NCBI RefSeq assembly: GCF_000812465.1
Contig: NZ_JWMA01000104.1
Span: forward strand, 62,001-126,000
DNA: 64,000 nucleotides
From: Cupriavidus sp. IDO
GTDB taxonomy: Bacteria > Pseudomonadota > Gammaproteobacteria > Burkholderiales > Burkholderiaceae
Direction of reading: 5' to 3'
In this document: positions 1-64,000 of the stretch, piece by piece
How positions within the stretch are numbered: the stretch's first letter is position 1
How the letters are laid out: the number at the start of each line of letters is the position of its first letter
Program-made: the position numbers and the translations under genes
Notes under the pieces: generated by a model
Database searches by the model: none
What the model was told of the DNA's origin: nothing
The model's input: only the letters and a program-made list of their open reading frames with translations

Positions 1-1280
<1,280 letters not shown>

Positions 1281-2298
1281 CGAGCAGGCGGATCAGCTTG
1301 CGCAGCTCGGTGTAGCGGCCGGCCACCTGGCGGGTGTACTTGAGCACGAGGGGCAGGTTGGCCAGGTAGCCGTCCTTGCCGTCGCGATGGTAGAGGCGCG
1401 CGAAGATACCGAGCACCTTCAGGTGGCGTTGCAGTCCCATCCACTCGAAATCGCGGTAGAACTCGCCGAAGTCGGCGCTCACCGGCAGGCCGGCCTTGCG
1501 GGCGCGTTCCCAGTAGCGGATCAGCCAGTCCAGTTGCTGCTCCTCGTCCCATTCGATGTAGGCGTCGCGCCACAGCGAGACGGCATCGTAGGTGATCGGG
1601 CCGATGACGGCGTCCTGGAAATCCAAAATGCCGGGGTTGGCGCCGCCTTCCAGCACCATCAGGTTGCGCGAGTGGTAGTCGCGGTGCACGTACACCTGCG
1701 GCTGCGCCAGGTTGTTGGCGAGCAGCGTGTCCATCACTTCGCGCAGGTCGGCCTGCTGGGCGTCGTTCAGGGTAGCGCCGAGATGCTTTGCCACGTACCA
1801 CTGCGGGAACAGGTCCAGCTCACGCTGGAGCAGGGCGCGGTCGTAGGCCGGCAGCTCGCCGGGACGCGTGGCGGCCTGAATGCTCACCAGGGCGGCCGCG
1901 GCATCCGCATACATGCCATTCGCGCTGGAATCGTCGAGCCGGGACAGGTAGGTCTGGTTGCCGAGGTCGGCCAGCAACAGGAAGCCCTGCTCCAGGTCCT
2001 GCGCCAGCACCGTCGGCACCGTCACGCCGGCCGCGCCGAACAGCGCAGCGACGTGGATGAACGGCCGGCAGTCCTCGTGCGATGGCGGCGCATCCATCAC
2101 GATCGCTGTCGGATGGGCCGGGTGCCCGGTGCTGACGCGGAAGTAGCGCCGGAAGCTGGCATCGGCCGATGCGGGGGCGCAGGAATCGGGGTCGACGGAC
2201 CAGGCCGGACCGAGTCCGGACACCCAGGATTTGAGCTGGTCCAGGCGCGGGTCGTGAAGAAGTGCTGCCATGCCGGAAAGGGAGAATTGGTTGCCCCG

Positions 2299-2304
2299 TA
2301 TAAT
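2299..2304 (+). promoter_or_regulatory. Probable -10 box of the lptD operon
   Basis: A perfect TATAAT lies 126 bases before the lptD start, in the 158-base gap between the divergent amgK and lptD genes. No good -35 box sits 16-18 bases upstream, so the call rests on the -10 hexamer and its placement only. Confidence 0.35.
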
Positions 2305-2429
2305 ACCCGACCAGACCCGGGCACCGGGACGGCTCCCGGGAGGGGCCTTCGTTGCCCCGCAGCCTGCTCCGGCGGGGGCTGGCGGCTTGCAGGCGAGCCG
2401 CGGCCACTGACCTGACTGACGACCCGCGA

Positions 2430-4862
2430 ATGACCGAACAACGACGATCACCGAACAATAAGGCCATCCTGTCGCCTGCGCCCTCCGGCCCTTCCCGCCG
2501 CTCTGGCCGGTTGCCCGTCAGTGCGCTGCGGCCGCTCGTGCTGGCCATGGCCGGGCTGTCGGTGGGCGCGCACGCCCAGATGTCCGGTTCGGCAATTCCC
2601 GACCTGGACCAGGCCGAGCCCGCCATCGAAGCGGCACCCGAGGCGCCGCCTCCGCCTTCGGTTTCCGGCGAACTGCTGCCGCGCCTGGCCGAGCCGGGCA
2701 AGGCGAGCGAGCCCGATGCCAATCCGCCAACCTTCGTTTCCGGCGATCGCATGACCGGCTACAACGAGCGCGGCGTGGAGATGGAGGGCAATGCCGAGTT
2801 GCGCCGCGATGGCGGCGTGGTCAAGGGCGACAAGCTGACCTACGACCAGGACTCCGACGAAGCCTTCGTGCAAGGCAACGCCCGCCTGTCGCGCAGCGGT
2901 ACCCTGGCCGTGGGTCCGGAGGCGCGCATGAAGGTCGAGGCGAACGAAGGCTACATGCTGTCGCCCGACTACTATTTCCAGCAGACGGGTGGTAACGGCA
3001 AGGCCGAGCGCATCGATTTCCTGGACAAGGATCGCAGCACGATCAAGCACGCGTCGTACACCACGTGCTCGCCCGACAATGCGGACTGGTATTTCAGCGC
3101 GAGGCAGCTCGATATCGACAACGACCGCCAGGTGGGCGTGGCGCACGGCGGCGTGCTGCGTTTCTTCGACGTGCCGATCGCGGCCGCGCCGGTGTTCAGC
3201 TTCCCGCTTACCGACGAGCGCCGCAGCGGCTTCCTGGCGCCGCTGATCGGCTACGGCTCGCGTTCCGGCCTGGATATCACCGCGCCGTACTACTTCAACA
3301 TCGCGCCGAACCGCGACCTGACGCTCTTTCCCCGCGTAATGAGCTCGCGCGGCGTGATGCTTGGCGAAGATTATCGCTACCTGGGCGATGGTTATTCGGG
3401 CCGGGTGCGCGGCGACTTCCTGCCGGACGACCAGAAGACCCGCACCAATCGCTGGGCCTATTCGATCCAGCACAACCAGAGGCTGGCCACGGGGCTCAAT
3501 GCCTACCTGAACGTGAACCGGGTATCGGATGATAAATATCCGGACGACCTGACCCGCAGCGTGGCGCAATCGACTTTGCGCCAATACGTGCAGGAAGGCG
3601 GCGTCACGTACAACTGGCAAGATTTCACGGTCCTGGCGCGCGTACAGAAGTTCCAGACCCTGCTGCCCAGCGAGCCTTCGTATGAACGGGTGCCGCAGCT
3701 CAACGGCAAGTACATCCGCTATGACCTTGGCGGTTTCGACGTGCAGGTGGAGGCGGACTACACGCGCTTCCGCATTCCGCTGACGTCGACCGGCTTCCAG
3801 CAGCCGCAGGGCGAGCGGATGTTTATCCAGCCGAGCATCAGCTATCCGATCGTGCGGCCGGGCTGGTATGTCACGCCGAAGGTGATCTTCAATGCGACCC
3901 AATACCAGATGGAGGCGCAGAGCAACACCCCGACGGCACAGAACAACTTCTCGCGCACCGTGCCGACCTTCAGCTTCGATTCGGGCATGACCTTCGAGCG
4001 CAATGCGCCCGGGGTCAGCCGGCTATTCGGCGTGAACTACCTGCAGACCCTGGAGCCGCGGCTGTTCTACGTCTACACGCCGTTCCGCGACCAGAGCCAG
4101 TTCCCGCTGTTCGATACGGTGCAGTCGGACTTCGGCTATGGCCAGATTTTCAGCGAGAATCCGTTCACCGGCTACGACCGCGTCGCCGACAACAACAAGC
4201 TGACGGCAGGCCTGACCACGCGCCTGATCGAAGCGGATACCGGGATCGAGCGCTTCCGCGGCACCATCGCCCAGCGCTATGATTTCTCCGGGCAGCGCGT
4301 GCAGATCAACGGCACGCTGCCGGACCCGAAAGCAGGCAGTTCCGACCTGCTGGCCGCCACGACGATCCAGATGTTCCGGGGCTACTATCTGGATGCAGGC
4401 ATCCAGTACAACCCCGATACGGACCGGGTCAACTACTCGAACGTGGCGTTCTCGTGGCGCCCGGAGCCGCGCAAGCTGCTCAACCTCGGCTATCGCTACC
4501 GGCGTCCGACGGCGGTGACGGACAATACCGCGATCGACCAGTTCGAGATCTCGGGCCAGTGGCCGATCACACAGCGTGCCTATGGCATCGGACGTTTCGC
4601 CTTTGACCTGAACGCGAACCAGATGGTCGATTCGCTCGCCGGCGTCGAGTACGCGGCGGACTGCTGGGTGGGGCGGATCGTCTATCAGCGCTTCCGCAAT
4701 ACCTCGCAGGGTTACACCGGGCGGGTCTTCCTGCAGGTCGAGTTCCGCGGCCTGTCGAAGATCGGCTCGAATCCGCTGGACATCCTGCGCCTGAATATTC
4801 CTGGGTACGAACCTGTCTCGGCAAAGCCGGTGCCAACGTCCCAGCTTGATCACTATGAATGA
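2430..4862 (+). CDS. lptD: LPS-assembly outer-membrane protein LptD
   Basis: LptD forms the outer-membrane barrel that, with the lipoprotein LptE, inserts LPS into the outer leaflet. The 810-residue product has an N-terminal signal peptide (LRPLVLAMAGLSVGAHAQ), a periplasmic OstA/LptA-like domain around residues 105-220 (DRMTGYNERGVEMEGNAEL, then GDKLTYDQDSDEAFVQGNA), and a long beta-barrel to the C-terminus. Only two cysteines are evident, C213 in the N-terminal domain and C745 in the barrel, against four in E. coli. The start is the ATG at 2430; an in-frame ATG at 2352 would add a non-conserved, Arg-rich tail. surA begins 9 bases after the stop. Confidence 0.93.
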   Translation: MTEQRRSPNNKAILSPAPSGPSRRSGRLPVSALRPLVLAMAGLSVGAHAQMSGSAIPDLDQAEPAIEAAPEAPPPPSVSGELLPRLAEPGKASEPDANPPTFVSGDRMTGYNERGVEMEGNAELRRDGGVVKGDKLTYDQDSDEAFVQGNARLSRSGTLAVGPEARMKVEANEGYMLSPDYYFQQTGGNGKAERIDFLDKDRSTIKHASYTTCSPDNADWYFSARQLDIDNDRQVGVAHGGVLRFFDVPIAAAPVFSFPLTDERRSGFLAPLIGYGSRSGLDITAPYYFNIAPNRDLTLFPRVMSSRGVMLGEDYRYLGDGYSGRVRGDFLPDDQKTRTNRWAYSIQHNQRLATGLNAYLNVNRVSDDKYPDDLTRSVAQSTLRQYVQEGGVTYNWQDFTVLARVQKFQTLLPSEPSYERVPQLNGKYIRYDLGGFDVQVEADYTRFRIPLTSTGFQQPQGERMFIQPSISYPIVRPGWYVTPKVIFNATQYQMEAQSNTPTAQNNFSRTVPTFSFDSGMTFERNAPGVSRLFGVNYLQTLEPRLFYVYTPFRDQSQFPLFDTVQSDFGYGQIFSENPFTGYDRVADNNKLTAGLTTRLIEADTGIERFRGTIAQRYDFSGQRVQINGTLPDPKAGSSDLLAATTIQMFRGYYLDAGIQYNPDTDRVNYSNVAFSWRPEPRKLLNLGYRYRRPTAVTDNTAIDQFEISGQWPITQRAYGIGRFAFDLNANQMVDSLAGVEYAADCWVGRIVYQRFRNTSQGYTGRVFLQVEFRGLSKIGSNPLDILRLNIPGYEPVSAKPVPTSQLDHYE

Positions 4863-4871
4863 CGGATTACG

Positions 4872-6359
4872 ATGAAACGTCAAGAATTCGCCGTGTTTTC
4901 CCTTCTCATGACGCAGTGGCACCGGCTGCTGCTGCCGGCCGTGCTGACGGCGCTTGCTGCGCCGGCCATGGCCCAGCTCAAGGCGCCTTCCCAGGGGCCG
5001 CGCGCCAGTGGCGTCTTTGTGCCGCAGGCGAGTGACGTCGCGGCGCCGTCCAGCCAGCCGCAACTTGGCGTGCCGCAGCCCTCTACCGACGCCAGGCGCT
5101 CGCAGCTGGTGGATGAAGTGGTCGCGGTGGTCAACAACAGCGTGATCACGCGTCGCGAACTGCTTGACCGGGCCGACGAGATCGAGAACCAGCTGCGCAC
5201 CGCCAACCGGCCCGCGCCGGCCCGGGCCGACCTGCTCGGGGAAGTGCTGGAGCGCCTGGTGATGGAACGCGTGCAGACGCAGGCTGCCCAGGAGGCCGGC
5301 ATCCGCGTGACGGACCAGGAAGTCGACCGTGCCATCGAATCGGTGGCGCAGCAGAACCGCATGAACGCAACCGACCTGCGCAAGCGCGTCGAGGCAAGCG
5401 GCATGACCTGGACCAAGTACCGCGACGAACTGCGCAAGCAGGTGCAGGTGATTCGCCTGCGCGAGCGTGAAGTGGATTCCAAGGTACAGGTCTATGACGG
5501 CGAGATCGACAATTACCTCGCTGCCCGTGGCGGCCAGCAGGGGGCGGCGTCCGGCCCGACCGAATACAACGTGGCGCAGATCCTCGTGCGCGTGCCCGAA
5601 AATGCCTCCGACGCACAGAAGCAGGCGCTGCGCGCCAAGGCCGAAGGACTGCTGAAGCAGGCCCAGGGCGGCGCAGATTTTGCCCAGCTGGCCCAGTCCA
5701 GCTCCGAAGGCCCGGAAGCGGCCCAGGGCGGCACGATGGGCTTCCGCGAAATCGGCCGGCTGCCGGCGCTGTTTGCCAATGCGGTGGTCGATCTGCAGAC
5801 CGGCGCCGTGGCGCCGCAGGTGGTGGAGAGCGCCAACGGCTTCCATATCATCAAGCTGGTGGCCAAGCGCGCCGCGCCGGCGGCGGCATCGAATCCCGCC
5901 GCCGCTTCGAAGATCACCCAGACCCAGGTCCGGCACATCCTGATCCGCACCGGCCCCAACATGCCGGAGGCCGAAGCGCGCCGCCAGCTCGGCACGCTGC
6001 GCGACCGCATTTCGCACGGCGGCGATTTTGCCGATGCCGCCAAGCGTTTCTCGCAGGATGGCTCGGCCCAGGCCGGCGGCGATCTGGGCTGGGTCTCGCC
6101 GGGCGAGCTGGTGCCGGAATTCGAACAGGCGATGAACCGTCTGCGCCCGGGCGAAGTGTCCGAGCCGGTGGTGACCCAGTTCGGCGTGCACCTGATCCAG
6201 GTGCTCAACCGCCGCGAAACCGAGATGGCGCCCGAGAAGCGGCGCGACTTCGCGCGTGCGGAAATCCGCGAACAGAAGCTGCGCGCCGCCTATGATGACT
6301 GGGTGCGCCAGCTGCGCTCGCAGGCGTACGTCGAGTATCGCGTCAACCGCCAGCGCTGA
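4872..6359 (+). CDS. surA: Periplasmic chaperone / peptidyl-prolyl isomerase SurA
   Basis: SurA escorts unfolded outer-membrane proteins, including LptD, through the periplasm. The 495-residue protein has a signal peptide ending at APAMA|QLK, an N-terminal chaperone domain (VVNNSVITRRELLDR, then VLERLVMERVQTQAAQEAG), and two parvulin domains at about residues 230-330 (YNVAQILVRVP through GFHIIKL) and 350-450 (VRHILIRTGPN through GVHLIQVL). A short C-terminal helix follows. It lies 9 bases after lptD, the classical lptD-surA-pdxA-rsmA order, so client and chaperone are co-expressed. Confidence 0.95.
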   Translation: MKRQEFAVFSLLMTQWHRLLLPAVLTALAAPAMAQLKAPSQGPRASGVFVPQASDVAAPSSQPQLGVPQPSTDARRSQLVDEVVAVVNNSVITRRELLDRADEIENQLRTANRPAPARADLLGEVLERLVMERVQTQAAQEAGIRVTDQEVDRAIESVAQQNRMNATDLRKRVEASGMTWTKYRDELRKQVQVIRLREREVDSKVQVYDGEIDNYLAARGGQQGAASGPTEYNVAQILVRVPENASDAQKQALRAKAEGLLKQAQGGADFAQLAQSSSEGPEAAQGGTMGFREIGRLPALFANAVVDLQTGAVAPQVVESANGFHIIKLVAKRAAPAAASNPAAASKITQTQVRHILIRTGPNMPEAEARRQLGTLRDRISHGGDFADAAKRFSQDGSAQAGGDLGWVSPGELVPEFEQAMNRLRPGEVSEPVVTQFGVHLIQVLNRRETEMAPEKRRDFARAEIREQKLRAAYDDWVRQLRSQAYVEYRVNRQR

Positions 6360-6379
6360 TCGCGCCGCCCATCCCCGCC

Positions 6380-7435
6380 ATGCCAGACCCGCTTGCTCTA
6401 GCCATCTCGACCGGCGAACCCGCCGGTATCGGCCCCGATATCACCATCGAGGCGCTGCTGCAGTTCGCGGGGAATAATGGCCACTATCGTTTCCATGTGC
6501 TGGGCGATACCCACCTGCTGGCGTCGCGTGCCGAGGCGCTCGGCGTGGCGCACGCGTGGAAGCGCAAGATTGCAGAGGGCGACGTGGTGGTCGAGCACGT
6601 CGGGCTCGGCGTCGCATGCGACCCGGGGCGCCTGGATGCGCGCAACGGCCGCTACGTGCTGGCGCTGCTCGATGCCGCCATCGCCGGTTGCCGCGCGCAC
6701 GGCGGCGTGGCGCCGCGATATGCGGCAATGGTCACCGCACCCGTGCAGAAGAGCACCATCAACGACGCCGGCGTGCCCTTCACCGGGCACACCGAATACC
6801 TGGCCGAAAGCGCCGGCGTGCCGCGCGTGGTGATGATGCTGGCCGGGCCCCAGCCCGCCCACGACAACGCCATGCTGCGCGTCGCACTGGCCACTACGCA
6901 CCTGCCGCTGCGCGGGGTGCCCGATGCGCTATCGGTGCCGCTGCTGGTGGAAACGCTCTCGATCATCGATGCCGACCTGCGCCGGTACTTCGGCATTGCA
7001 CGGCCGCGCATCCTGGTGACCGGGCTGAATCCCCATGCCGGCGAAAGCGGGCACATGGGCCGCGAAGAGATCGACATTATCGAACCGGCGCTGGCGCTGG
7101 CCTGCGATGCGGGCATCGATGCGCGCGGCCCGTATCCGGCCGATACGCTGTTCCAGCCGCGCCATCTGCGCGACGCGGACTGCGTGCTGGCCATGTACCA
7201 CGACCAGGGCCTGGCGCCGCTCAAGTACGGCACCTTCGGGCACGGGGTGAATATCACGCTCGGCCTGCCCTTTATCCGCACTTCGGTGGATCACGGCACC
7301 GCGCTTGGCCTCGCCGCCAGCGGCCAGGCCGAGCACGGCAGCATGATCGAAGCCATCCGCAGTGCCATCACCATGGCCGGCCACGCCAACGGCAGGCACA
7401 CTGGCGCCGCTCCCGGCGCCAGGCCACCACACTAA
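6380..7435 (+). CDS. pdxA: 4-hydroxythreonine-4-phosphate dehydrogenase
   Basis: PdxA oxidises 4-phosphohydroxy-L-threonine with NAD in the DXP-dependent pathway to pyridoxal 5'-phosphate. The 351-residue protein starts PDPLALAISTGEPAGIGPD, the family opening. It has the metal-ligand histidines in FTGHTEYLAE, GLNPHAGESGHMG and YHDQGLAPLKYGTFG, and closes with LPFIRTSVDHGTA. It follows surA by 20 bases and precedes rsmA by 18 bases, fitting one operon. Length and motifs are normal for the family. Confidence 0.95.
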   Translation: MPDPLALAISTGEPAGIGPDITIEALLQFAGNNGHYRFHVLGDTHLLASRAEALGVAHAWKRKIAEGDVVVEHVGLGVACDPGRLDARNGRYVLALLDAAIAGCRAHGGVAPRYAAMVTAPVQKSTINDAGVPFTGHTEYLAESAGVPRVVMMLAGPQPAHDNAMLRVALATTHLPLRGVPDALSVPLLVETLSIIDADLRRYFGIARPRILVTGLNPHAGESGHMGREEIDIIEPALALACDAGIDARGPYPADTLFQPRHLRDADCVLAMYHDQGLAPLKYGTFGHGVNITLGLPFIRTSVDHGTALGLAASGQAEHGSMIEAIRSAITMAGHANGRHTGAAPGARPPH

Positions 7436-7453
7436 GAGCCGGTCAGACATTCC

Positions 7454-8290
7454 ATGCGTTCAAACGTGCACCAGGGCCATGTGGCCCGCAAGCGATTCGG
7501 GCAGAACTTCCTGGTCGACGACACCATCATTCACGGCATCGTCAATGCCATCAATCCGCAGCCGGAAGACGTGCTGGTCGAGATCGGCCCCGGACTGGGC
7601 GCGCTGACCGATCCGCTGCTCGAGCGCCTGCCGCAGATGCAGGTGGTCGAGCTCGACCGCGACCTCGTCGAGCGCCTCAAGCGCCGCTATGGCGATCGTC
7701 TCGCGATCCACGCCGGCGACGCCCTGGCTTTCGATTTCAGCAAGCTGGAGGTGCCCGGCCGGCCGCTGCGCATCGTCGGCAACCTGCCGTACAACATCTC
7801 CAGCCCGCTGCTGTTCCACCTGATGGCATTTGCCGACCAGGTGCGCGACCAGCATTTCATGCTGCAGAAGGAAGTGGTCGAGCGGATGGTGGCGCAGCCC
7901 GGCAGCAAGGCGTTCGGCCGGCTGTCGATCATGCTGCAGGTGCGCTACTACATGGAATACGTGCTCGATGTGCCGCCGGGTTCGTTCAATCCGCCGCCCA
8001 AGGTCGACTCGGCCGTGGTGCGCATGATTCCATGGCCGCGCCATGACGACGGCAGGCTGCGTTCGCCGTATGCCGAATGCGACATCACCGTGCTGGGCGA
8101 CCTCGTCACGGCGGCGTTCTCGCAGCGCCGCAAGGTGCTGCGCAACACGCTGTCGTTCCTGCGCGACCAGATCGACTTCGAGGCGATCGGCTTCGACCTC
8201 GGCCGCCGCGCCGAGGAAGTGCCGGTCGGCGAGTACGTCGAGCTGGCGCGCCGGCTCGGCGACGGCAGCCCGGCAAGGCGCCAGGCCTGA
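7454..8290 (+). CDS. rsmA: 16S rRNA (A1518/A1519-N6) dimethyltransferase
   Basis: RsmA (KsgA) dimethylates two adjacent adenines near the 3' end of 16S rRNA during late small-subunit assembly, using S-adenosylmethionine. In the 278-residue protein the family opening [11 protein letters not shown] is followed by the SAM-binding [15 protein letters not shown] and by the catalytic motif [16 protein letters not shown]-terminal region with [12 protein letters not shown] follows. It is the fourth gene of the lptD operon. A 64-base gap without an obvious terminator separates it from trpS, which may be co-transcribed. Confidence 0.95.
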
Positions 8291-8354
8291 CCCACTGCGG
8301 CAACCCGCTCAACTCCAGTAAATCCTTGCCAGTAATTCCCGCGACCCTTCGCCA

Positions 8355-9389
8355 ATGACAGCCAACACCCAACCCACCCGGCGCCCCGTCATCCTGACCG
8401 GTGACCGTCCCACCGGCCCGCTCCACCTGGGCCACTACGTCGGCTCGCTCAAGAGCCGCGTGGCGCTGCAGGACTCGCACCAGCAGTACCTGCTGCTGGC
8501 CGATACCCAGGCCATGACCGACAACGCGAGCGACCCCGACAAGGTGCGGCGCAACGTGCTGGAAGTCGCGCTCGACTACCTGGCCGTCGGCATCGATCCC
8601 GAGAAGACCACCATCGTGGTGCAGTCGCAACTGCCGGCGCTGGCCGAGCTGACGCTGCTGTACATGAACTTCGTGACGGTGGCGCGCCTGGAGCGCAATC
8701 CCACCATCAAGGACGAGATCCAGGCACGCGGCTTCGGCCGCGATATTCCCGCGGGCTTCCTCTGCTATCCGGTCGCGCAGGCCGCCGACATCACCGCCTT
8801 CAAGGCCGTGGTGGTGCCGGTGGGTGAAGACCAGGCGCCGCTGATCGAGCAGACCAACGAGATCGTGCGCCGCATCAATCACCAGGTCGGGCGCGATGTG
8901 CTGCCCCAGTGCACGGCGCTGATTCCCAAGTTCGGCCGCCTGCCGGGCGTGGACGGCAAGGCCAAGATGAGCAAGTCGCAGGGCAACGCGATTGCGCTGG
9001 GCGCCTCGCCCGAGCAGATCAAGGCCGCGGTGCACAGCATGTACACCGATCCGAACCACCTGCGCGTGTCCGATCCGGGACAGGTCGAGGGCAATATGGT
9101 TTTCACCTACCTGGACGCCTTCGATCCCCGCACGGACGAGGTGGAAGCGCTGAAGGAACAGTACCGCCAGGGCGGCCTGGGCGACATGGTGCTCAAGCGC
9201 CGTGTCGAAGGCGTGCTGCAGGACCTGCTGGCCCCGATCCGCGAGCGCCGCGAAGCGCTGGCCAAGGATCCGGGCTATGTGTTCGACATCCTGCGCAAGG
9301 GCACCGAGCAGGCGCGTGAGGTCACCCAGCAAACGCTGGATGAAGTGCGAGCGGCGCTCGGCACGTTCTCGTTCGAGCAGCGCGGCTGA
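8355..9389 (+). CDS. trpS: Tryptophanyl-tRNA synthetase
   Basis: TrpS charges tRNA-Trp with tryptophan. The 344-residue protein is a compact class I synthetase. The HIGH-like motif is seen as [18 protein letters not shown] and the KMSKS loop as [16 protein letters not shown]. The region [20 protein letters not shown] fits the Trp/substrate pocket of bacterial TrpS. It is transcribed with the upstream genes or from its own promoter in the 64-base gap. Its 3' end faces the eamA gene 32 bases away. Confidence 0.95.
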
Positions 9390-9421
9390 AGAAAGTGCGA
9401 GAGGAATGCCGGCACGCCGCT

Positions 9422-10324
9422 TCAGGCGCGCCGGTTGACCAGCACGATGCCTGCCAGCACAAGCAGGGCCGCCACCGCAAAGCGCGGTCCCACGGCGTCG
9501 TGCATCAGCACTACACCAAAGGCCACGCCAAAGAGCGGCGTCAGGAAGGAAAACACCGACAGGCGTGAAGCCAGGTACTGGCGCAGCAGCCAGAACCACG
9601 TCAGGTAGCTCGCAAACGCGATCAGCACCGACTGGTAGAACAGGCTCAGCAGCACCATCCCATCCAGTTGCACCGTCTCGGTCTGCCCTGCGGCTACCGC
9701 CATCGCGAGCAGCAGCACGGCGGACACGGCCAGCTGGTAGAGCAGCGTCTTGCTTGCCGGCGCGCTGGCCAGGCGGCTGGCGCGTACCACCACCGTGGTC
9801 GCGGCCCACAGTGCTCCCGCGAGGATCCCGAGCGCATCGCCCAGCAGCGTGCTGCTATGCGCGGATGGCGCGGCGATGCCGTCGGCAAACGCCAGCGCCA
9901 TGCCAACGAACGCCAGCGCCACACCGAGCCACTGGTCGCTGTGCAGACGCTCGCCAGCTACCGCGAAGTGCATGCCAAGCGCCGTAAAGATCGGCGCGGT
10001 GTAGAGGAACACCGCCATGCGCGAGGCCGTGGTATGCCCAAGCCCGACAAAAATGCAGAAGAACTCGGCGCCGAACAGCAGGCCGGCCAGCAGCCCGGCG
10101 CTGAGCGTGCCGTCGCGCCGCCAGATCGGGGTGCCGCGCCAGGCGGCAAAGCCGAATACCAGCAGCGCCGCCACGGCCGAGCGCACGCCCGCCTGCAATA
10201 CGGCGCCCATCAGCGGCGCGGTGACCTTGATGACGACCTGCTGCAGGCCCCAGGCCGCGCACAGCACCACCATCAGGCCGATGGCGGTGCCGTCGAGCGG
10301 GCGTCTTAGTGTCTGCGCATCCAC
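9422..10324 (-). CDS. EamA-family (drug/metabolite exporter) inner-membrane protein
   Basis: The 300-residue protein consists of ten hydrophobic segments arranged as two EamA repeats. The first begins GLMVVLCAAWGLQQVVIKV and the second around LGDALGILAGALWAATTVV. Members export metabolites or amino acids. No substrate can be deduced. It lies 12 bases after gloA on the same strand and is the last gene of the long minus-strand series from glyQ. Confidence 0.85.
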   Translation of the reverse strand: MDAQTLRRPLDGTAIGLMVVLCAAWGLQQVVIKVTAPLMGAVLQAGVRSAVAALLVFGFAAWRGTPIWRRDGTLSAGLLAGLLFGAEFFCIFVGLGHTTASRMAVFLYTAPIFTALGMHFAVAGERLHSDQWLGVALAFVGMALAFADGIAAPSAHSSTLLGDALGILAGALWAATTVVVRASRLASAPASKTLLYQLAVSAVLLLAMAVAAGQTETVQLDGMVLLSLFYQSVLIAFASYLTWFWLLRQYLASRLSVFSFLTPLFGVAFGVVLMHDAVGPRFAVAALLVLAGIVLVNRRA

Positions 10325-10336
10325 CGCGGCCGCCGC

Positions 10337-10744
<408 letters not shown>

Positions 10745-10871
10745 TTGAGGGCCTTCAGGTTGTTTTCGTCCGCGGCATCTCGGGCGATGCCTGATATGCC
10801 GAGGATCTTGTAAGGGAAGGCGCCATTTTAGTGCGTTTGGACGAAGCACACCGGCGGTGGCCCTGACGAGC

Positions 10872-11738
10872 TCAGAAAGTCGGCAGCAGTTCCGGCGGAT
10901 GCGCGCGCAACTGCGCGCGGGCATCACGGAATTCCGGGAAGATGGATTCCACCGTTTCCCAGAAGCGCGGCCCGTGGTTCATTTCCCTCAGGTGCGCCAG
11001 TTCGTGCGCCGCCACGTAGTCAATCATCGACAGCGGAAAGTGCATCAGGCGCCAGTTCAGGCGGATCTTGCCGTCGGCGGTGCAACTGCCCCAGCGGGTC
11101 GCCGCGGAGGTCAGCGCGAAGCCGGTATGCCGCACGCCCAGCTTCCCGGCGTAGATCTCGAGCCGTTCGGCGAGCAACCGCCGCGCCTGCTGCTGCATCC
11201 AGCCTTGCACACGATCCTTGATCTGCTGCTCCTCCGCGTGTGCCGGCAGGGCCAGGTGCAGGATGCGGGTGTCGCCATCGAACAGCAGGGCGCCGATGGG
11301 CGATTCGAGGCTCAGCGTGATCGGCTGGCCCAGGAAGGGCAGGCTGGCGCCGTCGCGCCATTGCACGGTGGGCAGCACGCGCCGCGCTTCGCGGTGGCGC
11401 CATTCGCCGAGCTTGTTGAGGATCCAGCGCTGCTTCTCATGGATGGCCGATTCGATATCGGCCAGCGTCACCCAGCGCGGCGCCGTGATCGACAGCCCGC
11501 GATCATCGATGGTAAAGCCGATGGTGCGGCGCGACGAACGCTTGAGTGCGTAGTGCAGCGTATGTTCACCGACCCGCAATGCGCGCGCATTGGGTTGCGG
11601 CGCTGGCCAGGGTGCCGGTGCGGACTCGGGGCCGACCGACAGGCCTGCGCCACCGAGTGCGGCTCCCGGTGCGGCTTCGGCCAGCGGCAGCTCCATCTGG
11701 GCGCCGGGCGTATCTGGGGCGGGTCGCAGCAGCTTCAT
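10872..11738 (-). CDS. YgjP-like (DUF45) zinc metallopeptidase
   Basis: The 288-residue protein belongs to the YgjP/DUF45 family of SprT-like zinc peptidases. The zinc motif is [19 protein letters not shown] (HExxH plus a third His). The preceding [19 protein letters not shown] is the family hallmark. About 50 poorly conserved Pro/Ala-rich residues precede the domain. The ATG overlaps the stop of the acyltransferase gene (ATGA), so translation is coupled. The cellular role of this family is not established. Confidence 0.85.
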
Positions 11739-12487
11739 GCAGGCGATCCGCCGCGGTAGCTCTGCGCGTCGATGCGGCGCATGTCGCGCTCGATCCATTG
11801 CTGGACTTCGGCGTTGAGCTGGTCCGCGGTCTTGTTGGCCGAGGGAATGGCCGGCCCGATCGAGATCGTGACCGTGCCCGGATACTTGAAGAAGGAATTG
11901 CGCGGCCACAGCCGGCCGGAGTTGACCGCCATCGGCACCACCCACGCGCCGGTCTCTACCGCCAGGCGCGCACCGCCGCTCTTGTAGCGTGGCTTCTCCA
12001 GGCCCGAGCGCGTGCGCGTGCCTTCCGGGAACATGATGATCCAGGCGCCTTCGGCCAGGCGCTCGCGGCCCTGCCTGGCAGCGGAAGCGAACGCGCGCGT
12101 GCCTTCCTTGCGGTTGATGTGGACCATCTTGAGCATGCCCAGCGCCCAGCCGAAGAACGGCACCATCAGCAGCTCACGCTTGAAGACGAAGCACAGCGGC
12201 TTGGGCATCAGCGCCACGTAGGCCACGGTTTCCCATGCGGACTGGTGCTTGGACAGCAGCACCACCGGCTTGTCGAGCACGCCGTCGAAATTCTCGCGGC
12301 CCTCAATGCGATAGTCGATGCCGCAGATCAGCCGCGCGGCGCCGATCACCAGGCGCGGCCAGCCACGCACGAAGCGAAAGCGCCGGTCGGCGCTCATGAA
12401 CGGGAAGACCAGGAAGCAGGCGCAGGCGTAGGGCGGCGTCAGCACCAGCAGGTACAGCGCGAACAGCAGGGAACGAAGAAAGATCAT
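11735..12487 (-). CDS. plsC: 1-acyl-sn-glycerol-3-phosphate acyltransferase (PlsC type)
   Basis: The enzyme transfers an acyl chain to lysophosphatidic acid to make phosphatidic acid at the inner membrane. The 250-residue form begins MIFLRSLLFALYLLVLTPP, a membrane anchor. The acyltransferase block I appears as LLSKHQSAWETV (HQSAWE in place of the common HxxxxD). Block III appears as FPEGTRTR. The start is placed at the ATG at 12487, 16 bases after gmhB; an ATG 51 bases upstream would overlap gmhB. The HQSAWE form is common in beta-proteobacterial PlsC proteins as I know them. Gene symbol by family. Confidence 0.85.
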   Translation of the reverse strand: MIFLRSLLFALYLLVLTPPYACACFLVFPFMSADRRFRFVRGWPRLVIGAARLICGIDYRIEGRENFDGVLDKPVVLLSKHQSAWETVAYVALMPKPLCFVFKRELLMVPFFGWALGMLKMVHINRKEGTRAFASAARQGRERLAEGAWIIMFPEGTRTRSGLEKPRYKSGGARLAVETGAWVVPMAVNSGRLWPRNSFFKYPGTVTISIGPAIPSANKTADQLNAEVQQWIERDMRRIDAQSYRGGSPA

Positions 12488-12503
12488 CGAAGCAGAGGGT
12501 GTG

Positions 12504-13082
12504 TCAGGAAGCGGGCGGGCGCTGGGCGCCTTCGCCAATGGTCAGCCAGCGCGAGAACGCGCGCAGGTCGTCATGGATACGCGTACCGGGAGGCAGGCCG
12601 CCCTTGTCCAGCGTCTTCTGGCCCTTGCCGGTCCTCACCAGGTGCGGCGTGCAGCCAACCGCCACGCCGGCTTCGAGATCGCGCAGCGAGTCGCCCACGA
12701 CCGGCACACCCTTGAGCTCGACGCCGAAGCGCTCGCTGATCTGCTCCAGCATGCCGGGCTTCGGCTTGCGGCAGTCACAGGCGTCTGCCGCGGTATGCGG
12801 GCAGAAGAACACGGCGTCAACGCGACCGCCCAGGTTGGCCAGCGCTTTGTACATCTTTTCGTGCATGGCGTTGAGCGCGCTCATCTCGAACAGGCCGCGG
12901 CCGATGCCGGACTGATTGCTGGCTACGACCACGCGATAGCCCGCCTGGTTCATCGCCGCGATGGCCTCGAGGCTGCCCGCGATGGGAATCCATTCGTCGG
13001 GCGACTTGATGAACTGGTCGCTGTCGAGGTTGATGACCCCGTCGCGGTCGAGGATGACAAACCTTGGGGGCGTCTGTGGCAT
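12504..13082 (-). CDS. gmhB: D-glycero-beta-D-manno-heptose 1,7-bisphosphate 7-phosphatase
   Basis: GmhB removes the C7 phosphate during ADP-heptose synthesis for the LPS inner core. The 192-residue HAD phosphatase shows the nucleophile motif FVILDRDGVINLDS, motif II VVVASNQSGIGRG, the zinc-binding stretch CPHTAADACDCRKPKPGM, and motif IV VVGDSLRDLEAG. The pathway partner heptosyltransferase (waaF) is about 46 kb away in this window. It lies between glyS and plsC on the same strand with gaps of about 20 bases. Confidence 0.93.
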   Translation of the reverse strand: MPQTPPRFVILDRDGVINLDSDQFIKSPDEWIPIAGSLEAIAAMNQAGYRVVVASNQSGIGRGLFEMSALNAMHEKMYKALANLGGRVDAVFFCPHTAADACDCRKPKPGMLEQISERFGVELKGVPVVGDSLRDLEAGVAVGCTPHLVRTGKGQKTLDKGGLPPGTRIHDDLRAFSRWLTIGEGAQRPPAS

Positions 13083-13103
13083 GTCTGGCTCCGGGTACGC
13101 TGG

Positions 13104-15227
13104 TCAGGCGGCCAGCTTGGAGATGTCCGCCACGCGGTTCGCCAGCGTGTGCAGCGAGGCCAGCAGCGCCAGCCGGTTGGCGCGCAGCTGCGCGTCTTCG
13201 GCCATCACCATCACGTCGTTGAAGAAACGGTCGACGGCATCGCGCAGCTGCGCCAGGTCACGCAGGGCCGCGGTGAAGTCGCCATTCGCGAACGCGGCTT
13301 CCACCGCCGGGCGCACCTTCTCGATGGCGCCGTGCAGCGCGCCTTCGGCCTCTTCCCGGAACAGCGCCGGGTTGACGGCGCCGATGGCTTCCGTGGTCTT
13401 GCGCAGGATATTGGTGATGCGCTTGTTGGCGGCGGCCAGGGCCTCGGCTTCCGGCAGCGCGGCGAACGTGCGCACGGCCTCCATGCGGCCCAGCACGTCG
13501 TGCAGCGTCTGCGGGCGCAGGCTGACCACGGCTTCCACTTCATTGGTGGTGTAGCCCTTGTCCTTCAGGTAGCCGCGCACGCGGTCGTACAGGAAGTCGG
13601 TGATGGCTTCGCGGGCGGGTTTGACCGCCGGGATGCCGGCGAAGGCCTGCTCGGTCAGCGCCAGGAGCGATTCGATCGAGAGCGCGAGCGGCTTTTCGAT
13701 CAGCATGCGCAGGATGCCGAGCGCATGGCGGCGCAGGGCGAACGGATCCTTCTCGCCAGTCGGCTGCAGGCCGATGCCCCAGATGCCGACCAGCGTTTCG
13801 AGCTTGTCGGCGAGCGCCACGGCAGTGCTGACGGCGCCATCCGGCAGCGCGTCGCCGGCAAAGCGCGGGCGGTAGTGCTCGGAGCAGGCCAGCGCCACGT
13901 CTTCGGCTTCGTCGTCGTGGCGTGCGTAATAGGTACCCATCGTGCCCTGCAGTTCGGGGAACTCCCCGACCATGTCGGTCAGCAGGTCAGCCTTGGCCAG
14001 CTCGGCGCCGCGCATGGCGGCGGCCTTGTCCACCGGCACCCCGGCCGCGTTGAGCGCATCGGCGATATGGCCGGCGATCTGCTGCAGGCGCTGCACGCGG
14101 TCGAGCTGGGTGCCGATCTTGTTGTGGTAGACCACGCTGCCCAGTTGCGGCACGCGCGAGGCCAGGGTTTTCTTGCGGTCCTGGTCGAAGAAGAACTTGG
14201 CATCGGCCAGGCGCGGGCGCACCACGCGCTCGTTGCCGCTGATGATCGATTGCGGCGTGTCGGTGGCGAGGTTCGAGACGATCAGGAAGCGGTTGCGCAG
14301 GTGGCCTTCGGCATCGGTCAGCGCAAAGTACTTCTGGTTGGTCTGCATGGTCAGGATCAAGCATTCCTGCGGCACCGCGAGGAAGGCTTCCTCGAAGTGG
14401 CAGGCGTAGACCACTGGCCATTCCACCAGCGAGTTCACTTCGTCGAGCAGCGCCTCGGGCATGATCACCTGGTCGGGGCCGGCTTCCTTGAGTAGGGCCG
14501 TGCGCATGCGCTCGCGGCGGTCGGCATAGCCGGCGACCACGCGGCCGGCCGATTCCAGCTGCTTCGCATAGTCATTGGCGTGCGTGATCTCGATCACGCC
14601 GTGCGACAGGAAGCGGTGACCCTGCGTGACGTTGCTGGCATCCAGGCCCAGCACCGAGACCGGCACGATTTCCGCGCCGAACAGCGCGATCAGGCTGTGC
14701 GCCGGACGCACGAAGTGCACGGTGCTGCCGTCCGGGCGCTGGTAGCTCATCAGCTTCGGGATGGGCAGCTTGCCGATGGTGTCGTCCAGCGCGGCCTGCA
14801 GGCCCGCAGCCAGTTCGGCGCCGCGCGCGGTGTAGCGGTAGAAGAAGGCGTCGGCCTTGCCGTCGGAAGCGCGCTCCAGGGTCTGCCAGTCGATTTCGGC
14901 AACGCCGACCGACCTGGCCAGCGCCGCCAGCTTCTTGCCGAGCGGGGCGGTGGGCTCGCCATTGGCGTCCAGCGCCACGGACAGCGGCAGGACCTTCTCG
15001 CGCTGCTCGCGGTCCGGCGCGCTGCGGCGCACGCCGGTCACCAGCGCTGCCAGGCGGCGCGGGGTGGCGTAGGGCGTCACGGCGGCACCGGGCTCAAGCA
15101 GGTCGCGCTCGCCGAGGCCGGCGAACAGGCCCTGCGCGAAGGCGTCGCCCAGGCGCGCCAGCGCCTTGGGTGGCAGCTCTTCGGTGAACAGTTCGATCAG
15201 CAGCGAGTCGGTCATGGGTTGCGACAT
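13104..15227 (-). CDS. glyS: Glycyl-tRNA synthetase beta subunit
   Basis: This is the 707-residue beta chain of the bacterial alpha2beta2 glycyl-tRNA synthetase, which binds tRNA-Gly. It opens with [19 protein letters not shown], the family N-terminus. Further conserved blocks are [39 protein letters not shown]-like sequence near residues 155-180, and a C-terminal anticodon-binding DALR-like domain ([21 protein letters not shown]). A start four codons later (MTDSLL) is possible. A secreted-protein gene separates it from glyQ. Confidence 0.95.
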
Positions 15228-15262
15228 GAATCGTTTCCAACAAGTAGTGGCTCGCGCGGCAA

Positions 15263-15891
15263 TTAGCAGCGCGGCGAAAGATTAGGTTCTACTCCGGACA
15301 GCAGCCAGAGGCCGTTCTGTTGCCGGAACTGCAGCGTGGTCGAGGCGCACTCCGCGGCGGCGGCTGCACTGGCCGGGCCGCTCGCGACCCCGCGGCTGCC
15401 CGCGGCCGGGAAGCGCGCGTCGATGCGGCGCAGCCGCTTGTCATAGCGGATCTCGTCGATGCGCCCGCCCACCCAGAAGTCGATCTTCGGCGGCAGCTGC
15501 GCGGCCGAGTAGTACGTCTTGACGGTACGGCGGGAGCGGCCGTTGCGGGTTTCGTACTCGACCCAGGTCAGCGGGTAGCGGATCGCGCTTTCGTACGCGC
15601 GCAGCGGCACCCGGTGCCAGCCGAGATCCTTCGAGCCCGACAGGTCGCACGAGAACGAGCGCACCAGCTGCGTCCACTGGTCGAGCGCGTTCAGCGACGG
15701 CCGCCAGTGGCGCGCGATGGCCTGCTGCAGCGCCTGCGGGTCTGCCTCGCACACGTTCGACAGGTCGGCCGGCAGCAGCAGCGCCTGCGGGGTCGGCGCC
15801 TGTGTGCTGGTGCGCGCGCCAGCCGCGTTGCTCGCGGCACCCAGCGCGGCCAGCATCACGGCGCAGCAGAGCGTGCTGCGCACGAGCATGG

Positions 15892-15895
<4 letters not shown>
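15263..15895 (-). CDS. Secreted protein of unknown function between glyQ and glyS
   Basis: The 210-residue product has a signal peptide ([20 protein letters not shown], cleaved near SNAAGA) and is predicted to be periplasmic. The mature part has four cysteines (VCEADP, FSCDLS, AECAST and the terminal PRC), a central stretch [20 protein letters not shown], and an Ala-rich linker before [20 protein letters not shown] recognise no named family. Its ATG overlaps the glyQ stop (ATGA), so it is translated with glyQ. A start two codons downstream is also possible. Confidence 0.75.
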
Positions 15896-16842
<947 letters not shown>

Positions 16843-17058
16843 ATGAAGACTAGGTAGAGGTCCCGCCAGGGCGCCGGGCTGCGCGGGGGCGAAGCGCCCG
16901 CCAGGCAAGTGCAGGGACCGCCGCACGTGATTTGTGCCAAACCCCGAATTCTATCGGTTTTTTGCCTGCCAGCCCCGTTTGGCAGGCCTGCGGGCCGTGT
17001 CGGCCTTTCGCAACGCATCGGGAAAATACCGAATCGGATTTCAGGTTGTTCCCGCCCT
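16843..17058. other. Left part of the glyQ-lnt intergenic region, no gene seen
   Basis: Together with 17059-17199 this forms a gene gap of over 300 bases. Short open frames here have no family features and are rejected. An inverted repeat GCCTGCCA/TGGCAGGC at 16964-16987 lies upstream of glyQ. TAGAAT, read on the minus strand near 16950, could be part of a glyQ promoter, but no convincing -35 box is seen. Confidence 0.5.
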
Positions 17059-17089
17059 TGCCGATATCGTTTTTGTATACAGTATTGGT
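17059..17089 (+). promoter_or_regulatory. recA-like promoter with a degenerate LexA box
   Basis: TTGCC at 17059-17063 is followed by TTTTTGTATACAGTA ending at 17084. The recA promoter of this same window has TTGCCA followed by TTTTTTTATACAGTA with the same order and almost the same spacing. One half of the LexA palindrome (GTATACAG, 17075-17082) is intact; the other half reads TCGT instead of CTGT. It points toward the 30-residue peptide gene at 17200. Control by LexA is an inference. Confidence 0.4.
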
Positions 17090-17116
17090 AAGCAACCCCT
17101 ACAGAGAGTTGCGATA

Positions 17117-17172
17117 GACAGTTGGCCGCCGGCGGCGGCCGTATCCGGGGCAGCCTCGGGGGTTTGACTGTC
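17117..17172 (+). other. Structured leader of the small peptide gene
   Basis: A GC hairpin GGCCGCC-GGC-GGCGGCC lies at 17124-17140. It sits inside a longer-range pairing of GACAGT (17117-17122) with ACTGTC (17167-17172). There is no following T-run, so it is not a terminator. It would lie in the 5' untranslated region of a transcript from the promoter near 17059. Confidence 0.35.
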
Positions 17173-17199
17173 GGTTATTTATTTTTGGGGACGTTGATC

Positions 17200-17292
17200 A
17201 TGACACTTCTCTCTCGCAAGCCTTATCTGGTCGCCATCGCAGTCATGATCGCTGCGGCAGCCGTCTCGGTCGTTACCGGCCTGATGAGCTGA
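17200..17292 (+). CDS. Putative 30-residue single-pass membrane peptide
   Basis: An ATG-started frame of 30 codons follows GGGGA at 17187-17191, a plausible ribosome-binding site 8 bases before the start. The peptide opens MTLLSRKPY with an Arg-Lys pair, then has one uninterrupted hydrophobic stretch (LVAIAVMIAAAAVSVVTGL) and ends MS with a TGA stop. This is the plan of an inner-membrane micropeptide. I know no named homologue. The promoter upstream resembles that of recA, so an SOS-induced membrane peptide is conceivable, but expression is unproven. Confidence 0.45.
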   Translation: MTLLSRKPYLVAIAVMIAAAAVSVVTGLMS

Positions 17293-17411
17293 ACAGGTTG
17301 ACAGGTTGAATGCCGGTTCCGCGGCGGCGACACCACCGCGGAGCCTTGCCCGGCAAGACCCCTGGCGCTACCCGCGCAGGGGAGGCAGCAGATGTTGCCC
17401 CGGGGCCCGAA

Positions 17412-18986
17412 TCAGCCGGCCCGGCGCGCGCGCCAGGCAGCCAGCGCCAGGACGAGCACGCACACCGCCAGCAATGGCACATTCCCCCATCGGATAAACG
17501 GCGTCATGCCCTGCATGCCCTGTACCGTCGCGGTCAGGGTGCCGACCGTGAACGTCGGCAGCCGCTCCTGGACGGCGCCATCGGGCGTCACCACGGCAGT
17601 CATGCCGGTATTGGTCGAGCGCAGCATCGGGCGGCGCGTTTCCAGCGCGCGCATGCGCGAGATCTGCAAGTGCTGGTCGAGCGCGATGGTATCGCCGAAC
17701 CACGCCAGGTTGGTCAGGTTGGCCAGCACGTTCGCAGGCACGTCCTGCTGGCGCAGCGTCTGCGCGATTTCCTCGCCGAACAGATCCTCATAGCAGATAT
17801 TGGGCGCCACACGAATGCCGCGCACGGGCAGCGATGGCTGGTCGTGCCCGCCGCGACGGAAATCGCCGAGCGGCATCTTCATCATGTCCACGAACCAGTG
17901 GAAGCCGAGCGGAATGAATTCGCCGAACGGCACCAGGTGGTGCTTGTTGTAGCGATAGAGCCGCTCAGTCTGCGGCCCGAGGCCGAACACGCTGTTGGTG
18001 AAGTCGACCGGGGAATCGGCGCCGGCGGCACCGAACAGCACGGTGGTGCCGGTCTGGATGGAGTAGTCGCGTACCGCTACGGCAACTTCGACCGGAAGCT
18101 CCTGGAGGATCACCGGAAAGGCGGTCTCGGGCGTTACCACGAGATCAGCCGGTGCGGCCGTGATCATGTCGCGGTACAGCTCGATCGAGCGCTCGATGCC
18201 GGCCGCTTCGAACTTGATGTCCTGTGCGACGTTGCCCTGCAGCAGCCTGACCGAAATGGGCTTGCCCGCCGGCGTTGTCCACGCCAGCGGCGCCAGCGCG
18301 GCACCCGCGGCAGGCAGTACGACCGCGATGACGACCGCCGGCGCGCCGCGGCGCCAGTCGCGCTGGCCGAGGACCCGCACCGCCGCGACCAGCAATGTCG
18401 CGGTGGCTGCGGCCAGCGCACCGATCCCGTAGACGCCGATCAGCGGCGCAAAGCCCGCCAGCGGCCCATCGGTATGCGCATAGCCGCCCGACAACCAGGG
18501 GAAGCCGGTAAAGACCACGCCGCGCAGCCATTCCGACAGCCCCCACGCCGCGCCGAACGCCAGCGGCGCCAGCAACACGGAGCGGGGCAGGCGGGACGAA
18601 ACACGGTGCCAGACCGCGCCGGCCAGTGCCGGATACAGCGACAGGTAGCCGGAGAACAGCACGACCGCCAGCGCGGCCATCCATGCCGGCATCTCGCCGT
18701 AGACATGCATGCTGATATAGAGCCACCAGATGCCGGACAGGAACCACCCCAGTCCGAAGGCATAGCCGGTGGCGGCCGCGATGCGCGCGCGCGGGGCATC
18801 GGCCAGCAGCGCGGCAAGTCCGGCCAGCGACAGCAGCTGCAGCCACCACCAGTCGTGCGGCGCGAAGGCCTGCGTGTGGGCAATGCCGAGGACGCCGGCC
18901 AGCAACAGCCGTGTCATGGTGGCGCCGCGCGTCCGTTCGCGCCCGGCGCTGGCGGCGCCGGTCCAGGTCGGGGCCTGACGCTTCAT
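17412..18986 (-). CDS. lnt: Apolipoprotein N-acyltransferase
   Basis: Lnt adds the third acyl chain to the N-terminal cysteine of lipoproteins at the periplasmic face of the inner membrane. The 524-residue protein has an N-terminal block of about six membrane helices, then a nitrilase domain with the catalytic Glu in LVVTPETAFPVIL, Lys in YNKHHLVPFGEFIPLG, and Cys in VAPNICYEDLFGE. A final membrane helix follows. Its ATG overlaps the corC stop by four bases, the usual corC-lnt coupling. Confidence 0.94.
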   Translation of the reverse strand: MKRQAPTWTGAASAGRERTRGATMTRLLLAGVLGIAHTQAFAPHDWWWLQLLSLAGLAALLADAPRARIAAATGYAFGLGWFLSGIWWLYISMHVYGEMPAWMAALAVVLFSGYLSLYPALAGAVWHRVSSRLPRSVLLAPLAFGAAWGLSEWLRGVVFTGFPWLSGGYAHTDGPLAGFAPLIGVYGIGALAAATATLLVAAVRVLGQRDWRRGAPAVVIAVVLPAAGAALAPLAWTTPAGKPISVRLLQGNVAQDIKFEAAGIERSIELYRDMITAAPADLVVTPETAFPVILQELPVEVAVAVRDYSIQTGTTVLFGAAGADSPVDFTNSVFGLGPQTERLYRYNKHHLVPFGEFIPLGFHWFVDMMKMPLGDFRRGGHDQPSLPVRGIRVAPNICYEDLFGEEIAQTLRQQDVPANVLANLTNLAWFGDTIALDQHLQISRMRALETRRPMLRSTNTGMTAVVTPDGAVQERLPTFTVGTLTATVQGMQGMTPFIRWGNVPLLAVCVLVLALAAWRARRAG

Positions 18987-19870
18987 GCGTCAGCCACGGC
19001 GGCGGAGCTTGCGGGAGATTCGCGGTGCACGAGCAGCAGGTGGACCTGCCGGGCATCGGCGCGAAGCACTTCGAAGCGGACCGGCGGCAGCGTGATGATT
19101 TCGCCGCGGTGCGGGACGTGGCCAAGATGGTTGGACAACAGCCCGCCAACAGTATCGACGTCGTGGTCGGAAAAGCCCGTGCCGAAGGCCTCGTTGAACT
19201 GGCCGATCTCGGTCAGGCCATGCACGCGCCAGCCGCCGTCGGGCAGCGGCAGGATATTGTCGTGGTCCTCGTCGAGGTCGAATTCGTCCTCGATGTCGCC
19301 GACGATCTGCTCCAGCACGTCCTCTATGGTGACCAGGCCCGCCACGCCGCCGTACTCGTCGACGACGATGGCGATGTGGTTGCGGTTGATGCGGAATTCG
19401 CGCAGCAGGATGTTCAGCCGCTTCGATTCGGGAATGAAGACCGCCGGGCGCAGCGTTTCGCGCAGGTCGAACTGCTCGTCGGTGTAGTAGCGCAGCAGGT
19501 CCTTGGCCAGCAGGATGCCGATGATGTTGTCGCGGCTGCCTTCGTAGACCGGAAAGCGCGAGTGCGCCGTCTGCTGCATGAAGGGGATGAAAGCCTCCGG
19601 CGCGTCGGCGATGTTGACCATATCCATCTGCGAGCGCTGCACCATGATGTCGCGTGCGGTCAGTTCGGAAACCTGGAACACCCCTTCGATCATGGAGAGC
19701 GAATCGGCATCGATCAGGTTGCGCTCATGCGCGTCCTGAAGCACTTCGAGCAGCTCCGCGCGGGAATCCGGCTCAGGGGAAATAAAGTCAGACAGGCGTT
19801 CGAGAAGTGATCTGGGGCGATCCGTCTGCTTCAGGTGAGCAGGCTTCGAACTGGGATAGGGGTCGTTCAT
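18983..19870 (-). CDS. corC: CorC/HlyC-type CBS-domain protein (magnesium/cobalt efflux)
   Basis: The 295-residue cytoplasmic protein has an N-terminal acidic region (LLEVLQDAHERNLIDADSL), two CBS domains (ARDIMVQRSQMDMVNIADAP to LLAKDLLRYY, then RPAVFIPESKRLNILLREF to VTIEDVLEQIVGDIEDE), and a C-terminal transporter-associated domain (GWRVHGLTEIGQFNEAFGTGF). It has no membrane domain. In enterobacteria CorC takes part in magnesium and cobalt homeostasis. It sits in the conserved order miaB-phoH-ybeY-corC-lnt. Confidence 0.92.
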   Translation of the reverse strand: MNDPYPSSKPAHLKQTDRPRSLLERLSDFISPEPDSRAELLEVLQDAHERNLIDADSLSMIEGVFQVSELTARDIMVQRSQMDMVNIADAPEAFIPFMQQTAHSRFPVYEGSRDNIIGILLAKDLLRYYTDEQFDLRETLRPAVFIPESKRLNILLREFRINRNHIAIVVDEYGGVAGLVTIEDVLEQIVGDIEDEFDLDEDHDNILPLPDGGWRVHGLTEIGQFNEAFGTGFSDHDVDTVGGLLSNHLGHVPHRGEIITLPPVRFEVLRADARQVHLLLVHRESPASSAAVADA

Positions 19871-19987
19871 GTCGCGGCGAGCGCGTGGTGGAGATCGTCT
19901 GAAGAATACACTAAAAGCCTGTTTTCAAAGATGACAGGCCAGTAGAGCCGTCCGCCATGTGCTGCGAACGGCGCCCGTCTTGCTGCA

Positions 19988-20752
19988 TCAATGCGTGCGT
20001 GCGCCGCGTTCGGCGCCTTCGTCCTGGTACGGGTCGGCGTAGCCGAGCGCCTGCAGCGTCTCGGTCTCGATCGCTTCCATTTCCTCAGCCTCGGTGTCGT
20101 CTTCGTGCTCGTAGCCCTGCGCATGCAGGACGCCGTGCACGATCAGGTGCGCATAGTGCGCTTCCAGCGGCTTGTGCTGCTCGCGCGCTTCGGCTTCGAC
20201 CACCGGGCAGCACAGCACGATGTCGCCCGTGACCGGATCGTCCTCGCTCTCGGCGTAGGCAAAGGTCAGCACGTTGGTGGCGTAATCCTTGCCGCGATAG
20301 GTGCGGTTCAGCGTGCGGCCTTCCTCCTCGCCGACAAAGCGGATGGTCAGCGCCGCATCGGCGTACAGGGCCGACTTCACCCAGGTTTCGATCTGGCGGC
20401 GCCTGGGCAGGCCTTCGCGCTTGCCGACGCCGTCGCCTTCCTGGACTTCCAGTTCGAGCGACGGCGGTGTGGCTGGCGTGCCGGTGGTGGTCACGACCGG
20501 GGTGGCGGTGATGGCCACCGACAGGGCGTCGTGATTGTCGGGGCGCACCAGCAAGCCGGCCTGCTGGCGGGTATCGGTGTGCTCGGCGAGCAGCGCCACG
20601 ACGCCGTCGGCGGCCAGTGACAGGTCCACCGTCAGGCTGCGCCCGTCAGGCAGTTGCACGCGCAGCGCGTGCGCGGCGCTCTTGCGCGCGCGGCCGTCGG
20701 CGTCGAACAGGATCAGGCTGGCGCCGGAAGACTTGGTGTTCTTGGAATTCAA
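19988..20752 (-). CDS. ybeY: Endoribonuclease YbeY with an extra N-terminal region
   Basis: YbeY matures rRNA ends and takes part in ribosome quality control. The conserved domain begins near residue 97 ([19 protein letters not shown]) and includes [26 protein letters not shown]-type sequence. It ends in the zinc motif [18 protein letters not shown] (HxxxHxxxxxH). The first 96 residues, about half as long again as the core, are unusual: they read as a beta-rich segment ([19 protein letters not shown]) plus a Thr/Pro linker. The only start for the full frame is a TTG at 20752, directly after the phoH stop. No ATG lies between it and the core. Confidence 0.9.
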
Positions 20753-21763
20753 TTAAGCGTCCTTGTGCTGGGCGTGATATTCGTCGTAGGCATCGACAAT
20801 GCGCGCCACCAGCGGATGGCGCACCACGTCGATGCTGGTAAAGCGCGTGGCCGCCACGCCGCGCACATCGCGCAGCACGTGCTGGGCCTCGACCAGGCCG
20901 CTCTTCTGGCCCTTGGGCAGGTCGATCTGCGTGGTGTCGCCGGTGATCACCGCTTTGGAGCCGAAGCCGATGCGCGTGAGGAACATCTTCATCTGCTCGG
21001 GCGTGGTGTTCTGCGCCTCGTCCAGGATGATGAAGGCGTGGTTCAGCGTGCGTCCGCGCATATAGGCGAGCGGGGCGATCTCGATCATCTGGCGCTCGAA
21101 CATCTTCTGCGTGCGGTCGAAGCCGAGCAGGTCATAGAGCGCGTCGTACAGCGGGCGCAGGTACGGGTCGACCTTCTGCGCGAGATCGCCGGGCAGGAAG
21201 CCGAGGCGCTCGCCGGCCTCCACCGCGGGCCGGGTCAGCACGATGCGCTTGATGGCGTCGCGCTCGAGCGCATCGACTGCGCAGGCCACGGCCAGATAGG
21301 TCTTGCCGGTGCCCGCCGGGCCAACGCCCAGCGTCAGGTCGTGCGACAGGATGTTGCGCAGGTAGTCGCGCTGGGCGACGGTGCGGCCGTGCAGGCCTGC
21401 GCGGCGGGTGTGCAGCACCGGCGATTCGTCGTCGAGATCGCGCAGGCCATTGACCTCATCATCGTTCTCCGGCAAGTAGGCGCCGTGGGCGGAAATCTGC
21501 CGCGTCTCGACCAGGCCGAGCTGCACGTCGTCGATCGAGAGCGCCGAGCGCGCCTGATTGTAGAACCGCTCCAGCGCCACTGCGGCATCGTTCGCGTTGG
21601 CGCCGCGCACCGTCATGCGGTGCCCGCGGCGCTGGATGGTCACGTCCAGCGCCTGTTCGATCTGGCGCAGGTTTTCATCGAGCGGACCGCACAGGTTCTG
21701 CAGGCGGGTGTTGTCGTCCTTGGGGGCGACGAATTCGGCGAAAGCAATCTTCATCTTGGGCAC
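20753..21763 (-). CDS. ybeZ: PhoH-like ATPase (YbeZ)
   Basis: The 336-residue protein has an N-terminal KH-like region (LDVTIQRRGHRMTVRGANAN) and the PhoH P-loop ATPase domain: Walker A GVGPAGTGKTYLAV, RIVLTRPAVEAGERLGFLPG, and Walker B AFIILDEAQNTTPEQMKMF. In E. coli YbeZ acts with YbeY in rRNA processing. The gene sits directly in front of ybeY with no intervening base and 26 bases after miaB, which supports a shared role. Confidence 0.93.
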   Translation of the reverse strand: MPKMKIAFAEFVAPKDDNTRLQNLCGPLDENLRQIEQALDVTIQRRGHRMTVRGANANDAAVALERFYNQARSALSIDDVQLGLVETRQISAHGAYLPENDDEVNGLRDLDDESPVLHTRRAGLHGRTVAQRDYLRNILSHDLTLGVGPAGTGKTYLAVACAVDALERDAIKRIVLTRPAVEAGERLGFLPGDLAQKVDPYLRPLYDALYDLLGFDRTQKMFERQMIEIAPLAYMRGRTLNHAFIILDEAQNTTPEQMKMFLTRIGFGSKAVITGDTTQIDLPKGQKSGLVEAQHVLRDVRGVAATRFTSIDVVRHPLVARIVDAYDEYHAQHKDA

Positions 21764-21789
21764 GTTGGGTCTCTGCGCGACGCCGGCGC

Positions 21790-23142
21790 TTACTGGCGCA
21801 CCGCGATTTCACCGCGCAGCGAGTGCGGGAAGGCCTGCGTAATGCTCACGTCGACCATCTGGCCGACCAGGCGGTCACGCCCGGCCTGCGGCACGCCAGG
21901 GAGGGCAAAGTTGACCACGCGGTTGTTCTCGGTGCGGCCATGCAGCTCGGTCGGGTCCTTGCGCGCCGGGCCTTCGACCAGGATGCGCTGCACCGTGCCG
22001 ACCATATCGCGGCTGATGCGCTGCACATTCTCTTCGATGGTGGCCTGCAGGTGCTGCAGGCGGCGCAGCTTGACCTCGTGCGGCGTGTCGTCCGACAGGT
22101 TGGCGGCCGGCGTGCCGGGCCGCGGGCTGAAGATGAACGAGAACGAGGTGTCGTAGCCGATCTCTTCGATCATTGCCATCAGCTTGTCGAAGTCGGCATC
22201 GGTCTCGCCGGGGAAGCCGACGATGAAGTCCGACGACAGCGACATATCGGGCCGCAGCGCGCGCAGCTTGCGGATGATGCTCTTGTATTCCAGCACGCTG
22301 TAGCCGCGCTTCATCGCCATCAGGATGCGGTCCGAAGCGTGCTGCACCGGCAGGTGCAAATGGTTCACCAGCTTGTCGCAGCGGCCGTACAGCTCAATCA
22401 GGCGCGAGGTGAATTCCTTCGGGTGGCTGGTGGTGTAGCGGATGCGCTCGATGCCGGGGATCTCGGCCACGTATTCGATCAGCAGCGCAAAGTCGGCGAT
22501 CTCGCTGGTGCCGCCCATCGCGCCGCGATAGGCGTTGACGTTCTGGCCCAGCAGCGTGACTTCGCGCACGCCCTGTTCGGCCAGGCCGGCGATCTCGGCG
22601 AGCACGTCCTCGAACGGACGCGACACTTCCTCGCCGCGGGTGTAGGGCACCACGCAGTAGCTGCAGTACTTGGAGCAGCCTTCCATGATCGACACGAAGG
22701 CGCTCGGGCCATCCACGCGCGCGGGCGGCAGGTGGTCGAACTTCTCGATCTCGGGGAAGGAGATGTCGACCTGCGACTGGCCGGTGCGCTGGCGCCGCGC
22801 GATCAGGTCGGGCAGGCGGTGCAGCGTCTGCGGGCCGAACACCACGTCGACATACGGCGCGCGCGAGACGATGCTCGCGCCTTCCTGGCTGGCCACGCAG
22901 CCGCCCACGCCGATTACCAGGTCGGGTTTGGCCGCCTTCAGCGCTTTCATGCGGCCCAGTTCGGAGAACACCTTTTCCTGCGCTTTCTCGCGCACGGAGC
23001 AGGTGTTGAACAGGATCACGTCGGCGTCTTCGACGTTGTCGGTGGGTTCCAGCCCCTGGCTGGCGTTGAGGACGTCGACCATCTTGTCCGAGTCATACTC
23101 GTTCATCTGGCAGCCGTACGTCTTGACGAAAACTTTCTTCAT
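21790..23142 (-). CDS. miaB: tRNA-2-methylthio-N6-dimethylallyladenosine synthase
   Basis: MiaB adds a methylthio group to i6A37 of tRNAs. The 450-residue radical-SAM methylthiotransferase starts [20 protein letters not shown] with the first cluster-ligand Cys. Two more ligands follow in [10 protein letters not shown] and [11 protein letters not shown]. The radical-SAM cluster is [17 protein letters not shown], and a C-terminal TRAM domain ([19 protein letters not shown]) completes it. The ATG at 23142 is chosen over an upstream in-frame ATG because it gives the family opening. It is first in the miaB-ybeZ-ybeY-corC-lnt series. Confidence 0.95.
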
Positions 23143-23226
23143 GGTGCCGATCTCAGTGGTTGACCTGGGGGCATCAGGGTGTTGCAACGACACGGAGGGT
23201 GCGGGGGAATCCGCGCCGCCCGGGGA

Positions 23227-23604
23227 CTAAGGTTTTGCCTTCAGTGCCTTCTGTTCCTGCTCGCTCAGCACCCAGGCGGTCAGCAGCTGGCCGTACAGGT
23301 CGAGCTTGTAGCGCACCGGTAGCTTCTGGCCGGCCACGGCCGCGGTGCTCAGCAACTGGTTGTCGGTGCCGAACAGCCGCAGCCCCGGCGCGACGCCGAC
23401 GACCCTGCCGTCCAGCTTCGCGCTCTGCGGCGCATTGGCCGCCGGCGCGGCGATGACCAGTTTTGCCTGCTGCGCGTCGTCGGGAATCACCCGGACCGGC
23501 TGGGCGAATACGGCGGACGACAGCATCACGGCCGCGGCGGCGGCCAGGGGGTGCAGCAGCTTCAGAAGACGCGAATTCGGTTGCGCGGAACGGCCAGCAG
23601 GCAT
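23227..23604 (-). CDS. Small secreted protein of unknown function
   Basis: The 125-residue product has an N-terminal signal (LLKLLHPLAAAAAVMLSSAVFAQ) with a standard AxA-type cleavage site. The mature part of about 90 residues has no cysteine. It contains PVRVIPDDAQQAKLVIAAP, LDGRVVGVAPGLRLFGTDN and LPVRYKLDLYGQLLTAWVL, and ends in a charged tail (SEQEQKALKAKP). I recognise no family name. It is 84 bases upstream of miaB and co-directional. An upstream in-frame ATG at 23667 would spoil the signal peptide, so the ATG at 23604 is used. Confidence 0.7.
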   Translation of the reverse strand: MPAGRSAQPNSRLLKLLHPLAAAAAVMLSSAVFAQPVRVIPDDAQQAKLVIAAPAANAPQSAKLDGRVVGVAPGLRLFGTDNQLLSTAAVAGQKLPVRYKLDLYGQLLTAWVLSEQEQKALKAKP

Positions 23605-23712
23605 GGGGACTCCGTCAGATGGCGAAGCGGTTGGAAAATAGTGAGGCGTTAATGGGCAACCCGTCATTTTACCCGTTCGCCCTGCTTGGCGGTTGCCGTC
23701 GCCGAACCGGAA

Positions 23713-25407
23713 TCAGAACAGACAGGATGCCTCTTGCAGCACACGCTGCTTGGAAACGGTGCCGAGCAGCTCACGGCTGCCGGTGTCGCGGATCAACGGA
23801 ACGCGGTTGATGCCGTGACCGGCGAAGACTTCCAGCGCGTCGCGCAGCCGCGAGTCGGGCGTCAGTGCCGGAAAGTCGCGCTCGCCCAGTGACAGCAGGG
23901 TGGCGTCGGAGCCCTCGCGCTGGGCGCGCTGCACGGCGTGGATCGAGAGTGCGCCGACCAGGCGCCCGTCAGGCTCGACCAGGTAGAGATAGCGCGTGCC
24001 GGTTTCCGCGAACTTGTCGGCAGCGGCGGCCAGCGTGGCGCCGGGGTCGATGGTGGTATCGGTGGGGTCGCACAGGCCGGACAGGGTCATGGTGCGGGCA
24101 TGCTCGACAGCTGCCGAGGCCTGCACCCGCTCGGCGATCACGCTGTACAGCGACAGCGTCTGGCAGCGCGATGCCGTGTAGTACGCCGCCACCGCGCCGA
24201 TCATCGACGGCAGCAGCAGCGCCGGCGACAGCGTCATCTCGAACACCATCAGCACCGACATCAGCGGCGCCTGGCTGGTCGCGGCCAGGAAGGCGCTCAT
24301 GCCGACCAGCGACAGCACCGGCGTTGCCGCGAATCCCGGCATCTGCATGCCGAGCAGGATGGCCAGCAACTGGCCCAGCGCCGCTCCTACGAACAGTGAG
24401 GGGGTGAACACGCCACCCACCGCGCCGGAACCCATGCTTATCACCGTGGCCGCCAGCTTGGCCAGCAGCACGCCCGCTACCGGCACGCTCAGCGGCTGTT
24501 CCTGCAGGATGGTCTGGATCGTCGAATAGCCGTTGCCCACGACCTCCGGCACCGCCATGGCCAGCAGGCCGACCAGTGCGCCACCCAGGGCCAGGCGCGC
24601 AACCGGCCCGCCAGGCACGTGCGAGAAACGCGCGCGGGCGATGCCGGAAGCACGCAGGAACAGTGCGCCGGTAATGCCCGCCACCACGCCGAGTGCCACG
24701 GCGGCCAGCAGCATCTCCGGCCGCAGGTCGAGGGAGATATTGAGCCCCGGGTAGAGCGGCTGCAGCCCGCCATGCCACTGGCTGACCATCGCCCCGGCGA
24801 CCGATGCGAGGAACAGCGGCATCAGTCTTTGCACTGCGAGCGCGCCGAATACCACTTCGGCGACAAACACGGCCGCCGATAGCGGCGTGTGATACACGGT
24901 GGCGAGGCCGGCAGCCGCACCGCATGCCGTGAGCATCCGGCGCATATTGGAGCCGCCGGCGGCGCTCTCAATGCGGGTGGAGGGAAACAGCGAACCGCAC
25001 AGCGCAGCCAGCTGGATCATGGCGCCTTCCTTGCCGACCGAGCTGCCGCTGACGATCGAGCAGAACGATGACAGGGAGCGCAGCAAGGTAATACGGACGG
25101 GCAGGTGCCCGGAACCGTTCGCGACTGCCTCCATATAGTCGGCAGCGCCGGGATTGCTGCGGGCCAGGCGGTTGGAGAGCACGAGCAGGGCGCCGGCAAG
25201 GGCGCCGCCAAGTGCGGGGATGATCACGCGCCACGCCAGCGCGAGGCCCGCGAAGATGGCCACCACGTCGGCATGGCTGCCAAAGACGACAGCACCGGTG
25301 GATTCGAGCGCTTCCTTGAACAGCGTCGTGACGACGCCTGCTGCGATGCCGACCGGAATGGCCGCAAACAGCGTGACTTCCTGATCTTCGAGAAAGCGGA
25401 ACCGCAT
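23713..25407 (-). CDS. CLC-family chloride channel/transporter with C-terminal CBS pair
   Basis: The 564-residue protein has the CLC membrane domain followed by two CBS domains in the last 130 residues (VQASAAVEHARTMTLSGLC to the C-terminus). The selectivity motif near residue 98 reads GSGHLP (one residue longer than GSGIP). The gating glutamate E127 is present in GSSVGKEGAMIQ. The third motif is GGVFTPSLFVGAALG. At the place of the inner proton glutamate the helix reads VFVAEVVFG, with Val following the first Glu, as in channel-type CLCs. Start is the ATG at 25407. It is divergent from rhlE. Confidence 0.88.
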   Translation of the reverse strand: MRFRFLEDQEVTLFAAIPVGIAAGVVTTLFKEALESTGAVVFGSHADVVAIFAGLALAWRVIIPALGGALAGALLVLSNRLARSNPGAADYMEAVANGSGHLPVRITLLRSLSSFCSIVSGSSVGKEGAMIQLAALCGSLFPSTRIESAAGGSNMRRMLTACGAAAGLATVYHTPLSAAVFVAEVVFGALAVQRLMPLFLASVAGAMVSQWHGGLQPLYPGLNISLDLRPEMLLAAVALGVVAGITGALFLRASGIARARFSHVPGGPVARLALGGALVGLLAMAVPEVVGNGYSTIQTILQEQPLSVPVAGVLLAKLAATVISMGSGAVGGVFTPSLFVGAALGQLLAILLGMQMPGFAATPVLSLVGMSAFLAATSQAPLMSVLMVFEMTLSPALLLPSMIGAVAAYYTASRCQTLSLYSVIAERVQASAAVEHARTMTLSGLCDPTDTTIDPGATLAAAADKFAETGTRYLYLVEPDGRLVGALSIHAVQRAQREGSDATLLSLGERDFPALTPDSRLRDALEVFAGHGINRVPLIRDTGSRELLGTVSKQRVLQEASCLF

Positions 25408-25686
25408 GATCGGTGTGGGTTCGGTGGCTCCGGAGCACGGAGCGCGATGGGCGCCATGATAGCGCAGCGCCACCCTCACGCCGTGCGTGTGCCGTCGCCG
25501 CCACGGGCGATCGAATCATGTGCAGAATCGGTTCTTGCCGGGCTGGTACACTACCGACCTTTCGCGACGTAAGCGGGCCCAGTCGCCCTGTTTCGCCGGC
25601 CCCCCGGCCGGCTCGCTCCAGATTACCCAGGTCATCCGTGCGATTGGCGCACCTCGTGCGCAACGGGCTGGCCGAAGCATCAACTC

Positions 25687-27264
25687 ATGTCTTTTTCCGA
25701 ACTTGGCTTGTCCGACAAGCTTGTGCGTGCCGTGGCCGAACAGGGCTACACCACGCCGACCCCGATTCAGGCCCAGGCAATTCCCGCCATCCTCAAAGGT
25801 GGTGACCTGCTGGCCGGCGCACAGACCGGCACCGGCAAGACCGCGGGCTTTACCCTGCCCATGCTGCAGCTGCTTTCCGAGTCGGCCGCGGCCCGTGCCG
25901 GCGCCGGTGCGCAACGTGCCGGCAAGCCGCCGATCCGCGCGCTGGTGCTGACGCCGACGCGCGAGCTGGCTGCGCAGGTTGAAGAGAGCGTGCGCAACTA
26001 CGGCAAATACCTCAAGCTGCGCTCGATGGTGATGTTCGGCGGCGTGGGCATCAACCCGCAGATCGAACAGCTGAAACGCGGCGTCGAAATCGTGGTGGCC
26101 ACGCCCGGCCGCCTGCTCGACCACGTGTCCCAGCGCACCATCGATCTCTCGCAGGTGGAACTGCTGGTGCTTGATGAAGCCGACCGCATGCTCGACATGG
26201 GCTTCATCCACGATATCCGCAAGATCCTCAATATCCTGCCGGCCAAGCGCCAGAACCTGCTGTTCTCGGCCACGTTCTCGGACGATATCCGCGCGCTGGC
26301 CGACCGCCTGCTGAACAACCCGGCATCGATCGAGGTCGCGCGCCGCAATACCACCGCCGAAACGGTGGCGCAGCGCGTCTATCCGGTCGACCGCGAACGC
26401 AAGCGCGAACTGCTGGCGCATCTGGTGCGCGAGCACGACTGGCACCAGGTGCTGGTCTTCACGCGCACCAAGCACGGCGCCAATCGCCTGGCCGAGCAGC
26501 TGACCAAGGACGGCCTGTCGGCCCTGGCCATCCACGGCAACAAGAGCCAGTCGGCGCGCACGCGCGCGCTGTCGGAGTTCAAGACCGGCACGCTGCGCCT
26601 GCTGGTGGCGACCGATATCGCCGCGCGCGGCATCGACATCGACCAGCTTCCGCACGTGGTCAACTTTGACCTGCCCAATGTGCCGGAAGACTATGTGCAC
26701 CGCATCGGCCGTACCGGCCGCGCGGGCGCCGAGGGCGAAGCGATCTCGCTGGTTTGCGTCGATGAGCACGGCCTGCTGCGCGACATCGAGCGCCTGATCA
26801 AGCGCAAGATCGAAGAGACGGTGTTGCCGGGGTTCGAAGTCGATCCGACCATCGCGCCGGAGCCGATCCAGAAGGGACGCCAGCAACGCGGCGGGCAGGG
26901 ACAAGGGCAGGGCGGCGGTCGCGGCCGTGGCCAGGCGCCGGCCAGGCCAGCCGCCGCAGCGGGCGGACAGCCGCAGGGCCAGTCGCGTGCGCGTCCGGCA
27001 GGCAATGCTTCGGCCGCACAGCCGCAAGGACAATCGCGTGGTCGCCCGGCGCAGGGTGGCCAGCGCAACGGCAACGCCGCAGCCAATGGCGCCCAGCCCG
27101 GCGGCAATCGCAACGCCGGGCAGGCCCAGCCGCGCAACCCTAACCGCGCCGCGCCGCAGCAGCCGCGCCAGGCGCAGGATGCAGCCGGCGCGCCCGCACG
27201 CAACCGCCGTCCCGCGCCGCAGGCGGCGCTGCTGGGCGGCAACCGCGCCAAGCCGGCGCGCTGA
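25687..27264 (+). CDS. rhlE: DEAD-box ATP-dependent RNA helicase RhlE
   Basis: The 525-residue protein begins [20 protein letters not shown] and has the Q motif ([14 protein letters not shown]), motif [12 protein letters not shown], motif Ib TPGRLLDHV, motif [15 protein letters not shown], motif [12 protein letters not shown], and motif [12 protein letters not shown], so both RecA-like domains are complete by about residue 390. The last 130 residues are a low-complexity Gly/Gln/Arg/Pro tail, typical of RhlE and expected to bind RNA. RhlE enzymes act in ribosome assembly and RNA decay. The kinase gene srkA follows after 26 bases. Confidence 0.92.
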
Positions 27265-27290
27265 GCGGCACGGGACGAGGCGGCCAGGCC

Positions 27291-28316
27291 ATGCATGCCC
27301 ATGACGAAGTCCCGTATGCCGGCCTGACGCCCGAGCTGATCCTCGACGCGCTGGAAAGCGCCGGCTTTCGTCCCGACGGGCGGCTGCTCGTGCTGAACAG
27401 CTACGAGAACCGCGTGTGGCAGGTCGGCATCGAGGACGCGGCGCCGGTAGTGGCCAAGTTCTACCGCCCTGGCCGCTGGACCGATGCCGCCATCCTCGAA
27501 GAACATGCCTTTGTGCAGCAGCTGGCGGATGCCGAGGTTCCCGCCGTCCCGGCCCTTGCCGGCGAGGCGGGCAGCACGCTGCTGCATCATGCGGGCTTCC
27601 GCTTTTCGGTGTTTCCCCGTTGCGGCGGACGCGAGCCCGAGCTGGACCGCTCCGACACACTGACCTGGCTTGGCCGCTTTATCGGCCGCATCCATGCCAT
27701 TGGCGCCACGCAGCCGTACCAGGCACGACCGACGCTGGACGTCGACACCTTCGGCGTGGCCTCACGCGACTGGCTGCTGGAGAACAACTGCATTCCCGAC
27801 GATCTGCGCCCGGCATGGCAGGCCGTGGCCGATCTCGCGCTCGACGGCGTGCGTCGTTGCTACGACCGGGCAGGCGATGTCCGCCTGCTGCGCGTGCACG
27901 GCGATTGCCATCGCGGCAACGTGCTGTGGATCGGGCAAGACGATGCGCGCGGCACTGCGCTGGGCGCGGCCGGCCCGCACTTTGTCGATTTCGACGACAC
28001 CCGCATGGCGCCTGCCGTGCAGGACCTGTGGATGCTGCTCGAAGGCGATCGCGCCGCCATGCAGGACCAGCTGGCCGATATCGTTGCCGGCTACGAGGAT
28101 TTTGCTGAATTCGAGCCGCGCGAACTGTGGCTGGTGGAGGCGCTGCGCACCTTGCGATTGCTGCACTACAGCGCATGGCTGGCGAGCCGCTGGCGCGACC
28201 CGGCCTTTCCTGCGGCGTTTCCGTGGTTCGGCACGGCGCGCTACTGGCAGGACCGCATTCTGGAACTGCGCGAACAGGTCGCGCTGATGGACGAAGCGCC
28301 CCTGTGGGGCGCCTGA
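27291..28316 (+). CDS. srkA: Stress-response Ser/Thr protein kinase SrkA (YihE)
   Basis: The 341-residue protein belongs to the RdoA/YihE branch of the aminoglycoside-phosphotransferase superfamily. It shows LVLNSYENRVWQVGIED, the ATP-binding lysine in PVVAKFYRPGRWT, the catalytic loop LRVHGDCHRGNVLW, and the metal motif HFVDFDDTRMAPAVQDLW. E. coli SrkA is a cytoplasmic kinase that protects cells from envelope and oxidative stress death. A bidirectional terminator separates it from the convergent universal stress protein gene. Confidence 0.9.
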   Translation: MHAHDEVPYAGLTPELILDALESAGFRPDGRLLVLNSYENRVWQVGIEDAAPVVAKFYRPGRWTDAAILEEHAFVQQLADAEVPAVPALAGEAGSTLLHHAGFRFSVFPRCGGREPELDRSDTLTWLGRFIGRIHAIGATQPYQARPTLDVDTFGVASRDWLLENNCIPDDLRPAWQAVADLALDGVRRCYDRAGDVRLLRVHGDCHRGNVLWIGQDDARGTALGAAGPHFVDFDDTRMAPAVQDLWMLLEGDRAAMQDQLADIVAGYEDFAEFEPRELWLVEALRTLRLLHYSAWLASRWRDPAFPAAFPWFGTARYWQDRILELREQVALMDEAPLWGA

Positions 28317-28339
28317 ATAATCCTGGCTTGTGCAGGTAG

Positions 28340-28361
28340 AACGGACGCCGCGGCGTCCGTT
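28340..28361. terminator. Bidirectional terminator between srkA and the stress-protein gene
   Basis: A perfect palindrome AACGGACGCCG/CGGCGTCCGTT is followed on the plus strand by TTTCGTT. It lies between convergent genes and could stop both transcripts. Confidence 0.7.
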
Positions 28362-28368
28362 TTCGTTG

Positions 28369-28815
28369 TTACGCCTTGGCAGCCTTCGCAGGCGCCTTCA
28401 CCAGCAGCACCGGGCAATCCGCCTGCGCCAGCACGCGTCCTGCCACAGAGCCGATCACTGCGTTGAAGAACGAGCCGCGGCCGTGCGTGCCCATGACGAT
28501 CGCCTGCGCGTCGACCGAGCGCGCGAAGGAAACGATGCGCTCCGGCGCAAAGCCATGCAGCGCGTGCCGCTCGAACGGCACGTTGGCGGCGCCCAGGATG
28601 TCGCAGACTGAGACCATGGCCTTGTCGCTGGCTTCCTGGTGCCAGGCGTCGATGGTCTCCTTGCTGACGAAGGCGCGCACCTGGCCGCTGACTTCCGGCG
28701 CGACATGCAGTACATGCACGGTGAATCCCGTCTGCAGCAGCTTGCCTTCGGCGATGAAATGCGCGGCGGCGTCGCTGAACGGTGAGCCGTCGGTGGCGAG
28801 CACGATATTGGTCAT
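28369..28815 (-). CDS. Universal stress protein, UspA family
   Basis: The 148-residue protein is a single Usp domain. It begins MTNIVLATDGSPFSDAAAHF and has the nucleotide-binding signature near the C-terminus, VMGTHGRGSFFNAVIGSVAGRVL followed by CPVLLVKAPA. Proteins with this G-x2-G-x9-GS pattern usually bind ATP. The Ala/Lys tail KAPAKAAKA is non-conserved. A degenerate FNR/ANR-like site lies about 120 bases upstream, which would fit low-oxygen induction common for this family. The ATG at 28815 is chosen because earlier in-frame codons are not Usp-like. Confidence 0.9.
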   Translation of the reverse strand: MTNIVLATDGSPFSDAAAHFIAEGKLLQTGFTVHVLHVAPEVSGQVRAFVSKETIDAWHQEASDKAMVSVCDILGAANVPFERHALHGFAPERIVSFARSVDAQAIVMGTHGRGSFFNAVIGSVAGRVLAQADCPVLLVKAPAKAAKA

Positions 28816-28934
28816 GGCGGGTATCTCCTGGGTAGGGGCTGTTTTAACAGGCCAGGTGGTTCGAAAGTGCCGGGGCTGCCGCATCGGCGCGCCGGCGCCT
28901 GGAACCATCATGGCAGCTAGTGTCCCGCCGGGAC

Positions 28935-28948
28935 CAGACATAGATCAA
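28935..28948 (-). promoter_or_regulatory. Degenerate FNR/ANR-type site upstream of the usp gene
   Basis: CAGACATAGATCAA matches the FNR pattern TTGAY-N4-RTCAA with a perfect right half and three of five bases in the left half. The site lies in the 348-base gap (28816-29163) between divergent genes, closer to usp. Nothing else is recognised in that gap. Confidence 0.3.
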
Positions 28949-29163
28949 GTCACATCGCATTTTTACGATGGCGGCTGCCGGGGCGGAATCGGTCAACTGA
29001 CATGAAACTTTTCGCCATTGCCGGCTGGCGGGTGCAGCGCGTAGCATGACTTCCGGACCAGCCGGCGGCACCCGAGCCAGAGCGCCGCCGGTCACAGAAG
29101 AACAATGCGATCCCGTGCCAAGCCTGCGGCGCCGCCGGGATGCGCCCACCGGAGACAGCACCC

Positions 29164-30231
29164 ATGAGTCAGCCAGCCAACCTCCTGCCGCTGCGCGGCA
29201 TCAAGGTCGTGGAATTCGAAGGCATCGGCCCGGGCCCGTTGTGCGGCGCGATGCTTGCCGGCCTTGGCGCCGAAGTCACGCTGGTGACGCGGCCGGTCGC
29301 GCCGGACGCGCGCCGCATCCTGCGCGGGCAGGAAGTTCCGGCCGACATGGAGCTGGAGCACGGCAAGCAGGTCGTGCAGATCAACCTGAAGTCGCCCGAA
29401 GGCGTAGCCGCCGCGCTGGAGCTGGTGCAAGGCGCTGACGCCCTGATCGAAGGCCTGCGCCCGGGCGCGATGGAGCGGCTTGGGCTGGGCCCGAAGGACT
29501 GCCACGCCCGCAATCCGCGCCTGGTCTATGGCCGCATGACCGGTTGGGGGCAGACCGGGCCGCTGGCGCAGAGCGCCGGGCACGACCTGAACTACATTGC
29601 GCTGACCGGGCTGCTGTCGATGGCCGCGCGCGACGGGGCGCTGCCGATGGTGCCGCCGACCGTGATGGGCGATGCCACCGGCGCGCTCGGCCTGGCCTTC
29701 GGCATCACCAGCGCCATCCTGCATGCGCGCACGAGCGGGCAGGGCTGCGTGGTGGATGCCGCGATCACCGACATCGTCGCCATGCTCGGCTCGCTGGTGC
29801 AGGTGTCGCGCGCCGCGGGCACGCTGGGCGGTCCGCAGCCGAGCCCCTTCCACGATTCGCCGTTCTATGACGTGTTCACCTGCTCCGACGGGCGCGCCAT
29901 CACGCTCGGCGCGCTGGAGCCGCAGTTCTACCGCGAACTGCTGGAACGGCTCGAGCTGACCGACATCGATCCCGCCGCGCAGTACGACCGTGCCCAGTGG
30001 CCTGTGGTGAAGGCACGCATCGCCGGGCGCATCGCGTCGCGGCCCAGCACGCACTGGCAATCGCTGCTGGAAGGCACCGACGTGTGCTTTGCACCGGTGC
30101 TGACCCTCGACGAGGCGGCACGCCATCCGCACAACCAGGCGCGCGGCACATACCGCCTGCACACGCAGGGCGATCGCCAGGTGCCGCGCTCGGCGCCGGC
30201 GCCGCGCTTCATGCCCGCCGACCAGAAGTAA
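29164..30231 (+). CDS. CaiB/BaiF family CoA-transferase (alpha-methylacyl-CoA racemase-like)
   Basis: The 355-residue cytoplasmic protein is a family III CoA-transferase. It opens PLRGIKVVEFEGIGPGPLCGAM, has the CoA-binding region ADALIEGLRPGAMERLGLG, and the catalytic aspartate in SAGHDLNYIALTGLL. The end of the domain shows VLTLDEAARHPHNQARGTY. Sequence flavour (FEGIGPGPLCG, single domain, about 350 residues) suggests alpha-methylacyl-CoA racemase more than a true CoA-transferase, but substrate is unknown. The ATG at 29164 follows GGAGA by 9 bases and is chosen over an ATG 24 bases upstream. Confidence 0.88.
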   Translation: MSQPANLLPLRGIKVVEFEGIGPGPLCGAMLAGLGAEVTLVTRPVAPDARRILRGQEVPADMELEHGKQVVQINLKSPEGVAAALELVQGADALIEGLRPGAMERLGLGPKDCHARNPRLVYGRMTGWGQTGPLAQSAGHDLNYIALTGLLSMAARDGALPMVPPTVMGDATGALGLAFGITSAILHARTSGQGCVVDAAITDIVAMLGSLVQVSRAAGTLGGPQPSPFHDSPFYDVFTCSDGRAITLGALEPQFYRELLERLELTDIDPAAQYDRAQWPVVKARIAGRIASRPSTHWQSLLEGTDVCFAPVLTLDEAARHPHNQARGTYRLHTQGDRQVPRSAPAPRFMPADQK

Positions 30232-30301
30232 GCGCAGCAGCTCGTGGCGCCGGCCTTCGGATAACATGCCGGCATTCCTGCCAGATCCGGAGATCCTCGC
30301 C

Positions 30302-30712
30302 ATGAGCCAGCCCGAACAGAAGCCCGCCTATGCCTCTACCGCCGCCTTCGAAGCCGGCCTGAACGTGCGCACCGAAGTCCTGGGCGATGCCCACGTGCAG
30401 CGCGCACTGGACGCCGCCGCGCAGCAGGGCGACACCAGCCTGCAGCAACTGGTGACGGAGTTTGCCTGGGGCACCGTGTGGACGCGCGAGGGGCTGGACC
30501 GCAAGCAGCGCAGCCTTGCCACGGTCTCGATGCTGATTGCGCTGAACCGGCCGCAGGAACTGGCCGGGCACCTGCGCGGCGCGCTGGCCAATGGCGTGAC
30601 GCCGCAGGAGCTGCGCGAGCTGATGGTCCACAGCGCGGTCTATTGCGGATTCCCGGCGGCGCTGGATGCCAGCCGCAAGCTGAGCGAAGTGCTCGACGCA
30701 GCGGGCGTATAG
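30302..30712 (+). CDS. Carboxymuconolactone-decarboxylase family protein
   Basis: The 136-residue product is an all-helical CMD/AhpD-like protein. Characteristic features are EFAWGTVWTREGLDRKQRSL, LIALNRPQELAGHLRGALANG and LRELMVHSAVYCGFPAAL. A lone cysteine in YCGFP means it lacks the CxxC of AhpD peroxidases; this fits the PcaC-like branch that decarboxylates 4-carboxymuconolactone. No other protocatechuate genes are nearby, so the actual substrate is open. The start at 30302 follows GGAGA; an earlier ATG at 30266 lacks a binding site. Confidence 0.85.
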   Translation: MSQPEQKPAYASTAAFEAGLNVRTEVLGDAHVQRALDAAAQQGDTSLQQLVTEFAWGTVWTREGLDRKQRSLATVSMLIALNRPQELAGHLRGALANGVTPQELRELMVHSAVYCGFPAALDASRKLSEVLDAAGV

Positions 30713-30866
30713 ATTCCTTTTCACAGCGGTCCGGATTACAGTCCGGCCGGAAATTTCCTTGGTACGCGAAGTCCTTGCTGCATGACCACGTGGCGGATTC
30801 CGCCGTCGGCAAGCGTCCAGGCCCCCTATCCTTGGCCGCTCGTCAAGGAACCGGAAGGAGCCGCAA

Positions 30867-31025
30867 TTGGACTGAGCCCTGATCGTCGACGATCATCCCA
30901 CCATCCGGATGGCTGTTTCCGCCCAGCTTGTCCGCGAGCTGGGTGCGCGAAAGGTACTGGAGCCGACAATGTTGCGGCAGGCGCTGGGGTTTCCAACAGT
31001 AGCCCAAATCTCTAACCAAACCTGA
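30867..31025 (+). pseudogene. Decayed 5' end of a response-regulator gene, cut by the IS
   Basis: A near-ideal ribosome-binding site (GGAAGGAG, 30853-30860) is followed after six bases by TTG, GAC, then a TGA stop at 30873-30875. The frame continues ALIVDDHPTIRMAVSAQLV and RELGARKVLE, the first beta-alpha unit of a receiver domain with the acidic DD pair. After about 35 residues the similarity stops and the frame ends at 31023-31025. The intact parent was probably a LuxR-type (BvgA/EvgA-like) regulator. Both the nonsense codon and the truncation by the insertion element disable it. Confidence 0.65.
31005..31011. repeat. Left copy of a short inverted repeat at the element ends
   Basis: CAAATCT here is the exact reverse complement of AGATTTG at 33357-33363, next to the 3' hairpin of tnpB. 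Seven bases can match by chance, and IS607 elements are not known for terminal repeats. Confidence 0.3.
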
Positions 31026-31094
31026 TCATTAGTTGCGTACGCTCCACATTATTTGTGATGAGGAGTCGTTGTGCAATGATGCTCGATTGGAGAA

Positions 31095-31721
31095 TTGGCG
31101 GTGATGTTGGGTGTTGCCGTGGTAACGCTGCGGCGCTGGGACAAGGCAGGCCGGCTAACGCCGGCCTGCCGCACGTTGGGAGGTCACAGGCGCTATGACC
31201 TTGCCAAGATGCGAGATGCATTAAGACAAGCCGGTCCACCAAAAGGTGGTAAGACCATTGCCTACGCCCGCGTGTCATCGCATGACCAGAAGGGGCAACT
31301 GCAAAGCCAGGCGCTTCGACTACAGCGACATTGCGAGCAGCAATGCTGGCCCAACATCGAGGTCATTACTGACCTCGGCTCTGGATTGAACTACAAGAAG
31401 AAGGGCCTGCTGACGCTGCTGCGGGAGATCCTGATGCGTCAGGTCACGCGCATCGTGCTCGTGACGAAGGACCGGCTGCTGCGCTTCGGGTCGGAGTTCC
31501 GCATCTGCGACGTCTTCGATGTCGAGGTGGTGGTGCTCGACGCACAAGAAGACATTTCGCGCGAACAACAACTCACCGAGGATCTGGTCGAAATCCTGAC
31601 TGTCTTCTCTCCGCGACTGTATGGCACGCGCAGTCGGAAAAATCTGAAAGCCTTGCAAGCGGACGCGAATGTGATTAAATCACGGCACACTAAGAACGAA
31701 GAACTTTGCCCTTGCAACTGA
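31095..31721 (+). CDS. tnpA: IS607-family serine-recombinase transposase TnpA
   Basis: The 208-residue reading has a MerR-like winged helix (MLGVAVVTLRRWDKAGRL, then TLGGHRRYDLAKM) and a serine-resolvase domain with the catalytic serine in TIAYARVSSHDQKGQ. It ends with ILTVFSPRLYGTRSRKN, typical of IS607 TnpA. In this family TnpA alone moves the element. The frame is open upstream of the TTG at 31095 and reads SIGELAVMLGV, as expected for the start of the helix-turn-helix. However, no ATG precedes it before a TGA at 31077-31079. The N-terminus may therefore begin at a rare codon or carry a small deletion. Confidence 0.85.
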   Translation: MAVMLGVAVVTLRRWDKAGRLTPACRTLGGHRRYDLAKMRDALRQAGPPKGGKTIAYARVSSHDQKGQLQSQALRLQRHCEQQCWPNIEVITDLGSGLNYKKKGLLTLLREILMRQVTRIVLVTKDRLLRFGSEFRICDVFDVEVVVLDAQEDISREQQLTEDLVEILTVFSPRLYGTRSRKNLKALQADANVIKSRHTKNEELCPCN

Positions 31722-33370
31722 CCATCCAAACGCGCCCGCCGATTGCGTCGCAAGCCATTCCAGTGCTGGATCGGCTGTGCGCGCACTACGGCCTGCATAA
31801 GCGCAAGCTCTACGCGCGCGTGGCAAAAGATGGTGGCAAGGCCAAGGACTACAAGACTGAATTCTGCCAGCAGTACGGCCTCACCGCCCGCTACTTCAAT
31901 GGCCTGTTCAACGATTTGCAGGGATCGATCGACAGCGTTCGTGAGCTGTTGACAGAGGGCATCAAGGACAAGCGCGGCGATGTTCAAAAACTGAAGGAGC
32001 GTCTCAAAGGGTACGACAAGAAGCTCGCGGAAATCGCGTCGAAGAAAGTTCTTGTCACCACCAAGGTGTTCAAGCGCTGGACCAAACAAAAACGCAAGAT
32101 TGAACTTAAGATCGAACGCCTGGACAAGCAGATTCAGGAGTTCAGGGTCCGCTTGGCCGCGAATGTGCCCGGCATCTGCTTTGGCTCGCGCAAGCTCTTC
32201 CACAAGCAGTTCAACCTCTCAGAGAACGGCTACGCCAATCACAAAGCGTGGAAGAAGGATTGGGATGCCGCGCGCAACCATGAATGTTTCTTCCTCGGAT
32301 CCGGCGACGAAAAAGGCGGTAACCAATCCTGCACGCTGTTTGTTGGTGAGGATGGCCTGCTCGCGCTGCGCATCAGGTTGCCCGATGCCGTGGCGGCTGC
32401 CTGCGGGCCGGCAGACGGCGGTCCGAGGCCGGAAAAACTCACGAGCAAGGATAAGTACCTCGTTCTGCCTGGACTGACGTTCCCGTACGATGAGGCCGAT
32501 CTGCGTCGCGCCCTACGCGATGGCAAGGCGCTGTCCTGGCTGATCCACAAGGATCACAAGGGCTACCGCTTGATGGTCTCGTTTGATCGGCCGGAGACGA
32601 AGGTATCGACCCTTAGCCGTAAGTTCGGCGCGATCGGCATCGACTTCAACGCCGACCGTCTTGCCGTCGCAGAGACCGATCCGGGCGGAAACGTCATCAA
32701 GGCGTGGCGAATCGATCTTACGTTCGAGGGCAAGAGCAGCGGGCAGCGCGACGCCATCTTGTCCGATGCGCTGGAGGAGGTGGTCGAATATGCGCTGAAG
32801 GTGCGCAAGCCGATCGCCGGCGAAGATCTCAACTTCGCCGACAAGAAGAAGGACATGACAGCGATGACGCCCGCGCAGGCGCGGGCGCTGTCGGGTCTTG
32901 CCTACGCGAAGTATCAGCAGTTGCTCGCCTCGAAGTGCCACCGGCGCGGCGTCGAGCTAATCAAGGTGGACCCGGCCTACACGTCGGTGGCTGGGCTGGT
33001 CAAATACGCTAAGCCGCGTGGGCTTAGCGTCCATAAAGCGGCCGCGGGTGTCATAGCCCGTCGGTCGCAGGGCTGCAAGGAAAACATTCCAAGAGAGGTA
33101 TCGACACCGGTATCTATCATGGGTGTGACCGCTGTCTTCCGGCTACCTGCAAGGAATCGTTCGGAGGCTGGCGGCACATCTTGGGGTGAGATCCACGTGG
33201 CTCTGGGCAAGTTCCGGCGCGAGATGATCGCCGCACAGAGGAAATCTGTTGCGCGAAAGGTCGGGGCGTCCCGCGGCGTCAAGTCGCGAGGGCCGAGCGG
33301 GGGCACCGTGAACCCTGCGGGAATCAAATCAAATAGCTCACCGCGAAGCGGTGAGCAGATTTGTTCCTAG
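31706..33370 (+). CDS. tnpB: TnpB-type RNA-guided nuclease homologue (atypical catalytic site)
   Basis: The 554-residue protein overlaps tnpA by 16 bases and starts at TTG. A Lys-rich helical region (residues 90-150) precedes the RuvC-like core: D313 in AIGIDFNADRLAVAET and E373 in PIAGEDLNFADKK. The segment that normally carries the zinc knuckle (VDPAYTSVAGLVKYAKP, residues 421-437) has no CxxC pair. The place of the third RuvC aspartate reads GLSVHKAAAGVIARR, with no aspartate. TnpB proteins of IS605/IS607 elements cut DNA with an RNA made from the element's right end. This one belongs to a variant group whose activity I cannot judge. The ORF runs through the terminal hairpin. Confidence 0.85.
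   Translation: MPLQLTIQTRPPIASQAIPVLDRLCAHYGLHKRKLYARVAKDGGKAKDYKTEFCQQYGLTARYFNGLFNDLQGSIDSVRELLTEGIKDKRGDVQKLKERLKGYDKKLAEIASKKVLVTTKVFKRWTKQKRKIELKIERLDKQIQEFRVRLAANVPGICFGSRKLFHKQFNLSENGYANHKAWKKDWDAARNHECFFLGSGDEKGGNQSCTLFVGEDGLLALRIRLPDAVAAACGPADGGPRPEKLTSKDKYLVLPGLTFPYDEADLRRALRDGKALSWLIHKDHKGYRLMVSFDRPETKVSTLSRKFGAIGIDFNADRLAVAETDPGGNVIKAWRIDLTFEGKSSGQRDAILSDALEEVVEYALKVRKPIAGEDLNFADKKKDMTAMTPAQARALSGLAYAKYQQLLASKCHRRGVELIKVDPAYTSVAGLVKYAKPRGLSVHKAAAGVIARRSQGCKENIPREVSTPVSIMGVTAVFRLPARNRSEAGGTSWGEIHVALGKFRREMIAAQRKSVARKVGASRGVKSRGPSGGTVNPAGIKSNSSPRSGEQICS
33336..33356 (+). ncRNA. 3'-terminal hairpin of the element, candidate omega-RNA scaffold stem
   Basis: GCTCACCGC-GAA-GCGGTGAGC forms a perfect 9-base-pair stem with a GAA loop at the extreme right end of the element, inside the last codons of tnpB. 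No T-run follows, so it does not look like a terminator. In known TnpB systems the guide RNA derives from the tnpB 3' end and the adjoining right end, with the guide read from flanking DNA. By that logic a guide would begin shortly after 33356. Confidence 0.45.
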
Positions 33371-33425
33371 TGATGTTAGCGGTAGACTGTCGGACGTGTA
33401 CGACGAATCCTGGTCCAGCCTGTCG

Positions 33426-35123
33426 ATGCCCTCGTTCCTGACCGCTGTGCGCCGCACCGGCGCCACCTCCGCAGCCATTGCTGCCCGCCTCCTTCCCCGG
33501 CTGCCTGAGCACATTGCGCGCAATGCATCGCCGCACGGCGCCGCCCGACAGCTGGCGCGCTGCATTGCTGCCGGCGCGCTCGCATGCGCGGCTGCCGGTT
33601 TCGCGCTGCCGGCCTTGGCGCAGGCTCCGCTATGGTTTGCGCAGGGCCGCCCCTCGCCCGAGGCCCAGCAGGCAGTCGATGCGCTGGCTGCGGCCGCCGC
33701 CGATGGCCTGGATCCCGCCGACTACGATGCGGACACGCTGCGCCAGGCGGTTTCCCAGGCGGCCAGCGGGCCGGCCCTGGCACCGGACGCCGCGGCGCGC
33801 CTTGACGCTGCGCTGACCGGCGCGATGGAACAGATGCTGGCCGACCTGCATGCCGGCCGCGTGAATCCCCGGACGGTGCGCGCGAATTTCTCGCCGCAGG
33901 CCGAGCGGCCGTTCGATGCGGCTACCTGGCTGCGCGACGCCGTGGCGGCGCACCGCCTGCCTGAAGCGATCCGGCAGGCCGCGCCGGCGTTTCCGCTGTA
34001 TGGGACGCTGCGGGCGGCCCTGGCCCGCTATCGTGACATCGCCGCACAGCCAGCCTGGGCGCAGCCGCTGCCGCGGCTGCCCGGTGCGAAACTGACCGCG
34101 GGCCAGCCCTACGCGGGCACCGCCGCGCTTACCGCGCGCCTGGTGGCGCTGGGCGACCTGCCCGCCGGCACGCCGGCGCCGCGGCGCTATGAAGGCGTGG
34201 TGGTCGATGGTGTGAAGGCTTTCCAGTCCCGCCACGGCCTGGAGGTCGATGGCGTGCTCGGGCCGGGGACACTCGCGCAGCTCAATACCCCCATCGCCAG
34301 CCGCGTGCGGCAGATTGAACTGACCATGGAGCGCCTGCGCTGGACCCCGCTGGACGGGCCGCGCATGATTGTGGTCAACGTCCCGGAATTCATGCTGCGT
34401 GCCTACGAACTGCACGACGGCAAGCTCGATATCAAGCTCGAGATGAAGGTGATCGTGGGCAAGGCGCTTGACACCCGCACGCCGCTGTTCAAGGAGGACA
34501 TGCGCTATATCGAATTCAGCCCGTACTGGAATGTGCCCCCGTCAATCGCGCGCCGCGAGACTGTCCCGCAGCTGCGCAGCGATCCCGGCTATTTCACGCG
34601 GCAGGGATTCGAGTTCGTGAGCGGGGATGGCAAGGCGGTGACCACACTGTCCGATGCAAACCTGGACGCCGTGCTGAACGGGCGCATGCGCATCCGCCAG
34701 CGCCCCGGGCCGATGAACGCGCTTGGCGATATCAAGTTTGTGTTCCCCAACAACGAGAACATCTACCTGCACCACACGCCCACGCCGCAGTTGTTCAAGC
34801 GTGACCGGCGCGACTTCAGCCACGGCTGCATCCGTGTGGAGGAACCCGTGGCACTCGCAAAATTCGTCATGCAGGGCATGCCCGACTGGACCGAGACCCG
34901 CATCCGCGACGCGATGACCCGCGGCAAGTCCAGCACGGTGCGGCTGCAGCAGCCGTTGCCGGTCGTGCTGGCGTACGGCACGGTGATCGCGCGGGCCGAT
35001 GGTCGTGTATCCTTCCTGCCAGACATCTATGGTCATGACAAGCTGCTGGACCAGGCGTTGCGGCAACGCCCCGCGCGCCGCGCGCCGGCAGCCATCGCGA
35101 GTGCTGCGGGCCGCACGCCCTGA
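33426..35123 (+). CDS. ldtD: L,D-transpeptidase, YcbB/LdtD type
   Basis: The enzyme makes 3-3 cross-links in peptidoglycan in the periplasm. The 565-residue protein has a signal region (ARCIAAGALACAAAGFALPALAQ), an N-terminal scaffold domain, a peptidoglycan-binding repeat (VVVDGVKAFQSRHGLEVDG to GPGTLAQLNTP, about residues 255-285), and a YkuD catalytic domain ending in the signature HHTPTPQLF with FSHGCIRVEEPVAL (catalytic Cys). The frame is open into the insertion element. The ATG at 33426 is the first start clear of it, but has no good binding site. The MepK-like gene follows after 30 bases, as in the E. coli ycbB-ycbK pair. Confidence 0.88.
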   Translation: MPSFLTAVRRTGATSAAIAARLLPRLPEHIARNASPHGAARQLARCIAAGALACAAAGFALPALAQAPLWFAQGRPSPEAQQAVDALAAAAADGLDPADYDADTLRQAVSQAASGPALAPDAAARLDAALTGAMEQMLADLHAGRVNPRTVRANFSPQAERPFDAATWLRDAVAAHRLPEAIRQAAPAFPLYGTLRAALARYRDIAAQPAWAQPLPRLPGAKLTAGQPYAGTAALTARLVALGDLPAGTPAPRRYEGVVVDGVKAFQSRHGLEVDGVLGPGTLAQLNTPIASRVRQIELTMERLRWTPLDGPRMIVVNVPEFMLRAYELHDGKLDIKLEMKVIVGKALDTRTPLFKEDMRYIEFSPYWNVPPSIARRETVPQLRSDPGYFTRQGFEFVSGDGKAVTTLSDANLDAVLNGRMRIRQRPGPMNALGDIKFVFPNNENIYLHHTPTPQLFKRDRRDFSHGCIRVEEPVALAKFVMQGMPDWTETRIRDAMTRGKSSTVRLQQPLPVVLAYGTVIARADGRVSFLPDIYGHDKLLDQALRQRPARRAPAAIASAAGRTP

Positions 35124-35153
35124 TGCGCTGCGAGCACTTCAAGAGGGTTTCCC

Positions 35154-35714
35154 ATGATTCATGCGACGCGCATGGCACGCCGCCGTTTCCTTCATGCCAC
35201 CGGCGGGCTGGCGCTTGCAGCCGGGCTGATGCCGCTGACGTCACGCCAGGCACTGGCCAGCCTGCCCGATGCCCGCTCGCTCGCCTTCGACCACACGCAT
35301 ACCGGAGAACGCATTTCGCTGGTCTACGCGGTGGGCGATCGCTTCCTGCCGGACGCGCTGACCACGCTTAACGGCTTCCTGCGCGACCACTACTCGGGAC
35401 AGGTCGGCGTGATCGATCCGCAGCTGTTCGACCTGCTGTTCCAGCTGCGCCGCACGCTCGGCACAGACAGCCCGTTCCAGGTCATCTCCGGCTACCGCAG
35501 CCCGGCCACCAATACGCGGCTGCGCAATACGCGCGGCGGCGGCGTGGCGAAGCACAGCCTGCACATGGACGGCAAGGCCATCGACATCCGGCTGGCCGGC
35601 GTTCCCCTGGCGGACGTGCGTGACGCGGCGAAGTCCCTGCAAGGCGGTGGCGTGGGCTTCTACCAGTCCGAGCAGTTCGTCCATGTCGATACCGGACGCG
35701 TGCGCTACTGGTAA
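35154..35714 (+). CDS. Tat-exported murein endopeptidase, DUF882/MepK family
   Basis: The 186-residue protein has a Tat signal (MARRRFLHATGGLALAAGL) and a peptidase M15-like DUF882 domain. Metal ligands are visible in GYRSPATNTRLRN, VAKHSLHMDGKAIDIRLAG and EQFVHVDTGRVRYW. E. coli MepK (YcbK) cleaves mDAP-mDAP (3-3) cross-links, the product of the L,D-transpeptidase encoded just upstream, so the two form a make-and-break pair. AGAGGG precedes the ATG at 35154; a start six codons later is also possible. Confidence 0.88.
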   Translation: MIHATRMARRRFLHATGGLALAAGLMPLTSRQALASLPDARSLAFDHTHTGERISLVYAVGDRFLPDALTTLNGFLRDHYSGQVGVIDPQLFDLLFQLRRTLGTDSPFQVISGYRSPATNTRLRNTRGGGVAKHSLHMDGKAIDIRLAGVPLADVRDAAKSLQGGGVGFYQSEQFVHVDTGRVRYW

Positions 35715-35775
35715 GAGGTGTAAGTGGCGGGAGCCGTTGCGCAGGTTCGCTGCATGCGCAGCGCAACCCAAAGAA

Positions 35776-35809
35776 AAAAGCCGCGAACCCATGCGGGATC
35801 GCGGCTTTT
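35776..35809. terminator. Bidirectional rho-independent terminator
   Basis: AAAAGCCGCGA at 35776-35786 pairs with TCGCGGCTTTT at 35799-35809. It is flanked by an A-run on one side and Ts on the other. It lies between the peptidase gene (plus) and tRNA-Met (minus) and can serve both. Confidence 0.85.
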
Positions 35810-35817
35810 CAAATAGA

Positions 35818-35894
<77 letters not shown>

Positions 35895-35907
35895 AACGAA
35901 GACCGCA

Positions 35908-35935
35908 ATTATACCGGTAGTTTTTGGGCTGTCAA
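35908..35935 (-). promoter_or_regulatory. Sigma70 promoter of tRNA-Met
   Basis: On the minus strand a perfect TTGACA (35935-35930) and a perfect TATAAT (35913-35908) are separated by 16 bases. The -10 box ends 13 bases before the mature tRNA 5' end. Confidence 0.9.
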
Positions 35936-35975
35936 CACCTTTATCTCAAGAATGTTTCCGGGCCCGCTGCGGCCA

Positions 35976-36007
35976 AAAGAAAACCGGCAGGCCAGTTGGC
36001 CTGCCGG
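35976..36007 (-). terminator. Terminator of the MFS permease gene
   Basis: CCGGCAGGCCA at 35984-35994 pairs with TGGCCTGCCGG at 35997-36007, an 11-base-pair stem with a two-base centre. On the minus strand it is followed by TTTTCTTTT. It lies 45 bases after the permease stop codon. Confidence 0.85.
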
Positions 36008-36052
36008 CTGGAGCGACCGATTACCGGATCGGTCTTGCCTGCACTACCTCGT

Positions 36053-37753
36053 TCAGTCGTTGGCGTAGATGTTCACGTCCTTGGTTTCGCGCACGAACAG
36101 CGCGCCGACCACGAAGGTGACCGCGGCGATGATGATCGGGTACCAGAGGCCGTAGTAGATGTTGCCGTTCTGCGCCACCAGCGCGAAGGAGATGGTGGGC
36201 AGCAGGCCGCCGAACCAGCCGTTGCCGATATGGTAGGGCAGCGACATCGAGGTGTAGCGGATCCGGGTCGGGAACAGTTCGACCAGCATGGCGGCGATCG
36301 GGCCGTACACCATCGTGACGTAGATCACCAGGATCGTCAGCAGCACCAGCACCATGACGGTGTTCATCTGCGCCGGGTCGGCCTTGGTCGGGTAGCCGGC
36401 CGCGCCCATCGAGTCAGCCACTTCCTTCTTGAACGCCGCGATCTGCTTCTTGCTGGCGTCGTCGAAGCTGTGGCCGGCCGGAACCAGCGTGCCATTGATC
36501 GAGGTGATTTCCTTGTCGCCGATCTTCACCGTAGCGGTGGTGCCGGCCGGAGCGTTCACCACTTCATAGCTGGCGGAAGCCTGGGCCAGGGTCCGCTTGG
36601 CGATGTCGCACGAGCTGCGGAAGTCGATCTCGCGGGCGATCGGGCTGCCCTGGAACGAGCACTGCTTCGGATCGGCGGTGACGACGATCTGGGCGGACTG
36701 CTGGGCGCGTTCCAGCGCCGGGTTGGCGTAGTGGGTCAGGCCCTTGAAGATCGGGAAGTAGGTCAGCACGGCCAGCGCGCAGCCCGCCATGATGATCCAC
36801 TTGCGGCCGATCTTGTCCGACAGCGAGCCGAAGAAGACGAAGAACGGCGTGCCCAGCACCAGCGAGCCCGCGATCAGCAGGTTGGCGGTGGTGGCGTCGA
36901 CCTTCAGCACCTGGGTCATGAAGAACAGCGTGTAGAACTGGCCCGTGTACCACACCACAGCCTGGCCGGCGGTCAGGCCCACCAGCGCCAGGATCACGAT
37001 CTTGAGGTTGCGCCATTGGGCGAAGCTCTCGGTGAGCGGCGCCTTGGAGGTCTTGCCCTCGGCCTTCATCTTCTGGAAGGCCGGCGATTCGCTCATCGAC
37101 AGCCGGATGTAGACCGACATGGCCAGCAGCAGGATCGAGACCAGGAACGGGATGCGCCAGCCCCAGGTATCGAAGGCCGGGCCGGTCAGGTTGCGGCACA
37201 GCAGGATGACGATCAGCGACAGGAACAGGCCGAGCGTGGCGGTAGTCTGGATCCACGAGGTGTAGGAGCCGCGCTTGCCGTGCGGGGCATGCTCGGCCAC
37301 GTAGGTGGCCGCGCCGCCGTACTCGCCGCCGAGCGCCAGGCCCTGCAGCATGCGCAGGGCGATCAGGATGATCGGCGCGGCCCAGCCGATGGTGGCATAG
37401 CCGGGCAGCAGGCCGACGATGAAGGTCGACATACCCATGATCAGGATGGTGATCAGGAAGGTGTACTTGCGCCCGATCATGTCGCCGAGGCGGCCGAACA
37501 CCAGCGCGCCGAAAGGCCGCACGATGAAGCCGGCGGCGAAGGCCAGCAGGGCGAAGATGAAGGCGGAGGTGGGGTCGAGGCCCGCGAAGAACTGCTTGGC
37601 GATGATGGCCGCCAGCGAGCCATACAGATAAAAGTCATACCACTCGAACACCGTGCCCAGCGAGGAGGCCAGAATCACCTTCCTCTCTTCGTGCGTCATC
37701 GGTGCGTTTTGGGCGCCCCCTCCGGGCACCGCAACGTTCTGCGCGTTAGCCAT
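36053..37753 (-). CDS. MFS permease of the metabolite:H+ symporter (ProP/shikimate) group with a large loop
   Basis: The 566-residue protein starts with the MHS signature (SSLGTVFEWYDFYLYGSLAA), has RPFGALVFGRLGDMIGRKYTF and the second motif GSLSDKIGRKWII. It has twelve predicted helices. Between helix 9 (ends near residue 342) and helix 10 (starts near 464) is an insert of about 120 mostly polar residues with two cysteines (C365 and C382). From the topology it should face the periplasm. Homologues of this length exist in Burkholderiales as far as I recall. The substrate, probably a small organic acid or osmolyte, is not evident. Confidence 0.85.
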   Translation of the reverse strand: MANAQNVAVPGGGAQNAPMTHEERKVILASSLGTVFEWYDFYLYGSLAAIIAKQFFAGLDPTSAFIFALLAFAAGFIVRPFGALVFGRLGDMIGRKYTFLITILIMGMSTFIVGLLPGYATIGWAAPIILIALRMLQGLALGGEYGGAATYVAEHAPHGKRGSYTSWIQTTATLGLFLSLIVILLCRNLTGPAFDTWGWRIPFLVSILLLAMSVYIRLSMSESPAFQKMKAEGKTSKAPLTESFAQWRNLKIVILALVGLTAGQAVVWYTGQFYTLFFMTQVLKVDATTANLLIAGSLVLGTPFFVFFGSLSDKIGRKWIIMAGCALAVLTYFPIFKGLTHYANPALERAQQSAQIVVTADPKQCSFQGSPIAREIDFRSSCDIAKRTLAQASASYEVVNAPAGTTATVKIGDKEITSINGTLVPAGHSFDDASKKQIAAFKKEVADSMGAAGYPTKADPAQMNTVMVLVLLTILVIYVTMVYGPIAAMLVELFPTRIRYTSMSLPYHIGNGWFGGLLPTISFALVAQNGNIYYGLWYPIIIAAVTFVVGALFVRETKDVNIYAND

Positions 37754-38004
37754 CTTGTCCCCTCCGTCTGTCGAATGGATCTCCGGCGGCCCGCCGGCCG
37801 TTGCGCGCGCAGCGGCGCGCTGCGGCCGTGCTGCCGAAGTTGCAAGGATTGTGGGTCGCGAAACTTACTGACTTCTGACAGATTCGCGCGCAAAAACGCG
37901 AATTGCGTCGGGGTATACGCTAGCCGCTGACCGGCATTTTCATGCTGCATTGCGGTGGGTTGCGGCCGCGGCAGGCAGGCATTTGCGGGGCACCGGCAAT
38001 GCCG

Positions 38005-38328
38005 CTATGCAGCATCCGAGTGTGCGCTGCGCGAGGCGCCCTGCGAAGGTGGGGTGGGGGCGATCGGGTGTTCGTCAGCATCCTCGTCGGCCCGGTTCAT
38101 GCGCCAGGCGTAGAGCGCGGCCATCAGCACGTAGATGATCAGCGCACCCTGCGCGCCGACCCAGAACGAGAACGGCCAGCCGAAGAAGTCAAACCGGAGT
38201 TCGCGCGCATACCAGCTGGCGACAAACGTCACCACGAACCAGACGACGAGCAGCACGCCGATCCAGCGCAGGTTGTGGTGCCAGGCCTGCCGCTCGGCAG
38301 GCGGAATTTGCGGAGGCTCGTGCTTCAT
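38005..38328 (-). CDS. DUF4212 small subunit of a sodium:solute symporter (orphan)
   Basis: The 107-residue protein shows the DUF4212 pattern WHHNLRWIGVLLVVWFVVT, RELRFDFFGWPFSFWVGAQG and IYVLMAALYAWRMNRAD: two membrane helices with an amphipathic link. This subunit normally precedes the large SSS-family symporter of the VC_2705 type. Here no large subunit follows; after 251 bases comes the MFS permease. Its start overlaps the sensor kinase stop (ATGA). The charged C-terminal tail is not conserved. Confidence 0.85.
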   Translation of the reverse strand: MKHEPPQIPPAERQAWHHNLRWIGVLLVVWFVVTFVASWYARELRFDFFGWPFSFWVGAQGALIIYVLMAALYAWRMNRADEDADEHPIAPTPPSQGASRSAHSDAA

Positions 38329-39875
38329 GAGGGCTCGACTTCGGGGCGCCGCAGTGTCACCCGGAAATGCGCACCAGCCAGGCGCGGTTCCTGCTGGTAG
38401 ACGTGATCGGTGATGTTGACCTCGCCGCCGTGCTGCTGGACGATCTCGCGCACGATCGCCAGGCCCAGGCCGCTGCCTTCGGTATTGGTGCCGAGCACGC
38501 GGTAGAAGCGCTCCATCACGCGTTCGCGCTCGGCCGGCGCGATGCCGGGGCCGGTGTCTTCCACATCGAGATAAGCGAAGGGCTCGAACGGATCGGCGCT
38601 GACGCGCACGGTGGCGTGGCCGCCGGTGGGCGTGTAGCGGATCGCGTTGTCGAGCAGGTTGTTGAGCATCTCGGTCAGCATCAGCCGGTTGCCTTGCACC
38701 ATCACCGGATGATCGCCGGCGTCCAGGCCCAGGTCGATGCTGCGCGCCCAGGCCTGCGGCAGCCAGTCCTTGACCACTTCGCGCGCCAGCGCCGACAGGT
38801 CGAGCGCGGCCATGCTGCCCGCGCCGGCCACGTTCTCCATGCGCGCCAGCGACAGCAACTGCGTCACCAGGTGCGCCGTGCGCTCGGAACTGCCGGCAAT
38901 CTGCGCGAGCGAGCGGCGCAGTTCTTCCGGCGATTGCTCGCGCTGCGCGAGTTCGGCCTGCATGCGCAGCCCCGCCAGCGGCGTCTTCATCTGGTGCGCG
39001 GCGTCGGCGATAAAGCGTTTCTGGGTTTGCACCGACTGATCCAGGCGCGCCAGCAGGTCGTTGAACGACGCCACCAGCGGCGTGATTTCCTGCGGCGCGG
39101 CGCGTTCATCGATGGGACTGGTGTCGCCGGGATTGCGCGCGCGGATGCGCTGCTGGATCGCCGTCAGCGGCGCCAGGCCACGCGTGAGGCCGAACCACAC
39201 CAGCACTACGGCCAGCGGCAGGATCACGAACTGCGGCAGGATCACGCCCTTGATGATTTCGTTAGCCAGCCGCGCGCGCTTGTCGAGCGTCTCGGCCACC
39301 TGCACCAGCACCGGTTGCGTGCCACCGACGTTCTTCAGGTCGATATAGGTGTAGGCCACGCGCACGTCATTGCCTGCCACGCGATCGTCGCGCAGCGACA
39401 CCAGGCCCGGATGGCCCTGATCGTCCTCGGACGGCAGCGGCAGGTCATGGTCGCCCGCTACATACTCGCCGCGCTTGCCGACCACCTGGTAGTAGATGTT
39501 GTCGGTTTCGTCGGCGCGCAGGATTTCACGCGCCGACAGCGGCAGCTGCAGCGTGACCCGACCGTTGACTTCGCGCACCTGTTGCGACAGCACAATGGCG
39601 CTGGCTTCGAGCGAGCGGTCGAACGGACCGTTGGCGATCGACTTGGCCACCAGATACGTGACCGCAATGCTCATCGGCCACAGCAGGAGCAGGGGCGCCA
39701 GCATCCAGTCGAGGATTTCGCCGAACAGCGAGCGCGGTGCCGGATGCGCGGTGCTTTCCTCCAGGTGCGGGAGGGCGTCGGCCAGCGCCTCGTCGTCGGT
39801 TGCGGAAGGCGATGGCGGCCGGGCTGCAGTCCGGGGCCGATGGGCGCGTCGCCAGGGCAGTCGCAGCAGGTTCAT
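38325..39875 (-). CDS. Two-component sensor histidine kinase (TctE/QseC type)
   Basis: The 516-residue inner-membrane kinase has a cytoplasmic N-terminal tail of about 50 residues and a first helix (LDWMLAPLLLLWPMSIAVTY). Next comes a periplasmic TctE-like sensor region (IYYQVVGKRGEYVAGDHDLP), then a second helix (VILPQFVILPLAVVLVWFG). HAMP-like sequence precedes the H-box RFIADAAHQMKTPLAGLRMQ. N, G1 and G2 boxes are seen as NLLDNAIRYTP, VEDTGPGIAP and GSGLGLAIVREI. The partner regulator gene lies 70 bases upstream. The ATG at 39875 is used. Confidence 0.9.
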   Translation of the reverse strand: MNLLRLPWRRAHRPRTAARPPSPSATDDEALADALPHLEESTAHPAPRSLFGEILDWMLAPLLLLWPMSIAVTYLVAKSIANGPFDRSLEASAIVLSQQVREVNGRVTLQLPLSAREILRADETDNIYYQVVGKRGEYVAGDHDLPLPSEDDQGHPGLVSLRDDRVAGNDVRVAYTYIDLKNVGGTQPVLVQVAETLDKRARLANEIIKGVILPQFVILPLAVVLVWFGLTRGLAPLTAIQQRIRARNPGDTSPIDERAAPQEITPLVASFNDLLARLDQSVQTQKRFIADAAHQMKTPLAGLRMQAELAQREQSPEELRRSLAQIAGSSERTAHLVTQLLSLARMENVAGAGSMAALDLSALAREVVKDWLPQAWARSIDLGLDAGDHPVMVQGNRLMLTEMLNNLLDNAIRYTPTGGHATVRVSADPFEPFAYLDVEDTGPGIAPAERERVMERFYRVLGTNTEGSGLGLAIVREIVQQHGGEVNITDHVYQQEPRLAGAHFRVTLRRPEVEPS

Positions 39876-39945
39876 CTCGGGTTGGTCACGGGAAGGCAGG
39901 TCGAGATGGGATGGCGGCTGCGTGAGAAGAGGGTACGGGCGCGGA

Positions 39946-40635
39946 TCAGCTGTGCGTGGCCAGCGCCGGCTGGAATTTTTCCAGGCAGTAGCCGAGGCCG
40001 CGCACGGTGGCGATGCGAATGCCGCCAACCTCGATCTTCTTGCGCAGGCGGTGCACGTAGACCTCGATGGCGTTATTGCTGACTTCCTCGCCCCATTCGC
40101 ACAGGTGGTCCACCAGCTGTTCCTTCGATACCAGCCGGCCGGTGCGCGTCAGCAGGATTTCCAGCAGGCCGATCTCGCGCGCCGACAGCTCGAGCATCTG
40201 TTCATTCAGGTAGGCGATGCGGCCGACCTGATCGTAAGCCAGCGGCCCGTGCCGCATCAGCGTGGCGCCGCCGCCGGCACCGCGCCGCACCAGCGCACGC
40301 ACGCGCGCTTCCAGTTCGGTCAGGGCGAAAGGCTTGGCCATGTAGTCGTCGGCGCCGAGGTCCAGGCCCTTGACGCGCTCGTCCACGCTGTCGGCGGCGG
40401 TCAGGATCAGCACCGGCAGCATCGCGCCGCGGGCGCGCAGCCGCTTGAGGACTTCGAGCCCGGACATGCGCGGCAGGCCCAGGTCGAGGATCAGCAGGTC
40501 GAAAGTCTGGGTCGACAGCGCGGAATCCGCCTCGAGCCCGTTGGCGACATGGTCGACGGCGTAGCCGGACTGGCGCAGCGAGCGCGTGAGGCCATCGGCC
40601 AGCACGTCGTCATCTTCAGCGATCAGAATGCGCAT
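39946..40635 (-). CDS. OmpR-family response regulator (TctD/QseB type)
   Basis: The 229-residue regulator has a receiver domain (MRILIAEDDDVLADGLTRSL, phosphoacceptor Asp in FDLLILDLGLPRMSG, Lys in DDYMAKPFAL) and a C-terminal winged helix (LSAREIGLLEILLTRTGRLV, then VYVHRLRKKIE with GLGYCLE). It precedes the sensor kinase on the same strand. The target is likely the downstream DUF4212/MFS genes or a tricarboxylate-type uptake system, by family habit. The ATG at 40635 gives the usual N-terminus. Confidence 0.92.
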   Translation of the reverse strand: MRILIAEDDDVLADGLTRSLRQSGYAVDHVANGLEADSALSTQTFDLLILDLGLPRMSGLEVLKRLRARGAMLPVLILTAADSVDERVKGLDLGADDYMAKPFALTELEARVRALVRRGAGGGATLMRHGPLAYDQVGRIAYLNEQMLELSAREIGLLEILLTRTGRLVSKEQLVDHLCEWGEEVSNNAIEVYVHRLRKKIEVGGIRIATVRGLGYCLEKFQPALATHS

Positions 40636-40695
40636 GGTTGTCTCCACCCTGGCCGGCATAACCAGCCGCCGCCTGTGGAAGGGGCGCGACAGGGC

Positions 40696-40723
40696 TTGCC
40701 AAGCATACTGTTTTTTTATACAG
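40696..40723 (+). promoter_or_regulatory. recA promoter with LexA (SOS) box
   Basis: The 16-base box CTGTTTTTTTATACAG at 40708-40723 matches CTGT-N8-ACAG exactly. It overlaps a promoter made of TTGCCA (40696-40701) and TATACA (40717-40722) spaced 15 bases. It stands 143 bases before the recA start. Confidence 0.9.
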
Positions 40724-40865
40724 TACCCGCACATTCCGCGTGGACTGCCCCGGAGGGCGGCCGCGCAGACAGCCGGGTCAGGCGCTCGCGCCGGAAAATG
40801 CCGGTGCCGCGCCACATGCGGCCTATTTATACACCATTGTTACCACCATTGACTCAAGGACGACC

Positions 40866-41933
40866 ATGGACGACAAGAAGGCAGGTGCCGGCGTGAGCGC
40901 CGAGAAGCAAAAGGCGCTTGCCGCCGCGCTCTCCCAGATCGAGAAGCAGTTCGGCAAGGGCTCGATCATGCGCCTGGGCGATGGCGAGGTCGAGAAGGAC
41001 ATCCAGGTGGTCTCCACCGGTTCGCTCGGCCTGGATATCGCGCTTGGCGTCGGCGGCCTGCCGCGCGGCCGCGTGGTCGAGATCTATGGTCCGGAATCTT
41101 CGGGCAAGACCACGCTGACCCTGCAGGTCGTGGCGGAAATGCAGAAGCTTGGCGGCACCTGCGCCTTTATCGACGCCGAGCACGCGCTCGACGTGAACTA
41201 CGCCTCCAAGCTGGGCGTGAACGTGGGCGAACTGCTGATCTCCCAGCCGGACACCGGTGAACAGGCCCTCGAAATCACCGACGCGCTGGTGCGCTCGGGC
41301 TCGATCGACCTGATCGTGATCGACTCGGTGGCGGCGCTGGTGCCCAAGGCCGAAATCGAAGGCGAAATGGGCGACTCGCTGCCGGGCCTGCAGGCCCGCC
41401 TGATGAGCCAGGCGCTGCGCAAGCTGACCGGCACCATCAAGCGCACCAACTGCCTGGTGATCTTCATCAACCAGATCCGCATGAAGATCGGTGTGATGTT
41501 CGGGTCGCCTGAAACGACCACCGGCGGCAACGCGCTGAAGTTCTACGCCTCGGTGCGCCTGGATATCCGCCGTATCGGCTCGATCAAGAAGGGCGACGAG
41601 GTGATCGGCAACGAGACCAAGGTCAAGGTAGTCAAGAACAAGGTATCGCCGCCGTTCCGCGAAGCCTTCTTCGACATCCTCTACGGCCAGGGCATTTCGC
41701 GCCAGGGCGAGATCATCGACCTGGGCGTGGACGCCAAGATCGTCGAGAAGTCGGGTGCCTGGTACAGCTACAACGGCGACAAGATCGGCCAGGGCAAGGA
41801 CAACGCGCGCGAATACCTGCGCGAGAACCCGGATATTGCCGACGAGATCGAGAACAAGGTCCGTGCGGCGCTGGGCGTCGTGGCAATGAACGGCGTTCCG
41901 GCGGCGGCCGCGACCGCGACGCTGGAAGACTAA
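40866..41933 (+). CDS. recA: Recombinase RecA
   Basis: RecA forms the strand-exchange filament and triggers LexA self-cleavage. The 355-residue protein has Walker [14 protein letters not shown], Walker [20 protein letters not shown], the L1/L2 DNA-binding loops ([19 protein letters not shown] and [20 protein letters not shown]), and the C-terminal acidic region. The open frame extends further upstream into the promoter, so the ATG at 40866 giving [18 protein letters not shown] is chosen. It is controlled by the LexA box upstream. A strong terminator follows, before recX. Confidence 0.97.
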
Positions 41934-41956
41934 GCGTCGGCGGCGAGGCGAGCCCG

Positions 41957-41989
41957 AGGGCTGGCGCATGACAGTGCGCCAGCCCTTTT
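41957..41989 (+). terminator. Terminator between recA and recX
   Basis: AGGGCTGGCGCA at 41957-41968 pairs with TGCGCCAGCCCT at 41975-41986, followed by TTT. A 12-base-pair stem placed 24 bases after the recA stop. Partial read-through would keep RecX lower than RecA. Confidence 0.85.
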
Positions 41990-42034
41990 GCATTCTCCTT
42001 TGCCGCGACGGCTTTCCATTGCTCATTAGCGTCA

Positions 42035-42508
42035 ATGATCACCCGCCCCCCGCTGTCCCTGAAGGCCCGCGCCGTCGGCTACCTTTCCCGCCGCGAGCAC
42101 AGCCGCGCCGAACTGGCGCGCAAGCTGGCGCCACACGCCGAGTCGCCGGAAGAAGTGGAGCGCCTGCTCGACGCCCTGGAGCGCGAGAACTGGCTGTCCA
42201 ACGAGCGCTTTGCCGATAGCCTGGTGCACCGGCGCGGCAGCCGCTATGGCACGGCGCGCGTGATGCAGGAAGCCAAGACGCACCAGCTTGGCGGCGAGCA
42301 GCTCAGCGATCTGCAGGAGCGGCTGCGCGCCACGGAGCCCGAGCGCGCGCGCGAGGTGTGGCACAAGCGCTTCGGAACCCCACCTGCGACGCCGGAAGAG
42401 CGGGCCAAGCAGATCCGCTTCATGATGGCGCGTGGCTTTTCGCGCTCGGTGATCGGTAAGGTCATCAAGGGGGCCGAGGATGAGATCGGGGAGGATTCCG
42501 CGGAATAG
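42035..42508 (+). CDS. recX: RecA regulatory protein RecX
   Basis: RecX caps and limits RecA filaments. The 157-residue protein consists of the helical triple repeats typical of the family: LKARAVGYLSRREHSRAELA, ERLLDALERENWLSNERFAD with SRYGTARVMQEAKTH, and IRFMMARGFSRSVIGKVIKG. It lies downstream of recA beyond a terminator, as in many proteobacteria. Confidence 0.93.
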   Translation: MITRPPLSLKARAVGYLSRREHSRAELARKLAPHAESPEEVERLLDALERENWLSNERFADSLVHRRGSRYGTARVMQEAKTHQLGGEQLSDLQERLRATEPERAREVWHKRFGTPPATPEERAKQIRFMMARGFSRSVIGKVIKGAEDEIGEDSAE

Positions 42509-42816
42509 CCTGCGTTGGTGCGTTATTGAGCACTATCCCGTCGATTACCTGCGCCGCCGGCAGGTGTATTCAGCCTCCACGCTTGCATACGCTGCAGGTT
42601 CGGCTCCCGCTGCCGGCTGGCCGGTCTCCTTGAGATTTCCGCAGAAAATTGCCGGTTTCCAACCGCGGGCGGCCTGCCTCCACCGCTTTGGTCGGACGAC
42701 AATCCCGCGCCGACAGCCGGCGCACAAGGATGTTCCCGGGCAATGCGCCCCGGCATGTTAAACTCCCCCGGTTATTCGGCGTTGCTGCCGTCCTGCCCCG
42801 TATTCCCAGTCTGGTC
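42509..42816. other. Gene-free gap after recX
   Basis: This stretch of 308 bases holds no frame with recognisable features. GTTAAACT near 42767 may be part of a promoter for the DUF2889 gene, but no -35 box is clear. Confidence 0.5.
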
Positions 42817-43521
42817 ATGCCTCTCTCCCAGCCCGTCAACCGCTCCCCGCGTCATCGCCGCGCCATCACGGCCGAGGCTTATCTGCGGGACGATGGTCTC
42901 TGGGACATCGAAGTCCGCCTCACCGACACCAAGCCGCGCGATATCGCCCTGGCCGGCAACCGCATCCGGCCGGTCGGCCAGCCCCTGCACGACCTGTGGC
43001 TGCGCGTCACGATCGACGAAAACATGACAGTGCTGGATGCCGAGGCCTGCTCCGACTGGGTGCCGTATCCGACGCATTGCGACACGGTCGGCCCGGCTTA
43101 CCGCAAGCTGATCGGCCTGAACCTGCGCAAGGGCTTCCGCAAGGCGGTTCGTGAGCAACTGGGCGGCGTGCAGGGCTGCTCCCACCTGACCGAGGCTGCG
43201 GGCGTATTGCCCAGCACCGCAATCCAGGCATTTGCCGGCGAAGTCATCAATATTCGCGACAACGGCGACGACGATCCCAATCCCGAACCGCCTTACCAGC
43301 TGCATGGCTGCCATGCGCTGCGCTTCGATGGCGAGGTGGTCCGCGAGTTTTACCCGCGCTGGTATGGTTACCAGCCGAAGCCCAAGGTACGGGCCGAGGC
43401 AGCACCTGCCGCCGCAACCGCGCCTCAGGCGCCCGCCGCGGCCAATGGCGACCGCGGTGGTCACGCAAACGACGGCAACGGCGCTGTCCCGGCCGACCGG
43501 CCGACCGGCACTTCCGGCTGA
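42817..43521 (+). CDS. DUF2889 family protein
   Basis: The 234-residue protein begins with [20 protein letters not shown], followed by [18 protein letters not shown] and [21 protein letters not shown]. It ends with a Cys-containing block ([11 protein letters not shown]) and [21 protein letters not shown]. This matches the DUF2889 pattern, whose function is unknown. It has no signal peptide or membrane segment. The last 45 residues are a Pro/Ala/Gly-rich tail. The upstream in-frame extension is rejected because it lacks family similarity. sucC follows after 89 bases. Confidence 0.8.
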
Positions 43522-43610
43522 TCCTCAGGACCGGCCAGCCAGACGAGAGAGTTCGTCTCCATTCAGATTCTTCCCTTCTACCTTTTACGCCTACCCGAAA
43601 GGAAACACGC

Positions 43611-44777
43611 ATGAATATCCATGAGTATCAAGGCAAGGAAATCCTGCGCAAATACAATGTGCCGGTTCCGCGCGGCATTCCCGCGTTCTCGGTTGACGAG
43701 GCCCTGAAGGCCGCAGAAACGCTCGGCGGCCCGGTGTGGGTCGTCAAGGCCCAGATTCATGCGGGTGGCCGCGGCAAGGGCGGCGGCGTGAAGGTTGCCA
43801 AGAGCATCGACGACGTCAAGACCTACGCTTCGAACATCCTGGGCATGCAGCTGGTCACGCACCAGACCGGTCCGGAAGGCAAGAAGGTCAACCGCCTGCT
43901 GATCGAAGAAGGCGCCGACATCAAGAAGGAACTATACGTTTCGCTGGTGGTGGACCGCGTTTCGCAGAAGGTCGCGCTGATGGCGTCGAGCGAAGGCGGC
44001 ATGGACATCGAAGAAGTCGCTGCCCACAGCCCGGAAAAGATCCACACCCTGATCATCGAGCCGTCGGTCGGCCTGACCGACGCTGAAGCCGACGACATCG
44101 CCCGCAAGATCGGGGTGCCCGACGCAAGCGTGGCGCAAGCCCGCCAGGCCCTGCAAGGCCTGTACAAGGCGTTCTATGAAACCGACGCTTCGCTGGCTGA
44201 AATCAACCCGCTGATCCTGACCGGCGACGGCAAGGTCATCGCGCTGGACGCCAAGTTCAACTTCGACTCGAACGCGCTGTTCCGTCACCCGGAAATCGTC
44301 GCCTACCGCGACCTGGATGAAGAAGACGCCAACGAAATCGAGGCTTCGAAGTTCGACCTGGCCTACATCTCGCTGGACGGCAATATCGGCTGCCTGGTGA
44401 ACGGCGCCGGCCTGGCTATGGCCACCATGGACACCATCAAGCTGTTCGGCGGCGAGCCGGCCAACTTCCTCGACGTGGGCGGCGGTGCCACCACCGAGAA
44501 GGTGACCGAAGCCTTCAAGCTGATGCTGAAGAACCCGAACGTGCAGGCCATCCTGGTCAACATCTTCGGCGGCATCATGCGTTGCGACGTGATCGCCGAA
44601 GGCGTGATCTCCGCTTCCAAGGCCGTGCACCTGACGGTGCCCCTGGTCGTGCGCATGAAGGGCACCAACGAAGATCTCGGCAAGAAGATGCTGGCCGAAT
44701 CGGGCCTGCCCATCATCGCCGCCGACACGATGGAAGAAGCCGCCCAGAAGGTGGTGGCCGCTGCCGCTGGCAAGTAA
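43611..44777 (+). CDS. sucC: Succinyl-CoA synthetase (ADP-forming) beta subunit
   Basis: SucC and SucD convert succinyl-CoA to succinate with substrate-level phosphorylation in the TCA cycle. The 388-residue beta chain starts [20 protein letters not shown], has the ATP-grasp stretch [53 protein letters not shown] and [24 protein letters not shown] lies just before the start. sucD begins 99 bases downstream. Codon usage is highly biased, as expected of a strongly expressed gene. Confidence 0.97.
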
Positions 44778-44876
44778 GCCGTCGCACGAACGCAACCACA
44801 CGCGAACGCGAGCGGTGCGCAGGCGCTCCCTTGAGCCCCTGTGCGCGCCGCTCGTAGCCAAGCAAAGGATTACAGC

Positions 44877-45758
44877 ATGTCGATTCTGATCAACAAAGAC
44901 ACCAAGGTCATCACCCAGGGCATCACCGGCAAGACCGGCCAGTTCCACACCCGTGGCTGCCGCGACTATGCCAATGGCAAGAACTGCTTCGTCGCGGGCG
45001 TGAACCCCAAGAAGGCCGGCGAAGACTTCGAAGGCATTCCCATCTACGCCAGCGTCAAGGACGCCAAGGCCCAGACCGGTGCCACCGTGTCGGTCATCTA
45101 CGTGCCGCCCGCAGGCGCCGCTGCCGCGATCTGGGAAGCCGTTGACGCCGACCTGGACCTGGTGGTCTGCATCACCGAAGGCATCCCCGTGCGCGACATG
45201 ATGGAAGTCAAGGACCGCATGCGCCGCGAGAACAAGAAGACCCTGCTGCTGGGACCGAACTGCCCGGGCCTGATTACGCCGGACGAAATCAAGATCGGCA
45301 TCATGCCGGGCCACATCCACCGCAAGGGCCGCATCGGCGTGGTGTCGCGCTCGGGCACGCTGACGTACGAAGCCGTGGGCCAGCTGACCGCGCTGGGCCT
45401 GGGCCAGTCGTCGGCTGTCGGCATTGGTGGCGACCCCATCAACGGCCTGAAGCACATCGACGTGATGAAGATGTTCAACGACGATCCGGAAACGGACGCC
45501 GTGGTCATGATCGGCGAGATCGGTGGTCCGGACGAAGCCAATGCGGCTTACTGGATCAAGGAAAACATGAAGAAGCCGGTGGTTGGCTTCATCGCTGGCG
45601 TGACCGCGCCTCCGGGCAAGCGCATGGGCCACGCCGGCGCGCTGATCTCGGGCGGCGCCGATACCGCCCAGGCCAAGCTGGAAATCATGGAAGCCTGCGG
45701 CATCAAGGTCACCAAGAACCCGTCGGAAATGGCCCGCCTGCTCAAGGCGATGCTGTAA
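44877..45758 (+). CDS. sucD: Succinyl-CoA synthetase alpha subunit
   Basis: The 293-residue alpha chain binds CoA and carries the phosphohistidine. It starts [21 protein letters not shown], and has the CoA-binding [21 protein letters not shown]-type region and [20 protein letters not shown]. The active His lies in [20 protein letters not shown]. The start at 44877 is preceded by AAAGGA. A perfect hairpin pair follows the stop codon. Confidence 0.97.
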
Positions 45759-45769
45759 CTGCGCCTGTC

Positions 45770-45828
45770 GTTCCCGCGAAGGCGGGAACCCAGCGTCTCA
45801 TTGCCCCCGCCTCCGTGCGGGGGCAATG
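45770..45828 (+). terminator. Two hairpins after sucD (REP-like plus terminator-like)
   Basis: GTTCCCGC-GAAG-GCGGGAAC (45770-45789) followed by CCCAGCGTCT resembles the dispersed REP-type palindromes common in GC-rich proteobacteria. A second stem CATTGCCCCCGC/GCGGGGGCAATG (45799-45828) follows. No long T-run is present, so the pair may act as an RNA-stabilising or rho-independent end. Confidence 0.55.
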
Positions 45829-45887
45829 TCATTCTGGTGAGCGGCTTCTTAGGGTATCTCCTGAGCCAGCGACATGCAGTTTGAAAC

Positions 45888-45937
45888 CGAACCGAAAGGT
45901 TCGTACGATAAACATCTATGTCTGTGAATTCAGACAT
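45888..45937 (+). promoter_or_regulatory. Two hairpins in the TerC gene leader
   Basis: CGAACC-GAAA-GGTTCG (45888-45903) is a six-pair stem with a GAAA tetraloop. ATGTCTG-TGAATT-CAGACAT (45918-45937) is a seven-pair stem. Both lie 64-113 bases before the GTG start. The known manganese yybP-ykoY element that controls other TerC genes is not recognisable here. Confidence 0.4.
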
Positions 45938-46000
45938 CCGAAAGCACGCAGTGGCGCGCGTTCGGGAAACACAAACAGCTAGAAACTGAGGAGCCTTGCC

Positions 46001-46696
46001 GTGGAATTGTTGTCCACCACCACGTTCTGGATTGCGTTGGGATCGATCATCCTGACCAATATCGTCCTGTCCGGCGACAACGCGGTGGTCATCGCGCTCG
46101 CCTCGCGCAATCTGCCGCCCGCCCAGCAGAAGAAGGCCATCTTCTGGGGCAGCGCCGCCGCCATCGTCATGCGGGTCGTGCTGACCGTGGCCGCCGTCAA
46201 GCTGCTGAGCCTGCCGTACCTGAAGATCATCGGCGCCGTGCTGCTGGTCTACATCGGCGTGCAGCTGCTGAACGGCGATGACGACGAGGAAGGGCACGAC
46301 GCCAAGGACAACATCTGGGCCGCCATCCGCACCATCCTGATCGCCGACCTCGTGATGTCGCTCGACAACGTCGTCGCCGTGGCCGCCGCCGCCCAGAAGG
46401 GCCCCGAAGGCAGCCAGCTGATGCTCCTGATCCTGGGCCTAGGCCTGTCGATCCCGCTGATCGTGTTCGGCAGCACCATCCTGCTGAAGGTCATGGAACG
46501 CTTCCCGGTCATCATCGTGCTGGGCGCCGCGCTGCTGGGCTACCTCGCCGGTGAAATGCTGGTCAGCGATCCGGTCGATGCGGCGTGGTTCGAAGTCAAC
46601 GTCCCGCACGCTCACCTGGTGTTCGGTGCCGCCGGGGCGATTCTGGTGGTTCTGGTCGGCAAGCTGATGGGCCGTCGGGCAGCGCAGACGGCCTGA
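46001..46696 (+). CDS. TerC-family integral membrane protein (YjbE type)
   Basis: The 231-residue protein has about seven membrane helices and both TerC motifs: IVLSGDNAVVIALASRNL near the N-terminus and ADLVMSLDNVVAVAAAAQ in the middle. The two Asp residues sit in membrane helices and are thought to bind metal. TerC relatives export manganese or load it onto secreted enzymes. A short acidic loop (DDDEEGHDAKD) lies between the halves. The start is a GTG at 46001 with a clear AGGAG seven bases upstream. Confidence 0.9.
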   Translation: MELLSTTTFWIALGSIILTNIVLSGDNAVVIALASRNLPPAQQKKAIFWGSAAAIVMRVVLTVAAVKLLSLPYLKIIGAVLLVYIGVQLLNGDDDEEGHDAKDNIWAAIRTILIADLVMSLDNVVAVAAAAQKGPEGSQLMLLILGLGLSIPLIVFGSTILLKVMERFPVIIVLGAALLGYLAGEMLVSDPVDAAWFEVNVPHAHLVFGAAGAILVVLVGKLMGRRAAQTA

Positions 46697-46716
46697 CGGG
46701 CGTCCGGCGCCACAAC

Positions 46717-46743
46717 AAAGGCGGCTCATTGCGAGCCGCCTTT
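46717..46743 (+). terminator. Terminator after the TerC gene
   Basis: AAAGGCGGCTC at 46717-46727 pairs with GAGCCGCCTTT at 46733-46743, an 11-base-pair stem with ATTGC loop, 20 bases after the stop codon. Confidence 0.85.
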
Positions 46744-46790
46744 GTCATTCCCGGCACCGGAAGTTCGGCGACTAACTCATGTGAGTGATC

Positions 46791-46886
46791 GCACATTTTG
46801 TCGCTTCGGAGCCGGCTTCGGCGTCCAGATGACAAAATTTGCCAGTTGCCGCAGCCATCACCTGAGCGGGTGACGAAATTTGTCGC
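46791..46886 (+). promoter_or_regulatory. Three GACA/TGTC activator-type sites upstream of pilA (PilR-like)
   Basis: Three copies of one motif occur at roughly 35-41-base steps: TTTTGTC (46796-46802, GACAAAA on the other strand), GACAAAATTT (46831-46840) and GACGAAATTTGTC (46872-46884). In Pseudomonas, PilR binds TGTC-containing sites upstream of a sigma54 pilA promoter. Placement 35-120 bases before the -24 box is right for an enhancer-binding protein. Confidence 0.6.
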
Positions 46887-46916
46887 ATCGAACCCCACAT
46901 ATGGGGAATCGCAGGC

Positions 46917-46931
46917 TGGCACGCATTCTGC
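46917..46931 (+). promoter_or_regulatory. Sigma54 (-24/-12) promoter of pilA
   Basis: TGGCACGCATTCTGC has GG (46918-46919) and GC (46930-46931) exactly ten bases apart, with the consensus TGGCACG at -24. It predicts transcription starting near 46943, about 60 bases before the pilA start. Confidence 0.75.
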
Positions 46932-47001
46932 TGTATGGCTCTGGCGTCGCGTTTACGAAGACGTGCAGTGCTTAACCAAAATCTCTTCGAGGGGTCAAAT
47001 C

Positions 47002-47460
47002 ATGCAACGGGTACAACAACTGAAGAAGCTGGGCCGCCGTGTCCAGAAGGGCTTTACGCTGATCGAACTGATGATTGTTGTGGCGATCATTGGTATTTTG
47101 GCGGCGATTGCGATTCCGCAGTATCAGGATTATGTGACGCGTAGCCGTTGGTCGGATGTGTATTCGCAGGTGGCACCGTTGAAGTTGGCCATCGCGCAAT
47201 GCACTCAGACCAATGCAGGCGGCGTGACCTCGTGTGATACGCTTGCCGCGCTGACCAGCGAAGTAGGTTATTCCACACTGCCGACTCCGGCCAACGCATC
47301 GGTAACGATTACTGGCACCACCGCGGCTATCCTGATGGCAGCGAAGGCACAACTCGGTACTACCTGCACAGTGACCTTGACTCCGACGCTTACATCCAAT
47401 GCAGTGACGTGGGCGGCGACCGATGGCGGTGGTTGCACCAAGTCGCAGACCGGCGTCTAA
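47002..47460 (+). CDS. pilA: Type IVa major pilin
   Basis: The 152-residue prepilin has a 17-residue basic leader ending QKG, then the processed N-terminus [20 protein letters not shown] with Glu5. PilD would cut after G17 and methylate the Phe. The globular part has two cysteine pairs ([13 protein letters not shown] and C-terminal TTCTVT with [11 protein letters not shown]) that should close loops. GAGGGG precedes the ATG at 47002. A sigma54 promoter and three putative activator sites lie upstream, and two PglL-like glycosyltransferase genes follow, pointing to glycosylated pili. Confidence 0.93.
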
Positions 47461-47479
47461 GCCGTTTCAAGCTCAAGAG

Positions 47480-47506
47480 AGGGCATCTTCGGATGCCCTT
47501 TTTCTT
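47480..47506 (+). terminator. Terminator of pilA
   Basis: AGGGCATC-TTCG-GATGCCCT (47480-47499) followed by TTTTCTT. A stable eight-pair stem with a TTCG loop, 19 bases after pilA, so pilin message ends here and pglL is expressed at a lower level. Confidence 0.9.
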
Positions 47507-47519
47507 ATGGAGACGGGCA

Positions 47520-49343
47520 ATGAAAGCCGCGCTCAATGCAAGCAGTTCGTGGTCAGCGCTCTTCCTAACACTCATGCTCTGGTCCGCACCATTCCTGATC
47601 GTTCCTCACACTTTTCCCATCTCGACGTTTTACTCGGAATCCCTTGCGATTGCCATCTCAGTTTTGCTAGCAGGCGCGGCATTGCTAATGCGTATATGTC
47701 GGGGCGGTCAACTCCCAATTGCCATGGTTTCGTGGGCTCCCGTGGGCCTCATTGTCGCGTTGTTGGTCCAATTGACCGTGATGCGCGTTTCGCGTCCGGT
47801 GCCGTCGTTCTTTGCTATTTTCTTTTGCTTGTGCGCGATACTTTCCATTCAAGCAGGATTGTGGCTTGGTTGCGACCGCAACAGAACTAGGCGGCTATTG
47901 CGGGCATGTGCCGTTGGCAGCGTGCTCTGTGGCTTGATTTCGTTTGGCATGGCATGGGTGCAAGCCTTCGGTATCGAGGCGCACTATTCACCCTGGGTGG
48001 CAACTTATCCCTACGATAGCGGGCGAAGACTTTTTGCCAACCTATATCAACCAAATCATCTCGGCACCGTCATCGCCTTGGCCATGGCCGGCGCACTCTA
48101 TCTCCGTCGAATGCATGACATTGGTCGCTTTGCACTAATGGGAGTGTTGATTGTGCTTGCAATCGGCATAGCGCTGACGGCATCGCGCACCCCTATCATT
48201 CAAACCGCAGTCGTAGCCGCGGCAGCGCTGATCATGGCGCGTGTGCAAGAAGCGGAATATCCTCCAGTGAAATGGTGGCGCGCTGCCTTGTTCGGGGCTT
48301 TGCCTGTACTTGCTGTGATAGCGGCGATGCTCTTTGTGGCGTGGTTGAATCAGACATTCGATCTTCGTCTCGCTACGTCCGCGGCGGAGCGCATGAGTGA
48401 ACAAGGCCAGATATCACCACGCCTGGCCCTGTGGCGCTATGCATTTGAGGTCTTTAAGCAGAATCCCTTGCTCGGGGTTGGCTGGGGTGAGTATGTTCGA
48501 GCGCAGTACTTGATCGCAGACCGTCTCGGTCCCGTGGAAATGGGCAACAACGCGCACAACATAGTGCTCGATCTCCTGGCAAAGACCGGGCTCGTTGGAG
48601 CAGCGGCAACCCTGCTACCGTGCCTGTATTGGTGTTGGTGCAGTATTAGGGCGATCCGCGCAGGCGATTTCGCAGTCCAGCGTATTTACTGCATTACTGT
48701 AGTGTCGGTCGTGGCGGTGCACGCAATGCTTGAGTTCCCCCAGAACTATGCGTTCTTCCTGCTGCCGATATGCTTTATGATGGGGTTGGCGGAAACGCGG
48801 TACTGGCAAGGGATGAGTAGAGGTCTCTCAACGGGAGTGACGATTGCCATGCTGGTAACCGTCTCTGCAGGTCTGGTGGCAGGCTACTTCGACTATCGGA
48901 AAGCCGAAGTGGTTTACGAGCAAAGAGGGGCATTACGATACTTTGCCAGCCCGTCTTTCATTTTTGCAGACTGGGCACGCTATGGCCTGACAGGTGCAAT
49001 GGAGTTAGATCCGGAATTGCTGTCTGAAAAGCTGGCGATGCATGAGAATGCGCTTACCATATCGGCAACTCCAAATATGATCCGACGCTACACTGTCCTG
49101 TTGGCGCTAGATAATCGACCCCGCGAGGCATTGCTTCAGGTTCAGCGTCTAAAGAACTTGTCTAATGGACAGTTTGACGTTCAGTATGCACGCCTGCTGG
49201 CAATGTGTGATGAGCAAAAGGGCGCAATCGATGAGTTTAAGCAGAAATTGCTCAATCTCTACGGGCAGCCCAAGGCGGAAAAGATTGGCGTCTCGCAGAC
49301 GTTGAGCGTGGACGGTAATCCGGTAATAGCATATGGCAGGTAG
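47520..49343 (+). CDS. PglL/TfpO-like O-oligosaccharyltransferase (Wzy/WaaL superfamily), first copy
   Basis: The 607-residue inner-membrane protein has about 12 helices and a soluble C-terminal region with repeat-like sequence (YTVLLALDNRPREALLQVQRL). Signatures shared with the next gene are RRLFANLYQPNHLGT, LTASRTPIIQ, WRYAFEVFKQNPLLGVGWGE and NNAHNIVLDLLAKTGLVGA (catalytic-type His). These are typical of PglL (Wzy_C_2) ligases that move lipid-linked sugars onto pilin. GGAGA precedes the ATG at 47520. Base composition is clearly lower in GC than the flanking genes, suggesting transfer. Confidence 0.85.
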   Translation: MKAALNASSSWSALFLTLMLWSAPFLIVPHTFPISTFYSESLAIAISVLLAGAALLMRICRGGQLPIAMVSWAPVGLIVALLVQLTVMRVSRPVPSFFAIFFCLCAILSIQAGLWLGCDRNRTRRLLRACAVGSVLCGLISFGMAWVQAFGIEAHYSPWVATYPYDSGRRLFANLYQPNHLGTVIALAMAGALYLRRMHDIGRFALMGVLIVLAIGIALTASRTPIIQTAVVAAAALIMARVQEAEYPPVKWWRAALFGALPVLAVIAAMLFVAWLNQTFDLRLATSAAERMSEQGQISPRLALWRYAFEVFKQNPLLGVGWGEYVRAQYLIADRLGPVEMGNNAHNIVLDLLAKTGLVGAAATLLPCLYWCWCSIRAIRAGDFAVQRIYCITVVSVVAVHAMLEFPQNYAFFLLPICFMMGLAETRYWQGMSRGLSTGVTIAMLVTVSAGLVAGYFDYRKAEVVYEQRGALRYFASPSFIFADWARYGLTGAMELDPELLSEKLAMHENALTISATPNMIRRYTVLLALDNRPREALLQVQRLKNLSNGQFDVQYARLLAMCDEQKGAIDEFKQKLLNLYGQPKAEKIGVSQTLSVDGNPVIAYGR

Positions 49344-49464
49344 GTACAGCCGCCTTGCGGCTGCCATTAAGGAAGTTAGGGATAGCGTCTAGCCCTGAGG
49401 CTGGTCAGCGAAGGCGTGACTCATTTCGCGATATGATGCACGCTTTCAACGGGGCAACTGTCAC

Positions 49465-51261
49465 ATGCCAGTCCGTAGTTTGCCAGCTCTGGAAGGGCTA
49501 GTTGCCTTGGTGTTGGTACTTCCATTATTGGTATCCAAGCACACCCTGCCACTTGCCACCTTCTACGGCGAATGGGCCAGCGCAGCACTGTTCTGTTTCG
49601 CCGTAGTAAGCCGGTACGCCGCTGCAAGGCAGACCGGCGCCGCTAATGCCAAGGCAGTCCCCTGGGTAGTCCTTGTCCCGCTGTGGCTCATTCTGACGAG
49701 CCTGATCCAGGCAGCAGCCGGCGTAATTGACTACACCGGCAGTCGTATGGCCACCCAACTGGTGCTGGCCCTCGGCGCGGCAGTCATGTGTGCCGCTTGG
49801 CGCTTGAGCAGCTGCGGCGACCGTGATGCAATGCAAGGTGTCACGACAGCCATCTCCGTCGCCTTCCTCGTCGCTGGTCTCTTCGGTACCCTGGCGCAAT
49901 GGGTGCAGCTGTTCCACCTCGAACCCAAGACCTTCGGCCTAGTCTCTCCCTACTTCTACGACGACAACCGCCGCCTCTGGGGCAACCTGAACCAGCCCAA
50001 CCACCAGGCCACCGTTGAAGGCCTCGCGCTGGTGGCCTCAGTGTGGCTAGCCTCGCGCGGCTCACTGCGCTTCCCGATGTGGCTGGTCGCAGTTGCCTTG
50101 CTGGAAAGCGGCATCGTACTGTCCGGCTCCCGCACCGGCGTGCTGCATGTCGGGCTCGCAGCGGTGTACGCATTGGTGGCAGCATGGCTGGCTCGCGATG
50201 TGCGACGCGATGCCGATCCCATGCGCCGGCCCATGGGGCTGGTCGTCGCAGCGATCGCGATGGTGGTAATGCTGCTGGTGCTGCATCCAACGATCAAGGC
50301 AGCCGGGCAGGCTTTCGACTGGCGCCTGTTCGATACGCTCGCTCAACTGAAGGCCGAGGACCAGATTTCCGCGCGCGGCGCCTTGTGGACCCACGCCATC
50401 GCCATGTTCCGCTCGCATCCCTGGCTCGGCGTAGGCTGGGGCGAGTTTGGCTGGGCGCAGTTCCAGCAGATGGAGCAGGTCCGGGTGAAGGTGGAGATGT
50501 CCCTGCACGCTCACAACGCCATTCTCGACCTGCTGGCGAAGACTGGCATCGTTGGTGCCGCCGGTGTCGGACTGATCCTGCTTGCCTGGCTCTGGCGCGT
50601 GATCCGGGTTCGCCTCTGGCATGGCGATAGCGAGGAGCGCAAGCAGACGGTGCTGGTGCTGACCTGGCTGGCGATGCTGTGCGCGCACTCGATGCTGGAG
50701 TATCCGCTGCACTATCTGTACTTCTTCCTGCCGTTCTGCTTCATGCTGGGCTGGCTGGAGCCTTCGGGCTTCGGGCAGTGGCGCATGCCGCGCTGGATGT
50801 CGACGAGCCTTGTCGCGGCCTTCGTTACCATTTCCGCCACCGTGCTGGTGACGATGTGGCAGGACTATCGCCGCGTGGAGGCGCGCGAGTACGCCGGTGC
50901 CGAGCGCCGCGACACGCTGCCGTTGCCGCGATTCTGGTTTCGCCAGCATGCCGAAGCGGACATTGCCGAGCGTGCGGTCATCACGCCGGACAATGCTGCC
51001 AGCCTGCTGCCAGCCCATATCGCCGCCGTGCATCTGCTGCCGACGCCGACCATGATTGCCCGCACGGCGTGGCTGCTGGCCTTGATTGGCAACCCCGCAC
51101 AAGGCAGGGCGTGGCTCGAGCGGCTTCGCTACTACTATGCCGGCGACGAGGCGGCGCAGTACGCCTCTCTTGCGCAGGACTGCCACAATGTTGCCGATGA
51201 CGCCCGTCCGAAGGCGTTCTGCGACTGGGTGCACAGGCAGTCCCGGCGCATGCCGGAATAA
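49465..51261 (+). CDS. PglL/TfpO-like O-oligosaccharyltransferase, second copy
   Basis: The 598-residue membrane protein is a diverged paralogue of the preceding gene. It shows NRRLWGNLNQPNHQATVEG, LSGSRTGVLHVGLA, WTHAIAMFRSHPWLGVGWGE, SLHAHNAILDLLAKTGIVGA and SMLEYPLHYLYFFLPFCFM. The helix layout and C-terminal soluble part match PglL. Its second half is GC-rich like the rest of the chromosome, unlike the first copy. One enzyme may serve pilin and the other different proteins, or one may be an O-antigen ligase; the sequence does not decide. Confidence 0.83.
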   Translation: MPVRSLPALEGLVALVLVLPLLVSKHTLPLATFYGEWASAALFCFAVVSRYAAARQTGAANAKAVPWVVLVPLWLILTSLIQAAAGVIDYTGSRMATQLVLALGAAVMCAAWRLSSCGDRDAMQGVTTAISVAFLVAGLFGTLAQWVQLFHLEPKTFGLVSPYFYDDNRRLWGNLNQPNHQATVEGLALVASVWLASRGSLRFPMWLVAVALLESGIVLSGSRTGVLHVGLAAVYALVAAWLARDVRRDADPMRRPMGLVVAAIAMVVMLLVLHPTIKAAGQAFDWRLFDTLAQLKAEDQISARGALWTHAIAMFRSHPWLGVGWGEFGWAQFQQMEQVRVKVEMSLHAHNAILDLLAKTGIVGAAGVGLILLAWLWRVIRVRLWHGDSEERKQTVLVLTWLAMLCAHSMLEYPLHYLYFFLPFCFMLGWLEPSGFGQWRMPRWMSTSLVAAFVTISATVLVTMWQDYRRVEAREYAGAERRDTLPLPRFWFRQHAEADIAERAVITPDNAASLLPAHIAAVHLLPTPTMIARTAWLLALIGNPAQGRAWLERLRYYYAGDEAAQYASLAQDCHNVADDARPKAFCDWVHRQSRRMPE

Positions 51262-51276
51262 GATCCACGCATCTGC

Positions 51277-51348
51277 CGACGATACAGTAATCGGGCGGAT
51301 CACCATGCCGTGGTCCACTGCCTTGCACATTTCGGTAACAGGACTACT
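51277..51348 (-). pseudogene. Fragment of a second moaC gene
   Basis: On the minus strand the frame reads PVTEMCKAVDHGMVIRPITV. The intact MoaC at 54.1 kb has [19 protein letters not shown] at the corresponding place: ten of eleven residues from MCKAVD to GMV agree, and the DNA is alike too. Nothing MoaC-like flanks it. It is a relic of about 24 codons between pglL and the cyclase gene. Confidence 0.55.
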
Positions 51349-51460
51349 TTCCCGCGCCATCCCGAACCATTGATGTTGCGTTTCCGGGACAGCCGTCGCT
51401 GGTAGGCATGCATAGCACAGCAGCATTGGCGGGACTGTAATAAAGTGTCTCCAAAAATAC

Positions 51461-52756
51461 GTGGGCAAAAAGACCTTGAATCCGGAGTGCCGTCCCGAAT
51501 TTTCGGTGAATCCGCTGCGTGTGGAATTCAGCCGACCGGAAGTCGAACGCGATTTCCAACTCCATCATGTGACCCGCAGTCAGGCGTCCCTGCGCCTCAC
51601 GCTGAGTTTCTGTTCCTTCTTCTATCTTGCCTTTGCCTTGACGGATGTCGCCGCGCTTGGCTACGGGCGTCTCGCCTTGCTGCTGTTCGTGGCCCGCATG
51701 CTCGTTGCCATTACGGCAATGCTGGGCTTGCAGGTGATTCGCGATCAGCCGGAATCAGTCGCCGCGCTCTGGTTGGCGGCGAGCGCCGCCGAAATTGTCG
51801 GGATGGCGACTTTCATGCTAATCGTCTGGTTTCGCCCGTACGAAATCCCGTGGCATGCGATGTCCCTGTGCATCATGCTGATTGTCGTTTATCTGTTTAT
51901 TCCCAATCGGCTGCTCATTACAAAGATCATCGCGCTGATCACCACGGCTGCTTTTATCGTGATCGCGGTAAGCGTTGGCAATCTGACGGCATCCGATGCA
52001 CTGACGATGTCGATGCTCTTGCTGCTGGCCAATAGTTTCGGGATTGTGGCGGCGCGTCGCTACCAGCGCCTGTGGCGGGACGAATACCGGGTGCTAATGG
52101 ATTTCAAGGGTCTTTCCGTGCGCGATCATCTCACCGGCTGTTATAACCGGCGCCATCTGCACGACACGCTTCTGCCGATGGAAATCGCGAGGGCCCAGCG
52201 GCACAAGCTATGGCTGACGCTGGTGGTCTGCGACGTGGATCACTTCAAGCTGATCAACGACACCTACGGCCACCAGGCCGGCGACATCGTCCTTCGCAAC
52301 ATTTCAAGCATGCTTCAGACGATCACCCGCCAGCATGTTGACAGCGTTGTGCGCTATGGGGGAGAGGAGTTCCTTCTGACCTTATCGCAAACGGACCTGG
52401 ATGGTGCCTTGTCCGTCGCGGAGCGCCTGCGTGCGGCGATTGCAGGCAATCCGACGGTTGATGCGGCTGGCAGAAGCATTGCAACCACGGCAAGCTTTGG
52501 CGTGTTGGCAGTCAATTTCTCGGTTGCGGGGAAAAACGTGACCGACGAATCCCTGATCGCGGCCGCCGATGCCCTGCTCTACGAAGCCAAGAAGTCCGGC
52601 CGCAACAATATCCAATGCAGTGAATGGCCCGATGAATCAGCCGGGCAGGGGCTGAGTTCCCGTCCGCTATCCATCTACGATTCGGCGGCGTCGGACATGA
52701 GCTTCGCAAATGGCGATTCTGCGCAATCGGAAAGCCGCCCTGGCTCGGACGGGTGA
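51461..52756 (+). CDS. Membrane-bound diguanylate cyclase (GGDEF domain)
   Basis: The 431-residue protein has an N-terminal block of about six membrane helices (residues 45-205) and a C-terminal GGDEF domain. Motifs are DHLTGCYNRRHLHD, VVCDVDHFKLINDTYGHQAGD and the active site RYGGEEFLLTL, intact for c-di-GMP synthesis. No RxxD inhibitory site is found at its usual place (RQHVD has Arg one residue too far). The start is a GTG at 51461 with no clear binding site. The position after pilin-modification genes suggests a role in surface behaviour. Confidence 0.87.
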   Translation: MGKKTLNPECRPEFSVNPLRVEFSRPEVERDFQLHHVTRSQASLRLTLSFCSFFYLAFALTDVAALGYGRLALLLFVARMLVAITAMLGLQVIRDQPESVAALWLAASAAEIVGMATFMLIVWFRPYEIPWHAMSLCIMLIVVYLFIPNRLLITKIIALITTAAFIVIAVSVGNLTASDALTMSMLLLLANSFGIVAARRYQRLWRDEYRVLMDFKGLSVRDHLTGCYNRRHLHDTLLPMEIARAQRHKLWLTLVVCDVDHFKLINDTYGHQAGDIVLRNISSMLQTITRQHVDSVVRYGGEEFLLTLSQTDLDGALSVAERLRAAIAGNPTVDAAGRSIATTASFGVLAVNFSVAGKNVTDESLIAAADALLYEAKKSGRNNIQCSEWPDESAGQGLSSRPLSIYDSAASDMSFANGDSAQSESRPGSDG

Positions 52757-52841
52757 GTTCTGCGATTGGGTTGCTGCGCAGACAGGCACGCTGCACGCGC
52801 AACCATGCGGACGAATGAGGTACCGCCTGCCATCAGTACGG

Positions 52842-53360
52842 TCAGTACGGCCGGTAGTACCCCGGAGGCGGCGGAGGCGGCGGATAGTAATACGCCCGCG
52901 CCGCCGGCCTTGGCGCGGCGTACGACACGTTGCCGTACACCGGTACCTTATGACCGCTCGCGTACATGCACTGCACATAGGCGCCGTCATAGCGCTGCTG
53001 CGTGGCGTAGCCTGACGCTTGCGCCGTGCCAGTACCGATCGCCGCGCCGGTCAACAGGCCCACGCCTGCGCCCACGGCCGCGCCTTCGCCCCCGCCAAAC
53101 GCCGCCCCGGCCGCCGCTCCCAGCGCTGTCGTGAGCACGGTACTCCCGACCGCGCTGGTATTGGCCGCCTCCTGCGTGCTGACGCCGCCCACCTGTCCAA
53201 AGGCATATTGCCTGCAGTTGTAGTCATCCGAGCGGAACTGATCGAAGCTCTTGCCCGTGCCCGGCAGCGCCATCACGCTTGGACCCGATGGCACCACGGC
53301 GCAGGCGCCCAGCGCCAGCGCGGCCAGCGCCAGCAGGCTGCGGGGGAAATAGGTAGACAT
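52842..53360 (-). CDS. Glycine-zipper outer-membrane-type lipoprotein
   Basis: The 172-residue protein has a lipoprotein signal (LLALAALALGAC, lipobox LGAC, Cys20). Two further cysteines follow (YNCRQY, VQCMYASG). A central glycine-zipper segment (TALGAAAGAAFGGGEGAAVG, then GAGVGLLTGAAIGTGTAQ) could insert in membranes. The C-terminal tail is Tyr/Pro-rich with seven prolines in a row. It resembles YMGG-like/glycine-zipper lipoproteins of proteobacteria. The neighbouring secreted repeat protein lies upstream on the same strand. Confidence 0.82.
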   Translation of the reverse strand: MSTYFPRSLLALAALALGACAVVPSGPSVMALPGTGKSFDQFRSDDYNCRQYAFGQVGGVSTQEAANTSAVGSTVLTTALGAAAGAAFGGGEGAAVGAGVGLLTGAAIGTGTAQASGYATQQRYDGAYVQCMYASGHKVPVYGNVSYAAPRPAARAYYYPPPPPPPGYYRPY

Positions 53361-53404
53361 GCTGTCCTCGTCTGCGGTGTCCGGACGATGCCCGAAGGCG
53401 ACCG

Positions 53405-53887
53405 TCACGAATTGGCCGGCGGTTGCGCCGGCACGCGTTGCCAGCCGCCTGGGCAAGCCCTGATATACGGGTAGTAGCCATCCGGCCGCGCACAGTGGTA
53501 CCAGAATGCCTGGGGCGGGGGTGCCTCGCTGTCAGGGCCGGGCGCCGAAACGGGGCCTTCCTGTCCCTGCTCGACGTACTCCGGCGCCTGTTGCACGCCA
53601 GCCACGGCAGGCGGGTAATAGCCGCCATAGTAGCCACCGTAGTAGCCGCCGTAGTACGGGTAATAGGGATAGCCGGGATAGCCCCACCAGCCGGGGCCGA
53701 AGCCAACGCCCACGACAACCCCCGAGTGGAAGTGACCACCGTGCCACCCGCCTCCATGCCACCCGCCTCCGCCATGCCAGCCGCCACCTCCGTGCCAGCC
53801 ACCCCCGCCATTCCTTGCCACCGCCGCGCCGCTCGCCACGGCCACCGCGAGTGCCAGCAGCAGCTGGCCCATCCTGCGCCCGTTCAT
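53405..53887 (-). CDS. Secreted Gly/His/Trp- and Gly/Tyr-repeat protein
   Basis: The 160-residue product has a signal peptide (LLLALAVAVASGAAVA) and then GGGGWHGGGGWH-type repeats (four to five copies of a GGGGWH or GGGWH unit). A second set of GGYY/PYYG repeats follows. The C-terminal block HCARPDGYYPYIRACPGGWQ, with two cysteines, recurs in small beta-proteobacterial exoproteins in my knowledge. His-rich repeats could bind metal. No function is known. It is co-directional with the lipoprotein gene, 44 bases upstream of its start. Confidence 0.75.
   Translation of the reverse strand: MNGRRMGQLLLALAVAVASGAAVARNGGGGWHGGGGWHGGGGWHGGGWHGGHFHSGVVVGVGFGPGWWGYPGYPYYPYYGGYYGGYYGGYYPPAVAGVQQAPEYVEQGQEGPVSAPGPDSEAPPPQAFWYHCARPDGYYPYIRACPGGWQRVPAQPPANS
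53735..53815. repeat. Short tandem repeats coding GGGGWH units
   Basis: Several imperfect copies of a 15-18-base unit of the kind CCACCTCCGTGCCAGCC stand in tandem within the secreted protein gene. Replication slippage could change the copy number. Confidence 0.6.
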
Positions 53888-54076
53888 GATGATGTCCAGT
53901 GATTCAATGGCGGGTATTGCTCCGATCCCGTCGCCCGGTCATGGACGGCGTCATGTCGCCGTCATGTCTTTATTGAACACCAATTCGGGTGAAAACGGAG
54001 GGGCCGTGATGCGCCAGTAATGCAGCGTTACCTTTATTACGGCCATTACGGCCCGATCGCGGCAGGGCGATACAGG

Positions 54077-54556
54077 TCACGTAGCCGCCACCCAGTCGCC
54101 CGATTTCCCGCCATGCTTTTCAAGCAGTCGCACGCCACCCATTACCATGCCCCGATCCACCGCTTTGCACATGTCGTAGATAGTCAGCAGGGCGACCTGC
54201 ACGCCCGTCAGCGCTTCCATTTCCACGCCGGTCTGGCCGCGGGTTTCGGTGCGCACGGTGCAGGTGATGCGGCTGCCGGCTTCGTCCAATTCGTAGTCGA
54301 CCGAGACCTTGGTCAGGCCGATCGGATGGCACAGCGGAATCAGGTCGGCGGTGCGCTTGGTAGCCATGATGGCCGCGACGCGCGCAATGCCCAGGACATC
54401 GCCTTTTTTTGCGTTGCCGTCGCGCACGAGCGCGAAGGTGGCGGGTTCCATCGTGATGGTGCCGGTGGCCACCGCGACGCGATGGGTGCTGGCCTTGTCG
54501 CCGACGTCGACCATGTGGGCCTGGCCGGCGGTGTCGAAATGTGTGAGCTGGGTCAT
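54077..54556 (-). CDS. moaC: Cyclic pyranopterin monophosphate synthase
   Basis: MoaC completes the first step of molybdenum cofactor synthesis. The 159-residue protein starts [20 protein letters not shown]. It has [40 protein letters not shown], the loop [20 protein letters not shown] and the terminal catalytic Lys in GGKSGDW. It is divergent from the BepA-like gene, with 186 bases between. No other moa gene lies in the window. Confidence 0.95.
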
Positions 54557-54742
54557 GGCGCGGTGGAGTAGGGGATGCACGCGGCAACCCTGATGGGAAC
54601 GGCTTCCGGAGGCCGCTATCATAGCAACATGCCCAAGTATCCATCGCTTCGCAGCCCAGTTGCAGCTGGCATTTCTGCCGGGCTGGACACTGTGCCTGCC
54701 GGTCGCACATCACATTGCCATCCACGGGGCCGATCGGCCGCC

Positions 54743-56443
54743 ATGATGCATCCGTGGCGCCGCTCGCTGGCTGCCCTGTTGGCGCTTGCCATGGTGGCGC
54801 CGGCATGGTCGCAGGCCTCACGCCCGGTGGCGGCCGCGAGTCCGCTTGCCAAGGCTGCGCCCGCCGCGCCGTCTGCCGTTCCGTCAGAAGCCAGCGACCA
54901 GGTCTACGACAACCTGAACCGGAGCGTGAAAGCCGGCCAGAAGTCGGAGTTCGGGCTGCGCACCAACAACCCGGTGGTGGAAGCCGGCGGCGTGCAGTTG
55001 CCCGATCTTGGTGATCCCTCCACCGCGGCGCTGTCGCCCGATATGGAGAAGCGGCTGGGCGACCGGATCATGCGCGATATCCGCCGCGATCCGCAGTACG
55101 TGACCGATCCCCTGCTAGCCGATTACCTGAATTCGCTGGGCTACCGGCTGGTGCAGGCCGCGCGCCGGCAGAACATCTCGGGATCGACCGGCGCCGGCAC
55201 GTTCGCCACGGGCTTCGACCTGTTCGCCGTGCGTGACCGCAGCATCAACGCGTTCGCGCTGCCCGGCGGCTATATCGGCGTGCATACGGGCCTGCTGGTG
55301 CAGTCCGATACCGAGTCCGAGCTGGCTTCCGTGCTCGGCCACGAAATCGGCCACGTCATGCAGCGGCATATCGCGCGCGGCATCACCTCGCAGGACCAGT
55401 CGATGTGGATCGCGCTGGCCTCGATGGTGCTGGCCGGACTGGCCGCCACGCGCAGCCCCGATGCCGCCGCCGCGCTGGCGCTGGGCGGGCAGGGCGCCGC
55501 CGTTGCCAACCAGCTTTCGTTCTCGCGCGGCGCCGAGCGCGAGGCCGATCGGGTCGGCTTCCAGATCATGACCGCGGCGGGCTTCGATCCGCAGGGCATG
55601 CCTGACTTCTTCATGCGCCTGCAGCGTGCCGCCGGGACCGCGGAGAATTCGGTGCCGTCCTATGTGCGGACCCACCCGCTGACCTCGGAGCGGATCGCCG
55701 ACATGCAGGATCGGGTCAGGCACGTTGCCGCACACAAGGTGCCCAATACGCCGGAGTACGAATTCGCGCGCGTGCGGTCCCGCGTGATCCAGGAAGGCAC
55801 GCCGAGCGACCTGCAGAACCTGCGCACCGCGCTGCAGTCGCAGCTAGCCGGTGCATCGGCCATGCGCCTGCCGGCGCTGTACTACGGCATCGCCTTCACC
55901 GAACAGCGCCTTGGACGTTACGCCGCCGCCGAGCAGGCGCTGGGCGAGGCGCGCCGGCTCTACGGCAACATTCCCGGCGCCACCTCGGGCAGCCCGATGC
56001 TGGATGTGATGGCGATCGAACTGGCGCGCGCGCAAGGGCGCGTGCCGGAGGCCCTGAGCCAGGCAACGGCATCGATGAAGGCATTCCCGTTGTCGCATGC
56101 GGTGGCGCTGGCCTATGCCGACACGCTGCTGGGGTCAGGCAGGCTCGATGCGGCGGTCAGTTTCCTGCGCGAGCGCACGCGCGAGGAAACCGCGCGCAGC
56201 GAATGGTGGGACCTGCTGGCACGCGCCTATGCGGGGCAGGGCAAGCGCGTGCAGCAGCACCAGGCGCTGGCCGAGAAGTACGCCATGGACGGCGCCTACC
56301 AGGCCGCCATCGAACAGCTGCAGATCGCGCGCAAGGCGGGCGACGGTGACTTCTACACGCTGTCCGAGGTCGATGCGCGGCTGCACCAGCTCGAACGCCA
56401 GTACCGCGAGGAGAAGCAGGACAACAAGGGCATGCCCAACTGA
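54743..56443 (+). CDS. bepA: BepA-like periplasmic M48 metalloprotease with TPR-type C-terminus
   Basis: BepA degrades or helps assemble stalled LptD and other outer-membrane proteins. The 566-residue protein has a signal peptide (LAALLALAMVAPAWSQA) and an M48 domain with zinc motif SVLGHEIGHVMQRHIARG and downstream ligand Glu in GAEREADRVGFQIM. The lid sequence ends at RTHPLTSERIADMQDR. A helical TPR-like region fills the last 220 residues. The ATG at 54743 is chosen because it directly precedes the signal; an earlier in-frame ATG at 54629 exists. Confidence 0.87.
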   Translation: MMHPWRRSLAALLALAMVAPAWSQASRPVAAASPLAKAAPAAPSAVPSEASDQVYDNLNRSVKAGQKSEFGLRTNNPVVEAGGVQLPDLGDPSTAALSPDMEKRLGDRIMRDIRRDPQYVTDPLLADYLNSLGYRLVQAARRQNISGSTGAGTFATGFDLFAVRDRSINAFALPGGYIGVHTGLLVQSDTESELASVLGHEIGHVMQRHIARGITSQDQSMWIALASMVLAGLAATRSPDAAAALALGGQGAAVANQLSFSRGAEREADRVGFQIMTAAGFDPQGMPDFFMRLQRAAGTAENSVPSYVRTHPLTSERIADMQDRVRHVAAHKVPNTPEYEFARVRSRVIQEGTPSDLQNLRTALQSQLAGASAMRLPALYYGIAFTEQRLGRYAAAEQALGEARRLYGNIPGATSGSPMLDVMAIELARAQGRVPEALSQATASMKAFPLSHAVALAYADTLLGSGRLDAAVSFLRERTREETARSEWWDLLARAYAGQGKRVQQHQALAEKYAMDGAYQAAIEQLQIARKAGDGDFYTLSEVDARLHQLERQYREEKQDNKGMPN

Positions 56444-56458
56444 CCTGCACCGTGCGGG

Positions 56459-57040
56459 TCAGGCCTGGGCAGCGGCCGGTTGCCTGACGAAGCCGAACCG
56501 CTTCGGCACCTCGTCCTCGCTGATCGGTTCGACGGGAATATCGCGGCCGGTGTGATGGAAGACGCCGAGCTCGGCACCGCAGGCTTCGGCGTGCCAGGTG
56601 GAGGTGCTGCTGAACAGGTCGAGGTCGTGATCATGCAGCACCGCGGCGTGCGTCGTACCGGGCGGTTCGCCATCCACTTCACCGGCAAGCAGCACGTTGC
56701 CGTGCTCATCGGCGTAGCAGGCCTGCAGCGTGAAGTCGCGGTGCGTCGTCGTGCGCAGCCGGCCTTCGTGCAGGCGCACGATCCACGGCGCATAGGCCAG
56801 CGAGACGAACACCCTCTGCGGCCCGTTCTGGAAGTACCACGCGCCGCGCTCGTCGTGCAGGTAGTTGCGTTCGATAAAAGCGATCAGCGCCTCATGGCGG
56901 ATCGGATCGCCCGAGAGGCCGTGCTGCTGGGCAAACTCGTTGCGAATGCGCCATTGTCCGCGCCGGTCCAGCGCCAACCAGCCGTAGCAGTTCGGCACAT
57001 TGGGCCAGCGGGCCATGGCTTGTCTGACGGTCTCGTCCAT
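56459..57040 (-). CDS. Conserved protein of unknown function (DUF2946-like size class, family not assigned)
   Basis: The 193-residue soluble protein begins MDETVRQAMARWPNVPNCYG and continues WLALDRRGQWRIRNEFAQQH. It contains YLHDERGAWYFQNGPQRVFV, ACYADEHGNVLLAGEVDGEP, and an acidic His/Asp stretch LHDHDLDLFSST. I have seen similar proteins in Burkholderiales genomes labelled only as domains of unknown function; I do not assign one. No signal peptide, membrane helix or catalytic motif is evident. It is the last gene of the minus-strand run from ilvE, 47 bases after the hydrolase gene. Confidence 0.75.
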   Translation of the reverse strand: MDETVRQAMARWPNVPNCYGWLALDRRGQWRIRNEFAQQHGLSGDPIRHEALIAFIERNYLHDERGAWYFQNGPQRVFVSLAYAPWIVRLHEGRLRTTTHRDFTLQACYADEHGNVLLAGEVDGEPPGTTHAAVLHDHDLDLFSSTSTWHAEACGAELGVFHHTGRDIPVEPISEDEVPKRFGFVRQPAAAQA

Positions 57041-57087
57041 TGCTGTGTCTCCTCTTCGCGCGCGTGCAGCCTGTGTCTCGGCGCGCC

Positions 57088-58164
57088 TCAGGTCATGCTG
57101 TCAAAGAAGCGCAGGATGCGCGCCGGCAGCCATTCGATGTGGCCGACGAACGGCAGCAGCGGCAGATGGCGCAGCGGTCCGGTGCGCGGCATCATGAAGC
57201 CGACGTGGCCGCCGTGCTCGGGCTGCTCGAGCCAGACCTGCGGGCTGACGTCTGCCGGGCCAGGCAGGTGCCGGGCAGGCAGGAAAGGATCGTTGCGGGC
57301 GTTGAGCACCAGCGTGGGCACGGCGATTTCACCGAGGATGGGTTTGCTGGCGGCGCGCGCCCAGTAGTCGTCGGTATCGCGAAAGCCATGCAGCGGCGCG
57401 GTGACCACGTTGTCGAAGGCGTACAGGTCGCGGCTGGCCAGCATCGTGTCGCGGTCGAACAGGCCCGGGAACTGATCGAGCTTGGCCAGCGACTTGCGCT
57501 TGAGCGTCTGCAGGAACATGCGCGTGTAGAGCATGTTGAATCCCACCGAGAGCGCGGCGCCGCCGGCCGCCAGATCCAGCGGTGCCGAGATCGCCGCGGC
57601 GGCCGACAGGAAGCTGGCGCCGCTGCCTTCCTCGCCGAGATAGCGCAGCAGCGCATTGCCCCCCAGCGAGATGCCCACGGCAAGCATGCCACGGCCATCG
57701 GCGCAGTGCGTCCGGCGCAGCCGTTCCAGCACCCAGCGGATCTCGGCCGAGTCGCCCGAATGGTAGAAGCGCGGCGCACGGTTGAGTTCGCCCGAGCAGC
57801 CGCGGAAATGCGGGACCACGCCCTGCCAGCCGCGCTCGCCCAGCGCATGCATCAGCGTCTGCGCGTAGTGGCTGCCGGAATCGCCTTCGAGGCCGTGGAA
57901 CATCACCAGCAGCGGGGTGCCGGGGCGGACCGCGTGGGTGGTCCAGTCGAGGTCGATGAAGTCCTGGTCGGGAGTATCCCAGCGTTCGCGGCGGAAGCTC
58001 ACGCGTGGCGGGCGCTGCGTGAAGCGGGCGGGGATGATGGTCTGCGCGTGGCCGCTACGTAGCCACCAGGGCATGGCGAGGCCGTCGCCGAACCCGGTGC
58101 CCGGCGTGCTGGACGGCGCCGGCTGCGCGGCGGACGGCAGGCGGTGGTGCGGAAGCTGCGTCAT
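57088..58164 (-). CDS. YheT-type alpha/beta hydrolase
   Basis: The 358-residue protein matches the YheT/EMB8 group of alpha/beta-fold hydrolases. It has LRSGHAQTIIPARF near the N-terminus and the oxyanion strand LLVMFHGLEGDSGSHYAQTL. The nucleophile elbow is AVGISLGGNALLRYLGE (Ser). Asp lies in LNARNDPFLPARHL and His in QPEHGGHVGFMMP, so the triad is complete. Substrates of this group are not well defined. The ATG at 58164 is used. Confidence 0.88.
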   Translation of the reverse strand: MTQLPHHRLPSAAQPAPSSTPGTGFGDGLAMPWWLRSGHAQTIIPARFTQRPPRVSFRRERWDTPDQDFIDLDWTTHAVRPGTPLLVMFHGLEGDSGSHYAQTLMHALGERGWQGVVPHFRGCSGELNRAPRFYHSGDSAEIRWVLERLRRTHCADGRGMLAVGISLGGNALLRYLGEEGSGASFLSAAAAISAPLDLAAGGAALSVGFNMLYTRMFLQTLKRKSLAKLDQFPGLFDRDTMLASRDLYAFDNVVTAPLHGFRDTDDYWARAASKPILGEIAVPTLVLNARNDPFLPARHLPGPADVSPQVWLEQPEHGGHVGFMMPRTGPLRHLPLLPFVGHIEWLPARILRFFDSMT

Positions 58165-58213
58165 GCCGTTGGGTATTGCATCGGGCCACGCCTTGGGCGT
58201 GGCCGGTTGTCCT

Positions 58214-58654
58214 TCAGTGCAGCGCCTGGCCCGGCGCTGCGGCCACGGCGGCGACCTGCACCGCGTTGGCGGGGCTGCAATGGATGTGCGCCAGCCGCCA
58301 GCCTTCATGGTTCTGCATCAGCACATAGGTAGTGTGCACATACAGGTCGGCCTCGACGCGGTCGGCGCCAAAGCGCAGCGCCTCGGTCACGTCGAAGATC
58401 GAAACGCCCAGCGAGGCGTGGCTGCTGGTCTCGATCGCGTCGATCAGCACCGGCTGTTCTTCCAGCAGTTGCGAAAACGCCTGGCGCAGGTGCTCATGGC
58501 CGATCAGGCGCTGGCCGTCGGGCAGCACGCAGGTGACGGAGTCTTCGTCGAGCCAGAGCCGCAGGGCGCCGTCGGCATCGCGCAGCTTCATGGCCTCGCG
58601 GAAGGCTTCGACGATGTCTTCCGCGGAATCGAACAGGCGGGCAAAACGGGGCAT
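58214..58654 (-). CDS. SnoaL/NTF2-like small protein
   Basis: The 146-residue protein has the cone-shaped NTF2-like pattern: an N-terminal helix (DIVEAFREAMKLRDADGALR), LWLDEDSVTCVLPDGQRLIG, a helix (EHLRQAFSQLLEEQPVLIDA), and paired strands ending TYVLMQNHEGWRLAHIHCS. Such proteins are enzymes or ligand-binding folds, and no catalytic residues can be assigned with confidence. It sits 18 bases after waaF on the same strand. Confidence 0.8.
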   Translation of the reverse strand: MPRFARLFDSAEDIVEAFREAMKLRDADGALRLWLDEDSVTCVLPDGQRLIGHEHLRQAFSQLLEEQPVLIDAIETSSHASLGVSIFDVTEALRFGADRVEADLYVHTTYVLMQNHEGWRLAHIHCSPANAVQVAAVAAAPGQALH

Positions 58655-58672
58655 GGTGGCGTTGTCAGGGGT

Positions 58673-59695
58673 TCACGGCCGGTGCAGCAACTTGCGCAGT
58701 TCCACGAACACCATTTCAGGTTCGATGTCCTTCAGGCAGCGCAGGTGGCCTAGCGGGCACTCCCGCTTGAAGCACGGGCTGCATTCGAGTTGCAGCCACA
58801 TGATACTCGCTGCCTGTGACAGCGGAGGCGTATGGCGCGGATCGCTGGAGCCAAACACGGCCACCTGCGGGCGATTCAGGGCCGCCGTGACATGCATCAG
58901 GCCCGAGTCGTTGCAGACCGCGGCTTCGGACAGCGCCAGCAGGTCGACCGCGTCGTCCAGCGAAGTCTGGCCGCACAGATTGCGCACGAACGGCGCGCCC
59001 TTGACGATCTCGTCGGCGATTTCGGCATCCTTGCCGGAGCCCAGCGTGATCATCTGGGCATACGGGAAGGACCGGCGCAGCATCTGCGCCAGCTTCGCGA
59101 AATGGTCTGCCGGCCAGCGCTTGGCCGGGCCGAATTCCGCGCCCGGGCAGAACGCAATGACGCGTGTCTGCGGGGCGATGCCGAAACGCTCGGCAGTCGC
59201 GGCCATGCGGGCCGGGTCGGTGCGCAGGCGCGGATCGGGCAGGTGTTCCGGCAGGCGGGCGCCCGGTTTCAGCGCGAGCCGGGCGTAGTGCTCCACCATC
59301 GGCGGGCGCTGGTCGCGCGGCGGGTTGGCATGGCGCACATTGAGCATGCCGAAGCGCGCTTCGCCGCGATAGCCGATGCGCAGCGGAATGCCCGCCAGCC
59401 ACGGAATCAGCGCCGACTTGAGCGAATTCGGCAGCACGTAGGCGATGTCGTAGCCTTCGTTCTTGAGCTGCTGCGCGAACATCAGCCGTGCCGACAGCTG
59501 CAGCTTGCCGTGCGCCAGGTCGCTGGGGAAGACGCGGCCGATCTCGGGCATGCGCGCGAGCACGGGGGCGACCCATTTGGGGGCGAGGGCGTCGATGACC
59601 AGGCGCGGATGGCGCGCCTTGAGCAGCGCGAACAGCGGCTGCGCCATCAGCGCGTCGCCGATCCAGTTGGGGGCGATGACGAGGGCTTTTTTCAT
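58673..59695 (-). CDS. waaF: ADP-heptose:LPS heptosyltransferase II
   Basis: WaaF adds the second heptose to the LPS inner core at the cytoplasmic face of the inner membrane. The 340-residue GT-B enzyme starts MKKALVIAPNWIGDALMAQP, with the family's IGD motif. It contains AYVLPNSLKSALIPWLAGI, ADHFAKLAQMLRRSF and CNDSGLMHVTAALNRPQVAV, the ADP-heptose pocket. Four Cys-containing terminal segments (LECSPCFKRECPLGHLRCLK) are typical. The ATG at 59695 is chosen over one eight codons upstream. Pathway partner gmhB is also in this window. Confidence 0.93.
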   Translation of the reverse strand: MKKALVIAPNWIGDALMAQPLFALLKARHPRLVIDALAPKWVAPVLARMPEIGRVFPSDLAHGKLQLSARLMFAQQLKNEGYDIAYVLPNSLKSALIPWLAGIPLRIGYRGEARFGMLNVRHANPPRDQRPPMVEHYARLALKPGARLPEHLPDPRLRTDPARMAATAERFGIAPQTRVIAFCPGAEFGPAKRWPADHFAKLAQMLRRSFPYAQMITLGSGKDAEIADEIVKGAPFVRNLCGQTSLDDAVDLLALSEAAVCNDSGLMHVTAALNRPQVAVFGSSDPRHTPPLSQAASIMWLQLECSPCFKRECPLGHLRCLKDIEPEMVFVELRKLLHRP

Positions 59696-59813
59696 GGGCG
59701 GGGCGCTGCTTTTCCGCATGGGCGCCCCAACGCGGGCGCCGGGAACGCCAACACTCCGGTGCGCGTTGCTGCGCGCCGGAGCGTCGGGGTCATGCGGATG
59801 AAAGAGGGGCGTG

Positions 59814-60008
59814 TCAGTGGTGGCCCTTCAGCACGGTGCCCGGCTTGAGCTTGTAAACCGTGCCGCAATAAGGGCACTTGGCCTCGCCGGTATCCACCAC
59901 GTCCAGGAACACGCGCGGGTGGTAGTTCCACGCGGGCGTGCCGGCGGTGGGGCAATGCAGCGGAATATCTTCAGCGCCGATTTCGATGATGGTGGCGGTT
60001 TGGGTCAT
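59814..60008 (-). CDS. Small CHCC zinc-finger protein
   Basis: The 64-residue protein has the CHCC zinc-binding arrangement: LHCPTAG, then NYHPRVFLDV, and KCPYCGTVYKLKPG. Bacterial members of this family are related to a mitochondrial complex I subunit (NDUFS6), but their role in bacteria is unclear. It lies between ilvE (54 bases upstream) and waaF on the same strand. Confidence 0.85.
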   Translation of the reverse strand: MTQTATIIEIGAEDIPLHCPTAGTPAWNYHPRVFLDVVDTGEAKCPYCGTVYKLKPGTVLKGHH

Positions 60009-60062
60009 GGTGTTGCGGGGTGTGAAGCTTATTGTTCGGAATCGGAATGTGCGGGGCCGCGC

Positions 60063-60983
60063 TCAGACCAGCGTCAGCCACTTCTTGTACTTCTCGTCTT
60101 CACCGCCCACGGCGGCAAAGAACGCATCCTGGATGCGCTTGGTCACCGGGCCGCGGCGGCCTTCGCCAATGACGCGGTCGTCCAGTTCGCGGATCGGCGT
60201 GACTTCGGCTGCGGTGCCGGTGAAGAAGGCTTCGTCGGCGCAGTACATCTCGTCACGGGTGATGCGCTTTTCGCGCACTTCGATGCCCAGGTCGCGCGCA
60301 ATGGTCAGCGTCGCGTCGCGGGTGATGCCGTCCAGGCAGGAAGCCAGGTCCGGCGTGTAGATCACGCCGTTGCGCACGATAAACACGTTCTCGCCCGAGC
60401 CTTCGCTGACGTAGCCTTCGGTGTCGAGCAGCAGGGCTTCGTCGTAGCCCAGGCCGGTGGCTTCCTGGTTGGCCAGGATCGAGTTGATGTAATAGCCGCT
60501 TGCCTTGGCGCGCACCAGCGATACGTTGACGTGATGGCGGGTGAACGAAGAGGTCTTCACGCGGATGCCGCGCTGCATGCCTTCCTCGCCCAGGTAGGCG
60601 CCCCACGGCCAGGCGGCGATGGCCACGTGGATGGTGTTGCCCTTGGCCGACACGCCCAGCTTCTCCGAGCCGATCCACACGATCGGGCGGATGTAGCAGG
60701 ATTCCAGGTTATTGGCCCGCACCACTTCGCGCTGCGCGGCTTCCAGCGTGGCCTCGTCGAACGGCATCTCCATCTGGAAGATCTTGGCGGAATTGAACAG
60801 GCGGCGAGTGTGCTCGTGCAGGCGGAAGATGGCGGTGCCGGCCGGCGTCTTGTAGGCGCGCACGCCTTCGAAAACGCCCATGCCGTAGTGCAGGGTATGG
60901 GTCAGGACGTGAATCTTGGCGTCGCGCCATTCGATCAGCTTGCCATCCATCCAGATTTTGCCGTCGCGATCCGCCATCGACAT
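60063..60983 (-). CDS. ilvE: Branched-chain amino acid aminotransferase
   Basis: IlvE moves an amino group between glutamate and the keto acids of Val, Leu and Ile. The 306-residue class IV PLP enzyme begins MSMADRDGKIWMDGKLIEWR. It has HVLTHTLHYGMGVFEGVRAY, the PLP lysine in LVRAKASGYYINSILANQEA, EGSGENVFIVRNGVIYTP and DEAFFTGTAAEVTPIRELD. The ATG at 60983 lies six bases after AGGGAG; the first in-frame ATG at 61001 precedes that site and is rejected. It leads the minus-strand run ending at 56.5 kb. Confidence 0.95.
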   Translation of the reverse strand: MSMADRDGKIWMDGKLIEWRDAKIHVLTHTLHYGMGVFEGVRAYKTPAGTAIFRLHEHTRRLFNSAKIFQMEMPFDEATLEAAQREVVRANNLESCYIRPIVWIGSEKLGVSAKGNTIHVAIAAWPWGAYLGEEGMQRGIRVKTSSFTRHHVNVSLVRAKASGYYINSILANQEATGLGYDEALLLDTEGYVSEGSGENVFIVRNGVIYTPDLASCLDGITRDATLTIARDLGIEVREKRITRDEMYCADEAFFTGTAAEVTPIRELDDRVIGEGRRGPVTKRIQDAFFAAVGGEDEKYKKWLTLV

Positions 60984-61110
60984 CGTCATCTCCCTGAACA
61001 CGAAAAAGTTGCAAAAACAACATTGTAAGCCCCGGGGCCGAGGGTGCCAACGCGGAGGCCGGCCCGCGGCGGTCTAAAATCCCCTTTTCCGTGCGCCGCT
61101 TCCCCTTCCC

Positions 61111-64000
<2,890 letters not shown>

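Follow-up and report, generated by a model that had tools for sequence, protein, structure and literature searches.

The TnpB-related protein encoded in the window, i.e. the whole 64,000-nucleotide stretch of Cupriavidus sp. IDO DNA analysed here, has a RuvC site that is best explained as D313-E373-H443, with a histidine replacing the third aspartate. Working with a predicted guide RNA from the 3' end of its own gene, the enzyme probably still cuts DNA, and we give this reading a probability of roughly 0.58. Judging from sequence comparison, this TnpB belongs to a widespread branch of the family without zinc knuckle. The gene and the residues concerned are given below; row counts refer to a table of 89 zinc-less proteins, and L002 is a second full copy in the same genome, 72% identical to the first.

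31706..33370, + strand: zinc-less TnpB gene, TTG start, 554 amino acids (profile matches, alignment, predicted model)
31712, + strand: TTG that is perhaps the true TnpB start, aligned with the GTG start of L002
32642..32644, + strand: D313, RuvC-I metal ligand (89 of 89 rows; model strand 310-314)
32822..32824, + strand: E373, RuvC-II metal ligand (89 of 89 rows; end of model strand 370-373)
32969..32971, + strand: D422, non-conserved (Asn in L002; N 66, D 18, H 2, G 1, P 1, K 1 in 89 rows)
33032..33034, + strand: H443, likely third RuvC residue replacing Asp (H 79, D 7, G 2, S 1 in 89 rows; N-terminus of model helix 442-454; overlay alignment ends)

The hallmarks reported in the sequence-only reading are all found in this open reading frame: D313 lies in GIDFNAD, E373 in GEDLNF and D422 in VDPAYTS, CxxC pairs are absent, and SVHKAAAGV (HKAAAGVI from H443 onwards) stands in place of DxNAA. 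A zinc knuckle comprises two CxxC pairs and is found in many TnpBs, not in all. There is no such pair in the window protein and at most one per row across an 86-row zinc-less table, which together with H443 upholds the claim that both the knuckle and the third aspartate are missing and that the catalytic site is altered. As H443 replaces the RuvC-III aspartate, the protein is better described as TnpB-related, variant, than as canonical TnpB. TIGR01766 matches the window TnpB with 35.5 bits, above its cut-off of 32, while NF040570 (guided_TnpB; 58 bits, cut-off 100) and Pfam PF07282 (22.9 bits, cut-off 26.3) stay below theirs; TIGR01766 and NF040570 are matched by 49 of 49 aligned family members at E 1e-3. 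Searching the PDB with the window protein as a single sequence returned weak matches only, to Cas12f and unrelated chains (E 0.07 or worse), a profile search of the PDB gave Cas12f-type matches at E 0.0025 or worse, and the PADLOC profiles gave partial matches only, to Cas12f and Csx1 models.

An AlphaFold2 model built from 49 sequences (pLDDT 87.2, pTM 0.77) places D313 on strand 310-314 and H443 at the start of helix 442-454, the last RuvC helix; strand 370-373 ends in E373. Overlays of the model with two structures of ISDra2 TnpB (8exa: Z 14.9, rmsd 4.1, 286 aligned residues; 8h1j: Z 12.5, rmsd 3.9, 285 aligned) suggest the two-lobed fold of TnpB and Cas12 proteins. The model also overlays with Thermus RuvC (4ld0: Z 12.5, rmsd 3.1, 135 aligned) and Cas12m (8pm4: Z 11.9, rmsd 5.1, 331 aligned), and whole-chain TM-scores from Foldseek against Cas12 chains are low, 0.44 at best. 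The top rank, tied with ISDra2 TnpB, is held by Cas12k (8rdu: Z 15.6, rmsd 8.6, 398 aligned), a protein described in the accessible text of PMC11127173 as not cutting; taken by itself, this match speaks against cutting.

The structural alignments end at 459-377 and 457-375 with ISDra2 TnpB, at 458-158 with Thermus RuvC (4ld0) and at 458-153 with E. coli RuvC (1hjr). Counting back from these ends, and assuming a last helix free of gaps, H443 corresponds to residue 361 of ISDra2 TnpB, H143 of Thermus RuvC and D138 of E. coli RuvC. Residue 361 is presumably the third aspartate of ISDra2 TnpB. D191 and E278 are named for this protein in the available part of its paper, and H143 and D138 are named active-site residues of the two resolvases (PMC3834835, in part). 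In the model H443 thus likely occupies the usual third-residue site, the place of H143 in the active Thermus enzyme, and the site reads D-E-H. The isoleucine seven residues past position 443 matches that of DxNAAxNI, and relatives with aspartate carry it in exactly the 443 column (SKDVAAAYVI in Thermus, SSDIAAALVI in Calothrix). Against this placement, the MAFFT alignment sets the aspartate of zinc-type proteins one column after 443, and the profile-profile alignment ends at residue 428, short of H443.

The overlay on ISDra2 TnpB, which had been suggested as a check, thus points to an altered site with H443 in third position. The sequence-only reading had put D422 forward as a possible replacement ligand in a rearranged site. 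D422 is present in the window copy and directly follows RuvC strand 418-421 of the model. However, L002 and 66 of the 89 rows have asparagine at this position and only 18 have aspartate, and the profile alignment pairs D422 with a variable position of ordinary TnpBs (N in 3, D in 2 and A in 1 of six). With D422 as third acid the site is very improbable, and we rejected it as catalytic residue on the strength of the 89-row table and the comparison with L002.

Besides L002, the window's own genome holds two poorer relatives. Among 299 genomes sampled from the taxonomic family to which the window belongs, 6 have a match at E 1e-20, the window's own counted; a profile search across the phylum (398 genomes) returned at the same threshold the window's own genome alone; a small order-level sample gave a match in 1 of 11 genomes, already known; and viral contigs gave 2 pattern matches and no relative. 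A scan of a genome collection found 104 relatives. Among the best 80 of these, 69 loci hold an open reading frame of at least 420 amino acids across RuvC-III (H 64, D 2, G 2, S 1) and 11 have no usable long frame there; as the scan started from five aligned rows that all carry His, and as 104 relatives were cut to the best 80, the share of histidine is not an unbiased frequency. The H-type relatives from this collection spread over 12 named phyla and three more lack a phylum assignment; the eight from Verrucomicrobiota all come from one genome, and lone contigs of metagenome-assembled genomes may be wrongly binned.

The 89 rows are those of the 86-row table minus L010, L018, L065 and L094, whose frames end before RuvC-III, and L012, a near-copy of L008, plus eight plasmid rows; they include the window protein and still contain many near-copies. 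D313, N315 and E373 are present in all 89. Since the hallmark pattern is conserved throughout this family, it is not a product of chance. In three members from cyanobacteria D and E are kept while position 443 is G or S, an observation that speaks against the preferred reading. The tree comprises 70 zinc-less and 6 zinc-type rows after removal of 19 near-copies or short rows, and the trait column and its adjoining columns were taken out before it was built; the zinc-less rows lie on one side of a branch (SH-aLRT 96). Members with D at 443 occur in several places, and changes at this position number 5 for H and 4 for D, a rough count from a quick tree with several long branches on which gain and loss are not separable. 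His and Asp thus exchange repeatedly in one column, a pattern that a single metal ligand with two workable residues would give. The tree of 'SVHxAAA' TnpBs proposed earlier is a broad one of long open reading frames and not merely one of scattered, decaying copies.

This breadth also bears on whether the odd motif is mere decay in a dead transposon. Signs of erosion exist: the window tnpA has an early stop and has lost two residues, that of L002 carries a frameshift, other broken copies are found, 11 of the best 80 genome-collection loci lack a long frame across RuvC-III, and dN/dS among five copies from the Verrucomicrobia genome LP2A is only 0.29-0.48. However, the window TnpB differs from that of L002 with dN 0.184 and dS 1.02, and 69 of those 80 loci keep a frame of at least 420 amino acids there, 64 of them with H. 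The LP2A genome alone holds eight copies, of which seven share 93-97% identity with the remaining one, and the near-identical copies L002, L031 and L032 have each inserted at a different site. An eroding remnant is therefore very improbable, and decay as the source of the motif was set aside on dN/dS, the tree and the long frames across the family. The dN and dS values against L002 and the broad tree bear out the earlier suggestion that selection kept the protein. Residue differences between the window protein and L002 are concentrated outside the region 401-455 (4 of 55 positions, one of them D422N, vs 122 of 397 in 1-400, p 9e-5), in favour of the D-E-H reading; this best conserved part of TnpB contains RuvC-III.

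The gene lies in an IS607-type element extending from about 30987 to 33382, with the following parts outside tnpB:

30987..31030, + strand: left end (LE), beginning GG-GGTTTCCAACAGTAGCCC (similarity to the LEs of LP2A, L002 and L033; inner limit arbitrary)
31077..31079, + strand: TGA stop as the third codon counted from the homologous start of tnpA (VVQ*CSIGEL in the window, VQLFSIGEL in L002)
31095..31721, + strand: tnpA, IS607 serine recombinase with damaged N-terminus (NF033518; AYARVSS segment present)
33377..33382, + strand: right end (RE), ...TTAGCGG, which is also the 3' arm of the predicted pseudoknot (alignment; homologous right flanks)

The window TnpA matches NF033518 (transpos_IS607) with 178.7 bits at a cut-off of 110, as a serine recombinase with an N-terminal DNA-binding part whose start region is damaged. 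Its catalytic serine presumably lies in the AYARVSS segment. The homologous start is preserved as GTG-CAA and followed by the TGA at 31077-31079, so that translation of the window tnpA would need TTG 31095 as start; at GSE--FRIC the protein has two residues fewer than that of L002. What had been called an apparently complete IS607 unit is therefore complete in its ends, but not quite so in its tnpA. The eight LP2A copies have differing flanks, and the seven similar ones were compared with the eighth, L038. Their left ends read GGGTTGCCAACAG (also GGGTTGCCAACAGTTGACT) and, in L049 only, GAG..., their right ends read GGAACGG, and GG is thus present at both ends of all of them except for GA at the left of L049. 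The window element ends in ...GTTAGCGG at 33382, i.e. in GCGG. Two same-genus genomes carry host DNA homologous up to the RE, preceded there by non-element sequence, which supports this right end. On the left, their host DNA is alike only to about 30702 and is then followed by other DNA; comparison with these two genomes therefore yielded no clean empty site, and GG at the LE is assigned by similarity alone. GG ends fit IS607 (PMC10711439, in its accessible part).

At the right end the element is predicted, from conservation and covariation, to encode a guide RNA:

33071..33382, + strand: predicted guide-RNA (omegaRNA/reRNA) region overlapping the tnpB 3' end (synonymous suppression; 5' limit approximate)
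33306..33311, + strand: predicted pseudoknot 5' arm (CCGTGA), in the loop of a GCGGGG/CCCTGC stem (pairing with the 3' end examined across 13 sequences)
33336..33356, + strand: 9-bp hairpin GCTCACCGC-GAA-GCGGTGAGC near the right end (sequence; similar stem in L002, L031 and L032)
33383..33402, + strand: putative 20-nt guide, host DNA adjoining the RE (RE position and analogy with ISXfa1)

Among unchanged degenerate codons, synonymous change against L002 amounts to 15 of 71 in codons 456-554 vs 150 of 319 before (p 6e-5), and pS falls to 0.25-0.28 in the guide-RNA region from 0.49-0.70 upstream. Such suppression in the last ~100 codons is what an RNA gene beneath the 3' end of tnpB would cause. 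The pseudoknot was assessed in an alignment of 13 of 16 matched places (L034, which has the same sequence as L005 there, and two L056 matches were omitted); the GCGGGG/CCCTGC stem is shifted by one column in Cupriavidus-type rows and was thus excluded from the counts. Here 92.3% of the cells are paired and the covariation score is 0.218; for either value, 1 of 500 shuffles gets as high. Slid controls have 26-56% paired. Two of five measures are null: double changes occur in 2 of 6 pairs only, and neither they nor further pair types do better than shuffles (236 of 500 for each). Three pairs are invariant, and in the window sequence one of the six pairs is broken. A pseudoknot of like kind is required for the activity of ISXfa1 TnpB, and by analogy the first nucleotide of the predicted guide (33383) may belong to the scaffold, as it does there (both PMC10711439, in part). 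An Rfam search gave no match at E 1.

In the mechanism that we propose, an IS607-type transposon encodes TnpB in a gene whose 3' end would double as guide RNA, and protein and RNA together would recognise the donor site left empty by the transposon. H443 would bind metal ion A, and the D-E-H enzyme would cut DNA, probably more slowly or with another metal preference than a D-E-D TnpB; such cutting would favour keeping the element. This is consistent with the accessible data on histidine-bearing enzymes. Thermus RuvC with its natural H143 is active and becomes more active as H143D (PMC3834835), and in SpCas9, where modelling makes H983 a ligand of metal A, activity drops sharply in H983A, whereas H983D retains cutting at a pace below that of the wild type, as followed over time (PMC8112549). 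A further aspartate stands three residues on in SpCas9 (H983, D986; PMC8112549) and in E. coli RuvC (D138, D141; PMC3834835). At the corresponding residue 446 the zinc-less branch has Ala or Ser (79 and 3 of the 82 rows aligned there), which leaves fewer carboxylates than in the cited working precedents. Because these histidine precedents cut, yet the further aspartate of SpCas9 and E. coli RuvC is missing, we favour, by analogy, weak or conditional cutting over pure binding. The window TnpB would then most likely still cut, perhaps weakly.

Binding without cutting is the main rival, though a less probable reading. Here a one-metal D-E-H site would grip the displaced strand and make the complex an RNA-guided roadblock or repressor like Cas12m2, or the RuvC domain would act only on its own RNA. 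The lack of a fourth acid at 446 fits this reading, as does Cas12m2 itself, which holds DNA uncut with a non-canonical H-D-D site and one Mg ion and thus illustrates that a protein may retain its RuvC ligands to bind DNA tightly and not to cleave it (accessible text of PMC10442227). The tested D-E-D members of Cas12m also leave dsDNA uncut (PMC11013384), and some TnpBs process RNA yet are inactive in a TAM screen (PMC10278001, in part). However, a histidine at the same position works in Thermus RuvC and SpCas9, as far as the available texts describe them, while that of Cas12m takes the place of the first catalytic residue instead of the third, in a protein with a zinc finger (PMC10442227). Members with Asp at 443 occur at several places on the tree of the branch, and in 53 of the 79 H-type rows the available flanking DNA contains an IS607 recombinase-like match, a setting where cutting has an obvious role. 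None of 7 D-type rows has such a match (Fisher p 0.0008, in a test that corrects neither for common descent nor for the length of the flanks; matches to four TnpA queries at E 1e-4 were counted at any distance). Based on this difference one may speculate that the D-E-H branch is tuned to be slow, nicking or binding-only, such that IS607 marks or holds the empty site without breaking the chromosome, and that lineages without recombinase regained or kept a cutting D-E-D site; we regard this as rather unlikely.

Among known systems, the window TnpB resembles ISDra2 TnpB and the IS607 TnpBs such as that of ISXfa1 in fold, RuvC-I Asp and RuvC-II Glu, in a predicted 3'-end guide RNA with a pseudoknot beside the guide and in GG crossover ends as in IS607, and differs in lacking the zinc knuckle and in having His for the third Asp. 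RuvC resolvases differ by a further Asp three residues on, in E. coli as in Thermus, and are not RNA-guided but cut Holliday junctions. TldR-type dead TnpBs are defined by loss of RuvC acidic residues; D313 and E373 are kept in 89 of 89 rows. The RuvC proteins of Thermus thermophilus and Deinococcus share Asp-Glu-His as first three active-site residues (PMC3834835, in part), with the Thermus histidine, judged from the alignment ends, at the equivalent structural position. Cas12m (type V-M) is likewise a TnpB-like effector with a histidine in its RuvC site, but there it replaces the first residue, a zinc finger is present and the fold match (8pm4) is lower. Kinship with Cas12m, which the histidine had suggested, was dismissed because the histidine of Cas12m2 sits at RuvC-I (PMC10442227, available part); Cas12m2 has Asp in third position and an HCCC zinc finger, the window TnpB H443 and no zinc motif.

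TnpB clades with an altered RuvC-III are already catalogued. The accessible text of Nety 2023 (PMC10278001) names five clades, among them 'RIII-r4' of the Altae-Tran 2023 census with altered RuvC-III; clades with altered RuvC need not be dead, and in that text only one RII-r5 member is named as cutting. With H443 the window protein has a residue other than Asp at the RuvC-III catalytic position, as RIII-r4 does by name and description, on which the comparison is based, and the zinc-less branch may well be RIII-r4. The literature searched, mostly outside subscription journals and without the Altae-Tran 2023 census, contained no description of a D-E-H TnpB or of its parallel to the RuvC histidine. 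The branch bears on whether a transposon needs its TnpB to be a cutter, and H-type and D-type relatives that occur naturally within a single family offer a clean comparison for this: in 12 named phyla histidine is the putative metal ligand, at a site at which the reverse swap speeds up Thermus RuvC (PMC3834835, in part). It could also supply compact, zinc-free RNA-guided proteins, as attenuated cutters or natural binders. A further difference concerns the RuvC-I motif, in which N315 gives all 89 zinc-less rows a DxN, whereas the six zinc-type TnpBs have G in five cases and N in one.

The elements at L002, the second copy in the genome that carries the window, and at the relatives L031 and L032 are near-identical (dS 0.02-0.05), and their insertion sites all differ: Cupriavidus lacunae has two of them, and the third is in the genome of the window. 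The occupation of three different sites by near-identical copies points to recent movement of an element of this type. At L002 (L002:1495-3798) a frameshift in tnpA after QQLT leads the reading in frame into tnpB, giving a single ORF of 767 amino acids.

Seven zinc-less relatives carry Asp at position 443, the third RuvC residue in the numbering of the window protein (L008, L022, L025, L080, L087, L131 and L137). None of the seven has an IS607 recombinase match in the sequence available around its locus, compared with 53 of the 79 His-443 rows searched in the same way; these are raw counts in which ancestry and flank length are ignored, and the upstream sequence of L131 comprises 600 bases only. 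On the Ammonifex plasmid pADEG01 (L132:1-2431) an annotated iscB is followed after 14 bases, on the same strand, by the gene of a His-type TnpB.

In the alignment the cyanobacterial members L100, L105 and L110 have Ser or Gly at position 443 and retain D313 and E373. These proteins are perhaps natural binders. Among the zinc-type TnpBs, L126, L127 and L128 from related genomes align Gly with the usual RuvC-II Glu, in the segment FVGNVNAKAM; they perhaps have the alternative Glu, adjoining the zinc knuckle.

Within the window, G+C is 0.56-0.59 at 46001-50000 and 0.62-0.72 elsewhere (2-kb steps); the low stretch is possibly acquired DNA.
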